Below are positions 1 to 59,141 of a stretch of DNA of 59,141 nt, in pieces (positions within the stretch are counted from its first letter, which is position 1; each line of letters opens with the position of its first letter). The stretch covers positions 31,790 through 90,930 of the forward strand of contig JAUXSE010000018.1 of NCBI GenBank assembly GCA_030681515.1, given 5' to 3'. A program made the translations under genes and the position numbers. The stretch is from Geothrix sp. (GTDB lineage: Bacteria > Acidobacteriota > Holophagae > Holophagales > Holophagaceae). A model generated the notes under the pieces. The model saw nothing but the letters and a program-made list of their open reading frames with translations, ran no database searches and was not told where the DNA came from.

Positions 1-1108
1 CCTTGAGCAGGGTGGATTTCCCGCAGCCATTGGGCCCCAGCAGGGCGATGCGCATGCCGCGCTGGAGGCTGAGGTCCAGGCTCCCCAGCAGTTCTGGGCC
101 ACCCGGATAGGCGAACTGGATGCCCTCGGCGCGGATCAGGGCGTCGCTGCGGTTGCCCCCGGCCGCGAAGGCCAGGCCCTGCCGGACCTCCAGGCGGGTG
201 CGGTCCTCCACCGTGTCCTTCAGATCCAGCACGATCTGGATGCGCAGCTTGGACTTGCGGGTACGGGCCTTGGCGCCCCGGCGGAGCCAGGCCATCTCCC
301 GCCGCAGGCGGTTCTGCATGTGCTCGGTGAGGCGGGACTCGCGGAACTCCCGGTCGGACTTCTCCAGCAGGTAGTCGCTGTAGCCGCCTTCGTAGCTCCG
401 GAGGGCCCCCGCCTCCAGTTCCAGCATCCGCGTCACCACCGCGTCCAGCAGGTGGCGGTCATGGGTGATGAGCAGCAGGGCTCCCTCGTAGGCCTGGAGC
501 CAGGCTTCGAGTTTCTCCACCTGGTCCGGGTCGAGGTGGTTGGTGGGCTCGTCCAGCACCAGGACATCGGGTTCCTTGAGCCAGGCCTGGGCCAGGGCCA
601 CGCGCTTCCGCCAGCCCCCGGAGAGGGATTCCACCTCGGCGTCCAGGTCGTCCAGGCCCCAGGTGGTGGCCGCCGCCTTGAGCCGCGGCACCAGATCCCA
701 GCCCCACCGCTCCAGTTGGTGCTCCACGCTCTGCAGTTCCGCATGCAGCCGGACCTCCGCCGGCCCGGAGGCGCCATGGAGGGTCTCGTGGATCCGCTGA
801 TGCCGGTCCAGCAGGGCGCCGTGATCCGCCAAGGCCGCTTCCAGGGCCTGCCGGACGCTGGCGCCCGGCGCGAAGTGGGGCTCCTGGCTCAGCCGTGCGA
901 TGCGCAGCCCCTGGGTGACCACCACCTCGCCCGAATCCACGGTCTCATCGCCGGAAAGCAGCCGGAACAGGGTGCTCTTCCCGGTGCCATTGCGGCCGAT
1001 GAGGCCCACCTTCTCGCCCTGGAAGAGACCGAGGCTCAATCCGTCCAAAATGGCTGTCGCGCCATATCGTTTCGTGACATTGATCAAACTCAGCGCGATG
1101 GACGGCAA
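1..1108 (-). CDS. ABC-F family ATP-binding protein, C-terminal part outside window
   Basis: Soluble duplicated ATPase of the ABC-F class (Uup/EttA/YheS group), which acts on ribosomes rather than in transport. About 369 residues are present and the 3' end runs off the left edge. The first Walker A, GRNGTGKST, is at residues 38-46. The signature LSGGWRKR and Walker B VLVLDEPTNHLD follow at about 165 and 185. The charged inter-domain linker is next, and the second Walker A, GPNGCGKST, falls just before the edge. No membrane segment is seen. The start is a TTG at 1106-1108, preceded by AGGAG with 6-nt spacing and an in-frame stop just upstream of that. It is divergent from the MarR gene across about 70 bp. 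The subfamily cannot be fixed without the second half. Confidence 0.93.
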   Translation of the reverse strand, partial: MPSIALSLINVTKRYGATAILDGLSLGLFQGEKVGLIGRNGTGKSTLFRLLSGDETVDSGEVVVTQGLRIARLSQEPHFAPGASVRQALEAALADHGALLDRHQRIHETLHGASGPAEVRLHAELQSVEHQLERWGWDLVPRLKAAATTWGLDDLDAEVESLSGGWRKRVALAQAWLKEPDVLVLDEPTNHLDPDQVEKLEAWLQAYEGALLLITHDRHLLDAVVTRMLELEAGALRSYEGGYSDYLLEKSDREFRESRLTEHMQNRLRREMAWLRRGAKARTRKSKLRIQIVLDLKDTVEDRTRLEVRQGLAFAAGGNRSDALIRAEGIQFAYPGGPELLGSLDLSLQRGMRIALLGPNGCGKSTLLK

Positions 1109-1181
1109 GAAAGGCTCCTACGACCTTTCAGAATCCCATGGATGGGGCGATCCTTGGCCCCATAAGAATTCCGAGGCCGCC

Positions 1182-1685
1182 ATGTCCCTTCAGGAAGAAC
1201 TCCAGATGTCCAAGCTGCCGGCGCCGGGCGTGCAGCTGATGCTCCAGCTGATGCTGACGCGGGAGGCCGTGGTGCGTGTCCAGGAGCGGCTCTTCGAGGC
1301 CCACGGGCTGACGATCCAGCAGTACAACGTGCTCCGCATCGTGCGGGGCGGGCCCACCAAGGGCCACCCGATCTATGAGATCGAGCGGCGCATGATCTAC
1401 CGCTTCGCCAATGTCACCCGGCTGGTGGACCGCCTCGAGCTGCAGGGGCTGCTCAAGCGCGTGGCGGATCCCAAGGACCGCCGCGTCAGCCGCGTGGTCA
1501 TCACGCCCAAGGGACGGCGCCTCATGGATCGGCTGGACGAGCCGGTCCAGGTGATGGCGGCGCGGCTGACCAGCTGCTGCGACGAGGAGGAGTGCCTGGC
1601 CCTGGCGAACCGCCTGGAACGCCTTCGCGAACACTGCGTCCGGCAGGAAGGGCTTCAGGAAGAACTGGCCGGCACCATCAACTGA
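1182..1685 (+). CDS. MarR family transcriptional regulator
   Basis: A 167-residue winged-helix regulator of normal MarR length. The recognition region (about residues 55-85) has FANVTRLVDRLELQGLLKR followed by the typical wing DPKDRRVSRVVITPKGRRL. Helices at both ends would form the dimer interface. The ATG at 1182 was chosen because it gives the family length; the frame is open further upstream into the ABC-F gene, and the ribosome-binding site is weak. It is divergent from the ABC-F gene and its last 31 bases overlap the convergent transglutaminase-like gene. Ligand and targets are unknown; by family habit it may repress its own promoter or the divergent gene. Confidence 0.9.
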   Translation: MSLQEELQMSKLPAPGVQLMLQLMLTREAVVRVQERLFEAHGLTIQQYNVLRIVRGGPTKGHPIYEIERRMIYRFANVTRLVDRLELQGLLKRVADPKDRRVSRVVITPKGRRLMDRLDEPVQVMAARLTSCCDEEECLALANRLERLREHCVRQEGLQEELAGTIN

Positions 1686-3430
1686 TCCAGCAGATCAAAC
1701 GCCTCGCCCTCGGAAACCGCCTCCACCTGGAGCCACCGCCCCTCCCCCAGCTCCATCCAAAGCTGCCGGGAGGCCGGATTCCACCATCCCTGCCGGAGCG
1801 AGCGCGCCCCGGCCAGGCGCCGGGCGCCCTTGAGCTGGTCCTCGCCGGGCCGGGTCACGGCCTGGACCCGCCACGGGCCGCCTCTGGGCGCCCGGAGGTG
1901 GAGCACCCCGCCCTGGAGATCCCAGCGCCCGCCAGGCAGGCGCAGCAGAATGCCCCCGGGGCCCGTGATCTGATCGCCCCGCACGAGCAAGGCCCCGCCC
2001 CAGGGATCGGCCCCCTCGCGTTCCGGGACCCATCGCAGGCCGGAGAAAGCCAGGGCCGCGCCCTCCCATCCGACGCTGCCCAGATCCGCCAGATCCGTAT
2101 CGCCCAGCTTGATGCGCAGGGCCGAGGCGGGGGCCTGATCGAAGGTGGGATCAAGCGATACCCAGCGATCCTTCAGCCGGACCTCCACCCAGAAATGGAG
2201 CCCGAGCAGCTCGCCGAGGCCCACCCATCCGGTGACGCCCCGGGCCGGCACGCCGAGGCGCCGAAGCAGCGCCACGGCCAGCACGCCGTGTTCGGTGCAG
2301 TCCCCCCGGGGCTGGCGGCAGACCTCCAGCGCCGAAGCGAAGCCCACCGAGAAGTCCTTGTCGGCGATCCATTCGAATACGAAGGCGTTCACCCTCCGGG
2401 CGAGCTCCCAGCGCGGCAGGCCCGGGGGAAGGGCCATGCGGCGGATCAGGCCATCGAAGGCCCGGTCCTGGAAGGGCACCAGGGGGCTGGGGGCCAGGTA
2501 GCGGGCCTCCCCGGGGCCGGGAAGGCCCGTGACCGGCGGCTGGGCGGCCTCGATGGTGGTGGGGGGGGCCGGCCGCCGCAGGCGCCAGCGGCCCTCGGGA
2601 AGGCGGATCTGCTGGGCATCCTCCGGGAGATCCGGCGCGGCCCCCACCGCCCGCAGCGTCAGGTCCGCCAGCCAGGGCTGGAAGGGATGGGGTGGGAGCT
2701 TCTGCAGGGTGCGCTCGAAGAACCCCTGGATGGGCTCCGTTCCCGGCGCGGGCACGGGCAGTTCCGATCGCTGGGTCAGCACCACCAGGCCACCCAGTTC
2801 CGCCCGGTGGCGCAGTTCTCCCGCCGTGGGCGAGATCCAGACTTCGACCGGGGTGGAAGTCGGGCCCTGGCGTTCCTGGCCGGTGTAGCGCACGGCGTCC
2901 GGGAAGCCCGGCAGGGGGGCCGCGCCCTGGGGTTCCAGATGGAGGGTGCTCCATTGCTGGACCGGGAAGGAGAAGGTGACCGCCTGGAGCGGGCGGCCCG
3001 TCCGCGCGGCCTCCTTCAGCCGGGTTTCCAGATCCTCGGGCCAGAGGAGCGCCTCGGGGGGAACCTCCTTCCGGACCGCGGGACCGTGGGTGGGCTGGAT
3101 GGACAGGACGCCGGGGTCGCGGGGGGACCACTCCGCCCGGCCTTCGAAGGGCTCCGAGGAAAGCTGCAGCCTCCAGGTGAAGGTCAGACCGCCCTCGGGC
3201 GCCTTGCGGGCGGTCTGGTTCAGGTCCTGCCGGATCTCCAGGCCCATGCGGGACAGGACCATCCACTCGCGGGAACGGATCTCGCGGACGCTCCCCTCCT
3301 GCCGGACCTCCAGGGAGGCACCGCCCACCTCCTGGCCGCCCAGCCACTGGCGGAAGGTCCGGGGCGGGCCCTCCTGGCCGAGCAGGGTCAGGCCCGCGAG
3401 GACCAGCGGGAAAAGAGGGGATGCGCGCAT
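1655..3430 (-). CDS. Secreted transglutaminase-like domain protein
   Basis: A 591-residue protein with a short N-terminal signal-like hydrophobic stretch (residues 4-18) and a long N-terminal region rich in beta-strand sequence. A transglutaminase-like core lies at about 335-435. The expected catalytic triad is visible: Cys378 in GDCTEHG, His412 in LHFWVEV and Asp427 in SLDPTFD. Bacterial proteins of this class are usually periplasmic cysteine peptidases or amide-bond enzymes; the substrate here is unknown. Its 5' end lies close to recO, which runs in the opposite direction, and its 3' end overlaps the MarR gene. Confidence 0.85.
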   Translation of the reverse strand: MRASPLFPLVLAGLTLLGQEGPPRTFRQWLGGQEVGGASLEVRQEGSVREIRSREWMVLSRMGLEIRQDLNQTARKAPEGGLTFTWRLQLSSEPFEGRAEWSPRDPGVLSIQPTHGPAVRKEVPPEALLWPEDLETRLKEAARTGRPLQAVTFSFPVQQWSTLHLEPQGAAPLPGFPDAVRYTGQERQGPTSTPVEVWISPTAGELRHRAELGGLVVLTQRSELPVPAPGTEPIQGFFERTLQKLPPHPFQPWLADLTLRAVGAAPDLPEDAQQIRLPEGRWRLRRPAPPTTIEAAQPPVTGLPGPGEARYLAPSPLVPFQDRAFDGLIRRMALPPGLPRWELARRVNAFVFEWIADKDFSVGFASALEVCRQPRGDCTEHGVLAVALLRRLGVPARGVTGWVGLGELLGLHFWVEVRLKDRWVSLDPTFDQAPASALRIKLGDTDLADLGSVGWEGAALAFSGLRWVPEREGADPWGGALLVRGDQITGPGGILLRLPGGRWDLQGGVLHLRAPRGGPWRVQAVTRPGEDQLKGARRLAGARSLRQGWWNPASRQLWMELGEGRWLQVEAVSEGEAFDLLDQLMVPASSS

Positions 3431-3516
3431 CTCCCCAGTCTATCGGGGCGTGCCCAGGATCCACCGGCCATCCCCGTGGCCATGTGCCGGGGTTGAATCC
3501 GGGGCAGACTGGAAAG

Positions 3517-4254
3517 GTGATCCGGACTTTTGCCGCCATCGTTCTGAAAGCCGTGCCCTACGCCGAGGGCGGGGCGGTGGTGTCCTTTCTTTCGGAGCAC
3601 GGCGAGCGGATGTCGGGGGTGGCCAAGGGCGTGAAGAAGCCCACGGCGAAGTGGGTGGCGGCCTTCGAGCCCATGGGCATGGTGCGGGTGAGCTTCTTCG
3701 GGAAGGAACACACTGAGCTGAAACGGGTCACCCGCTGCGAACTGGCCTTCAGCCCCCTCACGCTGGGGCACCTGGAGTCGAGCCTGGTGATGGCCTGCCT
3801 GGCGGACCTCTTCGACCGCGTGGCCCGGGAGGGTGTGGAGGACGACCGCCTCTACCGCCTGCTCAGTGCCTGCGGACGGGCCCTCAAGGCCGATCCCGGC
3901 AACGCCCTCGGCATCCTGGCCTACGCGGAACACTGGCTGCTCCACTGCATGGGGCTGCTGCCCCATCCCCGCGCCTGCGGCCGATGCGGGGACGGGACCG
4001 CGCCCCTCGTCCTGTTCAGCCCGGAGGAGGGGTGGTGCTGCTCGGCCTGCACCCCCGTGGATCCCGTGGAGGCCCTGCCTCGGGGAAGCCGGGAGCACCT
4101 CCGGCGCCTGAGGACCGGGGGCGCGGACGCCGCTCCCAGGGTGGACCCCGCTGACGAGGCGCTGGTGGCGGTTACGGCGCTCCTCCGGGCCAGGCTGCTC
4201 CAGGAACTGGGCGGAGGGCTGCGAAGCTACGATGTGCTTTGGCGCACGCTCTGA
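3517..4254 (+). CDS. recO: DNA repair protein RecO
   Basis: RecO loads RecA in RecFOR recombinational repair with RecR. The 245-residue product starts with an OB-fold region (about 1-80: FAAIVLKAVPYAEGGAVVSF, then a MSGVAKGVKK loop). A helical domain follows, with a zinc site whose ligands appear to be Cys154, Cys157, Cys174/175 and Cys178 (CGRCGDG and CCSAC). The GTG at 3517 is chosen because the protein then begins at the usual point just before the first OB strand; the frame is open back to 3421, inside the neighbouring transglutaminase-like gene. The next gene starts 45 bp downstream on the same strand. Confidence 0.92.
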   Translation: MIRTFAAIVLKAVPYAEGGAVVSFLSEHGERMSGVAKGVKKPTAKWVAAFEPMGMVRVSFFGKEHTELKRVTRCELAFSPLTLGHLESSLVMACLADLFDRVAREGVEDDRLYRLLSACGRALKADPGNALGILAYAEHWLLHCMGLLPHPRACGRCGDGTAPLVLFSPEEGWCCSACTPVDPVEALPRGSREHLRRLRTGGADAAPRVDPADEALVAVTALLRARLLQELGGGLRSYDVLWRTL

Positions 4255-4299
4255 TGAGCTGATTCTTGCCTCCCGGCCCGGGCCGGCCGATGGGGTCCC

Positions 4300-6879
4300 A
4301 TGGCTGAGATACAGGACATGGGGCCGGACAAATCCGCCTGGAAACAGGCGGTGGGAGCCCGGATCACGGTGGATCTGGTGGCGCTTTCCTGTCTCGGGGC
4401 CGTGGCCTACCTGCTGTTCAGCCATGCCGAGGCGGTCCAGCCCGCGGAGGGCGCATTCCTGATCGTGGCCGCCGCGGGGCTCCTGTGGGTGGGCCTCGGA
4501 TGGTGGGACTGGCACCGGGGACTGGCCCAGGATGGCTCCCTCCTGGACTGGGTCCAGCGGATCCTCCAGGGTGAACGGAGATCGATGGCGCCGCCCCAAG
4601 GGCTCCGGCAACGGGATCGCCACGTGGTGGCGGCCCTGAACGCGGTGATCGGCGAGGCGCAGGGTGGGCGCGCGGACCTTGCGGCCCTGCGGGAGGCCAT
4701 GGGGCGGGAATGGCTGGAACTGGACGCTCTTCTCGACACGATCCAGCGCCACCACGCGGCGGAGGTGGAGACCCGCCTCCAGGGAGGGGCGCGCCTGGAG
4801 GCTCTGGGGCGCGAGTTGAAAACCACCTTCGAGGACACCCTCCGGCTGGACCAGATCGAGCTGAATCACCGTCTGCGAGCGGATCAGTACCGGCTTCAGG
4901 GGCAATCCTTCCGGGCCACCCTTGGCCAGGTCAGGGCTGGACTCGATCAGTTCGAGGACCTGCTGGAAGAGCTTCAGGATTCCTTCCCCCGGTTGCGCCG
5001 CGAGGAGGATGCCCTGGGGCTTCTGGCCGCTGCGGGGATTCGTCAGGGTGCGCGGCTGGCCCTGGCCGTGAAGGGGCTCGTGGCGCACACGCCGCGGCTC
5101 GTGGGTGAAACCCAGACTCGCGTCGAATGGCTGCGGCGGTTCCGGCAATCCGCCGACGGGGTGCGGGACCAGACCGAGGCCCTGGCGCGCCGCATCGAGG
5201 GCTTCCGCGAGGAGGCCCAAGCGCGCATCCGCTCCTTCGCCGGGGCCCAGGGATCCCTGAAGGGGCTCGATCATGTGGCGCAGGAGACTGGCCTGCTGGC
5301 GGTGAACGCCGCCATTCTCGCCCAGCGGGACGGGGGAAGCGAGGGGATGGCGGCGATCGGCGGGCGCCTGCGCACCCTGGCCGATCAGACCGCGGAGGGC
5401 GCCTCCGGAACGGAACGGACGCTGGACCAGTACCGGCAGGGTCTGGAACGGGAGACCGCGGGGCTTTGGGATCTCCAGGAAGTCGCGCAGCGGCTGCTTT
5501 CGAGCGTCCACGAACTGCTGCGGACGGCCGGGCATCTGGATCAGCAGGGTCATGATCTGGAGCGCGCCCTGGAAACCCATCTGGGCCACGTGGATCAGGT
5601 CCGCCAAGCCTCCGAGCGGGCCGAGCTGTCCCTCCACGAAATCGGGGAGCGGGCGATGGCTCTGGAATCCGCCCACGGCCGGCAATGGGGGGTGGAAGCC
5701 AAGATCGCGCCGGAGCGGGAGCGCCTTTCCCGGCTGGGGACGCACCTGGCGGAAGTCGGGGAGGATCTGGCTCGAATCAGTCAGAAGAACATTGACGAGG
5801 TCTGGGATATCCTCGCCCGTCACCAAGAAATCCGGCGGGCCGAGGCCTACCGCCAGGTGACTTCGGGGGAACTCCCCCGTCTGCTGGCGATGCCGGACGA
5901 TGCGGGTCTGGCCTGGAACCGCATCGCATGGGCCCGTGCCCAACGCCGCCCGAGGCTCGCGGAAACGACCGGGGGCCTGCCGCCCATGGGCCGCCGGGAT
6001 CCGGACGGAGCCGTCCGGCTGCTTCTCCTGGGACAGGATGCGTTGGATGGGCCGGAACCCTCTGCCCTGGAATCCTGCAGCTGTGACGCCCTGGGCCGGG
6101 TCTGGGATCTCCGGTTCCTGGCGTCGCTCCGGACCGAGAGCCATCGCCTTGCCTTGCTGGAACTGCTGAAGGAGAGCCCCCTCACGGCCTGTTTCCCTGG
6201 GTTGGACATGCGCATCTCCACCGAGGGAGCGCAGCTCCGGTTGCCCTCACCCTATCCCGGGCTGCCTGGATTCCTGGCGGGGCTTGGGCTGGAACTTCCC
6301 GTGGAGCCGGGGCTCTGGGGCCTTGCCTTCCGTCCCATGGAACCCCGGGCCCCTGCCGTCCAGCGTTTGATCTGGATCGGACCGGCGGGCGGCGGGCGGC
6401 TCAATCAAAGCCTGCGCCTCGTCCACGCCTGGGTGAAGGATGACCCTCAGCATGAGTCCTTCCTCCCCTGGCTGCCCTATGAGGGCCCTCGTCCACCTTG
6501 TCCCTTGCTGCAGGACAGCCTTTCGGTGGACAAGCTCACGGACCTGGCTCCGGTGCGCTGCCTTGGGCTGGGTGCCGATCCGGCCCTGCTGAACCCGATG
6601 CGGGACAGGCTGCTCGTAGCGGGCGCCTCCGAGGGCCCCGGGGGGCTGGCCCTTTGCGCCATCAGCCTCGGCCACCCTCATCCAGAAGCTTTGCTGCTGA
6701 GGCTTTTCCAGCAGGACGCAGACCTGGCGGGGGCCTTCCACCCGGACCTGGTCCCCTACCAGGCACGGCTGCGGGACGAGGTTCTGGGCGGTTCCACGGG
6801 GGACCCCTGGCGCGCCTCCTGGTCCCTTCTGGAGGATCTGCAACGGGAAGGCTGGGTGATGCCGCTCCCGCCCGCCTGA
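4300..6879 (+). CDS. Divergent chemoreceptor-like membrane protein
   Basis: An 859-residue protein with two predicted membrane helices near residues 22-42 and 50-68 and almost no periplasmic loop. A long coiled-coil region follows (about 75-510). Around residues 320-365 is a stretch shaped like the chemoreceptor signalling hairpin: LDHVAQETGLLAVNAAILAQ, then a GMAAIGGRLRTLADQT return helix. The canonical tip (I..IA.QTNLLALNAAIEAARAGE) is only partly conserved. The last about 330 residues form a globular region I do not recognise. It may be a receptor that signals to a noncanonical partner, or a structural relative. No che genes are nearby. The recO gene ends 45 bp upstream, so co-transcription is possible. 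Confidence 0.7.
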   Translation: MAEIQDMGPDKSAWKQAVGARITVDLVALSCLGAVAYLLFSHAEAVQPAEGAFLIVAAAGLLWVGLGWWDWHRGLAQDGSLLDWVQRILQGERRSMAPPQGLRQRDRHVVAALNAVIGEAQGGRADLAALREAMGREWLELDALLDTIQRHHAAEVETRLQGGARLEALGRELKTTFEDTLRLDQIELNHRLRADQYRLQGQSFRATLGQVRAGLDQFEDLLEELQDSFPRLRREEDALGLLAAAGIRQGARLALAVKGLVAHTPRLVGETQTRVEWLRRFRQSADGVRDQTEALARRIEGFREEAQARIRSFAGAQGSLKGLDHVAQETGLLAVNAAILAQRDGGSEGMAAIGGRLRTLADQTAEGASGTERTLDQYRQGLERETAGLWDLQEVAQRLLSSVHELLRTAGHLDQQGHDLERALETHLGHVDQVRQASERAELSLHEIGERAMALESAHGRQWGVEAKIAPERERLSRLGTHLAEVGEDLARISQKNIDEVWDILARHQEIRRAEAYRQVTSGELPRLLAMPDDAGLAWNRIAWARAQRRPRLAETTGGLPPMGRRDPDGAVRLLLLGQDALDGPEPSALESCSCDALGRVWDLRFLASLRTESHRLALLELLKESPLTACFPGLDMRISTEGAQLRLPSPYPGLPGFLAGLGLELPVEPGLWGLAFRPMEPRAPAVQRLIWIGPAGGGRLNQSLRLVHAWVKDDPQHESFLPWLPYEGPRPPCPLLQDSLSVDKLTDLAPVRCLGLGADPALLNPMRDRLLVAGASEGPGGLALCAISLGHPHPEALLLRLFQQDADLAGAFHPDLVPYQARLRDEVLGGSTGDPWRASWSLLEDLQREGWVMPLPPA

Positions 6880-6885
6880 CCGCGT

Positions 6886-6906
6886 GAGATATCCGTGACA
6901 TATCTC
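6886..6906. promoter_or_regulatory. Inverted repeat GAGATAT-N7-ATATCTC
   Basis: A perfect 7-bp inverted repeat (6886-6892 and 6900-6906) with a 7-nt centre. It lies just after the stop of the chemoreceptor-like gene and 24 bp upstream of a TTGACA box. It could be an operator for the TonB-family gene or a weak AT-stem structure at the end of the upstream gene; there is no T-run. Confidence 0.35.
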
Positions 6907-6930
6907 TGATTCCAATTCACCCGCCCGGGC

Positions 6931-6959
6931 TTGACAGGCGGACGGCCCCGCCGATACCT
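6931..6959 (+). promoter_or_regulatory. Candidate promoter for TonB-family gene
   Basis: TTGACA at 6931-6936 and ATACCT at 6954-6959 with a 17-bp spacer. The -35 is consensus and the -10 is weak. It leaves a leader of roughly 120 nt before the ATG at 7089, in which I see no recognised riboswitch. Confidence 0.4.
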
Positions 6960-7088
6960 GTTCCAAGCGATCTTTGGACCTCCTCCAGACGGTGTGTGAT
7001 CCAGGGCCCGGGACCGCCGCCAACCAGCTTCCACCCCCGGTGGATGGCGGACTGCGGGAGGCCACAGGCGCCACCCACAGGAGATGCC

Positions 7089-7847
7089 ATGTTCAGCTTC
7101 GCGCCCTCGCGCGGCCAGGGGCCTGTCTTCGAGGACCTGCCGCCCACCCTCCAGCCCTGCGCCATCGCCGCCGCCGCGCCGCCCCAGGACCATCTGCGGA
7201 CCGCCGCGCTATCCGGACTGATCTACCTCCTGATCGGAGGCGCGGCCCTGGCGTTCTCGTCCCTGGCGCCCCCCAGCGTTCTCGTACCTGGCCGGTCCAC
7301 GGAACCCGAGCGGATCGTCGAGTTCGGCGGGCCGCCGATGACCCGGCCCATCGAACGGATTGCCACCGCTCCCCGGGGTTCCGGGGGAAGCGACTCGGCC
7401 TCGGCGTTGAACGCCGCGGTGGCGCCCCGGGCGGATCCGGATCAGCCTGCGGCGACCCTGCCCACGGAAGATCATCGCGGAGATCCTCCGGCCACGGGCT
7501 CCGCGCCATCCGGCCGCGGGGCACCGGCCGACGGAGCTGTTGCCGCGGCGGCCACGATGGGCCCCGTGATCCACGACTTCTCCATGACCGGGCTCGCCGT
7601 GCTCCGCCGAGTTGACCCGCTCTATCCCGACTTCGCCCGATGGGCCCGGATCCAGGGACCGGTGGTGCTGATGATGACGGTGGACGAACGGGGACAGCCG
7701 GTGCAGGTCCAGGTGCTGGAAGGACACCGGGCCTTCCATGAGGTGGCCGTTCAGGCCGCCCGCCAGTGGCGCTTCGAGCCCGCGCGGCTGGATGGCCGGC
7801 CCGTGGCCGCGAGTTTTCGACTTACGCTGAAGTTCTCCTTGAGGTGA
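7089..7847 (+). CDS. TonB family protein (energy transducer C-terminal domain)
   Basis: A 252-residue protein with one N-terminal membrane helix (about 40-58, LSGLIYLLIGGAALAFSSLA). A long Pro/Ala/Gly-rich periplasmic spacer (about 65-165) and a TonB C-terminal domain follow (about 170-252: VLRRVDPLYPDFARWARIQG, then VDERGQPVQVQVLEGHRAFH and AARQWRFEPARLDGRPV). TonB-type proteins pass proton-motive energy from ExbBD to outer-membrane receptors. No exbB/exbD or receptor gene adjoins it, so it may serve a receptor encoded elsewhere or be a TonB-like orphan. The ATG follows a CAGGAG ribosome-binding site. It ends only 12 bp before the RNase P RNA. Confidence 0.85.
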   Translation: MFSFAPSRGQGPVFEDLPPTLQPCAIAAAAPPQDHLRTAALSGLIYLLIGGAALAFSSLAPPSVLVPGRSTEPERIVEFGGPPMTRPIERIATAPRGSGGSDSASALNAAVAPRADPDQPAATLPTEDHRGDPPATGSAPSGRGAPADGAVAAAATMGPVIHDFSMTGLAVLRRVDPLYPDFARWARIQGPVVLMMTVDERGQPVQVQVLEGHRAFHEVAVQAARQWRFEPARLDGRPVAASFRLTLKFSLR

Positions 7848-7859
7848 TACCGTGAACCC

Positions 7860-8226
7860 GTGGATCAGGGCGTCGCTGTCCGCAAGGGCAGAGGAAAGTC
7901 CGGGCTCCATAGGGTGCTGGGCCTGGTAACACCAGGGCGGGGTGACCCGACGGAAAGTGCAACAGAGAATAAACCGCCGATGGCCGGTCCGTGGAAACAC
8001 GGGGCGGATCAGGCAAGGGTGAAACGGTGGGGTAAGAGCCCACCGCCGGACTGGCAACAGGACGGGCACGGCAAACCCCCCAGGGAGCAAGACCAAATAA
8101 GCCGGCGCACCGCGCAAGCGGCGAGGGTTGACCCGACCGAGCCGGCGGGTAGGTCGCTTGAGGTGGATGGCGACATCCATCCCAGAGGAATGACGCTCCA
8201 CGACAGAACCCGGCTTACCGATCCAC
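7860..8226 (+). ncRNA. rnpB: RNase P RNA, bacterial class A
   Basis: The catalytic RNA that trims tRNA 5' leaders. Conserved blocks are present in order: GAGGAAAGTCCGGGCTCC near the 5' end (CR I), ACAGAG/GGAAA and GGTAAGAGCCCACCG segments in the middle, and ACAGAACCCGGCTTAC near the 3' end (CR V). The terminal helix P1 is formed by GTGGATC (7860-7866) and GATCCAC (8220-8226). Length is about 367 nt, normal for class A. It lies 12 bp behind the TonB-family stop codon, so its promoter probably sits inside that gene's 3' end. Confidence 0.95.
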
Positions 8227-8250
8227 CACGGCCTCCGAAAGGGGGCCGTG
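8227..8250 (+). terminator. Hairpin terminator after rnpB
   Basis: CACGGCC (8227-8233) pairs with GGCCGTG (8244-8250) immediately after the P1 helix of RNase P RNA. The tract that follows is only CTTATGTCTT, so the U-run is weak. The next about 200 bp up to the acetyltransferase gene holds no feature I can name. Confidence 0.6.
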
Positions 8251-8457
8251 CTTATGTCTTCCGGGGGTTCCGCGCTGTTCTGGGGATCGGTTCTGGGCTA
8301 GCCTGGGTCTGTTTCCGAGTAGGCCTCTGATCTTCTCCCCCCATCGCCCACGAGTCGCGCCTGGAATTGGCGCCGGATCTGAGCGTCTGGACTGAATCGG
8401 TAGAGCCGCAGGACCGACCGCGAAGGTCAGCCCTGCCCCAATTTCTCGGAGTCACCC

Positions 8458-9216
8458 ATGTTTCAGGATTTCCAGGCCCTGGTGCGCCGCCTTGAACGCG
8501 CCCAGGCCCTTCAAAACGAACGACTCAACCAGGCCGCCGGAGGGCGGAGCTATCCGGTGGGCGGCGGCTTCGCCCACTTCCGGGGCGAGGCCCATCCACT
8601 CAACCAGGCCCTGGGTCTGCTGGAAGCGGTGTCCGAGGCCGATCTCTCCGCCGTCGAAGCCTTCCTGGGATCACCCACGGTGCTGGAACTGAGTCCCGGC
8701 GCCGATCGCGCTCTGTGGCCTCTGCTCGCGACCCGGGGCTACCGGCTGCATCAGTTCCAGCAGATGTGGGCCCGGTCCCTGGTCGAGGTGGATGAGGCCC
8801 CCCCGTCCAGGCAGATCCGGGTTGCGAAGCACCGCGAGGCGGACCTCTACAACCGCGTCGTCTGCGCGGGTTTCATGGAGCGGGACGACTGGCGTGATCT
8901 GGCGCCGCCCTTTGAGGTCTCCCTCGAGGTTTCCGGTGCTTGGGGGTTCCTGGCCTACGTGGAGGATCAACCCGCCGGTGGCGGCATGCTGGGGGTGGTG
9001 GATGGCGTGGCCCTGCTGTCGGGCGATGGCGTGCTCCCGCGCTACCGGGGGCTGGGTCTTCAGAAGGCCCTCATCCGGGCCCGTCTTGCCTTCGCGCGGG
9101 ACCAGGGTTGTGACCTGGCCTGCGCGTCCACCGCCCCGGGGACCGCCAGCCAGCGGTCCTATGAGGCCTGTGGTTTTCACGCCGCGTATCCAAAAATCGA
9201 GATGGCGATGGGATGA
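8458..9216 (+). CDS. GNAT family N-acetyltransferase
   Basis: A 252-residue protein. The C-terminal half (about 125-252) has the GNAT acetyl-CoA fold, with the beta-4/alpha-3 pyrophosphate loop at RYRGLGLQKALIRARL and a terminal SQRSYEACGFHAAYPKIEM strand typical of the family. The N-terminal half (1-120) looks like a diverged extra domain, as in duplicated GNAT proteins. The substrate cannot be told. The ATG at 8458 is preceded by CGGAG. The stop overlaps the start of the MFS gene by 4 bp (ATGA), so the two are translationally coupled. Confidence 0.85.
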   Translation: MFQDFQALVRRLERAQALQNERLNQAAGGRSYPVGGGFAHFRGEAHPLNQALGLLEAVSEADLSAVEAFLGSPTVLELSPGADRALWPLLATRGYRLHQFQQMWARSLVEVDEAPPSRQIRVAKHREADLYNRVVCAGFMERDDWRDLAPPFEVSLEVSGAWGFLAYVEDQPAGGGMLGVVDGVALLSGDGVLPRYRGLGLQKALIRARLAFARDQGCDLACASTAPGTASQRSYEACGFHAAYPKIEMAMG

Positions 9217-10400
9217 ACCGGGGGCGGCGCGTGGTTCCATGGATCATGCGCCGCCCTTCGCCCCAGACCGCCGCCCTGCTCGTGACGGCCCTCGCCTTCC
9301 ATGTGGACATGCTTCTCTACTACATGCTCGTGCCGCTGCTGCCGCGGTACGCCCGGGACCTGGACCTCAATCAGATGGAAGTGGGGATCCTCTTCGGAAG
9401 CTACGCGGTGGCCCTGCTGCTGGCGACCTTCCCGGTGGCGATCCTGACGGATCGGTACGGCCGCAGGGCGCCCATGCTCTGGGGGCTCGCAGGGCTGGCC
9501 GTGACCACCCTGGTCTTCGCGGTGTCGAAGCAGTACTGGCTGCTGGTGCTGGCCCGCTTTCTCCAGGGAGCGGCGGGCGCGGCCACCTGGCTGCCCGGGA
9601 TGGCGCTCCTGGCGGATCACTTCCCGTCGGGGTCCCGGGGGCGTGCCATGGGCACGGCTTTCGCCGCCGCGAACCTCGGGGTGCTCATCGGTCCGCCGCT
9701 TTCGGGGGTTCTCGACCAGCATGTGGGACCCTCCGCCCCCTTCCTTCTCGGAGCTGGGTTGGTGGCCCTGGATGCCGCAGGACGGGCTTTCCTGCTGCCC
9801 GAGGTGGAACCGGACCGGGGACCGCGCCTGCCCTTTCGACAGTTGCTGGCCAACCCTGTGATCCGGCTTTTCGCGGGGGCCATGGCCCTGGGATCCTGCC
9901 TGTGGGCCCTGCTCGAATCCACGCTGCCGCTGGATCTGGACCAGCGCTTCGCCCTTACCCCGTCCGGGATCGGACTCTGCTTCGCGGCCTCGGCCCTGGC
10001 CCACACCTTCACGTCACCGCTGATGGGATGGCTGTCGGACCGCGTGGGTCGCGTGAAAGTGCTTCGCGTGGGCCTGCTGCTGTCCATGGTGCTGCTGCCC
10101 TTGCCGGCCCTTCTGCCCCGTCCCTGGATGGTGGTGCTGGCCATGATGGGCCTGGGCAGCACGGCCAGCTTCATCATGACCCCGTGCAGTCCCGCGGTGG
10201 CGGACCAGGTGGAAAGGCAGGGCAGCCAGAGCTTCGCCTCGGCCTTCTCCATCCTGAACCTCGCCTATTCCGTGGGCCTGATGATTGGCCCCCTGGTGGG
10301 CGGAGCCCTGGTGCAGGGGCTGGGCCTGCCCCTGGCCCTGGGGCTGTGCGGTCTCGGATTCGGCGCCTATCTGCTGGCCACGCGCACGGTCATCGCCTGA
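9213..10400 (+). CDS. MFS transporter, drug:H+ antiporter type
   Basis: A 395-residue inner-membrane transporter with about 12 predicted helices. The motif A loop between helices 2 and 3 is clear (PVAILTDRYGRRAPM), with a related loop in the second half (PLMGWLSDRVGRVKVL). A PGMALLADHFP-like segment after helix 4 and the length fit the DHA1-type exporters. Substrate unknown. The coupling with the upstream acetyltransferase suggests a modify-and-export or detoxification pair, which is inference only. The stop is 11 bp beyond the convergent methyltransferase stop, so the two 3' ends overlap. Confidence 0.88.
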   Translation: MNRGRRVVPWIMRRPSPQTAALLVTALAFHVDMLLYYMLVPLLPRYARDLDLNQMEVGILFGSYAVALLLATFPVAILTDRYGRRAPMLWGLAGLAVTTLVFAVSKQYWLLVLARFLQGAAGAATWLPGMALLADHFPSGSRGRAMGTAFAAANLGVLIGPPLSGVLDQHVGPSAPFLLGAGLVALDAAGRAFLLPEVEPDRGPRLPFRQLLANPVIRLFAGAMALGSCLWALLESTLPLDLDQRFALTPSGIGLCFAASALAHTFTSPLMGWLSDRVGRVKVLRVGLLLSMVLLPLPALLPRPWMVVLAMMGLGSTASFIMTPCSPAVADQVERQGSQSFASAFSILNLAYSVGLMIGPLVGGALVQGLGLPLALGLCGLGFGAYLLATRTVIA

Positions 10401-11106
10401 CCGCCCGGTAGATCCACCGTTCGGCCATGGGTTCCCAGGGGCGGCCGTCCAGCCCTCCGCAGGCCGTGACGCTCCGGAACCCGGCCGCGGAAAGACAACC
10501 CCGCACCTCCTCGTCAGAAGGGATCCAGATATCGTGCCGGAACCGCTGTCCCTGGCAGCGCCGTTCCGTGCGGATGCGCCGCCGGGTCCGGTCCCAGGTG
10601 GCTCGTTCCTGGTACCCCTCCTCGGGGAAGTCCAGCCAATGACCTTTCCCGCCGGACACGGTGGCGCACAGAGTATCCCGGCCCGCCAAATCCAACAGCA
10701 GCACGCCTCCGCGACGGAGCACCCGGGCGAATTCAAGCAGCTGGCGGAGGTTCTCTTCGTCGCTGGCGAAATACCCCCAGCTTGTGAACGCGCAGAAAAC
10801 GCCATCGGCCGAGGCTGAACGGAAGGGCAGGGCGCGGAAGTCCATCCGCACCAGTGGCGCGGGATGTTCGACCCGATGGCGCCTCAGATTCAAGGGGCTC
10901 AGGTCGCCCCCGAACACCTCATGGCCCCTCGCCCGCAGATGGGGATGGAGCCGCCCCCAACCACAGGGCAGGTCGAGCACCCGGCTTCCGGGCGGAAGGT
11001 CCAGCAGCCCCGCCAGGGCCGGGCCCTCGACCGCGGCGTCCGCTTCCTTATCCGCGTAGATCGTGAAATAGGCGGGGTCGTCGAAATCCCCGATGAACCA
11101 GTCCAT
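10390..11106 (-). CDS. SAM-dependent class I methyltransferase
   Basis: A 238-residue soluble protein. SAM-binding motif I is VLDLPCGWGRLHPHL (about residues 43-57), the acidic ribose-binding end is VFGGDLSPLNLRRHR, motif II/III is MDFRALPFRSASADGVFC, and the post-motif strand is LRRGGVLLLDL. These define a Methyltransf_11/25-type Rossmann methyltransferase. The N-terminal AYFTIYADKE resembles small-molecule methyltransferases, but the substrate is unknown. Its 3' end overlaps the MFS gene; the repeat at 11118 lies just upstream of its start. Confidence 0.85.
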   Translation of the reverse strand: MDWFIGDFDDPAYFTIYADKEADAAVEGPALAGLLDLPPGSRVLDLPCGWGRLHPHLRARGHEVFGGDLSPLNLRRHRVEHPAPLVRMDFRALPFRSASADGVFCAFTSWGYFASDEENLRQLLEFARVLRRGGVLLLDLAGRDTLCATVSGGKGHWLDFPEEGYQERATWDRTRRRIRTERRCQGQRFRHDIWIPSDEEVRGCLSAAGFRSVTACGGLDGRPWEPMAERWIYRAVRR

Positions 11107-11117
11107 TCACCCAGTAT

Positions 11118-11174
11118 GCGCGCAGCGCGCCCTTAGATCCTCGCAACGCATGCGTTGCGAGGGGAACCCCCGGA
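11118..11174. repeat. Palindrome-cored dispersed repeat, copy 1
   Basis: About 57 bp containing a perfect 24-bp palindrome at 11139-11162. It is followed by GGAACCCCCGGAGA. The same sequence occurs at 12414-12475 in opposite orientation with only a few differences, so the two copies form inverted repeats around the wHTH and fur genes. Confidence 0.8.
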
Positions 11175-11179
11175 GAACA

Positions 11180-11731
11180 TCATCCCTCTTCGCTTTCCGC
11201 CTTCACCAGCTTCACGATGGGGGTGGACTGGGGGGTGTTCACGATGCCCTTCCAGACATACCGCGTGCCCCGCTTCTGTCCGTTTTTGGAAATGAGTCTG
11301 GCCTCTTCCAGTTCCGTGAACAGGCGGCGGAGGGTGGCGGGCGCCCAGTCGCATTCCTTGAGGTCGAGGGCGACCTGGGCCTCGAAGCTGCTCAAGGATC
11401 CCTTGTCCTGCAAGGCGCTCATGAGCTGCTTCTTCATGTTCTCGAGTTCGGGCTTGGATCGCCGGGCCTTGGTCTTGAAGGCGGGAGCCGGGGCCGGGGC
11501 GGGCGCCGGTGCAGGGGCCCTGGGAACGGAAACAGGGATGGAAACGGGGGCGGAGGAATGCGTCTGCACGAGCAGGCTATCGAGGTACATATCGCCGCGC
11601 TCGGGGCGGAAGAGCACCACGATGGAACCCGGGGCCATGCCTTCTTGCTGCAAAGCAGTGAGGACGCGCTCGCCGATGCGGGACTTCTGATCAGCCGACA
11701 GGTTGGGGGATTCGATAACGACAACAGCCAT
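11180..11731 (-). CDS. Tautomerase-like domain fused to winged-helix domain
   Basis: A 183-residue protein I do not know as a named family. Residues 1-50 (VVVIESPNLSADQKSRIGER, then VLTALQQEG, SIVVLFRPERGDMYLDS) read like the beta-alpha-beta unit of the 4-oxalocrotonate tautomerase fold. The residue after Met is Ala, not the catalytic Pro. A linker of alternating Ala-Pro (about 70-85) leads to a C-terminal helical/winged region (about 95-165: KKQLMSALQDKGSLSSFEAQ, LRRLFTELEEARLISKNGQK, RGTRYVWKGI) that looks DNA- or RNA-binding. The start at 11731 has a GGAGC ribosome-binding site. It is divergent from fur. Function unknown. Confidence 0.7.
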   Translation of the reverse strand: MAVVVIESPNLSADQKSRIGERVLTALQQEGMAPGSIVVLFRPERGDMYLDSLLVQTHSSAPVSIPVSVPRAPAPAPAPAPAPAFKTKARRSKPELENMKKQLMSALQDKGSLSSFEAQVALDLKECDWAPATLRRLFTELEEARLISKNGQKRGTRYVWKGIVNTPQSTPIVKLVKAESEEG

Positions 11732-11760
11732 GGATGCTCCATTATGTATACAGGAAAACC

Positions 11761-11789
11761 ATAATACGCTTGGCAGAGGTATTTGTAAA
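11761..11789 (-). promoter_or_regulatory. Promoter for tautomerase-like/wHTH gene
   Basis: On the minus strand, TTTACA (11784-11789) and TATTAT (11761-11766) are separated by exactly 17 bp, about 30 bp upstream of the ATG at 11731. This is a good sigma-70-type match in an AT-rich gap between two divergent genes. The fur promoter must share this 100-bp interval. Confidence 0.65.
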
Positions 11790-11834
11790 ACGAGTTTTCT
11801 GCCCGGATCGGTTAGACTTCCCGCCGAGGATTCC

Positions 11835-12335
11835 ATGCGCAAGCCCAAGATTGAACGGCCTGAAGAGCAGCAACGCTTCGAGAGCTTTCTCCGGTCCCGT
11901 CAGCTGAAGCTGACCGGCGAACGTCTGGAACTCGTCGAGGAGGTTTTCGGCCAGCCCCACCACTTTGACGCGGACCAGTTGCACATGGCCTTGAAGCAGA
12001 AGGGCAAGACCATCAGCCGGGCCACGGTCTACCGGACCCTGGATCTGCTGGTGCAGTGTGGCCTGGTCCGCAAGAGCAGTTTCGGCGATCAGCACGCGCA
12101 CTATGAGGCCGTCCACAGCAACGAGCACCATGACCACCTGATCTGTCTGAACTGCGATGCCATCATCGAGTTCTTCCGGCCCGACCTGGAGGCGCTCCAG
12201 GACCAGATCTGCCGGGAATTCGAGTTCAAGCCCATGCACCACAGCCATCAGATCTTCGGCCTCTGCAAGGCCTGCCAGGGCCGTGAGACCGATGTATCCT
12301 TCCTCGCCCACCGCATGAGCCAGCTGAACGCCTGA
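11835..12335 (+). CDS. Fur family metalloregulator
   Basis: A 166-residue regulator. The N-terminal winged helix has LTGERLELVEEVFGQPHHFD and ISRATVYRTLDLLVQCGLVR. The dimer/metal domain has the His-rich segment HSNEHHDHLICLNC and a second CKAC pair, giving two CxxC motifs for the structural zinc site seen in Fur/PerR/Zur proteins. The ATG at 11835 gives the usual length. Which metal or peroxide it senses cannot be read directly; iron is plausible because feoAB is 6 kb away, but that is inference. The stop codon is the first three bases of a dispersed repeat. Confidence 0.9.
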   Translation: MRKPKIERPEEQQRFESFLRSRQLKLTGERLELVEEVFGQPHHFDADQLHMALKQKGKTISRATVYRTLDLLVQCGLVRKSSFGDQHAHYEAVHSNEHHDHLICLNCDAIIEFFRPDLEALQDQICREFEFKPMHHSHQIFGLCKACQGRETDVSFLAHRMSQLNA

Positions 12336-12410
12336 TGCTCTCCGGGGGTTCTGCGCTGCGCGCACACCCCCGGACCCCCGCGCACAGGGCCGGCGAAGCC
12401 GCCCCTGTGC
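12333..12410 (+). repeat. Stop-codon-anchored repeat with hairpin, copy 1
   Basis: Begins with TGATGC, whose TGA is the fur stop codon. About 50 bp are shared with the copy at 45417-45492 (TCCGGGGGTT..., GCGCACACCCCCGGACCCCC). It then ends in a hairpin: 12382-12394 pairs with 12398-12410 around GAA, with a single mismatch in 13 bp. It may work as a transcript end or a REP-like element. Confidence 0.7.
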
Positions 12411-12413
12411 TGA

Positions 12414-12475
12414 TGCTCTCCGGGGGTTCCCCTCGCAACGCATGCGTTGCGAGGATCTAAGGGCGTGCTGCGTGC
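12414..12475. repeat. Palindrome-cored dispersed repeat, copy 2 (inverted)
   Basis: Reverse-complement copy of 11118-11174, with the identical 24-bp palindrome at 12431-12454 and the GGGGGTTCC flank now on its left. It directly follows the hairpin repeat at 12333. Confidence 0.8.
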
Positions 12476-12494
12476 CCCGGCGTCATCTGACAAT

Positions 12495-12516
12495 AATCCG
12501 GCACAGCCGGATTTTT
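12495..12516 (+). terminator. Rho-independent terminator
   Basis: AATCCGG (12495-12501), loop CACAG, CCGGATT (12507-12513), continuing into a T-run to 12516. It sits after the two repeats downstream of fur and 38 bp before the adenosine deaminase start. Confidence 0.65.
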
Positions 12517-12553
12517 GCATGTCTCAAGGCGTGTTGCGGCGCTAGCCTTGCTC

Positions 12554-13621
12554 ATGCCGAAACTCACCCTCCAGGACCTCCAGCGCCTTCCCAAGACCGA
12601 TCTGCACGTCCACCTCGACGGCAGCCTGCGGATTCCCACCATCCTTGAACTGGCCGAGCAGCAGAAAGTGAAGCTTCCGGCGGATTCCGTCGAGGGGCTG
12701 CGCCCCTTCGTGGAAGTGGGTGAGGACTGCAAGTCCCTCGTGGAGTACCTCCGTGCCTTCGACGTGACCCTGTCGGTGATGCAGACCTACGACAGCCTGG
12801 TCCGCACGGCCTTCGAGCTGGCGGAGGACGCGGCGAAGGAGAATGTCCGCTACCTGGAGGTGCGCTACAGCCCCATCCTCCACCAGCAGCAGGGACTCAC
12901 GCTGCACGCCATCGTGCAGGCCGTGCTGGAGGGCCTGGCCCAGGCGGAGCGGAAATACAACATCAAGACGGGCGTCATCCTCTGCGGCATGCGCCACATC
13001 TCGCCGGACATTTCGCTGCGTCTGGCGGATCTCACCGTGGCCTTCAAGAACAAGGGCGTGGTGGGCTTCGATCTGGCGGGCGCCGAGGAGAATTTCCCGG
13101 CCAAGCGCCACAAGGAGGCCTTCGGCCGCGTGCTCCAGAACAACATCAACTGCACCCTGCACGCGGGGGAGGCGTACGGTCCCGAGAGCATCCATCAGGC
13201 CATCCACCTCTGCGGCGCGCACCGCATCGGCCACGGCGTGCGGCTCATCGAGGACGGCGACCTGCTGAACTACGTGAATGACCACCGCATTCCGCTGGAA
13301 TGCTGCCCATCGAGCAACGTCCAGACCAAGGCCGTGAAGAAGATGGCCGACCATCCGATCCGCCTGTTCTACGACATGGGCCTGCGCGTCACCGTGAACA
13401 CGGACAACCGCATGGTCACCAACACCACGGTGAGCCGGGAATTCCAGGTCATCCACGAGGAACTGGGCTTCAACCTCGAAGAGATCAAGGAAGTCATCAT
13501 CATGGGCTTCAAGAGCGCCTTCCTGCCCTACGCCCTGAAGCGGGCGCTGCTGGCGGAGATCGTCCATGAACTGAAGGCCTTCAAGCCCGGCAGTCTGGAG
13601 AGTAAACGCGAGCAGCTCTGA
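12554..13621 (+). CDS. Adenosine deaminase
   Basis: Zinc hydrolase converting adenosine to inosine in purine salvage. The 355-residue TIM barrel has the metal ligands in TDLHVHLDGSL (His18, His20), the substrate-binding Gly in the FDLAGAE region, LHAGE with the third His and the catalytic Glu, HRIGHGVRLIEDG, and the late Asp in VNTDNR. The variant NTDN in place of NTDD is, to my memory, common in bacterial members and need not mean loss of activity. The ATG at 12554 is preferred to an earlier in-frame ATG because the protein then starts at the family's usual position. Cytosolic; the DHH phosphoesterase gene follows 29 bp downstream. Confidence 0.9.
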   Translation: MPKLTLQDLQRLPKTDLHVHLDGSLRIPTILELAEQQKVKLPADSVEGLRPFVEVGEDCKSLVEYLRAFDVTLSVMQTYDSLVRTAFELAEDAAKENVRYLEVRYSPILHQQQGLTLHAIVQAVLEGLAQAERKYNIKTGVILCGMRHISPDISLRLADLTVAFKNKGVVGFDLAGAEENFPAKRHKEAFGRVLQNNINCTLHAGEAYGPESIHQAIHLCGAHRIGHGVRLIEDGDLLNYVNDHRIPLECCPSSNVQTKAVKKMADHPIRLFYDMGLRVTVNTDNRMVTNTTVSREFQVIHEELGFNLEEIKEVIIMGFKSAFLPYALKRALLAEIVHELKAFKPGSLESKREQL

Positions 13622-13650
13622 TGCTATCCTGACTCCCGAGGTCAGGATTC

Positions 13651-14646
13651 ATGCTGGACCGTTTCGCCGCCTTTCTCGACCGCCACGCCAGGATCCTTCT
13701 CACCACCCATGAGAATCCCGATGGGGATGGCGTGGGCGCCGCCATCGCCCTGGCCGCCCACCTGAAGGCGGCGGGCCAACAGGCGCGCATCGTCGTGACG
13801 CCGGCCCTGCCTGAGAACCTGCGGTTCCTCGATCCCGAGGGCTGGATCGAGGCCTTCGAGCCCGAAGGAGCCCACCGGGAGCTTGCCGCCTGGCCGGACG
13901 CCTGGCTGCTGATTGACGCCTCGGAACCCCACCGCATGGGACCGCTCTTCGCGGCTTTCGAGGGAACCCGGGCCGATCGCGCCTGCCTCGATCACCACCT
14001 GAAGGACGCGCCGAAGGGCTTCGACGCCGAGTTCACGGACCCCACCGCCAGCGCCAGCACCGAGCTGGTCTACGACTTCCTGCGGCCCCGGATCGGAGGC
14101 GATCTGCCGCCCCTGATGGCCCAGGCGCTCTATGCGGGCCTGGTGAGCGACACGGGCAACTTCCGGCACTCCAACAGCACACCGAAAGTCCATCACGCCG
14201 CCGCGGATCTCATCGCCCAGGGCGTCCATCCGGCGCGAACCTTCAACGCCCTCTATCAGACCGCCACGCCCGCCAAGCTCCGGATCTTCGGCCTCGCCCT
14301 GGGCGGGATCCAGCTGAGGGACCGCGGCCGCTTCGTCTACGTGTCCGTGACGAGGGCGGATCTCGCGGCCTGCGGCGCCACCCACGAGGATCTGGATGAT
14401 CTGGTGGAGGAACCCCGCAAGCTGAAGGGCGTGGAAGTGGCCGCCCTGTTTTCCGAAACGGCGGATGGCCATGCCAAGGTGAGCCTCCGCTCCCGCGAGC
14501 GGGTGGACGTGAACGCGGTCTGCCGCCAGTTCGGCGGCGGCGGCCACCGCCTGGCCTCCGGCGCCAAGGCCGCCCAGCCCCTGGCGGCCCTCATCGCGGA
14601 GGTGGAGGCCGCGGTCCTCGCACAGATCGGCCGGGATATGGTCTAG
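13651..14646 (+). CDS. DHH family phosphoesterase (NrnA-like oligoribonuclease/pAp phosphatase)
   Basis: A 331-residue cytosolic enzyme. The DHH domain shows THENPDGDG (His20, Asp24, Asp26), LLIDASE, and the signature CLDHHLKD. The C-terminal DHHA1 domain has VCRQFGGGGHRLASG near the end, the GGGH substrate-binding motif. Domain order and length match NrnA proteins, which degrade 2-5 nt RNAs and dephosphorylate pAp to AMP. It lies 29 bp after adenosine deaminase, so nucleotide recycling may be shared. Function is assigned by family. Confidence 0.9.
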   Translation: MLDRFAAFLDRHARILLTTHENPDGDGVGAAIALAAHLKAAGQQARIVVTPALPENLRFLDPEGWIEAFEPEGAHRELAAWPDAWLLIDASEPHRMGPLFAAFEGTRADRACLDHHLKDAPKGFDAEFTDPTASASTELVYDFLRPRIGGDLPPLMAQALYAGLVSDTGNFRHSNSTPKVHHAAADLIAQGVHPARTFNALYQTATPAKLRIFGLALGGIQLRDRGRFVYVSVTRADLAACGATHEDLDDLVEEPRKLKGVEVAALFSETADGHAKVSLRSRERVDVNAVCRQFGGGGHRLASGAKAAQPLAALIAEVEAAVLAQIGRDMV

Positions 14647-14752
14647 ACCCCGGGTCGGACGGTCCGGGTTGCCCTGCGGGGGCCCTGACTCCAGACTTCT
14701 TATTCCCCCGGGCGGCATCCAATGGGATGACCGCACTCATTCAGGGATTTCC

Positions 14753-15412
14753 ATGTCGCCCAAAGAACCCAGCAGCGCCCCGAAGCTCGAACTCTTCTGC
14801 AAGCTCCAGGCGGAAAAGGTCCCCTTCATCGCCAAGGCCAACGTCCCCTCCATGTTCGGGAAGTTCGTGGTCTACGGGTTCCTGGAGCACGCCACGGGCA
14901 AGGAACACCTGGCCATCGTCTCCGGCGAGATTGACGCTCGCCGCCGCATCCCGGTGCGCATCCATTCCGAATGCTGGACCGGCGATGTGCTGGGAAGCCT
15001 GAAGTGCGACTGCCGCCAGCAGCTGGAGGAGGGTCTCCGGCACGTGGCCGAGCATGGCGGCATGGTGCTGTACCTGCGTCAGGAGGGCCGCGGCATCGGG
15101 CTCCTGAACAAGCTCAAGGCCTACACGCTGCAAGAGCAGGGGCTCGACACGGTGGAAGCCAACCACTCCCTGGGTTTTCCCGATGATCTGCGAAGCTATG
15201 ATTGCGCGGTGGAGATGCTGAAGTTCTTCGGCATCAACCATGTGAAGCTGCTCACCAACAATCCGCGGAAGATCGGCGCGCTGGAATCCGCCGGCATCGA
15301 AGTCCAACGGGAGCGCCACCAGCTGGCCTCCAACCCGCACAACCTGCGCTACCTCAAGACCAAGGCCCGCAAGAGCGGCCACATGCTGGATTTCGAGGAA
15401 GAAGCCCTATAG
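14753..15412 (+). CDS. ribA: GTP cyclohydrolase II
   Basis: First enzyme of riboflavin synthesis: GTP to diaminohydroxypyrimidine ribosyl phosphate, formate and pyrophosphate. The 219-residue protein has the zinc cysteines in HSECWTGDVLGSLKCDC (Cys74, Cys85, Cys87), the GTP-binding and catalytic stretch LRQEGRGIGLLNKLKAY, and LLTNNPRKIGALESAGIEV. It is a stand-alone ribA without a RibB domain, and no other rib gene is nearby. The ATG at 14753 fits the family start; the ribosome-binding site is weak. The last 6 bp overlap the convergent pseudouridine synthase gene. Confidence 0.92.
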   Translation: MSPKEPSSAPKLELFCKLQAEKVPFIAKANVPSMFGKFVVYGFLEHATGKEHLAIVSGEIDARRRIPVRIHSECWTGDVLGSLKCDCRQQLEEGLRHVAEHGGMVLYLRQEGRGIGLLNKLKAYTLQEQGLDTVEANHSLGFPDDLRSYDCAVEMLKFFGINHVKLLTNNPRKIGALESAGIEVQRERHQLASNPHNLRYLKTKARKSGHMLDFEEEAL

Positions 15413-16546
15413 GCTCTTGATCGCCGCGATCTCCTGGGGGCTGAGAAAGCGCCAGGCGCCGGGCTTGAGCAGGGGGTCGGCCAGGGGCCCGAACTGCACG
15501 CGCCGCAGCTTGCTGACGGGGTGGCCCACGGCGGCGAACATGCGGCGGATCTGCTGGTTCTTGCCTTCGGTCAGGGTGACCTTCAGCCAGGGATTGTCGC
15601 CCTTCTCGGCGATCTCGATGTGGCAGGGCTTCAGACGCCGCCCGCTGAGCAGGAAGCCCTCCTGGAATTCCTTCATGAGTGCGGGGCTGGGATTGCGGTG
15701 CACCTTCACCAGGTAGACCTTGGGGATCTCGTGCTCGGGTCCCATGAGCACCTGGGCCAGGGCCCCATCGTTGGTCATGAGCAGCAGGCCCTCGGAATTG
15801 AAGTCCAGGCGGCCCACCGGGTAGAGGCGGCTTTCCACGCCCTTCAGGAGCGCCATCACCGTGGGACGGCCCTGATCGTCCTTGACGGTGGTGACATAGC
15901 CCTTGGGCTTGTTCATGAGGATGTAGACCGGCGCCTCGCGCTCGATGGCGATCAGGTCCACCGTGATCTCGTCCCGGCGCGGATCGGCGCAGGTGCCCAA
16001 CTCCGTGACGGTCTTCCCGTTCACCTGCACGCGACCATCCAGGATGATCTGTTCGCAGGCGCGGCGGCTGGCGATCCCCGCCGCCGCCAGGATCTTCTGG
16101 AGGCGATCCTGGCCGGCCCCGCCGGGGCGCGGACCGGTCTTGCGCGCGACCGCCGGCTTGGTGGCGGGCTTGGCCATGGTGGCGGCTGTCGGACGCTCCG
16201 CAGGCCGCCGTGCTGGGCGGGCATTGGAACGATCCACGGGACGGCGAGCGGGGCGCTCCTCGGGACGTGCAGCTGTGCGGCGGATGGGCCGATCCTCGGA
16301 GGGTGAAGCGGATCGTTCGGTGGTCCGATCTGCCGGTCGACGCGTGGGGCGATCTTCCGGACGAGTTGCGGTGCGACGGGCTGGGCGCTCCTCGGGCACG
16401 GCCGCAGCACGAGCCGTGGTTCGGTCGCTGGGACGACGGGCCGGCCGATCCTCTGGACGGGCCGCGGCCCGGGCAGCCGGGCGACTGGAGGCGGTTTTCC
16501 TGGCGGTGGGCGCGGTTCCAGGCCCCTTGGGGGTGAACTTTCTCAT
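15407..16546 (-). CDS. Pseudouridine synthase, RsuA/RluB type, with Arg-rich N-terminus
   Basis: 379 residues. Residues about 15-125 are a low-complexity head built from repeats of R-P-E-D/E-R-P-A/T-R-R. An S4 RNA-binding domain follows (about 147-195, LQKILAAAGIASRRACEQII), then the RsuA/RluB catalytic domain, with the nucleophile Asp in YPVGRLDFNSEGLLLMTNDG, KVYLVKVHRNPS, and GKNQQIRRMFAAVGHPVSKL. Such enzymes isomerise a uridine in 16S or 23S rRNA. The head is far longer than needed for catalysis and is probably disordered and RNA-binding. RluB (23S) rather than RsuA is a guess. Confidence 0.88.
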   Translation of the reverse strand: MRKFTPKGPGTAPTARKTASSRPAARAAARPEDRPARRPSDRTTARAAAVPEERPARRTATRPEDRPTRRPADRTTERSASPSEDRPIRRTAARPEERPARRPVDRSNARPARRPAERPTAATMAKPATKPAVARKTGPRPGGAGQDRLQKILAAAGIASRRACEQIILDGRVQVNGKTVTELGTCADPRRDEITVDLIAIEREAPVYILMNKPKGYVTTVKDDQGRPTVMALLKGVESRLYPVGRLDFNSEGLLLMTNDGALAQVLMGPEHEIPKVYLVKVHRNPSPALMKEFQEGFLLSGRRLKPCHIEIAEKGDNPWLKVTLTEGKNQQIRRMFAAVGHPVSKLRRVQFGPLADPLLKPGAWRFLSPQEIAAIKSL

Positions 16547-16588
16547 GGCGGCTCCTTCGGCGTCTCCCGACGCGGACCCACCAGTCTA

Positions 16589-17623
16589 TCAGGCCGCGTC
16601 CCCGAACCAGGGATGGGCCTTGTAGTCCGCCAGAACCTCCTCGAGCACGACCTTCAGCACCACGGCCAGAGGTACCGCGAACACCAGCCCGAGCACGCCG
16701 AACCAGAAGCCGAAGGCCGTGAGGGCCAGCAGCACTTCCAGGGGATGGAGTCGACTGGCGCGGCCCACCCAGACCGGTGTGAAGTAGAAGCTTTCAACTT
16801 TCTGCACCGCGATGAACACAGCCGCGATGGCCAGGAGGTGGCCGCCGCGGCCGCCGTCCAGGTAGGCGAGGAGCAGGGCCGGGGGCAGGGCGGTGAGATA
16901 GGGCGAATAGGGCACGACATTCGAGATGCCCGCCACCAGGCCCAGCAGCCAGGCGTAGGGCACGCCGAGGATCGTGAAAGCCAGACCCTGGAGCAGGCCC
17001 ATGGTGGCGGCCACGGCGGCCTGGCCGCGGATGTAGCCGCCGAGCCGCTGATGGATGGCCGAGGCCATGCGGTCCAGGCGCTCCCGGTGGCGCGGGGGCG
17101 CCAGGTCCCGCGCGGTGTCCACGAGGCTGGGCCCCTCCAGCAGCAGGTAGTAGAGGATCAGGGGCACCAGGATCAGGGACAGCAGATCCAGGAAGCAGCC
17201 CAGCACGCCCCCGCCGGTGGCCCGGAGGCCCTGGAACAACAGGACCGGGTCGAGGGTCTCCAGACCGCGTTCCAGGCGGGCCTGCCACACGGGATGCGCC
17301 TGGAGCCAAGGCAGCAGCCTCATGTCGAGGGCCTGCTTCCAGCGGGGCAGGGAGGCCACCAGCCGCTGGCCTTGATCCCCCAGCCAGGGCAGCAGAAGCA
17401 TCAGGAGGCCGGCGGCCGAGGCCACGAAGCCGATGAGCACCGCGATCACACTCCAGGGGCGGCCGATCCGGCCTTCGAGGCGATCCACCAGGGGGCCGAG
17501 CAGGTAGGCCAGGACCATGGCCACGAAGAAAGGCGCCAGGGCCTGGCGGAGCAGCCAGAGCGCCAGCAGCACGGTCGCCGCGACCAGCGCGAACCGAAGC
17601 GGAACCCGGCCCCGGTCCTGCAT
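16589..17623 (-). CDS. AI-2E family transporter (PerM-like permease)
   Basis: A 344-residue inner-membrane protein with about 7-8 predicted helices. There is an N-terminal pair (LVAATVLLALWLLRQALAPF, VAMVLAYLLGPLVDRLEGR), an amphipathic middle region and the C-terminal conserved part (QAAVAATMGLLQGLAFTILG, WLLGLVAGISNVVPYSPYLT, VFAVPLAVVLKVVLEEVLAD). This is the UPF0118/AI-2E exporter layout; members have been tied to autoinducer-2 export or Na+/H+ exchange, so the substrate is open. The start codon overlaps the stop of the upstream pgsA-like gene by one base (TGATG), so the two are coupled. Confidence 0.85.
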   Translation of the reverse strand: MQDRGRVPLRFALVAATVLLALWLLRQALAPFFVAMVLAYLLGPLVDRLEGRIGRPWSVIAVLIGFVASAAGLLMLLLPWLGDQGQRLVASLPRWKQALDMRLLPWLQAHPVWQARLERGLETLDPVLLFQGLRATGGGVLGCFLDLLSLILVPLILYYLLLEGPSLVDTARDLAPPRHRERLDRMASAIHQRLGGYIRGQAAVAATMGLLQGLAFTILGVPYAWLLGLVAGISNVVPYSPYLTALPPALLLAYLDGGRGGHLLAIAAVFIAVQKVESFYFTPVWVGRASRLHPLEVLLALTAFGFWFGVLGLVFAVPLAVVLKVVLEEVLADYKAHPWFGDAA

Positions 17624-18192
17624 CAGGCCGCGGAGGCCCGGGTGGCGCGCCCGAAGTAGTGGATGCCCGAGGCCAGCGCCAGGGCGGCCACCACCCAGTA
17701 CATCTCCGGGAGGAAGGGATCCATCCAGGGGCGATGGCCGAGGGCGTTGAAGAACAAGCCCAGCGAGACGGCGATCAGCTGCATGGCGGTGCTGAGTTTC
17801 CCCAGGAAGCTCGGATGGAACTTGCTGTCGCTCAGGCGATCCACGGAGGCGAAGGCATAGAAGGAGATCACGAGATCCCGCGTGATCGCCAGCATGGCCA
17901 CCCAGACGGGGATGGGCGCCGTCATCCCCTGGGTGCGCCAGGCCATCAGGATGAAGGCCGTGGTCATCAGCAGTTTGTCGGCGGCGGGATCCAGCACCGC
18001 GCCCAGATCCGAACGCTGGTTGAAGGTCCTGGCGATGAATCCATCCAGAAGGTCCGTGAACCCCGCGGCGGCGAAGATGACGCAGGCCTGCCAGTGGTGG
18101 CCGTACCAGACCGCGATGGCGAAGAAGGGAATCGCCAGGATCCGCAGCAGGGTCAAGACATTGGGCAGGGTCAGGGGGCCGGAGGAGGACAT
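17623..18192 (-). CDS. CDP-alcohol phosphatidyltransferase (PgsA-like)
   Basis: A 189-residue membrane enzyme. The CDP-alcohol transferase motif is complete: FTDLLDGFIAR followed by eight residues, then GAVLDPAADK (D..DG..AR, G...D...D). About five helices. It begins LTLPNVLTLLRILAIPFFAI, as PgsA does, so CDP-diacylglycerol-glycerol-3-phosphate phosphatidyltransferase (phosphatidylglycerol synthesis) is the likely role. The start at 18192 was chosen over a longer frame because the extra 33 residues are not membrane-like and overlap the feoA promoter area. Divergent from feoA, coupled to the downstream permease. Confidence 0.88.
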   Translation of the reverse strand: MSSSGPLTLPNVLTLLRILAIPFFAIAVWYGHHWQACVIFAAAGFTDLLDGFIARTFNQRSDLGAVLDPAADKLLMTTAFILMAWRTQGMTAPIPVWVAMLAITRDLVISFYAFASVDRLSDSKFHPSFLGKLSTAMQLIAVSLGLFFNALGHRPWMDPFLPEMYWVVAALALASGIHYFGRATRASAA

Positions 18193-18274
18193 TGCCCTCC
18201 AGTTTAGACGGAGATCACATCCTCCGGACCGGCCCTTGTTGCACGCTTGAGCTGGGATACACTGAACCATGGAG

Positions 18275-18291
18275 TTGAGACTATGACTCAA
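18275..18291. promoter_or_regulatory. Inverted repeat TTGAG-N7-CTCAA across feoA start
   Basis: TTGAG (18275-18279) and CTCAA (18287-18291) are perfectly inverted and centred on the ATG of feoA at 18283, just after the GGAG ribosome-binding site. It could be a protein operator or a small mRNA hairpin hiding the start. It does not look like the standard Fur box. Confidence 0.35.
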
Positions 18292-18528
18292 AATCTACCA
18301 ATCCCCTTGAGTCTTCTCCAGCCCGGGGACCAGGGGGAAGTGGTGGAGGTGCAGGCCCAGGGTCACATCCGTCAGCGCCTGCTGGAGATGGGCTTCATCC
18401 GGGGGGCGCGCCTGCGGGTGGAGAAGCTTGCCCCGCTGGGCGATCCCATGGAGCTGGTGATCAAGGGGTACCACCTGTCCCTGAGGCGGGACGAAAGCGC
18501 CTGCATCCTCGTGCAACGGGTGGCCTGA
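18283..18528 (+). CDS. feoA: Ferrous iron transport protein FeoA
   Basis: An 81-residue SH3-like cytosolic partner of FeoB. The fold landmarks are LLQPGDQGEVVEVQAQGHI, RQRLLEMGFIRGARLRVEK and the closing strands ELVIKGYHLSLRRDESACIL. Length is standard. The ATG at 18283 has GGAG at 18271-18274. Its stop overlaps the feoB start by one base (TGATG), giving translational coupling. A TTGTTG/TACACT pair about 25 bp upstream may be the promoter. Confidence 0.92.
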   Translation: MTQNLPIPLSLLQPGDQGEVVEVQAQGHIRQRLLEMGFIRGARLRVEKLAPLGDPMELVIKGYHLSLRRDESACILVQRVA

Positions 18529-20699
18529 TGGCGCTGACCATCGCCCTCGCGGGCAATCCCAACTGCGGGAAGACCACCCTGTTCAACGCCCTCACCGGGG
18601 CCCGGCACCATGTCGGCAACTGGCCGGGCGTCACGGTGGAACGCCGCAGCGGGACTTTCGAGCAGGACGGGATGGCGGTGGAGGTCGTGGATCTCCCGGG
18701 TACCTATTCCCTGTCCGCCCGCAGTGAGGATGAGCGGGTGGCGTCGCAGTTCCTGGCCTCTCCCGAGGTGGATCTGGTCCTGAACGTGCTCGATGCCTCG
18801 AACCTGGAGCGCAACCTCTACCTCAGCACCCAGCTGCTGGAGCTGGACAAGCCCGTGGCCTTCGTGCTGAACATGGTGGACGATGCGGAAAACCGCGGTG
18901 TCCGCGTGGACGTGCCGGCCCTGGAGCTGCTGCTCGGCGGCCCGGTGATCCCCACCGTGGGGAACCGGGAGCAGGGCATCACCGAGCTCAAGAGGCTTCT
19001 GGCGGCCATGGCGCGGGGCGAATCCAGCCGGTGCCGGCGGATCACCGTGGACTACGGCCACGATATCGAAGGCGAGCTCACGAAACTCCAGACCGAGATC
19101 GGCCGGGACGAGCGGCTCCAGGCCACCATGCCCCCGCGCTGGCTGGCCCTGCAGCTGCTGGAGAACAACGCCGAGGCGAAGCGCCTGGTGGCCGAAAGCC
19201 ACGCCAGCGAGGCGATCCGCCAGCAGCTGGCCAGGAGCTTCGCCTTCCTGGAGCCGCACCTTGGCGCCGACGGCGCCACCCTGGTGGCGGAGCGCCGGTA
19301 CGGGTTCGCCCACGGCCTGGTGAAGGAAGTGGCCACGGCGGCCGATGACCGGAGGACGCCCACCGCCCGGCTGGACGCGATACTCACCCACCGCCTGGTT
19401 GGCATCCCCATCTTCGTGGGCGTGCTGGCCCTGATGTACTCGCTGGCCTTCATTCTCGGGAAGATCCCCCAGGATTGGATCGCGGAGGGGTTCAAGGCCC
19501 TGTCGGGCTTCGCCGCGGCCCGCCTGCCCGCCGGCGAACTGACCAGCCTGCTCGTGGACGGCGTCATCCCCGGCGTGAGCGCGGTGATCGTCTTCGTGCC
19601 CGTCATCATGATCCTCATGGGCTGCATCGCGTTCCTGGAGGACACGGGCTACATGGCCCGGGCGGCTTTCATCATGGACCGGCTCATGCACGTCATGGGC
19701 CTCCACGGGAAGAGCTTCATCCCCCTCATCATGGGCAGCGGCTGCAATGTGCCGGCCATCCAGGCCGCCCGCACCATCGAAAGCCGCCAGGACCGTCTCA
19801 TCACGATGCTCGTCACGCCGCTGGTGAGCTGCTCGGCGCGGCTGCAGGTCTTCATCGTCATCGCCGGAACCTTCTTCACGCCCTTCAAGGCCGCGCTGGC
19901 CATCATCGCCATGCACTTCCTGGGCCTCGCGTTGGCGGTGCTCATGGGGCGGATGCTCCGCAGCGCGCTGTTCAGCGGGCCCAGCTCGCCCTTCGTGATG
20001 GAGCTGCCGCCCTACCGCCTGCCGGTGCTGAAGGCCACGCTCATCCACATGTGGGAGAAGGGATCCATCTTTCTCACCCGCGCGGGCACCACCATCTTCG
20101 CGGGCGCCACGCTGATCTGGTTCCTGTCCCGCTATCCCGGCATCGCCAATCGCGAATGGACCGCGGAGTACCAGCAGCAGCGCCAGGCCGTGGCGGCGCT
20201 GAACCTGCCCTCCGCTGAATCCGGGGAGCGTCTCAGGGTCCTGCAGCTCGCGCACGAAAGCAGGATCGTGAACACCAGCCTGGCTGCGCGCCTCGGCCAG
20301 AAGGTGGAGCCGATCCTGCGCCCCATCCTGGATCCCGACCACACGCGCACCGAAGCCTGGAAGGACGTCATCGCCCTGACCGCGGGGTTCGTCGCGAAGG
20401 AGATCGTGGTCTCCACCATGGCGGTCATCCATCAGGCCAGCGACGCGCCCAAGGTGGGCGAGCGCCTCAGCCCCCTGCAGGTGGCCCTGCGCGACAACTC
20501 GGGCCTGAGCCCCCTCACGGCCCTGGCCTTCATGGTCTTCACCCTCATCTACACGCCCTGTCTCGGCACCATCGCCATGATCCGGCGCGAAGCCGGCAGC
20601 TGGGGCTGGGCGGCCTTCACCGTGGGCTACGGCCTGGTGCTGGGATGGGGCCTGGCCTGGGTGACGGTGGCCGTGGGCCGCGCCTTCGGTTTCGCGTGA
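18528..20699 (+). CDS. feoB: Ferrous iron transporter FeoB
   Basis: A 723-residue inner-membrane Fe2+ transporter. The N-terminal G domain has G1 GNPNCGKT (residues 9-16), the switch region NWPGVTVERRSG, G3 DLPG (55-58) and G4 NMVD near 115. A GDI-like helical segment follows (about 170-270). The membrane part carries the two Gate motifs: GCIAFLEDTGYMARAAFIMD with SGCNVPAIQAAR, and later VAKEIVVSTMAV. Length and motifs are complete, so it looks functional. It is coupled to feoA and followed 7 bp later by a small Cys-rich membrane protein. Confidence 0.97.
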   Translation: MALTIALAGNPNCGKTTLFNALTGARHHVGNWPGVTVERRSGTFEQDGMAVEVVDLPGTYSLSARSEDERVASQFLASPEVDLVLNVLDASNLERNLYLSTQLLELDKPVAFVLNMVDDAENRGVRVDVPALELLLGGPVIPTVGNREQGITELKRLLAAMARGESSRCRRITVDYGHDIEGELTKLQTEIGRDERLQATMPPRWLALQLLENNAEAKRLVAESHASEAIRQQLARSFAFLEPHLGADGATLVAERRYGFAHGLVKEVATAADDRRTPTARLDAILTHRLVGIPIFVGVLALMYSLAFILGKIPQDWIAEGFKALSGFAAARLPAGELTSLLVDGVIPGVSAVIVFVPVIMILMGCIAFLEDTGYMARAAFIMDRLMHVMGLHGKSFIPLIMGSGCNVPAIQAARTIESRQDRLITMLVTPLVSCSARLQVFIVIAGTFFTPFKAALAIIAMHFLGLALAVLMGRMLRSALFSGPSSPFVMELPPYRLPVLKATLIHMWEKGSIFLTRAGTTIFAGATLIWFLSRYPGIANREWTAEYQQQRQAVAALNLPSAESGERLRVLQLAHESRIVNTSLAARLGQKVEPILRPILDPDHTRTEAWKDVIALTAGFVAKEIVVSTMAVIHQASDAPKVGERLSPLQVALRDNSGLSPLTALAFMVFTLIYTPCLGTIAMIRREAGSWGWAAFTVGYGLVLGWGLAWVTVAVGRAFGFA

Positions 20700-20706
20700 G
20701 GTGGCC

Positions 20707-20871
20707 ATGACCCTTCAGCTCATCATCGCCATCACGGCTGCCGGACTTGCGGCGCTCTATTTCATCCGCGGTGCTGTACAGGATCTGCGCGGGGGAGGCG
20801 CCCAGGATTCGGCGGGCAGCACCTGCGGAAAATGCAGCACGGGAGGATGCCCGGTCGCGCGAAAGGGGTGA
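20707..20871 (+). CDS. FeoB-associated Cys-rich small membrane protein
   Basis: 54 residues. An N-terminal membrane helix (LQLIIAITAAGLAALYFIRG, about residues 4-22) is followed by a short polar stretch and a C-terminal Cys cluster, TCGKCSTGGCPV (Cys40, Cys43, Cys48). This is the layout of the small proteins often encoded after feoB (FeoB-associated Cys-rich family). Role unproven; perhaps Fe handling or Feo complex stability. It starts 7 bp after the feoB stop with a GAGGTGG ribosome-binding site, so it belongs to the feo operon. Confidence 0.8.
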   Translation: MTLQLIIAITAAGLAALYFIRGAVQDLRGGGAQDSAGSTCGKCSTGGCPVARKG

Positions 20872-20922
20872 TCGGGCGGACGCAGCTCGGTGATGCCATC
20901 CTGAAGAAGCCTTGGGGGAACC

Positions 20923-21462
20923 ATGCGCTTCATTTTCGAGCAGATCCGGGTCGGGGGTGATCGCAACTTCGGCTACCTCCTGGGCGATCGGGAGGCGGGC
21001 GTGGGCGTGCTCATTGATCCCTCCTACACGCCGGAGGCCGTGGTGGAGCGGGCCACGGCCCAGGGGCTGAAGGTCACCCACATCCTCAACACCCACGGTC
21101 ACGGGGACCATGCCAATGGCAACGATGGGGCGAAGGCCCTGACCGGGGCCCTGGTGGCGGGCGGCCCGGGGCATCCCGGCCCCGTGGACCTCACGCTGAA
21201 GGATGGGGACCGCATCCCCTTCGGCGCCTACACGATCCGCACCTGGCATGTGCCCGGCCACTACCACGATCATCTGGCCTTCCTGGTGGAGGGGCAGGAC
21301 GCCGGCTTCACAGGCGATCTGCTCTTCGTGGGCAAGGTTGATTTCAACGCTCTGCCCGATTCGTGGGGCCGAGCGCGATCGAATTGGAAGGCGGTCGTCT
21401 CCATTTTGATGGAATTAGCCCAGGTGATGGGGCCAGCCTCGTCGTGTAAGGTGTTTTTTTAA
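20923..21462 (+). pseudogene. Metallo-beta-lactamase fold hydrolase, 3'-truncated
   Basis: The first about 142 residues are a normal MBL-fold hydrolase of the glyoxalase II/persulfide dioxygenase type. They include LNTHGHGDHANGND (His58, His60, Asp62, His63), the VPGHYHDHLAF metal His and TGDLLFVGKV with the bridging Asp. After GKV (about base 21345) the sequence leaves the family. The expected GG-rich loop and the C-terminal PGHD metal ligand are absent, and 38 unrelated residues lead to a stop. The gene therefore looks broken by a rearrangement or deletion, and lacks a metal ligand. The ATG at 20923 is 51 bp after the feo operon. It could still be translated as a short protein. Confidence 0.7.
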
Positions 21463-21577
21463 AAATATTTACGTTACGGCTTGAAATGTGCATCTCTGAG
21501 CCGTGGTTGGAGGGCCGGACATGAATCCGGACCTTCGGCCTTCCGTGGCACCTCCCCTTCCTGCTTAAGGAGCAGAT

Positions 21578-22441
21578 ATGCATAACTACAATCGTTTCGC
21601 CCCGGGGGCCTTGGCGGTATTGGTGGTGGTCGGCTTTTCCGCCTGCCAGCCCAAGGCCAATGATGCCGCCATCCAGGCCCAGGTGGCCGCTCAGCTCCAG
21701 GCCAAGGCCGCGGATGACCGCGTGGCCCTGCTGGAGCAGCAGGTGGCGGATATGAAGGCCGGCAAGACCCGCGCTTCCGGCGACCAGGAAGCCATCAACC
21801 AGGTGTCCGCGGCCCAAATCCGCGCCCTGGACCGGCAGCTGGCGGATGCCCGCCAGCGGGCCGCGGACCGCCGCAAGGATGCCGTCACCCTGGCCTCCAC
21901 CCCCGTTGCCCAGCTGCCCAAGGTGACCACCCTGGAAGTTCCCAGCGGCACCCGCATCACCGTCAGGATGGGCGCTGAACTTGCCACGGACCGGGACCAG
22001 CCGGGCGATCCCTGGTCCGGAACCGTGTCCGAGGATGTGATGGTGGGGAACGCCGTGGCCTGGACCGCGGGCACCACGGTCAGTGGCGTGGTCGCCCAGA
22101 GTACCCCCGCGGGCCGCCTGGCCAGCGGCAAGGGTGGACTGGGCATCCGCCTGACCACCGTGGGCCGCAATGGCGTGGATGCGGGAACCTACATGGTGGT
22201 GGGCGATGCCCGCGGCAAGCGCGACGCCAAGTTCATTGGAGGCACCGCGGCCTTGGGCGCTCTGGTGGGCCTTCTCAGCGACAAGAACAACCAGGGTGAT
22301 CACGCCCTGGGCGGCGCGGCGGCGGGCGCCCTCGCCGGGACCGCGCTCGCGGCCGGCACCGCCGACACCGTGATCCGCATTCCCTCCTCCCAGCTCGTCA
22401 CCTTTTCGCTGACCACTTCCGAGCCGGTCACCGTCAAGTAG
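21578..22441 (+). CDS. Lipoprotein with coiled coil and glycine-zipper region
   Basis: A 287-residue envelope protein. Its signal peptide ends in a lipobox-like VGFSAC, so Cys23 is the probable lipid anchor. A coiled coil follows (about 30-105, rich in Ala/Gln/Asp heptads such as LEQQVADMKAGK). Then comes a beta-rich domain (about 120-210: LEVPSGTRITVRMGAELATD) and a Gly/Ala-rich zipper-like segment (about 215-262, FIGGTAALGALVGLL and HALGGAAAGALAGTALAAG). The ribosome-binding site TAAGGAG is strong. It is followed 30 bp later by a CsbD stress protein, which suggests an envelope or stress role. No specific function recognised. Confidence 0.75.
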   Translation: MHNYNRFAPGALAVLVVVGFSACQPKANDAAIQAQVAAQLQAKAADDRVALLEQQVADMKAGKTRASGDQEAINQVSAAQIRALDRQLADARQRAADRRKDAVTLASTPVAQLPKVTTLEVPSGTRITVRMGAELATDRDQPGDPWSGTVSEDVMVGNAVAWTAGTTVSGVVAQSTPAGRLASGKGGLGIRLTTVGRNGVDAGTYMVVGDARGKRDAKFIGGTAALGALVGLLSDKNNQGDHALGGAAAGALAGTALAAGTADTVIRIPSSQLVTFSLTTSEPVTVK

Positions 22442-22471
22442 GTGGCACCCCTCATCCAAAGGAGAACGACG

Positions 22472-22651
22472 ATGAAATCAGGCACGCAGGACAAAGTTGA
22501 AGGCAAGCTCCACGAGGTCAAAGGCACCATCAAGGAGATTGCCGGAAGGATCAGCGGCAAAGCCGAGCTGGAAGTGGCTGGCACCGATGAAAAGGTGTCC
22601 GGCAAGATCCAGGAGAAGGTCGGCCAGATCAAAACGGTTCTGGGGAAATAG
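22472..22651 (+). CDS. CsbD family stress protein
   Basis: A 59-residue hydrophilic, Lys/Glu-rich helical protein: GTQDKVEGKLHEVKGTIKE, then a second VSGKIQEKVGQIKTVLG segment. This matches the CsbD family of general-stress proteins, whose biochemical role is unknown. AAAGGAG at 22458-22464 sets the ATG at 22472. It probably shares a transcript with the lipoprotein gene upstream. The convergent pntB ends 50 bp downstream. Confidence 0.85.
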   Translation: MKSGTQDKVEGKLHEVKGTIKEIAGRISGKAELEVAGTDEKVSGKIQEKVGQIKTVLGK

Positions 22652-22701
22652 CGAAGGCAGCGACCCCAAGCCGCAGAACCCCCTCCACGCGAGCTGAACG
22701 G

Positions 22702-24123
22702 TCAGTGCCCACCCTCGCCCGACAGCTTCCGCGCCAACTCTCCCACCACGCTCTTGGCATCGCCGAAGAGCATGAAGGTCTTGTCCAGGAAGTAGAGCTC
22801 GTTGTCAATGCCGGCGAAGCCGGGGGCTTTTGACCGCTTGATGGCGTAGATGGTCTTGGCCTTGTCGGCGTCAATGATGGGCATGCCATAGATGGGGCTG
22901 GTCTTGTCCGTGCGTGCCGCGGGGTTCACCACGTCGTTGGCGCCGATGACCAGCACCACGTCCGCCTGGGGCAGGTCCCCGTTGATCTCATCCATCTCCA
23001 TCAGATCGGTGTAGGGGATTTCGGCTTCGGCCAGCAGTACGTTCATGTGGCCGGGCATGCGGCCCGCCACGGGGTGGATGGCGAACTTCACGGTGACGCC
23101 CCGCTTCTTCAGGAGGTCGTAGACCTCGCGGACCTTGTGCTGGGCCTGGGCTACGGCCATGCCATAGCCGGGCACGATGACCACCAGGCTCGCCTGCTCC
23201 ATGACCTGGGCGGCGCTTTCGATGGTGTCCTCCTTGTAGGTCTTTTCCTCGCCACCCACAGCCTTCACCTGGGCCTGGCCGAAGGCGCCGAACAGCACGT
23301 TGAAGAAGGAGCGGTTCATGGCCCTGCACATGATGACGGACAGGATCAGGCCCGAGCTGCCGTCCAGGGCGCCCGCGGTGATGAGCAGCTTGTTGTTCAG
23401 CACGAAACCCATGGCCACGGCGGACAGGCCCGCGTAGGCATTGAGGATGGAAATCACCGTGGGCATGTCCGCGCCGCCGATGGGGATGATCAGCAGCACG
23501 CCGAAAGCGAGGGAGAGCAGGATGATGCCGCCGAAGGCCCAGGGCGCCCAGGGGGCCAGCGGGTGCAGCACCAGGGCGATGCCCAGGCCCAGGGCCAGGC
23601 CGAAGAGGGCCAGGTTGCTCAGGTTCTGCATGGGGTAGGTGACGGGCCGCTGGGGGATCCACTTCACTTCCTGCAGCTTGCCCGCCGCCAGGAGGGAGCC
23701 GGTGAAGGTGAGGAAGCCCAGCAGGATCTCGGCCACCAGGGCGATGACGATGAAGGGGGAAAGGGCCGCCTCGTTGTGTTGGCCGAAGTAGAGAAAGTAC
23801 TTGGCCGTGCCCACCAGGCCCGCCGCCAGGCCGCCGAAGGCATGGGAAAGCGCCGTCCGTTGGGGCACCGCCGTGAGGGGCACCTGGGCCAGGGGATAGC
23901 CCACCGCCGCCCCCGCGGCGAAGGCGCCGAGGATCCACCAGTAGTGGGTGCCGCCGGTGGCGATCACGCCGGCGAGGGTGCCGGCCACCGCCAGCGTCAT
24001 GGCCGCCACGCCGGAGAACACGCCCTTGCGGGCCGTTTCTGGATCGCTCATCCACTTCAGCGAGAGGATGAACAGGGCCGTGGAGACGAGGTAGAGCAGC
24101 TGGACGAGGGTTTCGGCGCTCAT
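22702..24123 (-). CDS. pntB: NAD(P) transhydrogenase subunit beta
   Basis: A 473-residue membrane subunit (domains II and III) of proton-translocating transhydrogenase, which drives NADPH formation from NADH. The N-terminal two thirds hold about 9 helices. The soluble NADP-binding domain is at about 300-473, with VVIVPGYGMAVAQAQHKVRE, a GRMPGHMNVLLAEAEIPY loop, VLVIGANDVVNPAARTD and AIKRSKAPGFAGIDNELY. The ATG at 24123 overlaps the pntA2 stop (TGATG); a GTG one codon earlier is an alternative. It is the third gene of the pnt operon. Confidence 0.95.
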   Translation of the reverse strand: MSAETLVQLLYLVSTALFILSLKWMSDPETARKGVFSGVAAMTLAVAGTLAGVIATGGTHYWWILGAFAAGAAVGYPLAQVPLTAVPQRTALSHAFGGLAAGLVGTAKYFLYFGQHNEAALSPFIVIALVAEILLGFLTFTGSLLAAGKLQEVKWIPQRPVTYPMQNLSNLALFGLALGLGIALVLHPLAPWAPWAFGGIILLSLAFGVLLIIPIGGADMPTVISILNAYAGLSAVAMGFVLNNKLLITAGALDGSSGLILSVIMCRAMNRSFFNVLFGAFGQAQVKAVGGEEKTYKEDTIESAAQVMEQASLVVIVPGYGMAVAQAQHKVREVYDLLKKRGVTVKFAIHPVAGRMPGHMNVLLAEAEIPYTDLMEMDEINGDLPQADVVLVIGANDVVNPAARTDKTSPIYGMPIIDADKAKTIYAIKRSKAPGFAGIDNELYFLDKTFMLFGDAKSVVGELARKLSGEGGH

Positions 24124-24485
24124 CACTCAGCCACCTTTTCCCGCTTCTTGAACATCTTCAACATGCGGTCGGTGATGAGGAAGCCGCTGACGATGTTCGT
24201 GGTGGAGCAGAAGATGGCCACCAGGCCCAGGGCCGTGATGTAGCCCGGGTGATCCTTTCCGGCCGAAACGATGAGGGCGCCCACCACCGCGATGGCGGAG
24301 ATGGCGTTGGTGAGGCTCATGAGTGGCGTGTGCAGCAGCCGCGATACGCGCTGGATGACCATCACGCCGATGAAGGTGGCCAGCATGAAGACGAACACGG
24401 CGCCCATGACGTCGAGCTGTCCGTGTCCACCCCCGGCGGCCGGGGGCGCCGGAACCGGTGTCTCTGAATGGGCCGTCTGGATCAT
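24123..24485 (-). CDS. pntA2: NAD(P) transhydrogenase subunit alpha, membrane part
   Basis: A 120-residue protein with an Ala/Pro-rich N-terminal tail and three membrane helices: VMGAVFVFMLATFIGVMVIQ, LTNAISAIAVVGALIVS and YITALGLVAIFCSTTNIVSG. This is the separate alpha-2 (PntAb) subunit seen where domain I and the first helices are encoded by two genes. LHTPLMSLTNAISAI is the family hallmark. Its start overlaps the alpha-1 stop and its stop overlaps the pntB start, so all three are coupled. Confidence 0.93.
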   Translation of the reverse strand: MIQTAHSETPVPAPPAAGGGHGQLDVMGAVFVFMLATFIGVMVIQRVSRLLHTPLMSLTNAISAIAVVGALIVSAGKDHPGYITALGLVAIFCSTTNIVSGFLITDRMLKMFKKREKVAE

Positions 24486-25666
24486 CACGCCATCCCTCCC
24501 TGTGCCCGCATCTGAGCTTGATCCAGCGCCTTCTGGGTGGGCCCGTGGACCACCTTCCCCTCGTGGGTCACGGCGCAGCCCTTCAGGATGTCGTCGGCCC
24601 AATCCAGGTTGAAGCGCCCGGCGGACCTGTCCCAGAAGGCCGTCATGAAGTTCAGCAGGTTGCGCGAGAACATCATGCTGGCGTGGGTGGCCATGGTCGC
24701 CGGCAGGTTGAGCGGCGCGAGGATCGTCACGCCGCCCACAGCCACGCTGCCGCCCAGCTTCGACAGGGTGCAGTTGCCGCCGCCATCGGCACCCAGGTCC
24801 ACGATCACCGAGCCGGGTTTCATGCTTTTCACGATGGCCTCGTCGAGGAGCTTGGGCGCGAACACCCCGCCGATGAGGGCGGTGGTGATGACCACGTCCA
24901 CGGTGGCGCAGTGGTCCGCCAGCATCCTGGCCTGCAGGGCCTTGTCCTCCGCCGACAGCTCCGTGGCGTAGCCGCCGCCCGCGATGGCACCCTGTTTCAA
25001 CTCGACGCCGATGTATTTCCCGCCCACGGATTCGATCTGCTCCTTCACCTCGGGGCGCACATCGGTGGCGGTGACGCTGGCGCCAAGCCGCCTGGCGGTG
25101 GCGATGGCCTGCAGGCCCGCCACCCCCGCGCCGATGACGAATACCTTGGCGGGCAGCGTCGTGCCTGCGGCGGTGATGAACATCGGGAAGTACTTCGGCA
25201 GTTCCATGGCGCCCAGCAGCACCCCCCTGTAGCCCACGAGGTTGGCCTGGCTGGAGAGGGTGTCCATGGCCTGGGCCCGGGTGATGCGGGGGATGCAGTC
25301 CGTGGAGAAGGCCGTGAGGTTCCGGATGGCCATCCGCTGGACGGCCTCCAGGTTCCGCGTGGGGAAGAGGGAGGCCAGCAGCATGGCTCCGGGTTTGATG
25401 AGATCAACTTCATGGGTGCCGTCCGCCCGGGCCTGGGGGGCGTTCACCTTCAGCACGAAATCAGTTCCGCCCAGGAGGGCCGCCGCGTCCGGCGCGAGGG
25501 TGGCGCCCGCATCCTGGTACGCCTGGTCCGCGAAGTGCGCCGCGGCTCCCGCGCCGGTTTCCACGACCACTTCCAGGCCGAGCAGGACCAGTTTCCGGCA
25601 GGACTCCGGATCCAAAGCCACGCGGGTCTCGTCCGCCCTGATCTCCCTGAGAACAGCAATCTTCAT
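24485..25666 (-). CDS. pntA1: NAD(P) transhydrogenase subunit alpha, NAD-binding part
   Basis: The 393-residue soluble domain I that binds NAD(H). It begins MKIAVLREIRADETRVALDP, related to alanine dehydrogenase. The Rossmann loop is KVFVIGAGVAGLQAIATARR, followed by ASVTATDVRPEVKEQIESVG. VVITTALIGGVFAPKLL, GSVIVDLGADGGGNC and the C-terminal LDWADDILKGCAVTHEGKVV are also present. The start at 25666 was chosen because the family begins at this Met; an in-frame start 8 codons earlier exists. It is the first gene of the operon, with upstream 25667-25815 as the promoter region. Confidence 0.95.
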   Translation of the reverse strand: MKIAVLREIRADETRVALDPESCRKLVLLGLEVVVETGAGAAAHFADQAYQDAGATLAPDAAALLGGTDFVLKVNAPQARADGTHEVDLIKPGAMLLASLFPTRNLEAVQRMAIRNLTAFSTDCIPRITRAQAMDTLSSQANLVGYRGVLLGAMELPKYFPMFITAAGTTLPAKVFVIGAGVAGLQAIATARRLGASVTATDVRPEVKEQIESVGGKYIGVELKQGAIAGGGYATELSAEDKALQARMLADHCATVDVVITTALIGGVFAPKLLDEAIVKSMKPGSVIVDLGADGGGNCTLSKLGGSVAVGGVTILAPLNLPATMATHASMMFSRNLLNFMTAFWDRSAGRFNLDWADDILKGCAVTHEGKVVHGPTQKALDQAQMRAQGGMA

Positions 25667-25818
25667 GGGGCCCTCGGGATGGAAAATCACAGGATTGCGG
25701 ACACCTTACCATTGATTGGAACGGGAAGCTTTATGCTGAAGTTGTACGACCCGATGCTCCGCGAAGCTCGGCGCCTGCTGAACCCAACCTGCATAGCGGC
25801 CGGCCTCAGCTTGAAATG

Positions 25819-26070
25819 ACCACCACGAATGGCACGAATACGCCCTGTGGGCGCAGGCAGTTCACGAATGATCTCGTTCCCATCCTGGGCCATCCCTTTG
25901 CGGGCGGCGGCCAGGGCGGCTTTGTGGGGGCCGCTCGGGCCGCCGCCCGCAAAGCCGGCCGCGCGCCACGCGCGTCCGGGGGCAGAAGGCCCGGATGACC
26001 CGCATCGGCGCGAGGGGGGCCGCCTTCGTGCGCTTGCCCTATGGCCCTTCGTGTCCTTCGTGGAGATATT
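25819..26070. repeat. Intergenic inverted element, cacgaa type (element 1)
   Basis: The 470-bp gap 25667-26138 has no convincing gene. It holds an element whose left arm reads accaccacgaatggcacga (25819-25838) and whose right arm is the complementary-sense cttcgtgtccttcgtgg (26047-26063). Inside it is a perfect 17-bp inverted repeat, 25896-25912 with 25938-25954, around a 25-nt loop. Two related ccacaaag elements lie at 55243 and 57582. Confidence 0.6.
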
Positions 26071-26138
26071 GAAGATCCCGCAGCAGGCTGGGCAAGGCCG
26101 ATCATTGGGCAACCCGATCCAGGGCCGCGCCGGGAGCG

Positions 26139-26738
26139 ATGTTCCAATGGACGCAGGAGGGCGCGCCGCCGATGGACCATTCCTGGGGATTCAAAGCGGG
26201 AGGCCCCGGGGTCGGGCTGATGTACCTGGCGGGGATGGCCGCGATGCTCTGGCTGCTGAATCAGGCCCGGCGGTCGTTCTGGCTGTTCTCCCTGCTGGCG
26301 CTGCCGGGAACGCTGTGCCACGAAGCGTGCCACTGGGTGATCGGGAAACTGCTCAATGGCCGCCCCGCCCGCTTCACCGTGATCCCCCGCCGGGAAGGGC
26401 ACGGCTTCGTCCTGGGTTCGGTGGCGCTTCAGAACCTGCGCTGGTACAACGCCTTCTTCATCGGCCTGGCCCCGCTGCTGTTGTTGCCCCTGGCCCATGG
26501 ACTGCTGCTCTGGAGGTTGGGAAGCCACCCGGTTTTCGGCTGGCCCGAAGCCGGCATCGCGTTCCTGCTCGCGAACCTGGTCTTCGGGGCCGTGCCCTCC
26601 TGGCAGGACCTCCGCATCGCGGCGCGCCCGCCCATGGGATGGCTGCTGCTGGCGGGCGCTCTGGTGTGGGGATGGATGCGGTTCGTGAAGCCGGACACCG
26701 CCGCCGCACCCGGCAGGCCCAGCGTGCGACGGGGATGA
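26139..26738 (+). CDS. Membrane protein with HExxH motif (M50-like)
   Basis: A 199-residue integral membrane protein with about four helices. Early in the second helix is LPGTLCHEACHWVIGKLLNG (about residues 55-74), an HExxH zinc motif in a membrane context as in site-2-type proteases. A second-half Asp/Asn metal ligand is not clear (VPSWQDL near 160 is a candidate). It may be a peptidase or an inactive relative. Two starts are possible: ATG 26139 and ATG 26172, the latter with AGGAGG 11 nt upstream. No neighbour gives a functional hint. Confidence 0.6.
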   Translation: MFQWTQEGAPPMDHSWGFKAGGPGVGLMYLAGMAAMLWLLNQARRSFWLFSLLALPGTLCHEACHWVIGKLLNGRPARFTVIPRREGHGFVLGSVALQNLRWYNAFFIGLAPLLLLPLAHGLLLWRLGSHPVFGWPEAGIAFLLANLVFGAVPSWQDLRIAARPPMGWLLLAGALVWGWMRFVKPDTAAAPGRPSVRRG

Positions 26739-26773
26739 TGCGTCTCCCCTGGCCGTGTGGGCCAGAACCTGCA

Positions 26774-27646
26774 CTACAGCCCCCTGGCCCACTCCGGGCG
26801 AAGCGGAAGCCGCCCCGCGAGCGCCTCGGCGATGGCGGCGAGGATCGCTTCGCGGTCCCGCGGGAGGCGGCCTCCGATGGGCAGGTGATTGGATGCGTGG
26901 TTGGAGCGGAAGATGGCGGCACTAGGGTGGGCCTCCTCCACGAACCAGCGCAGCTCGGTGAGCAGGCCGTGGACATCCGGAAGCTCGAAGCGTCCCTGAT
27001 CCTCCAGCCTGGCGATGGGCGTGCCCGGAACGACCGTCAGGGTCAGGGTCGAAAGGAAGCGGGGATCCATGGCCGTGGCGAGGCGCCCCGAGGCGCGCGC
27101 GTGTGCCTCGCTGCGCTCCCGCCCGCCGGCACCCAGCAGGAAGATCAGCGACTGTTCCATGTCGGCCTCCCGGGCCCTGCGGGCGGCCTCGATGTGCTCC
27201 GCGGCATCCGCTCCCTTCGCAATGCGCCGCAGGGTGGCGTCATCGCCGGATTCGGGGCCGATGTAGAGCAGCGAAAGGCCCAGGTCGCGGAGGCGCCTGA
27301 GCTCCGCCGGCGATTTCTCCAGCAGGTTGCGGGCCGTGGCGTAGGTGCTGACGCGCCGCAGGCGGGGGAACGAGGTGGCAAGGGCGAGCAGGATGGGCTC
27401 CCAGTGGCCGGGATCCATGCCCAGGGGATCGCCATCGGCCACGAAGACGTGCCGGACCTCCCCGGCGAACCGGGAGCCGGCTTCGGCGATATCGGCCAGA
27501 ACCTGATCGAGCGGCCTCACCTGGTAGTGTTTGCCCCGGTACATGGCGCAGTAGGTGCAGGCGTTCCAGGAACAACCCAGGGTCGCCTGAAGGATGAACG
27601 AGTCGGCCTCACTGGGTGGACGGAAGAGGGGTTCGTCGTAGCGCAC
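26774..27646 (-). CDS. Radical SAM protein
   Basis: A 290-residue protein with the cluster motif near the N-terminus, LGCSWNACTYCAMYRGKHYQ. The spacing is C-x4-C-x2-C rather than the usual C-x3-C-x2-C, a variant I recall from a family with GCS.N.CTFC. The barrel has the GDPL substrate region (VFVADGDPLGMDP), LLYIGPESGDDATLRRIAKG and VVPGTPIARLEDQ. The layout resembles HemN/Elp3-like radical SAM proteins without a C-terminal accessory domain. Reaction unknown. Divergent from the NTF2-like gene. Confidence 0.82.
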   Translation of the reverse strand: MRYDEPLFRPPSEADSFILQATLGCSWNACTYCAMYRGKHYQVRPLDQVLADIAEAGSRFAGEVRHVFVADGDPLGMDPGHWEPILLALATSFPRLRRVSTYATARNLLEKSPAELRRLRDLGLSLLYIGPESGDDATLRRIAKGADAAEHIEAARRAREADMEQSLIFLLGAGGRERSEAHARASGRLATAMDPRFLSTLTLTVVPGTPIARLEDQGRFELPDVHGLLTELRWFVEEAHPSAAIFRSNHASNHLPIGGRLPRDREAILAAIAEALAGRLPLRPEWARGL

Positions 27647-27778
27647 GAGGGCAGGCTCCCGTACCCAAAGGGGCGAATGGTGCTGAGGTACAGCCTACCT
27701 GGGTGCAAGATGAACCCATAGGCGGACCGGGCCCGGGCCGTGTTCCAATCAGGTGTCTGCCTCTTCGAGGGGGAAATC

Positions 27779-28174
27779 GTGATCCAGCCGTTCATCCTGG
27801 CCGTGGCCATCGTTGGGGTTGCGGCCCCCCCTGTCGAGATCACTCCGGAAGCCCTGGTCCAGAAGCAGGTGGAGGCCTACAACGCCCATGATCTCGACGC
27901 CTTCGTGGCCTGCTATGGGCCGGCCATCGAATTCTGGACCCTGGACGGGAAGGTGGGCCCCGAGAAAGGGCTCGCCGCGCTTCAGAAGGGCTACGGCGAC
28001 CTGTTCAAGCGATTCCCCACGCTGAAGGTGAAGATCCTGAAGCGGATCTGTCAGGGAGCCTTCGTCATTGATCAGGCGCAGGCCGAAGGCATGAGCCCAA
28101 GCCCCATCACGGTCACCGCGATCTATGAGATCTCCCAGGGGAAGATCATCCGCGTCTGGTTCATCGAGAAGTGA
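27779..28174 (+). CDS. Secreted SnoaL/NTF2-like protein
   Basis: 131 residues. A short hydrophobic signal segment (FILAVAIVGVAAP) is followed by an alpha+beta-cone domain: ALVQKQVEAYNAHDLDAFVACY, then the strands EFWTLDG and ITVTAIYEISQGKIIRVWFI. This is the SnoaL-like/steroid delta-isomerase-related fold, used by many small proteins of unknown ligand. GTG 27779 is preferred because GAGGGGG precedes it and the signal peptide then starts correctly; an earlier in-frame GTG exists at 27740. Confidence 0.75.
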   Translation: MIQPFILAVAIVGVAAPPVEITPEALVQKQVEAYNAHDLDAFVACYGPAIEFWTLDGKVGPEKGLAALQKGYGDLFKRFPTLKVKILKRICQGAFVIDQAQAEGMSPSPITVTAIYEISQGKIIRVWFIEK

Positions 28175-28253
28175 AGGGTTCACCGGGCCGGCTCATCCCT
28201 GACCCACCGGATTCCGTCCACCTTGGCCTACCCCGGCGGGCTGAAGGCGATGC

Positions 28254-31115
28254 TCACCCGCGAGGCGCCCCGCGATGGATCAACCGCAGGGCGTCCAGGC
28301 GCAACCGCGCCGCGCCGATGTGCTGGTCCATGGCGCACTGTTGCTGAACCAGCAGCCCGATCTCTTCGTCGCGGACGCTGCGGTTCACCTTCTGCAGGTC
28401 CCGGAGCCGGGCGATTTCATGTTCCAGCCGCGCGCTCATGTCCAGGCGGGCCTGAGCGACGATCGCCCCCACCAGATGGTTCGCGAGGAGCCTGGTCTGT
28501 TCGATCAGGCGGGGGAGCATGGCCTCGCGCATGTCCGGGCGCGCCAGCCATGCGTGGCCCTCGCCACCCTTCAGGAGGCGGGCGAGATCCTGGTGGGGGA
28601 TGGCCTCCCCCGCATCCCGGCCCCGATGATCCACCAGCACCCTCAGGGGGGTGGGCGGCAGGAACCGGTCCAGGTGGAAGTGCGGGGGGGCGATGCATTC
28701 CAGCATGTAGATCGCTTCCAGGTACAACCCGGAAGCCTTGGCATCCGGCCACCGGGCGAAGCTGCTGTTCCCCTGCTCCGAGCCCAGCAATAGATCCAGC
28801 GCCCCGGTCACCAGGGGGTGGTCCCAGGTCAGGAACTGCAGATCCTCCCGGGCCAAGGCGCGCTGGCGGTCACAGGTGATCGTGAGGCCTTCCGAGGTCA
28901 GCCCCGGGAAGGCGTCCACCAGCACCCCCGCCGAGCCCAGCTGGTAGGTGCGAGGCGCCACTTCTTCGACGCCGATGAAGAAATGATCGAGGACGGACAG
29001 CATGAAATCGTCCAGGGCGCGGTGATCGTCCTGGCGGCGGATCTCGTGGATGAGGCGCGACGAAACCTCCGGCCGAAAGGAGTTCCATTCCAGCAGCCGG
29101 TCCCGGCCCTGCTCCAGACGCCCGGCCACCTCCTCCCGGGCCACCCCGGCGGCTTCGGTCAACCGCTCCAGTTCGATCCGGGAGGTCTCCAGGTTTTCGT
29201 GAAAGTGTCCGGCGAGCTGGCGGAGTCGGGGCTCGAACCGCTCCAGCAGTTCGCGACCTCCCGGCAGGTTTTCCGCGAACGCGTTCAGTCCCGCCTGGTA
29301 CCAGCGCGCCAGCACTTCCTGATGACTGCCCAGGACGAAGGGCACGTGAACCTGGATCTCGGCGGACTGGCCGATGCGGTCGAGCCGCCCCATGCGCTGC
29401 TCCAGCAGGGCGGGATCCAGGGGCAGGTCGAACAGGACCAGGTGATGGGCGAACTGGAAGTTGCGGCCTTCGCTGCCAATCTCGGAACAGATGAGCAGGC
29501 GCGCCCCGTTTGCATCCGCAAACCAGGCTGCGCCGCGATCCCGTTGGACCAGCGACAGGCCTTCATGGAACACCGCCATCTTCACGGTGAGGCGCTGTTT
29601 CAGGGCCGTCTCGATGGCTTCGGCCTTGCGTTGGGTGTGGCAGATCAGGAGCACCTTCTCCTGCCCCAGGCTCCGCAGGAGCGCCGCGAGCCAATCCATC
29701 CGGGGGTCTTTCATGACATCCGGGCGGAAGCCCGTTCCGGCGTCCGGGTCCGCATCAGCCACCCATTCCCGGGCCAGGGCCTGATATCGGCCCGGATCCT
29801 CGGGTGGAACCTCCAGGGGATGCAGGTGTGCCACGCGTTTTGGGAACCCGGCGACCGTCTCGCGGGTGTTCCGGAACATCACGCGGCCCGTGCCGTGCAG
29901 GTCGAGGAGCGCGTCAATCCAGGCCTTCCGGATCCCGTCGTCCCCTTGAGCCATCTCCGCCAGCCTGGCACGGACCTCCGCTTCAGCTTCCCCCAGGATA
30001 TGGGCCAGTTTTCCCAGCTCATTCGCTGAAAGCGGATGAGCCTCAAGGAGCTTCTCGGCCAGGCGCGCCACCTCCCGATACCCTTCGGTTTCCCGTGTGA
30101 ATGTGTCGAGATCGTAGAACCGGTCCGGGTCCAAGAGCCGGAGGCGGGCAAAATGGCTGGTCATGCCGAGCTGCTCCGGGGTCGCCGTGAGCAGCAGCAG
30201 GCCAGGGGCCCGGTGGCCAAGGGCCTCGACCACGGTGTATTCAGGACTGGCGGCCCCCGGCGACCACCCCAGGTGATGGGCCTCATCCACGACGAGCAGA
30301 TCCCACCCGGCGTCCAGGGCCTGCCGAAGCCGTGGCGCCTGACCGGTGAACAGACTGAGGTCGCAGAGCAGCAGCTGATCATCCAGGAAGGGATTGGCGC
30401 CGGGATGGGCCTCCTCCAGGGCCCTGCAGCGTGCCTCGTCGTAGATGTGGAACCACAGGTTGAAGCGGCGCAGCAATTCCAGGAACCATTGATGGACCAG
30501 GGATTCCGGCACCAGAATCAACACCCGCCGGGCGCGGCCCGTGAGCAGCAGCCGATGCAGGATGAGGCAGGCCTCGATGGTCTTCCCCAGGCCCACCTCG
30601 TCTGCCAGCAGAACCCGGGGCAGGATCCGGCCCGTCACCTCCGAAGCGATGCTGAGCTGGTGCGGAAGGAGATCCATGCGGCCGCCCAGAAAGCCGCGGA
30701 CTTCGGATTTGCGGCGGCGATGCTGATGCTTCAGGGCGGACAGGCGAAGGTCGAAGACCGTCGGCGGATCAAACCGGCCCGCGAAGAACCGTTCCCGGGG
30801 GCTGCTGAAACTGAGGGTGTGGCTCAGCCCGGTTTCGCACAGCTGCAGGTGGCCGCAATCGTAGTGCAGCAGGCCCCCCCGCTCGACGACGGCGCGCACA
30901 GTCAAGGCCGCCTCCTCGGCGTTCCTGATGGCGTCGCCCGCCCGGAACGCCACCCGCCGCAGGGGGGCGCCCTCCAGGGCGTATTCACGGACTTCCCCGG
31001 AGGCCCCGAAGGACAGCGTGACCGTCCGGGCGCTGATGCCCCGGACTTCGCCGAGCCCGAGTTCGGGCTCCCCCTCGCTGACCCAACGCTGACCTGGATG
31101 AAAATGGATTGCCAT
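28254..31115 (-). CDS. rapA: RapA-like SNF2 family RNA polymerase-associated helicase
   Basis: 953 residues, close to E. coli RapA (968). The N-terminal Tudor-like region (1-110) begins HFHPGQRWVSEGEPELGLGE, as RapA does. The SNF2 ATPase has LLADEVGLGKT (169-179), LILVPESLVHQWFLELLRRF, VVDEAHHLGW and LLLTATPEQLGM. The second lobe has MKDPRMDWLAALLRSLGQEK, ICSEIGSEGRNFQFAHHLVL and EQRMGRLDRIGQ. The C-terminal part fits the RapA spacer and C-domain. RapA recycles stalled RNA polymerase after termination. Alone in its operon; 3' end faces the NTF2-like gene. Confidence 0.9.
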   Translation of the reverse strand: MAIHFHPGQRWVSEGEPELGLGEVRGISARTVTLSFGASGEVREYALEGAPLRRVAFRAGDAIRNAEEAALTVRAVVERGGLLHYDCGHLQLCETGLSHTLSFSSPRERFFAGRFDPPTVFDLRLSALKHQHRRRKSEVRGFLGGRMDLLPHQLSIASEVTGRILPRVLLADEVGLGKTIEACLILHRLLLTGRARRVLILVPESLVHQWFLELLRRFNLWFHIYDEARCRALEEAHPGANPFLDDQLLLCDLSLFTGQAPRLRQALDAGWDLLVVDEAHHLGWSPGAASPEYTVVEALGHRAPGLLLLTATPEQLGMTSHFARLRLLDPDRFYDLDTFTRETEGYREVARLAEKLLEAHPLSANELGKLAHILGEAEAEVRARLAEMAQGDDGIRKAWIDALLDLHGTGRVMFRNTRETVAGFPKRVAHLHPLEVPPEDPGRYQALAREWVADADPDAGTGFRPDVMKDPRMDWLAALLRSLGQEKVLLICHTQRKAEAIETALKQRLTVKMAVFHEGLSLVQRDRGAAWFADANGARLLICSEIGSEGRNFQFAHHLVLFDLPLDPALLEQRMGRLDRIGQSAEIQVHVPFVLGSHQEVLARWYQAGLNAFAENLPGGRELLERFEPRLRQLAGHFHENLETSRIELERLTEAAGVAREEVAGRLEQGRDRLLEWNSFRPEVSSRLIHEIRRQDDHRALDDFMLSVLDHFFIGVEEVAPRTYQLGSAGVLVDAFPGLTSEGLTITCDRQRALAREDLQFLTWDHPLVTGALDLLLGSEQGNSSFARWPDAKASGLYLEAIYMLECIAPPHFHLDRFLPPTPLRVLVDHRGRDAGEAIPHQDLARLLKGGEGHAWLARPDMREAMLPRLIEQTRLLANHLVGAIVAQARLDMSARLEHEIARLRDLQKVNRSVRDEEIGLLVQQQCAMDQHIGAARLRLDALRLIHRGAPRG

Positions 31116-31236
31116 GATGATTCGGAAGTCCCTGGGAACGGAAGGAGCCGGCGCCCTTTCCCAAGACTAGCGGTTCCGGGGCTGGGACCCGGGATCCATC
31201 CCCCGGGTATCCTGGGGATTCCATTCAGGAGGAACC

Positions 31237-31848
31237 ATGGGATTGGGCGGAAAGATCGCGTTGGGGTGCGGCGGGCTGGTGGTGCTGCTTCTGGTGGTGC
31301 TGGGCCTGGGGGTGATGGGGTCCTACAACGGCCTGAACAGCCTCAGCCAGGCGGTGGACGCCCAGTGGGGACAGGTGGAGAACGTCTACCAGCGGCGGAC
31401 GGACCTGGTCCCGAATCTGGTGGAAACCGTGAAGGGCGCCGCGTCCTTCGAAAAGGACACGTTCCTGGCCGTCACCGAAGCCCGGGCCAAGGTGGGCCAG
31501 GTGTCCATGGGTGGCAAGGCCCCGGATTCCCCGGAAGCCATGGCCAGTTTCCAGAAGGCCCAGGAAGGCCTGGGCTCGGCGCTTTCCCGGCTGCTGGTGG
31601 TGGTGGAAAAATACCCCGACCTCAAGGCCACCCAGAATTTCCGGGATCTGCAGGCCCAGCTGGAGGGCACCGAGAACCGCATCGCCGTGGAGCGCATGCG
31701 CTTCAACCAGGCGGGCCAGGCCTTCAACACCCGGCGCAACAGCTTCCCGACGGTCATGCTGGCGGGGTTCTTCGGCGACCGGTTCCGGGAGCGGGCCTAC
31801 TTCAAGGCCCAGCCTGGGGCTGACGTGGCGCCCAAGGTCGCCTTCTAG
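31237..31848 (+). CDS. LemA family protein
   Basis: 203 residues with an N-terminal membrane anchor (IALGCGGLVVLLLVVLGLGV) and the LemA helical bundle: YNGLNSLSQAVDAQWGQVEN, YQRRTDLVPNLVETVKGAAS and NRIAVERMRFNQAGQAFNTR. Function of LemA proteins is unclear; they commonly sit with TPM-domain proteins, as here. AGGAGG ribosome-binding site before the ATG. First gene of a three-gene cluster. Confidence 0.93.
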   Translation: MGLGGKIALGCGGLVVLLLVVLGLGVMGSYNGLNSLSQAVDAQWGQVENVYQRRTDLVPNLVETVKGAASFEKDTFLAVTEARAKVGQVSMGGKAPDSPEAMASFQKAQEGLGSALSRLLVVVEKYPDLKATQNFRDLQAQLEGTENRIAVERMRFNQAGQAFNTRRNSFPTVMLAGFFGDRFRERAYFKAQPGADVAPKVAF

Positions 31849-31860
31849 TCCCCCGCGCTC

Positions 31861-32589
31861 ATGCGGCGAATTCTGGTCCTGATCGGTTTGATCGCGGGTC
31901 TCTGGGGCGGGCTGCTCCTGGGGGCCCAGGCGGTTCCGCCGCCCCCGCCCGCGCGCTGGGTGACGGACGGTTCGAACCTGCTTTCCCCGGCGATGCGGGA
32001 AGGTCTGGACCGGCGCCTCAAGGCCTACCAGGAGAGCACCGGCCACCAGGTGCTGGTGTGGATCGGAGGCACCACTGGAGGGGACCCGCTGGAGGACTGG
32101 ACCGTGCGGGCCTTCGCCGCCTGGAAGGTGGGCCGCAAGGGGCTGGACGATGGCCTGGTGCTCTTCATTTTCACCGGGGACCAGAAAGTCCGCATGGAAG
32201 TGGGCTATGGCCTGGAGGGCCAGATCCCCGACATCCTGGCGTCGCGGATCATCCGGGAAACGATCCTGCCCCGGCTCAAGGGTGGAGACGCCGACAGGGC
32301 CCTCAACGAAGGGGTGGACCGCATCCTGAAGGTGATCGGTGGCGATGCCTCCGCCCGGGAACCCCAGGACCGCGGCCGGCGAGGAGCCCAACCCATCGGG
32401 CTGGGGGGATGGATCCTCATGGGCGTGCTGGGTCTGGCATTCCTGGCGCTGGCCGTCACGCATCCGGGTATCGCCATCTGGCTTCTCTTCAACATCCTCT
32501 CCGGGGGGCGCGGCGGGGGTGGCGGTGGTGGCGGCTGGTCCGGGGGTGGCGGGCGTTCCGGCGGCGGCGGAGCATCGGGATCATGGTGA
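31861..32589 (+). CDS. TPM domain protein with Gly-rich tail (YgcG-like)
   Basis: 242 residues: signal peptide (about 1-24), TPM domain (about 32-160: VTDGSNLLSPAMREGLDRRL, LVLFIFTGDQKVRMEVGYGL, EGQIPDILASRIIRETILPR), a membrane helix near 190-210, and a C-terminal tail made almost only of Gly, Ser and Trp. This is the YgcG-type layout; TPM domains are linked to membrane protein turnover or phosphatase activity in other organisms. Starts 12 bp after lemA. Confidence 0.9.
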   Translation: MRRILVLIGLIAGLWGGLLLGAQAVPPPPPARWVTDGSNLLSPAMREGLDRRLKAYQESTGHQVLVWIGGTTGGDPLEDWTVRAFAAWKVGRKGLDDGLVLFIFTGDQKVRMEVGYGLEGQIPDILASRIIRETILPRLKGGDADRALNEGVDRILKVIGGDASAREPQDRGRRGAQPIGLGGWILMGVLGLAFLALAVTHPGIAIWLLFNILSGGRGGGGGGGGWSGGGGRSGGGGASGSW

Positions 32590-32605
32590 GAAACGGAGGG
32601 ATCGC

Positions 32606-33052
32606 ATGATGGGCATGAGCCGCAGGAGCCTCCGGAAGGTCGTGGATCAGGCGCGGGTGGTGGCGGCCATCCGGGCGGCGGAGCGGGCCACCTCCGGGGA
32701 AATCCGGGTATCGGTGGCGCCCTTTTTCTGGGGGGATGTGGAGAAGACCGGGGGGAAGGCCTTTCGCCGGCTCGGCATGGAACACACCGCCGATCGCAAC
32801 GGCGTGCTCATCTTCCTGGTGCCCAGCCGGAAGCGCTTCGCCATCCTGGGCGACACCGGCATCCACGAAAAGGTTGGGCAGGCCTTCTGGCACGACGCAT
32901 CGGCGTGCCTCTCCTCCCATTTCCACCGGGGGGCGTTCACGGAGGGTCTGGTGGAGGTGGTTCGCATGGTGGGGGACCGCCTGGCCGCCCACTTTCCATC
33001 AGCCGGGGACGCGGATCGCAACGAGCTATCGGACGATGTGGATTTCCACTGA
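32606..33052 (+). CDS. TPM domain protein, short form
   Basis: A 148-residue TPM-domain protein with no signal peptide: RAAERATSGEIRVSVAPFFW, NGVLIFLVPSRKRFAILGDT and a GIHEKVGQAFWHDA stretch, typical of the partner gene that follows the YgcG-like gene in LemA clusters. GGAGGG ribosome-binding site; ATG 32606 chosen, with an alternative Met three codons later. Probably acts with the two upstream products. Confidence 0.85.
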   Translation: MMGMSRRSLRKVVDQARVVAAIRAAERATSGEIRVSVAPFFWGDVEKTGGKAFRRLGMEHTADRNGVLIFLVPSRKRFAILGDTGIHEKVGQAFWHDASACLSSHFHRGAFTEGLVEVVRMVGDRLAAHFPSAGDADRNELSDDVDFH

Positions 33053-33073
33053 AGCCTCCTCGGAGCCTTGACG

Positions 33074-34207
33074 ATGCCCTTCTCCCGCCTTCTGCTCTGC
33101 CCCGAGCTTGAACTCGCCTTCAAGGCGCTGGGCTACGCCCGCCCCTTTCCGGTGCAAGAACAGACGATTCCGCCCATCCTCGCAGGCCAGGATCTGGTGG
33201 TGCAGGCGCAGACGGGATCGGGGAAAACGGTGGCTTTCCTGGCGCCCCTTCTGCACCTGTTGGCGACAGATGGTGCCGGGCGAATGCCAGGCAACCCGCC
33301 GCGGGTCCTGGTGCTTGTGCCGACCCGCGAACTGGCGACCCAGGTGCGGGACCGGGCGACGGAACTGGTGAAGTACCTGTCCATCACCCTGAAAATCCGC
33401 ATGGCCTTCGGCGGCGTTTCGGTGAACCCCCAGATGCTGGCCCTCCGGGGGGGTGCCGATATGGTCATCGCCACCCCCGGACGGCTATTGGATCTTGCGC
33501 GCAAGAATGCCCTCAGCCTCGCCAGTCTGAAACACCTGGTGATTGATGAAGCCGACAAGATGCTGGAACTCGGCTTCAGCGGCGAAATGAATGAAATCCT
33601 GCGGCTGCTGCCAGCCCAGCGCCAGACGCTCATGTTCTCCGCGACCATGAACACAGCCGTCCAGGAGATCATCAACCTCTTCCTGAAAGCCCCGCAGCAT
33701 ATCCATGTGGAAGCGGGGCCGGATCTCGTCGTGGCCATCGCAGAAAAAGCCTACCTCGTCCCCCAGGAGCACAAGGGCCCTTTTCTGCGCGAGCTGTTGG
33801 CGCGGGAGACATGGCCACAGGTGCTCGTGTTCGTGGCTTCAGGACGACGGGCCGATAACGTGGTTCGCAAACTGGGCAACAGCGGCGTTCGGGCCCTCTC
33901 GCTGCACGGCGACAAGAGCATGAGCGCCCGCACGGATGCCCTGGAGCAATTCCGAAGCGGCAGCCTCCGCGTGCTCGTGGCCACCGATCTCATGTCCCGG
34001 GGCATTGATGTGAGCGGCCTGGCCTGTGTCATCAATTACGATCTGCCGCGGTCGCCCCGGGATTATGTCCACCGGATCGGCCGCACGGGACGGGCCGGCG
34101 CCAGTGGCATCGCCCTCAGCCTCGTCGGCCCGGATGAGGAAACCCACCTGGCCCTCATCGAGAAAAAGGCCGGCCGGGCATTCATCAAGGAACGCGTCAA
34201 CCCGTAG
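33074..34207 (+). CDS. DEAD-box RNA helicase (RhlE-like)
   Basis: A 377-residue helicase core. Q motif region YARPFPVQEQTIPPILAGQD, motif I AQTGSGKT, Ia PTREL, II DEAD (VIDEADKMLELGFSGEMNEI), III SAT, V DLMSRGIDVSG and VI HRIGRTGRAG. It stops soon after motif VI, with no basic C-terminal tail, so it is a short form. ATG 33074 is used because GGAG is 8 nt upstream; a TTG two codons earlier is open. Likely role: rRNA or mRNA remodelling. Confidence 0.93.
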   Translation: MPFSRLLLCPELELAFKALGYARPFPVQEQTIPPILAGQDLVVQAQTGSGKTVAFLAPLLHLLATDGAGRMPGNPPRVLVLVPTRELATQVRDRATELVKYLSITLKIRMAFGGVSVNPQMLALRGGADMVIATPGRLLDLARKNALSLASLKHLVIDEADKMLELGFSGEMNEILRLLPAQRQTLMFSATMNTAVQEIINLFLKAPQHIHVEAGPDLVVAIAEKAYLVPQEHKGPFLRELLARETWPQVLVFVASGRRADNVVRKLGNSGVRALSLHGDKSMSARTDALEQFRSGSLRVLVATDLMSRGIDVSGLACVINYDLPRSPRDYVHRIGRTGRAGASGIALSLVGPDEETHLALIEKKAGRAFIKERVNP

Positions 34208-34229
34208 GGGCCTTTCGGGGGTAAGTCCC

Positions 34230-34547
34230 ATGGCTTGTTTGGAAACCTCGACCCCAGTGAATCCGATTCGAGCCGCCCGGGAGGCCGCGGGCATGACCCA
34301 GGCGGACCTGGCCTTTGCCATGGAGATCAGCCAGCCCATGCTCAGCCGCCAGGAGCAGGCCTTTCGGCAGGTGCGTCCCCTCACGGTCCAACGGGCCTTG
34401 GTGACCATCCGGCGCATCCAGGAGAACCGGAATCGTCCATCGGTCTCCTTGGATGCGGTGCTGTCCGGTTATGGGACTCGGCTGGCGGCGAGTGCCGCGC
34501 GGAAGCCGCGCGATCCGGTTGAGCGTCCCGGAAGTGGTACCCACTGA
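34230..34547 (+). CDS. XRE-type helix-turn-helix protein
   Basis: A 105-residue protein with a Cro/C1-type HTH at about 12-55: IRAAREAAGMTQADLAFAME, then ISQPMLSRQEQAFRQV. The tail is basic and unstructured. It follows the RNA helicase by 22 bp with a GGGGG ribosome-binding site, and lies 68 bp before the island helicase gene. It could regulate the island, or be its left neighbour only. Targets unknown. Confidence 0.75.
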   Translation: MACLETSTPVNPIRAAREAAGMTQADLAFAMEISQPMLSRQEQAFRQVRPLTVQRALVTIRRIQENRNRPSVSLDAVLSGYGTRLAASAARKPRDPVERPGSGTH

Positions 34548-34615
34548 ATGTCTGGGCTGCATTTCGGGGAGAACCTCAGAAGCGCTGTCATGATGGGCAA
34601 ATCGCCCACTCACCT

Positions 34616-37600
34616 ATGCGTCCCGATGGCCTTTACGACCTGCTCTTAGATGCGGCCACAGCGCCGCAGTTAGAGGCATTGGCCGCGGATGGTAAAGCCA
34701 CACTCAGGGAGGTGAAGGGGGTAGAACGACGCCAGCGATTGATTGAAACGCTTCAGCGACTACTGCCGGACCTCCTCGATGGAGCCTTGGAAAACGTCGA
34801 GGATGGGGCCAAGGAGGCGGCCGAACTTCACCTGTTCAACCAACTCTTGGCGATGCTGCGGCATTCCACAGGCGCTGAGAGTTCTGCGTCCATCTGCGCA
34901 GAGCCACTGCGCACACTGCAGTCCCTCCATCGCCACCATCCACCCTTTGAAGCCCCTCTGTTACCTCTATCCGTTCCTTGGCTCTTCGCAGCCGGTCTTG
35001 GAGACCCAAGTCTCTTGTCAGAGCTTCGGCGAGAGATGGCCGCTGCGGATCAGGTGGACATGCTGGTGAGTTTCATCACCTGGAGCGGGGTACGAAGGCT
35101 CTGGGATGTCCTCGAGGGCCTTACCGCGGTGAGTGCAGATGGGCAGCCGAGGGTCCGAATTCGCGTGCTGACCACGACCTACATCGGTGCCACAGAACTC
35201 AAGGCTGTGCAAGCGCTTGCAGAACTACCTGGTGTGGAAGTTCGCATTTCTCTTGATGGCCGACGCACCCGTCTGCACGCCAAGGCCTGGATCCTTCAAC
35301 GGAAGAGTGGATTCGGAACGGCATTCGTCGGTAGCGCAAACCTCACGGGGGCGGCCCTCATGGGTGGACTGGAGTGGACAGTACGGTTCACTCAGGCGGG
35401 GCAAGGTGAGCTCTTTGAGTCGGCCAAAGCTCACTTCGAAACGCTGTGGAACGATCCCGAATTCCAGGCCTACGACGCGAAAAACCCATTGCATGCCGAG
35501 CAGCTTCAATCGGCTCTAACGGAGGAGGGACGACGTGGCTCACCAAGCGCCACGCGCACCTGGTTCGACATTCAGCCGAAGACCTATCAGCAGGAGATGC
35601 TGGACCGACTGGCGGCTGAGCGTAGACACCTTCGGACGCGCAATCTCCTGGTAGCGGCGACGGGCACAGGTAAGACCGTTGTAGCTGCCTTCGACTATCG
35701 CCGCATCTGCCAGGAAACAGGCGGTCATCCGCGTTTCCTTTTCGTCGCTCACCGAAAGGAGATCCTGGTCCAGGCCCGAGAGACCTATCGCCATGTGCTT
35801 CGCTATTCCGATTTCGGAGAGATGCTGGTGGATGGACAGGTACCAGCATCCTTTGATCATGTATTTGCCACCATCCAAGGCGTGATTTCGCGCGACCTGC
35901 TTGATCGATTTGGCGCGGATCACTGGCATACCGTGGTCATCGATGAATGTCACCACATCACGGCCAAATCCTTCGATGCCTTTGCCAAGGGCATTCAGCC
36001 CGCCATCCTCCTCGGTCTTACGGCCACGCCCGAGCGTGCTGATGGGGCAAGCATCGCACCCTATTTTCACATGCGCCCAGACGGATCCCCGGCCGTGGAG
36101 TTGCGCCTGTGGGAAGCCATGGACCAGCAACTTCTAGCGCCCTTCGAGTATTACGGGGTGGCCGACGAAACCGATTTCTCAGAGGTGCGCTGGAATCAGG
36201 CGGGTGAAGTTGCCGATCTAGACAGGATCCTGACAGGCAACCACATTCGTGCCCGGCGAGTGATTGACGCCTTCGATCGCTATACCTCCATACCCCAGCA
36301 GACTCGCACCCTTGGATTCTGTGTGAGCGTCGCGCATGCAGAGTTCATGGCTTTGCAGTTCCAAGCGGCGGGCTACAAGGCGATGGCTGTCACTGGTGGG
36401 ACAGACCGTGACCTCCGCGAGCGCATCCCTGGTCTGCTGGCGCGCCGGGAGATCAATGCGGTCTTCACCTGCGACCTCTACAACGAAGGCGTCGATTTGC
36501 CTGATGTCGATACCCTTCTGCTGCTGCGACCGACTCAGAGTCCAGTGCTCTTCCAGCAGCAGATTGGTCGCGGCCTACGCCTTGCTAAGGACAAGGCCTC
36601 CTGCCTGATCCTCGATTTTGTGGGTCGCCACAGGGAGGAGTTCCGATTCGACCGTCTCCTCCAGACCCTCACCGGATTGGCCAAGCGTCAGCTCATCGAT
36701 GAGGCCGAGGCCGGTTTCCCAAGCCTTCCGCCCGGATGTCTCATCCAGCTTGAGAAGGTGGCGCGAGACCGCGTGCTGGAGAACCTACGACGGGCCACGG
36801 CCCAGAACTGGCGTCGACTCACGGGCGAATTCCGGTCCTACCTGACCCTCCCAGGGAAGCGAAACCCGCCCATGGCCGAGTTCCTGCGGGACCAGGGATT
36901 GGAGCTAGGCGACCTCTATCGACCTCAGGAGCCCAGCGGCTGGACTGGGCTGCGTCGTGTAGCGGGCATGGACCTTGGGGAGGTTGGCCCAAGGGAAGGA
37001 TGGATGGGGAAGCGATTCGGCGATCTCCTCCATACCGACGACCCCGAGTACCTGCAGCTCTGGCAGCGAGCGGCAGAACCCACCTGTAACTACCATGCGT
37101 TAAGTGAGCTAGACCAGCGACGTACCCAAATGTTGGCCTATCAGATCTACCCCGATCATCAGGATGCATTTGATGGTCCTGAGTTCCTGCGGCGTCTTCA
37201 CGCCCATCCACGTATGGCGGAGGAGCTGAAGGAAGTGGCTACCTGGCTGGACGAGGCCAGCGATCTGGATTCCAATCCGCTTCCAGGGGCGCCTGCGTCC
37301 TGGCCATTGCGTCTTCACGCCGCTTATGACATCCGGGAGATTCTTACGGCTGTCGGCTGGCTGCGCCCCGGTCGCCGAGCCCCACACCAGACCGGCCTTC
37401 TGGCACTTCACGACGAGAAGATCGAGATCCTCTTCGTCACCCTCGACAAGCGGGAGGGCTATCACGCCGGGATCGCCTACCACGACTACGCCATCAGCCC
37501 TGATCTATTCCATTGGCAAAGCCAGAACAGCGCAGGGCGGAGTACCACAGCGGGGAGGCGGTACCTTGAAAGCGACAGGAATGGCTGGCAGTTCCAGCTT

Positions 37601-37753
37601 TTTATCAGGGAAGCAAAGGGTTCGCCGTACAGGGCAATCGGCCCACTGGTGCTCCTAAATTTAGAAGACGACAAACCGATGTCCATCACCTGGAGGCTGA
37701 TTGCTCCGATGCCCATCGGCCTGTTCAAGCACTACAGCATCCTCAGGGACTGA
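34616..37753 (+). CDS. PLD-like nuclease / SF2 helicase / DUF3427 protein
   Basis: 1045 residues. An N-terminal helical part leads to a phospholipase D-like domain with one HxK motif, RLHAKAWILQRKSGFGTAFV (about 218-237), then GSANLTG. The SF2 helicase core has Walker A ATGTGKT (about 347), DECHH (about 442), LLGLTATPERADG and QIGRGLRLAKD. The C-terminal DUF3427 has ILFVTLDKREGYHAG, YHDYAISPDLFHWQSQNS and RPMSI-like DKPMSITW. Proteins of this layout are found in mobile and defence islands; the combination suggests DNA cleavage coupled to translocation. Codon use is less GC-rich than in neighbours, a sign of transfer. Not a complete known restriction system: no methylase seen. Confidence 0.88.
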   Translation: MRPDGLYDLLLDAATAPQLEALAADGKATLREVKGVERRQRLIETLQRLLPDLLDGALENVEDGAKEAAELHLFNQLLAMLRHSTGAESSASICAEPLRTLQSLHRHHPPFEAPLLPLSVPWLFAAGLGDPSLLSELRREMAAADQVDMLVSFITWSGVRRLWDVLEGLTAVSADGQPRVRIRVLTTTYIGATELKAVQALAELPGVEVRISLDGRRTRLHAKAWILQRKSGFGTAFVGSANLTGAALMGGLEWTVRFTQAGQGELFESAKAHFETLWNDPEFQAYDAKNPLHAEQLQSALTEEGRRGSPSATRTWFDIQPKTYQQEMLDRLAAERRHLRTRNLLVAATGTGKTVVAAFDYRRICQETGGHPRFLFVAHRKEILVQARETYRHVLRYSDFGEMLVDGQVPASFDHVFATIQGVISRDLLDRFGADHWHTVVIDECHHITAKSFDAFAKGIQPAILLGLTATPERADGASIAPYFHMRPDGSPAVELRLWEAMDQQLLAPFEYYGVADETDFSEVRWNQAGEVADLDRILTGNHIRARRVIDAFDRYTSIPQQTRTLGFCVSVAHAEFMALQFQAAGYKAMAVTGGTDRDLRERIPGLLARREINAVFTCDLYNEGVDLPDVDTLLLLRPTQSPVLFQQQIGRGLRLAKDKASCLILDFVGRHREEFRFDRLLQTLTGLAKRQLIDEAEAGFPSLPPGCLIQLEKVARDRVLENLRRATAQNWRRLTGEFRSYLTLPGKRNPPMAEFLRDQGLELGDLYRPQEPSGWTGLRRVAGMDLGEVGPREGWMGKRFGDLLHTDDPEYLQLWQRAAEPTCNYHALSELDQRRTQMLAYQIYPDHQDAFDGPEFLRRLHAHPRMAEELKEVATWLDEASDLDSNPLPGAPASWPLRLHAAYDIREILTAVGWLRPGRRAPHQTGLLALHDEKIEILFVTLDKREGYHAGIAYHDYAISPDLFHWQSQNSAGRSTTAGRRYLESDRNGWQFQLFIREAKGSPYRAIGPLVLLNLEDDKPMSITWRLIAPMPIGLFKHYSILRD

Positions 37754-37853
37754 TCTGGGTTTTCTGATGCATTCCCATTCAATCAGATCGCTGACAATGG
37801 GGAACGCGAATCGATCATTACTGCCCAACCTTCGGGCCTGAAGGCTTGCAGGC

Positions 37854-38738
37854 CTACAGGCTCGTGTCATCACCGGAACCAAGTCCCTGCTCAAAGGCAG
37901 AAAGCAAAGAGCCCGCTTCGGACTTCTGATCGTTCTGTTCGATCCTTTGGTATTCCCGGAGCATGCCATCGAGCAATCTGGAGCGAGCGTCCGGGGCCAG
38001 GATGGTTGCCAGCCAATGGCGCAATTGACCATCAATCATCTTTGAGACTTGCCTGCCCAGGATCCAGGCCCCAGCCGGCTCAGGTCTGAATTCATAACGT
38101 GCCATGGCTTCGGGATAGACATCGTAGAGCTGTTCATCGGTCAGGGTGTCGGCGTGGTGGCGGAGCAGTTCGTAGAAGTCGGCCGCGTCCCGCCCCTGAG
38201 TCCTCTTGGCCCGGTCTCTATGAGCTACCAGCTTGAGGATGGCTTGGCCTGCGGCAGATGCCATTGGAATGCCACGGGTTCCATCGATCCTCAACCGGAT
38301 GGCACTCGCCAAGGCCTGTTCGTACCCAAGCACATGCATGATATGGGCCCCATCTGGGGGCCAGGAAATGGAGCCATCCGGCCCAGCAATCCTGCCGAAA
38401 GGAACCAGATCGACTCGGGTGTCCGTCCCTGTTTCAGTATCAGAGTGAATGACACGCTGAGCTTCCTTCTGATCCAGCCTGAATCTACCGCATGCGACGA
38501 GGGCGGCTTTTATCGCCTCGTAGGCCTCCCAATCCCTCACGGTGACGCCGAAATCCATGTCGGTGGTTTTCCGTCCGCTTGCGCACCCATGGCCATAGTG
38601 AAGGAGGATCTCCCGGGCCATGGCGCCACTGAGGAGATAGGGAACCCCTTGAGTCTGGAGCACGTCGTCCAGGTCTCCCAGGAGCCTCACAAAATGGGGT
38701 TCAAGAGGACGCTTAAGCTCCAGCCAGGATGTCGTCAT
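37854..38738 (-). CDS. Nucleotidyltransferase toxin, AbiEii/AbiGii family
   Basis: A 294-residue protein with a polymerase-beta-type nucleotidyltransferase site: LLSGAMAREILLHYGHG, then TTDMDFGVTV carrying the DxD pair. A later TRVDLVPFGRI gives the third acidic residue. AKRTQGRDAADFYELLRHH resembles the late conserved K/D region of AbiEii. In type IV toxin-antitoxin systems the AbiEii member is the toxin. Its start overlaps the antitoxin gene end by 26 bp, so it is coupled. Start at 38738 (MTTSW) is chosen; a longer frame starts 7 codons earlier. Accessory codon use. Confidence 0.82.
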   Translation of the reverse strand: MTTSWLELKRPLEPHFVRLLGDLDDVLQTQGVPYLLSGAMAREILLHYGHGCASGRKTTDMDFGVTVRDWEAYEAIKAALVACGRFRLDQKEAQRVIHSDTETGTDTRVDLVPFGRIAGPDGSISWPPDGAHIMHVLGYEQALASAIRLRIDGTRGIPMASAAGQAILKLVAHRDRAKRTQGRDAADFYELLRHHADTLTDEQLYDVYPEAMARYEFRPEPAGAWILGRQVSKMIDGQLRHWLATILAPDARSRLLDGMLREYQRIEQNDQKSEAGSLLSAFEQGLGSGDDTSL

Positions 38739-39777
38739 GGATTTGCTCTGCTTCCTCATGGGTGCGGGGATCGCCGATGTTTGCCAGATCAGCGTAAATC
38801 AAGAGTGCCGGGGCCAAACCTTTCGCCTGGTTGGTGGGTTCTTGACGTTTCCAGAAGGTGTCAAGGATCTCGATGGGACCTCGATCATCGGCCCGGAGTC
38901 GATGGGCCGCCAGGAAGGCATTCCGGTCGTCGGGTAGGTAGATCGTCGCGGTGGCTGGCACCAGGTTGCCACGCCACTTTGCCGCCGCCACTTCACCACC
39001 CCAGCACCCTCCGAACTTTGCGGGATCCGCTTCCTTCCACCAAGTCTCATCCGTGGCTCGGTATCGCTTGGGGTTCAGCTTGTTCCTAAGGCGCAGTGGG
39101 TAGTTCATGGCCCAGGTCTTCATGGCCCGTTCCCGCTCCAACCATCGCCTAGTGCCATCGTTCATTTGGACGATCAATCCTTGCATACGCAGGTCCGTCA
39201 GGACACGACCCACGGTGCCGAGGGCTACACCTGCGGCGCCTGCGATGTCTCGATAGGTGGCGTTAAGCAGGTCCGGGGCCACCAGCAGGGCGAAGACGAC
39301 CCGCAACCCGGTGCGATCAAAGGCTCGGGTGGGCTTCTCCCGTTTTGCGAGGTCGCCCTGGGCCTTCTTTCCCTGGATGAGCACGAAGAGGCCGCCCTGG
39401 TTCAGGTAGGCGTTCCCTGCGGCATCTATGAACTGCAGCCGCATCTTCCGACATCGATCAGCCATCTCTGTCGTCAGCTGATTCGTAATCAGCAGGCCGC
39501 CCCCTTCAGCAGCTAGCCGTTCCTGCCCCACATGGGTTGCCAGTTCGTTGAAGGCCAACAGGGCCGCCTGACGGTCCACGGTCTTCTTGACCACGACCCA
39601 ATAGGTCTCTTCCCGCCCTTTGTTGGCGATGACGATCCGTGCATCCGGGCGCCAGTGCGGAATGTGAGGGTTAGGTGTGTAGGGGGGAGCGATTTCCCGT
39701 GCCTCCAGGCCCGTGTTCTGCCGGAATTGCTCCAGGGCCTGTCTTAGGACTTCGGTTTCCATCTGCGGGGGCTTCAT
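38713..39777 (-). CDS. AbiEi family type IV antitoxin
   Basis: A 354-residue partner of the downstream nucleotidyltransferase. The middle region (about 165-230) is a winged helix: VALGTVGRVLTDLRMQGLIV, then DGTRRWLERE. The C-terminal half (GGCWGGEVAAAKWRGNLVPA, then TATIYLPDD) matches the AbiEi C-terminal antitoxin domain. AbiEi proteins silence the toxin and repress their own operon by binding inverted repeats, and such repeats lie just upstream. ATG 39777 lacks a clear ribosome-binding site; Met at 39762 is an alternative. Confidence 0.82.
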   Translation of the reverse strand: MKPPQMETEVLRQALEQFRQNTGLEAREIAPPYTPNPHIPHWRPDARIVIANKGREETYWVVVKKTVDRQAALLAFNELATHVGQERLAAEGGGLLITNQLTTEMADRCRKMRLQFIDAAGNAYLNQGGLFVLIQGKKAQGDLAKREKPTRAFDRTGLRVVFALLVAPDLLNATYRDIAGAAGVALGTVGRVLTDLRMQGLIVQMNDGTRRWLERERAMKTWAMNYPLRLRNKLNPKRYRATDETWWKEADPAKFGGCWGGEVAAAKWRGNLVPATATIYLPDDRNAFLAAHRLRADDRGPIEILDTFWKRQEPTNQAKGLAPALLIYADLANIGDPRTHEEAEQIHDDILAGA

Positions 39778-39794
39778 GTGTTCACTGTTTGTGT

Positions 39795-39815
39795 GTGTTC
39801 ACGAATTGTGAACAC
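39795..39815. promoter_or_regulatory. Operator-like inverted repeat GTGTTCAC-N5-GTGAACAC
   Basis: Perfect 8-bp arms at 39795-39802 and 39808-39815, lying 18 bp upstream of the AbiEi start. Half-sites of the same kind (GTTCAC/GTGAAC) recur nearby, at 39779-39785 and 39825-39830. Likely AbiEi autoregulatory operator. Confidence 0.65.
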
Positions 39816-39827
39816 AGTTATGGAGTG

Positions 39828-39856
39828 AACATAGGGTGAGAACCGAGGACAGGCAA
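39828..39856 (-). promoter_or_regulatory. Candidate abiE promoter
   Basis: On the minus strand TTGCCT (39851-39856) and TATGTT (39828-39833), spacer 17 bp. The 8-bp operator lies just downstream of the -10 and the second inverted repeat just upstream of the -35, which suits repression. Confidence 0.4.
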
Positions 39857-39880
39857 GCCGTTTGTTCGAAAATATTAAAC

Positions 39881-39897
39881 GTTCACGAAGCATGAAC
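39881..39897. promoter_or_regulatory. Second operator-like inverted repeat GTTCA-N7-TGAAC
   Basis: GTTCA (39881-39885) and TGAAC (39893-39897) share the half-site of the repeat at 39795. The two sites are 86 bp apart centre to centre, about eight helical turns. Confidence 0.5.
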
Positions 39898-39964
39898 AAG
39901 AAAAAATATGAACGATGTTGCTCATTAGACTACCTAACCGGCTAAGTAGGATTACTTTAGGGGC

Positions 39965-40172
39965 ATGCTGATCAGCCGGGAGAAGCTTTACGAGGAAGGT
40001 ATGGGCTGAGCGCCCCAGGGCTCAGCAGCAAACAGAGGCCGAACTCCGGAACGAGGTGGATCTCTGGAGGCGCCGATACATCTACGGACGCAGGTGACAC
40101 CCTTGGCACTATCCGGCATGGCGAGAGGCCCGGGCGGAGCTTAACGAGCTGGCGCTGGGCGCTGAGGTTTGA
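39965..40172 (+). pseudogene. Frameshifted relic of a small gene
   Basis: An ATG at 39965 opens LISREKLYEEGMG and stops at 40009. The +2 shifted frame continues as WAERPRAQQQTEAELRNEVD and so on to a stop at 40172, with one internal stop. LISREKLYE resembles the start of a family of small mobile-element proteins. Low confidence; the 1-kb stretch 39778-40826 holds no intact gene. Confidence 0.3.
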
Positions 40173-40442
40173 AGGGAATAGCCTTAATTCGATCAATGGA
40201 TGTTTCGCTCACAATTTCCTAGGCGCCGGCCCGTATTAATTCAGTCGCAGGGAGAATGATTCGGGCGCGAACTCTCGGAACCTTAACCCAAGGCCCTTTT
40301 CTGCGCCCAAAAACCTCTGAGAACCCCGAAGAGCCTGGTTATTGCGAGGACACATTCCCGCGAAATCCAGGTTGTAATCGGAAGGTTCGAGTCCTGCTCG
40401 GTCCTCTCGTCCTACGGGCTGGTGACTTCTCGTAAACTAAAC

Positions 40443-40469
40443 AAAAAGCCGATTTATAGTCGGCTTTTT
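40443..40469. terminator. Bidirectional hairpin terminator
   Basis: AAAAAGCCGA (40443-40452) pairs with TCGGCTTTTT (40460-40469) around TTTATAG. The A and T runs at both ends allow it to work on either strand. A tRNA T-arm-like fragment (GGTTCGAGTCCTG) lies about 60 bp to the left. Confidence 0.7.
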
Positions 40470-40485
40470 CCCCGGTAGTGGGGCG

Positions 40486-40647
40486 TGATCTGAACTGGTC
40501 CCGCTTCGCGTCCCCCGGTCTGCTCCGGACGCGACATCAAGTCGCGTCCTCCACATCCTCCGCCTGACGCAGGCTCCTCGGGAGCCTGCTCCCACTCGCG
40601 CGGGGCGCTCGCGGAGGCGGAGCCTCCTCGCAGGTTCAAATCCTGCC
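40486..40647. repeat. T-arm-bounded hairpin module, copy 1
   Basis: Opens with TGATCTGAACTGG and closes with CAGGTTCAAATCCTGCC, so its ends are inverted copies of a tRNA T-arm. Inside are a 9-bp hairpin (40527-40535 with 40541-40549, loop ATCAA), another 9-bp hairpin (40569-40577 with 40581-40589) and a third near 40613-40627. Shares about 65 bp at its left end with copy 2. Confidence 0.65.
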
Positions 40648-40680
40648 GGGCCCCGCCGATCCCACCGACCCACCCGGTCA

Positions 40681-40776
40681 TGATTTGAACTGGGTCCGCT
40701 TCGCGTCCCCCGGTCTTGCTCCGACAGGACATCTAGTCCTGTCTCCGCAATCCCACTCGCAGGTTCAAATCCTGCC
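40681..40776. repeat. T-arm-bounded hairpin module, copy 2
   Basis: Opens TGATTTGAACTGG, closes CAGGTTCAAATCCTGCC. The central hairpin GACAGGAC/GTCCTGTC (40723-40730, 40736-40743, loop ATCTA) sits where copy 1 has GGACGCGAC/GTCGCGTCC: different bases but still fully paired. It lacks the two extra hairpins of copy 1. Confidence 0.65.
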
Positions 40777-40789
40777 CCCACGCTTGCTG

Positions 40790-40826
40790 CCAAAAGCAAA
40801 GGGGCCCGGTTGGGCCCCTTTGCTTT

Positions 40827-40829
<3 letters not shown>
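40790..40829. terminator. Long hairpin at the tRNA 3' end
   Basis: Perfect 18-bp inverted repeat, 40790-40807 with 40812-40829, loop GGTT. Its right end includes the encoded CCA of the minus-strand tRNA gene. Probably the tRNA transcript terminator; the U-rich part lies inside the stem. Confidence 0.65.
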
Positions 40830-40903
<74 letters not shown>

Positions 40904-40914
40904 GTAGGAATTCG

Positions 40915-40942
40915 AGTGTAGCAGGGATTGTGGGAACGGCAA
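40915..40942 (-). promoter_or_regulatory. tRNA-fMet promoter
   Basis: On the minus strand TTGCCG (40937-40942), 16-bp spacer, TACACT (40915-40920), with the tRNA 5' end 12 bp downstream. Confidence 0.6.
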
Positions 40943-40994
40943 GGGCACGGCTCGCGGGGGTGTTGGTATGCTCATCGGACGCTCGGGAGGTTCG

Positions 40995-42950
40995 ATGGGA
41001 CGCCGCATGGTGGCTGTGCTGGTGCTGTTCGCGGCCGTCGGGCTGGCGGCGGGGCCGCGGACGTGGACGCCGGAGAAGTGGTTCGACAAGCCGAAATCGC
41101 CCCGGATCGCCAACTACCGCATCGAGGCGGTGCTGGATTTCGAGCACAAGACGCTGGAGGGGAGCGAAACGATCTCCTGGCGCAACACGGGAACGGCTCC
41201 CACGCAGGAACTGCCGCTGCATCTCTATCTCAACGCGTTCAAGGGGCCCCAGAGCCTCTTCGTGAAGGAAAGTGGCGGACGGTTGGGCGAGGATCGCCAG
41301 GACCGCCAGGATCGGCCTTCGGACCCATCCTCCTGGGGGTACTGCCGTCTCATCAGCGCCCGGATGGAGGGGCGGGAGCTGGAGGGGCATGCCGGGGAGG
41401 ACGAGACGGTCCACTGGCTCAAGCTGCCCCGGCCGGTGGTGCCCGGCGAAACGATCCATATCGAGGTCGCCTGGGAGAACCGCTACCCGAAGGTCGTCGC
41501 GCGCAGCGGATGGTCCGGGGACTTCCTCATGTCGGGCCAGTGGTTCCCCAAGGTCGGCGTCTACCAGGGTGATCGCTGGAACTGCCACGCCTACCACGCG
41601 AACACGGAATTCTTCGCGGATTTCGGCGTCTACGATGTGGCCCTGTCGCTGCCGAACGCGCTGGGCCTCGCCCACACGGGCACCCAGACGAACTTCGTGA
41701 CGGAGATCGAGAAGGACCCCAAGCGTGCACTGAACGTGATCTGGCGGCTGCACGCGGAGGACGTCCACGATTTCGCGTGGGCCGTGATGCCCCGGGAGAC
41801 CTGGCGGAAGCCCGCGATGTTCGAGTACCGGGGCGTGCAGGTCTTCTATTTCATCAACGGCAAGAACCGGGGGAACTTCCACCGGCAGCGCCGGGCCGTG
41901 GAAAACGCGCTGCGCTGGAGCGAGGAGTGGTACTTCAAATACCCCTATCCGACCCTGACCGTGATTGATACGCCGAAGGAGGCCCGCGGGGCGGACGGGA
42001 TGGAATACCCGACTCTGTTCACGGCCGGCTCGGTGGCCTTCGATCCCCTGCAGCAGCGGGTCACGCCCGAGTTGGTGTCCATCCATGAGTTCGGTCATCA
42101 GTTCTTCCAGGGGATGCTGGCCAGCAATGAAGTCGAGGAGCCCTGGCTGGACGAAGGCTTCACCAGCTGGTTCACCCACAAGGCCATGGAGCGCAGCTAC
42201 CACGCGCTGCTGGGGGGACGGCGCTTCCAGGTCGGGACGGACACCGGAGAATGGATCGGCTACTGGATGCAGCCCTCCGCGGATCCGCTCACCCGCTTCG
42301 GCTTCCGGACCTTGAACGCGCGGGGCTACGGGATCACCGCCTACGGCAAGCCCACGCTCGTGCTCAACCAGCTGGAGGCGATGCTGGGACGCCCCGTGAT
42401 GGAGCAGGTCATGCGCGCCTACGCGCAGGAGATGGCCTTCCGGCATCCCACCCGGAACGATTTCAGGCGCATCGCCGAGCGGGTGTCCGGCCATGACCTG
42501 AGCGCCTTCTGGCGGGATTTCGTCGAGGGCACCGAGGTGCTGGACTACGTGATCCGGGGGGTGAAGGCCCGTGAAGTCACGCAGGGTGGCTGGCTGTTTT
42601 CGGACAAGGCGCCGGTGTTCGCCGCGCCTCAGCCCGCGGCGCCGGGCCGGGTGGGCTCCATCACCCTGGAGCGGAAGGGGGGCATCAGGGTGCCGATCAC
42701 GCTGTGGGTGCGGCTGGAGAACAGGGAGGAACAGCGGCTCGTATGGGATGGCCAGGACCGCTGGATCACCTACGAATTCGATTCCCCCGTGGCCGGCGCG
42801 GTGCTCGATCCCGATGGCAACTATCCGATGCTCAAGGACCGCCTGCACGCGAGCTATACCCCGAAGCCCGCGCGGCGGGGCTTCCACTACTGGGCCCAGA
42901 TGGTCTGGGGCGCCGTGGCGGGGTGGATGCAGGGGTGCGGGATCGGGTAA
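40995..42950 (+). CDS. M1 family metallopeptidase
   Basis: A 651-residue aminopeptidase-type protein with a signal peptide (MVAVLVLFAAVGLAAG). The N-terminal beta domain (about 25-270) leads to the gluzincin core: GADGMEYPTLF (the GAMEN-like exopeptidase loop), the zinc site VSIHEFGHQFFQG, and WLDEGFTSWF with the third ligand Glu. A HEAT-like or C-terminal helical part is short. Likely exported, cutting peptides from the N-terminus. ATG 40995 is chosen because GGGAGG lies 6 nt upstream; an in-frame ATG at 40968 has no such site. Confidence 0.9.
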   Translation: MGRRMVAVLVLFAAVGLAAGPRTWTPEKWFDKPKSPRIANYRIEAVLDFEHKTLEGSETISWRNTGTAPTQELPLHLYLNAFKGPQSLFVKESGGRLGEDRQDRQDRPSDPSSWGYCRLISARMEGRELEGHAGEDETVHWLKLPRPVVPGETIHIEVAWENRYPKVVARSGWSGDFLMSGQWFPKVGVYQGDRWNCHAYHANTEFFADFGVYDVALSLPNALGLAHTGTQTNFVTEIEKDPKRALNVIWRLHAEDVHDFAWAVMPRETWRKPAMFEYRGVQVFYFINGKNRGNFHRQRRAVENALRWSEEWYFKYPYPTLTVIDTPKEARGADGMEYPTLFTAGSVAFDPLQQRVTPELVSIHEFGHQFFQGMLASNEVEEPWLDEGFTSWFTHKAMERSYHALLGGRRFQVGTDTGEWIGYWMQPSADPLTRFGFRTLNARGYGITAYGKPTLVLNQLEAMLGRPVMEQVMRAYAQEMAFRHPTRNDFRRIAERVSGHDLSAFWRDFVEGTEVLDYVIRGVKAREVTQGGWLFSDKAPVFAAPQPAAPGRVGSITLERKGGIRVPITLWVRLENREEQRLVWDGQDRWITYEFDSPVAGAVLDPDGNYPMLKDRLHASYTPKPARRGFHYWAQMVWGAVAGWMQGCGIG

Positions 42951-43055
42951 AAGGGGCTCCTGGCTCCAGGCTCCAGGGCCACCCCATCGGCCGCTCCAAT
43001 TCGAACGGCCCAAAGGCAAATATGGCGCGGCCAGCGGCCGCATCAGAAAGCTCTT

Positions 43056-43132
43056 CCTGAAGCCTGAAGCCTGAAGCCTGAAGACTGAAGCCTGAAGCCT
43101 GAAGACTGAAGACTGAAGACTGAAGCCTGAAG
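43056..43132. repeat. Heptamer tandem array (11 x CCTGAAG/ACTGAAG)
   Basis: Eleven exact 7-bp units in a row, the first base being C or A (C C C C A C C A A A C). It lies between the peptidase stop and the convergent gene at 43138. A CTCCTGGCTCCAGGCTCCAG stretch just upstream (42957-42976) is of similar low complexity. Too short and spacer-free for CRISPR. Confidence 0.9.
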
Positions 43133-43137
43133 CCCAG

Positions 43138-44094
43138 CTAGGGCCTTGCCGGCGCCGCATCCCCCATGCGGATGGATCGGATGGCTCCCTGGCCGTCCAG
43201 CTCGATGAGGATGGGAAACCAGGCCAGTCCGAGCCGTTCGAAGGCGGGGCGGCTGGGGGCGAAATGGGCCGGACGGCCCGCAGCCTGGAGCCGGGCCGCC
43301 AGGGCCTGGCCTTCGATGAGCGGGCTTCCGGACAGGCTGGCCTCGCGCTCATCCAGGCTTCCCGAGGCGCTGGGGAGGATCCAGGCCGTACCCGCGGGGA
43401 TCTCCGGGAGGGGGCCCTCCTCGGCGGGGCGGATCCAGATCCGGGGGGCGCTCAACTGGTCCAGGCGGAGATCGCGGTACTCCAGCCCCGGCAGGGTCCA
43501 CAGGCGCAGCACCGGCGAGGGGCCACCGAGGAGTCCGAAGAGCCGCTGGAAGCCCTTGAGGGTGTCCTCGGCCTCCGGGTTCGCCCGCGATCGGACGGCC
43601 GCGAACCGCGCCTCGTCCTGCCCGGCCAGGGCCCAGCACAGGGCGTGGCGCAGCGCGTACCCGCGGGTCAGGGCGGGGCCCGCCGCGAGGAGGCGGTCCT
43701 CCCATGTCCGGCGGAGGGCGGCATCGAAGGCACCGGTCCTCACCTGGATCTGGCCCCACCGCCACAGCGCCAGGGCGGTGCCGGATTCACGGATGGGCAG
43801 GGTCTGCAACGCGCCGGTGACGCGGTCCTTCGGCGCCTTCAACAGGCGCCGGAAGGCCTCGGCTTCCTGGCGTCCCCGGCCCGCGGCAAAAGGGCTGGCG
43901 GGCAGGCCGTGGGCTGGGTCGTAGATGGCGGCGGCCCGCAACCACTGGTATTCCAGCGCCGCGGGTCCCTTCAGCTTCGGCGCGGAGGGAAGGGGAAGCC
44001 CCCAGTCGAAGGCATCCAGCAGGGCGGCCTCCGCCTCCTGGCCGGGGGCGGGCAGCACGATGGCGGGCGGGGACTGCATGGACGGGAGGGGCAT
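43138..44094 (-). CDS. Hypothetical protein
   Basis: 318 residues, no family recognised. Ala/Leu/Arg-rich, mostly helical in the first 200 residues (LRAAAIYDPAHGLPASPFAA, then TALALWRWGQIQVRTGAFDA and LLAAGPALTRGYALRHALCW, which look TPR-like). The C-terminal 90 residues are strand-rich (RIWIRPAEEGPLPEIPAGTA, FPILIELDGQGAIRSIRMGD) and could be a thioredoxin-like fold without the CxxC. No clear signal peptide. The start at 44094 is preferred; the longer frame overlaps the upstream edge of pyrF. Divergent from pyrF. Confidence 0.65.
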   Translation of the reverse strand: MPLPSMQSPPAIVLPAPGQEAEAALLDAFDWGLPLPSAPKLKGPAALEYQWLRAAAIYDPAHGLPASPFAAGRGRQEAEAFRRLLKAPKDRVTGALQTLPIRESGTALALWRWGQIQVRTGAFDAALRRTWEDRLLAAGPALTRGYALRHALCWALAGQDEARFAAVRSRANPEAEDTLKGFQRLFGLLGGPSPVLRLWTLPGLEYRDLRLDQLSAPRIWIRPAEEGPLPEIPAGTAWILPSASGSLDEREASLSGSPLIEGQALAARLQAAGRPAHFAPSRPAFERLGLAWFPILIELDGQGAIRSIRMGDAAPARP

Positions 44095-44144
44095 GGGGAG
44101 TCCCTTGGTGGCAGAATGGTCCTCCGCATCATACGGGAGTCCCC

Positions 44145-44870
44145 TTGTCTTCACCCATCCCGATCCTTTCGCCCCGCGAACGCCTCGTGGTGGCCCTGGA
44201 CGTCCCCACGGCGAAGGAGGCCCTGGCCATGGCCGAGCGGCTTTCGGGCCGGGTGGGGATGCTCAAGGTGGGACTGGAACTGTTCTGCGCCGAAGGGCCT
44301 GCCTTCGTGCGGGAACTGCAGGCGCGGGTCCCCGTGTTCCTCGATCTGAAGCTGCACGATATTCCGACCACGGTCCGGCGGGCCCTCGAAGCCGTGCTCA
44401 GGCTGGATCCGCGGCTGGTCAATGTCCACGCCCAGGGCGGCCCGGCCATGCTGGAAGCGGCGGTGGATGCCGTCCGCGCCCACCGCGCTGCCGGGGGCCG
44501 CACGGAACTGCTGGCGGTGACCGTGTTGACCAGCCTGGATCGCGAGGCCCTGGCGGCCCTGGGGCACGCGGGCCTTCCGGAGGATCTCGCGCTGGCCTAC
44601 GCGAAGCTGGCCCATCAGGCCGGATGTGATGGCGTGGTTTGTTCCGCCTGGGAGGCCGATGCGGTCCGGGAGGCCTGCGGGGAGGCCTTCCATCGGCTGA
44701 CGCCGGGCATCCGCCCCGCGGGTGCCGCCATCCAGGACCAGGCCCGCGTCATGACGCCCGCCCAGGCCCTGAAGCAGGGATCCACCTGGCTCGTGGTGGG
44801 GCGCCCCATCACCCACGCCGCGGATCCCGCCGCCGCTGCCGAGGCCATCGTGTCCGAGATGCAGGCCTAG
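44145..44870 (+). CDS. pyrF: Orotidine 5'-phosphate decarboxylase
   Basis: A 241-residue TIM-barrel enzyme that makes UMP from OMP, the last step of de novo pyrimidine synthesis. The catalytic charged array is VFLDLKLHDIPTTV (Asp67, Lys69, Asp72). The phosphate-binding parts are RLTPGIRPAG and VGRPITHAADP. The start is TTG 44145 with GGGAG six nt upstream; there is no ATG in a suitable place. No other pyr gene is in the window. The membrane protein gene follows 6 bp later. Confidence 0.95.
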   Translation: MSSPIPILSPRERLVVALDVPTAKEALAMAERLSGRVGMLKVGLELFCAEGPAFVRELQARVPVFLDLKLHDIPTTVRRALEAVLRLDPRLVNVHAQGGPAMLEAAVDAVRAHRAAGGRTELLAVTVLTSLDREALAALGHAGLPEDLALAYAKLAHQAGCDGVVCSAWEADAVREACGEAFHRLTPGIRPAGAAIQDQARVMTPAQALKQGSTWLVVGRPITHAADPAAAAEAIVSEMQA

Positions 44871-44876
44871 GTTCTG

Positions 44877-45419
44877 ATGTCCGCCGGATCCCCCCTCGTC
44901 TTCCGCCCCTCCTTCGCGCAGCGCGCCATGGCCATGCTCCTGTTCGCGGGGTCGTGGCTCGTGGGCGTGCGCGCCCTCGCCCAGATCCTGGAACGGCTCC
45001 CGGTCCTGCGGGCCTCCCTGAAGGTGGCCGAGGCCGCGGGCGAACCCACCTGGTCCTTCTGGATCGCCGTCACGGCGGCCATCGGCGCAGTGGTGGCCGG
45101 CAGCCTGCTGCTGCTGGGAACCCTCCTCGGCGTGCTGATGGTCGAGGGCTCCCAGGTGCTGGTGGACGAACTGGGCCTGTCCGTGGAGCACAATGCCCTT
45201 CCGGCGCCCCTGGCCCGGAAGCTGGGAGCCGGGCGCCTGCTTTGGAAGCGCGTGTCCCGCCTCGAACGGTCGGGCCCCTTTTTCGTGCTGCGGGGTGGCG
45301 GTGAATCCGGGCTCAGCGGGCCGGAGGATGCGAACCTCCGCTTCCTTCTGGTGGACGAACTGGAGCGCCTCATCTTCACCATCCTCGAACGCAGCCCGAA
45401 CCTGAAGCACGAGGATTGA
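44877..45419 (+). CDS. Hypothetical membrane protein
   Basis: 180 residues with two membrane helices (AMAMLLFAGSWLVGVRALAQ and FWIAVTAAIGAVVAGSLLLL, about 17-37 and 62-88). A soluble C-terminal half follows (QVLVDELGLSVEHNALPAPL, LRFLLVDELERLIFTILERS), shaped like a small PH-like or regulatory domain. No family recognised. It starts 6 bp after pyrF and is probably co-transcribed. The stop codon is the first three bases of the repeat at 45417. Confidence 0.6.
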   Translation: MSAGSPLVFRPSFAQRAMAMLLFAGSWLVGVRALAQILERLPVLRASLKVAEAAGEPTWSFWIAVTAAIGAVVAGSLLLLGTLLGVLMVEGSQVLVDELGLSVEHNALPAPLARKLGAGRLLWKRVSRLERSGPFFVLRGGGESGLSGPEDANLRFLLVDELERLIFTILERSPNLKHED

Positions 45420-45492
45420 TGCCCTCCGTGGGTTCCGCGCTTCGCGCACACCCCCGGACCCCCGCGCAGCTCATGGCAGAGCCATGAGCTGC
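45417..45492 (+). repeat. Stop-codon-anchored repeat with hairpin, copy 2
   Basis: Starts with TGATGC at the stop of the membrane protein gene, as copy 1 does at the fur stop. The shared core is followed by a perfect 12-bp hairpin, 45466-45477 with 45481-45492, loop AGA. The stem bases are unrelated to those of copy 1. Confidence 0.7.
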
Positions 45493-45497
45493 TTGCG

Positions 45498-47153
45498 CTA
45501 CAGCTTCGGCCGGCTGAGGTAGGCCTCGGCGCCCTTCATCTCCGCCGTGGGGCCGTGGGCGGGTTTCTTCGGACGGGCCCTGGTTCGCTTCAGGCCCCAC
45601 ATTCCAGCCAGCTCCGTGGCTTCGGGATTGCCCGGGGCCAGGGCCAGCACTTCGGCGAGATCGGCGCGGGCCCCGTCCGCCTGGCCGAGCTTTTCCCGCA
45701 GCAGGGCGCGCTTCATGAAGCCCCAGGGATTGACGGGTTCCCGGGCGATGATTTCGGAGTACTCCGCCTCGGCCTCGATCCAGCGGCTGCCCTGCTCGGC
45801 GGCTTCGCCACAGAGCAGGTTGGTGACGGCACAGTAGCCCAGCCAGCGTTTCTGATCGGCGAATTCCAAGGGCGTGAAGTGGGATTCCGCCTTGGCCCGC
45901 TGGGCCTCCTGGTCGAGGTGGCGCAGGGCCTTTTCGGTATGGGCGTCCACCCGGGCGAATATTTCCGCATCGCCGCTGGCCCGGTAGAAGTCCTTCTGGA
46001 TGCGGCCTTCGGCGCGGTACTGGTCGTACATGCGGGTGCCCGGGTACAGCGCCAGGGGGCTGATCTGGCAGTCCTGGGGCCGGGTGTCCCGGATGAAGGC
46101 GGCGGTCTCCTCCACATCGGCCCAGGTTTCGCCCGGGATGCCGGTGATCAGGTAGATGCCGAGGTTCATGCCCACCTTGCGGACCAGGCCCAAGGCCCGC
46201 CGGGCATGGCGCAGGTTGGTGCCCTTGTCCAGCAGGGCCAGCACCCGCTCGCTGCCGTGTTCCACGCCGAACTGCATGAACTCGCAGCCCGCGCGCTTCA
46301 TGGCCACCAGGCGATCCTCGTCCACCAGGTTCACGCGGCTCTGGCAGTTCCAGAGGGGGTGGAGGCCGCTCTGCTGGATGCCCTCCATCAGCTCCAGCAC
46401 GCGGCCCCGGTTGGCGGTGAAGGTATCGTCCCGGAAGCTGAAGTAGGTGAGGCCGTGCTTTTCGCGGAGCAGGCGCATCTCGCGGAGCACCGAAGGCGCG
46501 CTGCGGAAGCGGATGGAGGTGCCCCAGAATTCGGGCGTGTTGCAGAAGTTGCAGGTGGCCGGGCAGCCCCGGCTGGTGCTCAGGTAGGCCAGCTGGCCCA
46601 CGTCGTCCAGGAAGTCCGCCTCCAGGTGCTCGGCGGGGATGCCGACGGCGTCGAGATCCTCCAGGGGCGGCTGGGGCAGGGTGCGGCCCTCGCGGAGGAT
46701 GAGCCCCGGCGTCCGTTTCCACAGATCCGAGCCCGGGGCGGCCTGCAGGCGTTCCGAGATGCCCAGCAGCACCGCTTCGCCTTCGCCCTGCACGATGGCG
46801 TCCAGGGCGGGGCAGTCCTCGAAGACCTCGTCGGCCAGGTGGGTGGGGTGGGGCCCCCCGGCCAGGAGGATCGCGTCAGGACAGGCTTCCCGGGCCCAGG
46901 CCAGCAGCTCGTAGGACCGCTTCCGGTTGAAGGTGAACATGGAGACACCCATCACCGCAGGGTTCTGGGCCCTCAGGTAGGCCAGGATCTCCTTCCGTCC
47001 CCGGCCGCTCAGGTTCGCCATCCGGCAGGGGAACGACCGGGCTTTGAGCATCGCCTGCAGGTAGCCGAGGCCAATGGGCAGAAAGGTCATCCACTCATCC
47101 CCGAAGCCACTTCGGGGGGCGCTGTAGGCGAGCAGGGTCCGGTGGGGGGTCAT
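45498..47153 (-). CDS. Radical SAM protein with B12-binding-like and TPR regions
   Basis: 551 residues. The N-terminal part (1-150) has the cobalamin-binding-like Rossmann layout seen in B12 radical SAM enzymes (PIGLGYLQAMLKAR, AVMGVSMFTFNRK, LLAGGPHPTHLADE). The cluster motif is STSRGCPATCNFCNTPEFWG (C-x3-C-x2-C). The barrel has FRDDTFTANRGRVLELM, MQFGVEHGSERVLALLDKGT and LITGIPGETWADVEETAAF. The end carries a TPR-like stretch (about 460-530). Substrate unknown; methylation of a lipid, peptide or cofactor is common in the group. Met at 47153 is the usual start. Confidence 0.85.
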   Translation of the reverse strand: MTPHRTLLAYSAPRSGFGDEWMTFLPIGLGYLQAMLKARSFPCRMANLSGRGRKEILAYLRAQNPAVMGVSMFTFNRKRSYELLAWAREACPDAILLAGGPHPTHLADEVFEDCPALDAIVQGEGEAVLLGISERLQAAPGSDLWKRTPGLILREGRTLPQPPLEDLDAVGIPAEHLEADFLDDVGQLAYLSTSRGCPATCNFCNTPEFWGTSIRFRSAPSVLREMRLLREKHGLTYFSFRDDTFTANRGRVLELMEGIQQSGLHPLWNCQSRVNLVDEDRLVAMKRAGCEFMQFGVEHGSERVLALLDKGTNLRHARRALGLVRKVGMNLGIYLITGIPGETWADVEETAAFIRDTRPQDCQISPLALYPGTRMYDQYRAEGRIQKDFYRASGDAEIFARVDAHTEKALRHLDQEAQRAKAESHFTPLEFADQKRWLGYCAVTNLLCGEAAEQGSRWIEAEAEYSEIIAREPVNPWGFMKRALLREKLGQADGARADLAEVLALAPGNPEATELAGMWGLKRTRARPKKPAHGPTAEMKGAEAYLSRPKL

Positions 47154-47227
47154 GGGATCCGAAAGCAGAGCTTTCCAGTGTAGGGAACGGAATCCATGAT
47201 GGAAGCAGGAACACACCTGGAGGCGCC

Positions 47228-48367
47228 TTGACCGGCAACCTGATCCGGAATGCGGAGACCATCGCAGAGATCTTCAAGCGCGCCTGCGAACGGCGGGAGC
47301 TGTTGATCCTGGTGACGCCCTACCTCCGGTTCGAGTCATCCTTCCTGAAGGTGGACGGAGCCGAGATCCACGTCGCGGCCACCATGGGACGCGAGGACGC
47401 CCTGTACGGGTTGCGCAGCGCCGGCCTGAAGATGCGGTTCCCCCACAGCGTCAGCTTCCTGGAGGCCCCCACGGAGCTGCGGGGCTTCGGCATGGCCGAT
47501 GGCCGGAAGACCCTGAGACTGGCTCTGCCGGAGGAGCTCCAGGAGGAGGATCATCGGGGGGCCTACCGGGTGGAACATGTGGGCCGGGTGCCGGTCACCT
47601 TCAGCACCCCCAGGTACGACCTCGTCATGGGCACGCTGGTGGACATCAGCACCACCGGGGCGCGCATCTTCAGCACCCGCGACTTCGCGGAGGGTGAGCT
47701 CCAGCCAGGCGAGGACATGGCCGTCACCATCCCGCTGACGGAGAGCATCCGCATCAACGCCAAGGTGAAGTTCAGGCATGTCCATGGCCGGATGTTCGGC
47801 GTCGAGTACCGTCCCCAGCTGGACGACCATGTCCTCCATCCCCTTTCGCGCTGGGTGTTCGAAAGGCGGGAGGAGGATCTGGAGCGCATGGCCCGCCGCG
47901 GCGTGGAGACCTCCGCCCGATCCGGAGGTGGCCGCCCCGTGGCCGCGGTGCCGACCGGGCTCATCCTGGTCTCCGGCGACGCGGGCCTGGAGGCCACGCT
48001 CCAGGATCTGCTGGGAGGGCTCCAGCCGCTCCATCGGATCGCGCCCACCATGCCCGCCCTCAAGGAGGCCTGCACCCAGAAGCCGGCCCTGGTGCTCTAC
48101 CACGTGCCGAGCCTCAGCCTGGATGAGCGAAGGCGCCTGAAGACCCTGGTGGAAACCCTCCAGGGCCGGGTTCCTTTCCTGCTGCTGGGCACGGGCGTCG
48201 AGGGCGGGGCCCTGCTGGAACTGGGTGGCGAGTTGAAGGCGGCGGTGTCCATCGTGTTCAACCCCGAGCGGGCCACTTTCTTCCAGCGGCTGGTGCAGGG
48301 GGTGCTGAGGCGCACCTACGAGGGGGGCGAATCCCCCATGGCGCCGGTGGAATCCGGAGCCCCCTGA
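47228..48367 (+). CDS. PilZ domain protein with degenerate receiver-like C-terminus
   Basis: 379 residues: a PilZN/YcgR-like N-domain (about 1-105), a PilZ domain with HRGAYR (Arg110, Arg114; RxxxR) and DISTTG (139-144), the two c-di-GMP binding motifs, and a C-terminal alpha/beta domain (about 242-365) shaped like a response-regulator receiver ([40 protein letters not shown]). The phosphorylatable Asp position holds His/Val residues, so it should not be phosphorylated. Likely a c-di-GMP effector. TTG start 47228 with GGAGG five nt upstream. Confidence 0.82.
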
Positions 48368-48428
48368 AGGATGTCAAGCCTCGTTCCGAAGGCCCAGGAA
48401 CGCTAGAATCAAGGCTTCCGGAGCCTCC

Positions 48429-50729
<2,301 letters not shown>

Positions 50730-50733
50730 GCCA

Positions 50734-50922
50734 CTAGATACCCATGGCCGCTGGGGCCCTCAGCTTCCCCAGGACACTCTGCATGAGTGCCTCGTCCACC
50801 CTGAGGCCTGCTTTGAAGTGCCTGCTGTCCGTATGGTGGATTTCCCGGTGGAGATCCTCTAGGTATCGTTCGAGGACTCTCATCAGGAGTTCCATTTCCT
50901 TGGCGTCCAGATTGACATCCAT
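50734..50922 (-). CDS. Small conserved helical protein
   Basis: A 62-residue soluble protein with heptad-like helices: LDAKEMELLMRVLERYLEDL, then HREIHHTDSRHFKAGLRVDE. I recall similar short proteins (ELLxxVLExYLxDLxxEIxxTDxRxF) across bacteria, of unknown function. GGAGG precedes the ATG at 50922; the longer frame adds 8 residues. Convergent with purL, ending 4 bp from it. Confidence 0.7.
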   Translation of the reverse strand: MDVNLDAKEMELLMRVLERYLEDLHREIHHTDSRHFKAGLRVDEALMQSVLGKLRAPAAMGI

Positions 50923-51181
50923 GGGTGACCTCCTCCGCGTGGCCATGCGATTCGACTGACGCCGGCCCCGCCTCTGGGAAATATCGGGTCTCCAGGCACG
51001 TCCCGCCAGCTCAGTCGTCGAACAAGATCATGCCCGCCGCATTCAGCCCTTCCCCAGGATCCGTGCCGGCAGCAGGAACAGCCCCTTCACCAGCCCGAAG
51101 ACGCCCTCCACGGCGAACGCGCTCCAGGCACCGGCGGGCCGTCCGGAGGTATGATTCGATCACCCCCCATCCGAGGCAACC

Positions 51182-52789
51182 ATGCGCGATGAAACGGCTC
51201 CCCTTTCCCTCGACCGCCGCGCCTTTCTGGGCGCAAGCTTGGCCACGGGCGCGGCGGCGCTCATGGGAGGCGATATGAAGGCTCCGGCCGCGAAGGGGCT
51301 CGTGCTGGAGGAGGCCACCGTGGACGGTCTTCAGGCTGGCCTGGCCGCGGGCCGCTGGACGGCGGCGGATCTGGTCCGGCGCTACCAGGCGCGCATCCGG
51401 GCCCTGGATCAGGCCGGTCCGAAATTGAACGCCGTGATCGAGCTGAACCCGGAGGCCCCGGCCATGGCCAAGGCTCTGGACGCCGAACGGAGGGCCGGGA
51501 AGGTGCGCGGGCCGCTCCACGGCATTCCGGTGCTCATCAAGGACAACATTGACACCGCCGATGGCATGAAGACCACGGCGGGATCACTGGCCCTGGCCGA
51601 TGCGCCGGCCCCGAAGGAGGACGCCTTCATCGTGATGAAACTGCGCGAAGCCGGCGCCGTGATCCTGGGGAAGACGAACCTCAGCGAGTGGGCGAATTTC
51701 CGGTCCACGCGGAGCAGCAGCGGTTGGAGCGGACGCGGGGGCCAGACCCGGAATCCGTACGCCCTGGACCGCAGCCCCAGCGGTTCCAGTTCGGGATCCG
51801 GCGCGGCGGCGGCGGCCAGCCTGTGCGCCGTGGCCGTGGGCACGGAAACGGACGGTTCCGTGGTGAGCCCCGCCAACGCGAACGGCCTGGTGGGCCTGAA
51901 ACCCACCGTGGGCCTGGTCAGCCGCCGAGGCATCATCCCCATCTCGCACACCCAGGACACGGCGGGGCCCATGACGCGCACGGTGCGCGATGCGGCGATC
52001 CTGCTGGGCGCCCTGGCGGGGACCGATCCCAGGGACGCCGCCACCCGCGAAGCGGACGCGCGCCGGGAGGCGGACTACACCCGCTTCCTCGCGAAAGATG
52101 GACTGAAGGGCGCGCGCCTTGGCGTGGTGAAGAACCTGCTGGGCGTTCACGCCCACGTGGATGCGGTGATCCGGCCGGCCCTGGAGGCGCTGAAGGCCCA
52201 GGGCGCCACGCTGGTGGAGGTGGAGCTGAAGGCCGCGGCCTACGACGATGCGGAATTCGAGGTGCTGCTCTACGAATTCAAGGCGGACCTGGACGCCTAC
52301 CTCGCCGGCAGGGGCGGATCCGTGAAGGATCTGGCGGGGCTGATGGCCTTCAACGAGGCCCGGCGCGCGGACGAGATGCCCTTCTTCGGCCAGGAACTGC
52401 TGAAGCAGGCCCAGGCCAAGGGGCCCTTGACGGATCCCGCCTACTTGAAGGCGCTGGAAACCTGCGGCCAGGCCCGGCGGGACATCGTCGGCCTGCTGGA
52501 GCAGCATCAACTGCAGGCCCTGGTGGGCCCCACCGGCGGCCCGGCCTGGCTGGTGGACCACCTCAACGGCGACAGTTCCAGCCTGAGCTTTTCCAGCCCC
52601 GCGGCGGTGGGCGGGTGCCCCCACATCACCGTACCGGCCGGGTTCGCCTTCGGAATGCCCGTGGGGCTTTCCTTCGTGGGCGCGCCCTGGCAGGAGGGCA
52701 CCCTGCTGAAACTGGCCTACGGATTCGAGCAGGCCACCAAGGCCCGCCGCGCCCCGCGCTTCGCCTCGACCTCGATGGTACCCCGTTGA
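51182..52789 (+). CDS. Amidase, exported by Tat
   Basis: A 535-residue amidase-signature enzyme. A Tat signal (DRRAFLGASLATGAAALMGG, residues 11-30) suggests export in folded form. The Ser-cisSer-Lys triad is visible: Lys120 in VLIKDNIDT, the SPSGSSSGSG block (about 199-206) and the nucleophile Ser226 in GTETDGSVVSP. Such enzymes hydrolyse amides or peptide amides; substrate unknown. The 260 bp before it (50923-51181) shows no feature I can name. Confidence 0.9.
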   Translation: MRDETAPLSLDRRAFLGASLATGAAALMGGDMKAPAAKGLVLEEATVDGLQAGLAAGRWTAADLVRRYQARIRALDQAGPKLNAVIELNPEAPAMAKALDAERRAGKVRGPLHGIPVLIKDNIDTADGMKTTAGSLALADAPAPKEDAFIVMKLREAGAVILGKTNLSEWANFRSTRSSSGWSGRGGQTRNPYALDRSPSGSSSGSGAAAAASLCAVAVGTETDGSVVSPANANGLVGLKPTVGLVSRRGIIPISHTQDTAGPMTRTVRDAAILLGALAGTDPRDAATREADARREADYTRFLAKDGLKGARLGVVKNLLGVHAHVDAVIRPALEALKAQGATLVEVELKAAAYDDAEFEVLLYEFKADLDAYLAGRGGSVKDLAGLMAFNEARRADEMPFFGQELLKQAQAKGPLTDPAYLKALETCGQARRDIVGLLEQHQLQALVGPTGGPAWLVDHLNGDSSSLSFSSPAAVGGCPHITVPAGFAFGMPVGLSFVGAPWQEGTLLKLAYGFEQATKARRAPRFASTSMVPR

Positions 52790-52825
52790 CAGGCGCCGTC
52801 GCGCCATAAGTAATTTTTCCGATCT

Positions 52826-52861
52826 CCAAAAAATGGGCGCCACCAGGCGCCCATTTTTTGG
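52826..52861. terminator. Bidirectional rho-independent terminator
   Basis: Perfect 16-bp arms 52826-52841 and 52846-52861 around ACCA, with A6/T6 tracts at the outer ends. It separates the amidase gene from the convergent AraC gene and can end transcripts on both strands. Confidence 0.9.
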
Positions 52862-52876
52862 AGCGGGAACCAGCCC

Positions 52877-53734
52877 CTACTTCTTGGGGAACTGCCGCTC
52901 GTAGGCTTCCTGCGCGTATTCGCTGGGGGGCACGCCGAAGCGGCGCTTGAAGGCGCGGGTGAAGGCGCTGGCGTCGTAGAAGCCGAGGAGCTTGGCCACA
53001 TCGCTGGGCCGCTCGCCGTTGGCCAGCAGGGTGACGGCGCGCTGAAGCCGCCGCTCGATGAGGTACTGGTGCGGCGTGGTGCTGGTGGCCTCGCGGAAGA
53101 GCCGGATGAAGTGATCTGGCGTGCAGCGGGCCATGGTGGCCAGTTCGGGCACGCTGTTCTTGGCGCCGAGGTGGATCTCCATGTGGTCCAGCACCAGCTG
53201 CAGGGTGGAGCGGTTCAGGCGGTAGGGGAAGCGGCCCCGGTCCTCCTTCTCCGTCAGGCGGGACAGCTCGGCCCCCAGGAGGATGAGGAACAGTTCGCGG
53301 GTCATGAGCTGTACGCCATCGGGATTTGCCAGCTCCTGGCTGAAGATGCTGAACAGCTGCTTGAGGCTGAGGCTGCGGAGCACGGCGAAGCTGGATTCCT
53401 GCCACTTGCGGGGCGGGTGCTGAAGCGCGGATAGCAGCGGTTCGGGGAAGGGGCCTTCCATGAACAGCGCCGTGAATCCGTAGGGCGTGTTGGTGTGATG
53501 GCGCTTCAGCGTGTGCCCGAAACCCGGCAGCAGCAGGGCCAGGTCGCCGGAGCGGATGACGCCCTCTTCGCGATCTTCGCCAGTGCAGACGCGCACGGCG
53601 TGGGTGGGCTGGAGCAGCGTCCAGGAGTCCCGGGCCGGAAGGAGCTTGGCCGGGACCGGGTCGCGCTTCAGCACGGCCAGGCGGAGCGGTCCGCTGGTGT
53701 AGATTTGGAGGTTTTTGGTTTCAGGATCGCTCAT
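52877..53734 (-). CDS. AraC family transcriptional regulator
   Basis: 285 residues. The N-terminal cupin-like sensor (about 10-110) includes VCTGEDREEGVIRSGDLALL. The C-terminal pair of HTH motifs (about 185-280) has VPELATMARCTPDHFIRLFR, TTPHQYLIERRLQRAVTLLA and DVAKLLGFYDASAFTRAFKR, then RFGVPPSEYAQ. The inducer is unknown. It lies between the amidase and purQ, and could control the amidase, which is inference. Confidence 0.92.
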   Translation of the reverse strand: MSDPETKNLQIYTSGPLRLAVLKRDPVPAKLLPARDSWTLLQPTHAVRVCTGEDREEGVIRSGDLALLLPGFGHTLKRHHTNTPYGFTALFMEGPFPEPLLSALQHPPRKWQESSFAVLRSLSLKQLFSIFSQELANPDGVQLMTRELFLILLGAELSRLTEKEDRGRFPYRLNRSTLQLVLDHMEIHLGAKNSVPELATMARCTPDHFIRLFREATSTTPHQYLIERRLQRAVTLLANGERPSDVAKLLGFYDASAFTRAFKRRFGVPPSEYAQEAYERQFPKK

Positions 53735-53842
53735 GGCTCAGGAATAAACCGACATGCCTACCGAGGCGTTCCGGGAAGGATGACAGGAAAAATTTTTCCG
53801 GGAGCATGGGATTTTCACAGCCCAGCGATTTTGTGACCTTCG

Positions 53843-54540
<698 letters not shown>

Positions 54541-54541
<1 letters not shown>

Positions 54542-54777
54542 CAAAGCACCTCGATGGAGGCCTTCTCCATCACCGGATTGACCAACAGCTTGTCGCACAT
54601 GGCCTGGGCCCGGGTCTTCACTTCGGTGGCATCCGAGCCCGGCACCTCCATCTCGATCAGCCGGCCGATGCGCACGTGCTCGACTTCGAATCCGAACCCG
54701 TGCAGCCCCTGTTCCACCGCCTTGCCCTGGGGATCCAGGATCCCGGGCTTCAACTGCACCGACACGCGCACCTTCAT
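54541..54777 (-). CDS. purS: Phosphoribosylformylglycinamidine synthase subunit PurS
   Basis: A 78-residue dimeric subunit that bridges PurL and PurQ: KVRVSVQLKPGILDPQGKAV, then FEVEHVRIGRLIEMEV and ending KLLVNPVMEKASIEVL. Complete and of standard length. First of the coupled purS-purQ pair. Confidence 0.95.
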
Positions 54778-54817
54778 GGGGCCTCCACGGGGACAGTTTA
54801 CCTGAGGGGCGGGGCCT

Positions 54818-55180
54818 TCAGGATCGCGGCGACCACCGATGGGCTTCGAGATCGAGGTTGCCCAGATCGTCCACGGCGATGCCTTCGTCCCGCAGCCGGC
54901 CGATCTGCTCGAAGGCGCCCCACCAGCGGCCGCGGCTGGGCACATAGCCCCGGGTGTTGACCACGCGGTGCCAGGGCAGCTTCGTGCCTTCCGGCAACCC
55001 GGAGAGCACCATACCCACCTGCCGGGGCCGTTGCGGGAAGCCTGCCAGGGCCGCCACCTGCCCGTAGGAGGCCAGCTTCCCCTTTGGAATGCGGGCCACC
55101 ACGGCCAGTACCACCGTGCGGAAATCAGGCGGAAGCACCTCAGGTTCAACGCGTTTAGCGGGCTTGGGCCTCTCCGACAT
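54818..55180 (-). CDS. Alkyltransferase-like protein (MGMT family, Cys replaced)
   Basis: A 120-residue MGMT-fold protein. The alkyl-acceptor motif PCHR is PWHR here (Pro69, Trp70, His71, Arg72), so the reactive Cys is missing. This matches the ATL group (Atl1, E. coli YbaZ), which binds O6-alkylguanine and hands it to nucleotide excision repair. IPKGKLASYGQVAALAGFPQ and the GMVLSG stretch fit the DNA-binding helix and Arg finger region. It starts about 40 bp before purS. Confidence 0.88.
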   Translation of the reverse strand: MSERPKPAKRVEPEVLPPDFRTVVLAVVARIPKGKLASYGQVAALAGFPQRPRQVGMVLSGLPEGTKLPWHRVVNTRGYVPSRGRWWGAFEQIGRLRDEGIAVDDLGNLDLEAHRWSPRS

Positions 55181-55242
55181 CCAAAAACTCCGGGAAAGAT
55201 GGGACGCAGTGCGAAACCGCAGATGGCGCAGAAAAGAGAAGT

Positions 55243-55320
55243 GGCCACAAAGAACACAAAGGGCACAAAAACAGGAGCTGCTGTGTCTTTCCCTTTGTGT
55301 GTTTTGTGTTCTTTGTGGCT
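55243..55320. repeat. Intergenic inverted element, ccacaaag type (element 2)
   Basis: Left arm GGCCACAAAGAACACAAAGG (55243-55262) faces right arm TTTGTGTTCTTTGTGGC (55303-55319), with CCCTTTGTGTG between; a snap-back of roughly 25 bp around a short centre. It fills the gap between the alkyltransferase-like gene and the DUF2203 gene. Confidence 0.7.
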
Positions 55321-55340
55321 AAAAAGAAATTGTGGTGAGC

Positions 55341-55703
55341 CTAGGCCTGTACGCCCGGCCGCTGATCGGCGGGGACGCGGGAGCGGAAGCCGCCTTCGTA
55401 GCTGTGCCAGTAGCCCAGCTCGGTTTCGGGGTAGGCCCAGCACCAGTAGCCATCGCCGGAATCGAAATCCACCAGCCAGAGTCCCTTCACCTCGGCCTCC
55501 AGATCCTGCATGCTCTGCTGCCAGCTCTGCACCAGGGTCTGCAGGCGTTCGCGCAGGGCCTCGGCCCGGGTCTCGTCCTGGGCGTCATCGGCCTCGCTCA
55601 GTTCCTGTGCGAGGCTCGCGGCCAGTGTGTAGACGGGCCCCGTGACGGTCAGCACCTGGGGCATCAGGGCCCGCGCTTCGTCCAGGGTGAAAATGCGGCC
55701 CAT
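55341..55703 (-). CDS. DUF2203 family protein
   Basis: A 120-residue protein. The start FTLDEARALMPQVLTVTGPV and the end VKGLWLVDFDSGDGYWCWAY, TELGYWHSYEGGFRSR are hallmarks of the DUF2203 family. It is a helix-hairpin followed by a short beta part. Function unknown. MGRIF at 55703 is the natural start. Confidence 0.85.
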   Translation of the reverse strand: MGRIFTLDEARALMPQVLTVTGPVYTLAASLAQELSEADDAQDETRAEALRERLQTLVQSWQQSMQDLEAEVKGLWLVDFDSGDGYWCWAYPETELGYWHSYEGGFRSRVPADQRPGVQA

Positions 55704-55731
55704 GGTGCCTCCGTTGCTCCATGATAAGCCC

Positions 55732-56406
55732 ATGCGGTTCGTACCCCTGATTCCGTCCAGTTTTGATCCCGCGCCCTGGCTATCCCTCACGCCCGTGATG
55801 CTCCGGTGGGACGGCGCCCCCCACGGGGGATGGTCCCCGGCCGCGCGGCGGGGACTGGCCATCCATGCCGTGCATCTTTCCAGCGAATCCCCGGTGGAGG
55901 AGGCCCTGGAGGTCCTGCGCCACGGCCTTGAGGTGGATTTCCTGGTGATTCCCGTGCGTCGTCCCGAGACCCGGGAGGCGCGGTTCCAGCTCCTGGGGCA
56001 CCTGGAGACGCTGCTGGAGGCCACCGCGGGCCGGGGCATCAAGCTGGCGCTGCGGCTGGACTCTGATGCCGTGTCCACCGTGCAGGATCTGCTCCGCGAG
56101 GCCCGAGGAGAAGCCGTGGGCTTCTGCTGGCATCCCGGCATCCAGGATGCCGAACCCCTGGCGGATCGCCTCTGGTGCGGCGTCTGCGAACCCGGGACGG
56201 ATCTCCGCCCCTTGCAGGCCCTGGGCTACCGCTGGGACATGGCCCTGGCCGCCGAGGCTCCGGCCACCTTCCGCGCGCAGGCCGCCGCGCTCGAGACTGC
56301 CCATCCATCCGTGCTGTTCCCCGCGCAGATGCCCGCCACGGCCCTGGGGCGCCCGGTGGTGCCCGATGACAGCCTGGTGTTCGGAAAGCACTGGGATCGG
56401 TCATGA
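55732..56406 (+). CDS. Hypothetical protein coupled to lpxB
   Basis: A 224-residue protein, no family recognised. Alternating strand-helix pattern with conserved-looking ends of strands (VDFLVIPVRR, IKLALRLDSD, GFCWHPGI, LWCGVCEPG) suggests a TIM-barrel-like fold of the sugar isomerase type, but no metal ligand set is obvious. The stop overlaps the lpxB start by 4 bp (ATGA), so it is made with LpxB. Divergent from the DUF2203 gene over 28 bp. Confidence 0.65.
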   Translation: MRFVPLIPSSFDPAPWLSLTPVMLRWDGAPHGGWSPAARRGLAIHAVHLSSESPVEEALEVLRHGLEVDFLVIPVRRPETREARFQLLGHLETLLEATAGRGIKLALRLDSDAVSTVQDLLREARGEAVGFCWHPGIQDAEPLADRLWCGVCEPGTDLRPLQALGYRWDMALAAEAPATFRAQAAALETAHPSVLFPAQMPATALGRPVVPDDSLVFGKHWDRS

Positions 56407-57548
56407 CGCAGACGTTGCTGGTCATCGCCGGCGAGGATTCCGGCGATCTGCACGGCGCGGAGCTGCTGCGCGAACTGAAGGCCCGGCGCCCGGAGCTGCG
56501 GATCATCGGCGTGGGCGGACCGCGCATGACGCCACTGCTCGACCGCAAGCTGGCGGATGTGAAGGATCTCGCCGTGGTGGGCTTCATCGAGGTCATCCAG
56601 CACCTGCCGCGGCTGAACCGGCTCTTCAAACAGATCCTCGCCGCGGCGCGGGAGGAGGGCATCGCCGCCGCCCTGCTCATTGACTATCCGGGTTTCAATC
56701 TGCGGCTGGCCAAGGCCCTGCGGAAGCAGCTGCCCGGCGTGACGCTGCACCAGTATGTGTGCCCCCAGGTGTGGGCCTGGAAGCAGGGGCGCATTCCGGA
56801 CCTGGGCCGGACCCTGGACACGCTCTACTGCCTGTTTGATTTCGAGCCGGAGCTGTTCCGCGGCTATCCGGTGGACGCCCGCTTCGTGGGGCATCCCCTG
56901 GTGGAGGTGGTGAAGCCCGAGTGCGACCGCGCCACCTTCTTCCGCGAAACGGGCCTGGACCCCGCGAAGCCCCTGGTGGCGCTGCTCCCGGGTAGCCGCA
57001 CGGGGGAAATCCGGCACCTGCTGCCGCCCATGGCGGAACTGGCGCGGCGATGGACCATGGAGCGGCCCGAAGTCCAGTGGGTGCTGCCCGTGGCACCCAC
57101 GCTGGACCCGGCCTTCCTGCGCGCCCACCTGGGCACTGGTCAGAATGGGGCCCCCGTGACGCTGGTGCAGGACCGCACCTACGCGGCCCGGGCCTACGCA
57201 CAGGCGGCCTTGGTGGCTTCCGGCACGGCCACGCTGGAAACGGCCCTGCTGGGCACCCCCTTCGCCATCGTCTACAAGCTGAACGCCCTCACCTACCAGA
57301 TGGCCCGGCGCATCGTGAAAGTCCCCTTCTTCGGCCTCGCCAACGTGGTGGCCCGGCGCGAGGTGGCGCGCGAGCTGTTGCAAGGCGAGGTCAATCCGGA
57401 GCGGCTGGGGGTGGAACTGACCCGGTTGCTGGAGCCCGAGGTGGCTCGGCGCATTCGCGCCGAGTTAAGTGAAGTGCGCGGGCACCTGGGCGAACCCGGC
57501 GCCGCCGGGCGCGTGGCGGAGGATCTGCTGGGGAAGCTCAATAGCTGA
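56403..57548 (+). CDS. lpxB: Lipid-A-disaccharide synthase
   Basis: A 381-residue glycosyltransferase (GT19) that joins UDP-diacylglucosamine and lipid X in lipid A synthesis. It shows LLVIAGEDSGDLHGAELLRE, GVGGPRM, VVGFIEVIQHLPRLN, IDYPGFNLRLAKAL, YVCPQVWAWKQGRI, FVGHPLVEV, LLPGSRTGEIRHLLPPM, ASGTATLETALLGTPFAIVY and ELLQGEVNPERLG. Complete. Shows that the host has an outer membrane with lipid A. No other lpx gene nearby. Confidence 0.96.
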   Translation: MTQTLLVIAGEDSGDLHGAELLRELKARRPELRIIGVGGPRMTPLLDRKLADVKDLAVVGFIEVIQHLPRLNRLFKQILAAAREEGIAAALLIDYPGFNLRLAKALRKQLPGVTLHQYVCPQVWAWKQGRIPDLGRTLDTLYCLFDFEPELFRGYPVDARFVGHPLVEVVKPECDRATFFRETGLDPAKPLVALLPGSRTGEIRHLLPPMAELARRWTMERPEVQWVLPVAPTLDPAFLRAHLGTGQNGAPVTLVQDRTYAARAYAQAALVASGTATLETALLGTPFAIVYKLNALTYQMARRIVKVPFFGLANVVARREVARELLQGEVNPERLGVELTRLLEPEVARRIRAELSEVRGHLGEPGAAGRVAEDLLGKLNS

Positions 57549-57581
57549 GGATCGCCGCAGAGAACCACCAAAAAGAAGGTT

Positions 57582-57804
57582 GGCCACAAAGAACACAAAG
57601 AACACAAAGAACAACAAAAAGAACGCAATGGAAAGAACAAAGCCAATTCAGCCACCGATGGACACCGATTGAAAACTGATCAAGACATGGCCCCGAACAG
57701 GCCTGTGCGCGTTGGGTCGGCGCGCCTCCGCGCCCTTCACGTGAACCAGCCTTCACTCCTATTCCGGGTGACTCTTTTTTGTGCCCTTTGTGTTCTTTGT
57801 GGCT
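57582..57804. repeat. Intergenic inverted element, ccacaaag type (element 3)
   Basis: Left arm GGCCACAAAGAACACAAAGA (57582-57601) and further acaaag units, right arm CCCTTTGTGTTCTTTGTGGC (57784-57803). A caccgatggacaccgatt stretch lies within. The gap 57549-58315 holds this element, a spacer, a possible degenerate attC end and a weak reverse frame, but no strong gene. Confidence 0.65.
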
Positions 57805-58005
57805 ACTTCTTCATTTTCTTGCGGGGGACCGGGTTCGTGCCCTCAGAGCCAGGGGACGACTCACATGCGCCCGCCAAGCGAGGGACTCTGCGATTTCTGA
57901 TTCAACCTGATGCCCGGCATGACCGTTTGATCTACGATCCTCGGATCGTTCCTTTGCCCGTTCATGCGGCGTGCCCCCAGCCCCGGCCGATCCGCCCAAT
58001 TCAAA

Positions 58006-58012
58006 GTTAGGC
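58006..58012 (+). mobile_element. Possible degenerate attC end (GTTAGGC box)
   Basis: TCAAAGTTAGGC fits the attC right-end consensus GTTRRRY. I could not find a well-matched RYYYAAC left half upstream (ATTCAAC at 57901 is a weak candidate, 110 bp away). It would mark the left border of the first cassette. Confidence 0.3.
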
Positions 58013-58180
58013 CCGCTTCGTCCAAACCTGTTTTGTCTGTCGGGGTTCTTTCTCTGCAATTCGTCGGTTCGCTTCGGCCATCAGCTTTTCAAGAATAGCC
58101 TGGTTGCTCGTCCTGCCTGGTCCGTTCGGTTCCACCGCTCGTCGAATCGCTTTCATCATCGAAGCTCTGTCATTCTTCAT
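58007..58180 (-). CDS. Possible small reverse-strand cassette protein
   Basis: A 57-residue Arg/Lys-rich frame beginning MKNDRASMMKAIRRA. It is helical in the middle (QAILEKLMAEANRRIAEKEP). It lies between a GTTAGGC box (58006-58012) and the attC site at 58316, and its stop is inside the first box. The frame is open to 58267. No family recognised; it may be chance. Confidence 0.25.
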   Translation of the reverse strand: MKNDRASMMKAIRRAVEPNGPGRTSNQAILEKLMAEANRRIAEKEPRQTKQVWTKRA

Positions 58181-58315
58181 CCATCGTTCCGGCTCTCGTC
58201 CTGGCAACCCGTCACCTTTTTCACCTTGGGCTCGGCAGCATGAACCTTCGCGCTCGAACAATGTCACCTGAAACCAAACCTGCTCCGGGTTTGGTGGGTT
58301 CTGTTCAAGGGGCGT

Positions 58316-58439
58316 GCCTAACCGTCAGTTCAACTCGGACCCAACCTGCACGGCCTGGTTTCCTCTCTCGTGGTTCGTCCTTCCCGGCTTCGTTCATCGT
58401 TCGGTCGCAGGTTGGGCCGGTTAACCGTATTCGTTAGGC
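58316..58439 (+). mobile_element. Integron attC site
   Basis: Left box GCCTAAC (58316-58322) and right box GTTAGGC (58433-58439) are exact inverted copies. The inner arms also fold: TCAACTCGGACCCAACCTGC on the left with GCAGGTTGGGCCGGTTAACC on the right, pairing apart from a few unpaired bases on one side, as expected for attC extrahelical bases. Length 124 bp, in the normal range. Recombination would occur after the G of GTTAGGC. Confidence 0.8.
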
Positions 58440-58468
58440 CGCATCTCTCTCATCACCACAGGTATTTC

Positions 58469-58942
58469 ATGGACTTCCCGCCAGAACCGATCTATTTCTA
58501 TTTCCAGTTCATCGCGAAACTAATTCGCGCTGGTAGGGGTGAAGATAGCAAGCCCTATTTCAGGCTCAACTCTGAGATCAGCCATTCCGATTTTATTGAG
58601 TTTGCCAATAGGTTCATCGAAGATTACCACGCAACGGTATCACCAGAATTTGCCCTCACTCACCATATGAAGTTTTGTTTCGGGATCATCTCTGAAGATG
58701 GAATTATCCAGATGTGCCCAACGGTAAGATCCAAAGAGGTTCACAAATACCCAGCGATCAACGGCGGTATCCTTTACATCGAGACCATGAAAGATGAAAA
58801 GGAAGAGAATCGCACCTTAGATGGATCTATCTTTCGGCAAGCCTGTTTCATCCGAAGGGAACGATTGAAATTCCTAATCGCTGTGCTTGGATCTGCAGTC
58901 GCAGTTATTACGTTGGCGCTCTCTCTGTTCTTTAGGAAATAA
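58469..58942 (+). CDS. Orphan integron-cassette protein, membrane-anchored
   Basis: 157 residues, no family recognised. The soluble part (1-125; FRLNSEISHSDFIEFANRFI, LTHHMKFCFGIISEDGIIQM) is alpha+beta. A basic stretch (FIRRERLKF) is followed by one C-terminal membrane helix (LIAVLGSAVAVITLALSLFF) and RK at the end, so the protein is probably tail-anchored with the domain in the cytosol. Clearly lower GC than the core genes. It starts 30 bp after the attC site, which is typical of a cassette gene. Confidence 0.75.
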   Translation: MDFPPEPIYFYFQFIAKLIRAGRGEDSKPYFRLNSEISHSDFIEFANRFIEDYHATVSPEFALTHHMKFCFGIISEDGIIQMCPTVRSKEVHKYPAINGGILYIETMKDEKEENRTLDGSIFRQACFIRRERLKFLIAVLGSAVAVITLALSLFFRK

Positions 58943-58957
58943 ACCCAACCCCGTGCG

Positions 58958-58990
58958 GCCTAACCCTGCGCTCAAGTCGGACCCCGCCTG
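58958..58990 (+). mobile_element. attC-like left half
   Basis: GCCTAAC (58958-58964), then CCTGCGCTCAAGTCGGACCC, closely resembling the left half of the site at 58316. No matching GTTRRRY right half is seen before the window ends at 59141, so the site is truncated or very long. The last 200 bp show no other gene. Confidence 0.55.
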
Positions 58991-59141
58991 CATTGCCTCC
59001 CGCTCTTGTATGTTTCCCACGTCCGGAACCTTTCGAGCATCTGATGGATCAGACGACCGGAAGGAGGTCCGTGTTTCAAACGGGGGGATGGTGCCGATTC
59101 CGTTCATGGCGCTGAGATAATCGCCGAGAGAGAGATTCAGC

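Follow-up and report, generated by a model that had tools for sequence, protein, structure and literature searches.

Cassette array downstream of lpxB

The window analysed here, a stretch of 59,141 nucleotides, covers G000:C21:31790-90930 of a genome that groups with Geothrix (Acidobacteriota), and its right end is also the end of contig C21. The final core gene ahead of the array is lpxB (56403..57548, plus strand, like all features that follow), a 381-aa frame with homologues of 78–90% in 22 of the 24 genus relatives searched. It is followed by a leader motif common to other lpxB-locus heads (57928..57954), recognized by local alignment against shuffles, and by an attI-like core of 21 bp (57991..58011) overlapping the crossover box GTTAGGC (58006-58012), which is part of the attI-like head. 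The first cassette (58006..58439), without a convincing open frame, begins like the truncated cassette that comes last on contig C11 (76% over 71 bp), and it ends with an intact attC of 124 bp, attC 1 (58316..58439), identified by BLAST, a covariance model and folding. Then come a cassette gene (58469..58942), the left half of attC 2 (58958..59007), recognized by the covariance model, and the left end of an apparent IS110-family remnant (59008..59141). Around lpxB, CACAAAGAACACAAAG-type repeats were also observed at 55237-55271 and 57776-57810 (97% alike over 35 bp) and at about 57588-57625, the copies being both inverted and direct.

The sequence-only reading of this DNA had pointed to an AT-richer gene between the two attCs, and the open frame at 58469-58942 is indeed distinct in composition (44.7% GC versus 66.4% for the window). 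Its 157-aa product presents, by eye, a hydrophobic stretch at the C-terminus, and Pfam and PADLOC assigned it no family or function, the best Pfam match (E 0.064) being below the cut-off. Judged by sequence, the window holds the start of a small three-attC cassette array bounded by lpxB on one side and, on contig C38, by a conserved gene on the other. With attC 1, the split attC 2 and, through the C38 join, attC 3 on one strand, and no intI fragment found near the window array, it is a CALIN (at least two attCs on one strand, no intI nearby).

The attC family

attC 1 has the perfect complementary ends GCCTAAC and GTTAGGC, and a DNA fold of its bottom strand reaches –24 kcal/mol (z –3.16), with 1 of 200 shuffles doing as well, in agreement with the complete and foldable 124-bp site proposed from sequence alone. 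The same family was also found elsewhere in the genome: BLAST revealed 13 further copies with 70–78% identity, and a covariance model built from the 14 genome copies, window copy included, gave 20 matches at E ≤ 0.001, ten of them on C11, two each on C34, C38 and C30, and one each on C21, C5, C1 and C60, one of the two on C38 being the right-hand portion of the split attC. The window attC scored 121.6 bits, partly by construction, since this copy helped to build the model. Among the 14 copies, 96.1% of the pair cells were paired and four pairs varied on both sides, pairing and covariation each being reached by at most 2 of 500 column shuffles. Rfam returned no attC-like family at the window attC and one chance microRNA match only. 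Alignment columns 16, 20 and 24 were invariant, unpaired and facing the continuous arm, which we take to be consistent with the extrahelical bases of attC sites. The elements are thus attCs by their R″ and R′ boxes and their paired arms with unpaired landmark bases, and a changed end box was found in each of the three aligned singletons (two on C34, one on C5) and in the C11 copy 5694. Shorter variants were also observed, namely 66-nt sites in L150 and L149 and sites of about 108 nt in L154-L157 and L165, mixed into the G002 arrays and predominant in G019.

Split attC and contig join

The last 74 bases of the window are identical to the end of C38 and have no other occurrence in the genome; beyond them, C38 carries the right half of an attC, then one more attC (L161:2501-2624) and the genes that follow lpxB in relatives. 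Because of this unique overlap and of the gene order in relatives, C21 was joined to C38, which places the next conserved gene 3507 bp behind lpxB. A join of the C21 array to the C11 array at its free end was considered and rejected, since the two are not suitably oriented and the overlap is with C38. On C38, the split attC is also followed by a pair of frames that look BrnT-like by eye.

The loop of attC 2 is interrupted at 59008, which explains why its left half scores only 19–21 bits; the attC-like left half perceived from sequence alone is therefore real, though it belongs to an attC split by an IS110-family element. The break position is identical in L179, L181, L184 and L031 (Geothrix fermentans). 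The relative in L179 carries a transposase frame with PF01548 and PF02371 (DEDD_Tnp_IS110, Transposase_20), which assigns it to IS110, and 248 nt separate the element start from this frame. A long non-coding region before tnp is described as the IS110 layout, and one after tnp as that of IS1111 (PMC11187229). On C38 the transposase frame resembles its relatives over about 42 codons, after which it passes into the attC; therefore, unless the assembly is wrong there, the copy in attC 2 is a remnant by its sequence. An IS110-family element would have entered the attC 2 loop after the array was formed and then itself been cut short. The left end of the element is present in 4 of the 31 genomes; the left-end comparison comprised five copies and left out L180 and L182 (exact string absent), L183 (probably the same record as L031) and four weaker G008 matches. 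ISKpn4 and ISPst6 are likewise DEDD-transposase insertion sequences targeting attC, but they are described as elements of the IS1111 type, in which the long non-coding region follows tnp, and as targeting one attC end (PMC11187229), whereas the L179 relative has its 248 nt before tnp and enters the attC loop.

The lpxB locus in relatives

The sequence-only reading considered the region behind lpxB a hot spot, a proposal that comparison with relatives supports. Among 22 relatives' lpxB loci, the distance to the next conserved gene was 47–178 bp in seven and 1.7–5.3 kb in nine, and in six this gene was not found. attCs occur behind lpxB in five of the 22 (G006, G007, G008, G014, G017) and, judged by flank, in G041 too. 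In G004, G011, G023 and G024 the gap is filled with no attC match, and no core was visible by eye at the empty lpxB sites. Compared with shuffles that preserve single-base composition only, the alignment of the window leader (57928-57954) beat 500 of 500 for L138 and L166, 499 for L169, 493 for L137, 468 for L139 and 420 for L136; the likeness is thus strong for two of the six other lpxB leaders and weaker for the rest.

The integrase and the integron on C11

The cassettes had been read as lacking an integrase, which holds for the neighbourhood of the array but not for the genome, where an intact intI lies on C11 with ten attCs of the same family. The 343-aa frame has an IntI part scoring 458.2 bits against a cut-off of 265 for the integron integrase family, and nearly its full length aligns to the integron integrase structure 2a3v (E 2.9e-84). 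The ten attCs lie upstream of intI and point away from it in the standard integron layout, set apart by different DNA and open frames; with intI, attI and attC array together, C11 carries a complete chromosomal integron. One of its cassettes (L009 2526-3043, minus strand) has two small frames that resemble a toxin of the BrnT type with its partner (E 5.6e-05 for Pfam BrnT, which is below the cut-off).

The best 19 IntI matches among named genomes (L017-L035) show 81–88% identity and all bear the name Geothrix or Holophagaceae. Across 25 genus genomes, the present one included, 18 have an intI match of at least 479 bits, two have a partial one (G005, G013) and five have no intact gene. A more distant IntI (67–69% identity) was also noted at G019:C1:166051, G012:C7:169433, G003:C97:881 and G011:C188:26849, being second to the main IntI in three of these four genomes. 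A tyrosine recombinase on C34 was considered as a second IntI of the present genome and rejected, its pieces of 93.8 and 75.2 bits being below the 265 cut-off and the profile positions between 179 and 239 unmatched. This gene (L010 2245-3829, minus strand) adjoins a transposase gene, IS91-like by eye, and lies about 5 kb before a single attC.

The attC model found matches in all 25 genomes on which it was run. With the two genomes carrying a partial intI set aside, the counts were 1–8 in the five genomes without an intact intI and 5–104 in the 18 with one (medians 3 and 30; p 0.001, main arrays counted and kinship ignored), and the difference persisted among genomes at least 90% complete (3 versus 14 genomes, p 0.006).

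attI-like cores across the genus

A core like CGTCCAAT..AAAGTTAGG is common to the intI-linked heads of the genus. Under a profile of 18 intI-linked attI cores, the window core at 57991 scored 29.4 bits; it is an exact pattern match with the GTTRRRY crossover box of attI, lies away from the intI gene on C11, and had not been mentioned in the sequence-only reading. The same profile gave one match of at least 14 bits and none of at least 18 on 1 Mb of simulated DNA, and a best score of 15.0 bits (95th percentile, 6.9) in 300 random 3-kb window segments. Run over 599 kb of loci, it marked heads of remote arrays in G002 (four), G006, G007 (two), G008, G014, G017 and on C30 of the present genome, where the core is 2.1 kb before the first attC; matches of 15–20 bits also fell inside arrays or at unrelated places. 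attI-like cores were seen inside arrays at L148:4265, L158:18547 and L160:5320, perhaps cassettes ending in an attI piece, and also at the heads of L025 and L029.

A pattern search with up to two mismatches in 31 genomes yielded 55 cores in 17 genomes, against 8 for the reversed-pattern control; the pattern was designed after orphan sites had been seen, and the 55 matches include about a dozen of these. Fourteen of the 31 genomes had no match. The surroundings of all 55 cores were read in draft assemblies, which can conceal intI or attC: ten adjoin intI, and 38 of the other 45 have same-strand attCs no more than 2.5 kb downstream. Apart from a mirror row in L224, the core regions contained no attC upstream of the core or on the other strand. 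This neighbourhood count entered 134 of the 136 attC rows, leaving out L223 6990-7019 (a cut-off piece, same strand, downstream) and L224 1131-1255 (plus strand, 23.7 bits, the mirror of a 132.6-bit attC there). Three of the seven non-intI cores without an attC lie so close to a contig end that no more than 354 bases remain. One core with a single mismatch, G024:C1:194762 (L225:3501), has no attC within 3.5 kb and is possibly an empty platform.

Upstream flanks sorted 25 of the 45 non-intI cores into six groups of 6, 5, 5, 4, 3 and 2 genomes, of which only the six-genome group was verified as one locus, by lpxB; G004:C27 groups with the intI locus and the remaining 19 stand alone. Certain places with attCs gave no core: the two large remote arrays of G019 reached 4.3 and 4.2 bits at best, and no pattern match was found at the remote places C3:83835-84848 and C1:563376-564027 of G007 or at the single attCs C2:402191 and C1:1562475 of G002. 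None of the five single-attC places in the present genome reached 14 bits, and two of these singletons, C34:30176 (13.4 bits) and the one on C5 (10.1), exceeded the background 95th percentile of 6.9. Promoter scans of two leaders found none.

Cassettes shared between integron and orphan heads

The six first cassettes of the lpxB locus showed no mutual similarity at E ≤ 1e-8. Sharing was observed between intI-linked and orphan heads, some of the named loci evidently being assemblies that also appear among the numbered genomes (100% over 488 bp), so that the true-attI entries are not all independent. For example, one cassette occurs twice in G001, behind the true attI in L101 and behind an orphan core in L248. 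The two copies agree at 94.2% over 362 bp, and at both sites the shared DNA begins at GTTAGG while the preceding DNA differs, which is the border that a site-specific crossover would leave. This is a 238-bp cassette with no clear frame, and it also stands immediately after an orphan core in G014 and after the true attI of L030. At a contig end of G006, an orphan core is likewise followed by the first 127 bp of the cassette shared by G001 and G014; this stretch, identical to the end of L029 and L105, may be an assembly overlap of two copies. Moreover, an orphan core of G014 was linked to the true attI of G008 by a 326-bp alignment (79%). The different first cassettes behind lpxB in six genomes, together with the G001 cassette common to both sites, suggest continued exchange.

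Origin of the remote arrays

We consider it probable that one IntI serves the orphan attI platforms, among them the window array with its attI-like head. The IntI of C11 would most likely recombine the folded bottom strand of attC with the window core in trans, cassettes entering the lpxB site through the G|TTAGGC box (58006) in the way they do at a true attI. That IntI recombines at orphan cores, and that the lpxB site was filled in this way, we infer from the anatomy of the array and its borders, the integrase elsewhere in the genome, the head core, its recurrence at array heads and the cassette sharing exactly at the crossover. Throughout the genus, several orphan attI platforms at shared loci would thus depend on one integrase, forming a distributed integron. 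It is somewhat more doubtful, though still favoured, that this is a standing multi-port design in which each platform has its own array, rather than off-target scatter or decay.

Off-target insertion, intI loss and rearrangement have been proposed as origins of the common integrase-free attC clusters (PMC8618304). Under the first of these, an accepted origin of CALINs in that source, IntI would have put cassettes at chance secondary sites of the attG type, attI-like only through the preference of the enzyme. The window and the lpxB group, which carry mainly the core, and the singletons of the present genome, which have no clear core, are as such insertion would have it. We nevertheless hold it unlikely, considering that 27 of the 55 cores match without mismatch, 19 of them away from intI, and that the leaders upstream of the core are alike between species at lpxB and between the different loci L150 and L153 (83% over 105 bp). 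In addition, a second attI motif at the same distance, –43/–44 (at least 8 of 10 bases), was found in 15 of the 45 non-intI cores, against 6 of 1122 control windows; the window core has 6 of its 10 bases, a value that two of the ten intI-linked sites do not exceed either.

We give still less credit to the possibility that the remote arrays are relics, each having once had its own intI, since lost, with an attI and cassettes that no longer turn over. G004:C3 does retain a decayed intI piece (58 aa, 60%) next to such a core, the G004:C27 core stands without intI in the flank group of the intI locus, and the lower attC counts of genomes without an intact intI fit with decay. However, no intI piece (E ≤ 1e-5) was detected beside the other 44 non-intI cores, nor near the window array, and the lpxB first cassettes that differ in each of six genomes and the G001 cassette present at both sites speak against arrays at rest. 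As to origin, the loss of former integrases and service by one IntI can both be true together. Finally, a dispersed repeat mistaken for attC, of which the singletons of C34 (two) and C5, with their altered end boxes, might be reminiscent and which the sequence-only reading had named as its own possible refutation, has practically no chance, being refuted by the ten C11 copies in tandem beside intI, with different DNA and open frames between them and covarying arms.

Comparison with known systems

Integrons in Acidobacteriota (PMC8618304, PMC8352920) and CALINs at conserved loci are already known; the new part, on the present sequences, would be the attI-like head of the remote arrays. The open-licence literature, outside which most subscription journals lie, yielded no integron report for Geothrix or Holophaga and no name for an arrangement of orphan or multiple attI, or of an intI-free attI heading a CALIN. 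The sedentary chromosomal integron of Xanthomonas similarly combines one ancestral intI locus with intI-free attC arrays at other recurring loci, but no attI is reported at their head in the accessible portion of that source (PMC12444791), whereas an attI-like core heads many arrays here. Shewanella CALINs and single attCs (SALINs) also lie far from intI, in genomes with and without it (PMC9229058); those CALINs are described with 2–6 attCs, in contrast to remote arrays of up to more than 20 attCs (G002), headed by cores, in the present genus. At attG sites, too, cassettes enter the genome outside the integron; these sites are described as unlike attI or attC and widely scattered (PMC12901181, PMC12444791), whereas the Geothrix cores match the genus attI and recur at shared loci.

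If true, a multi-port design would explain remote attC clusters that recur at fixed places. An attI-like head site is a further possible reason why integrase-free attC clusters are found again and again at fixed loci and remain filled. Arrays at present classed as integrase-free could then serve as functional docking ports for an integron located elsewhere in the genome.
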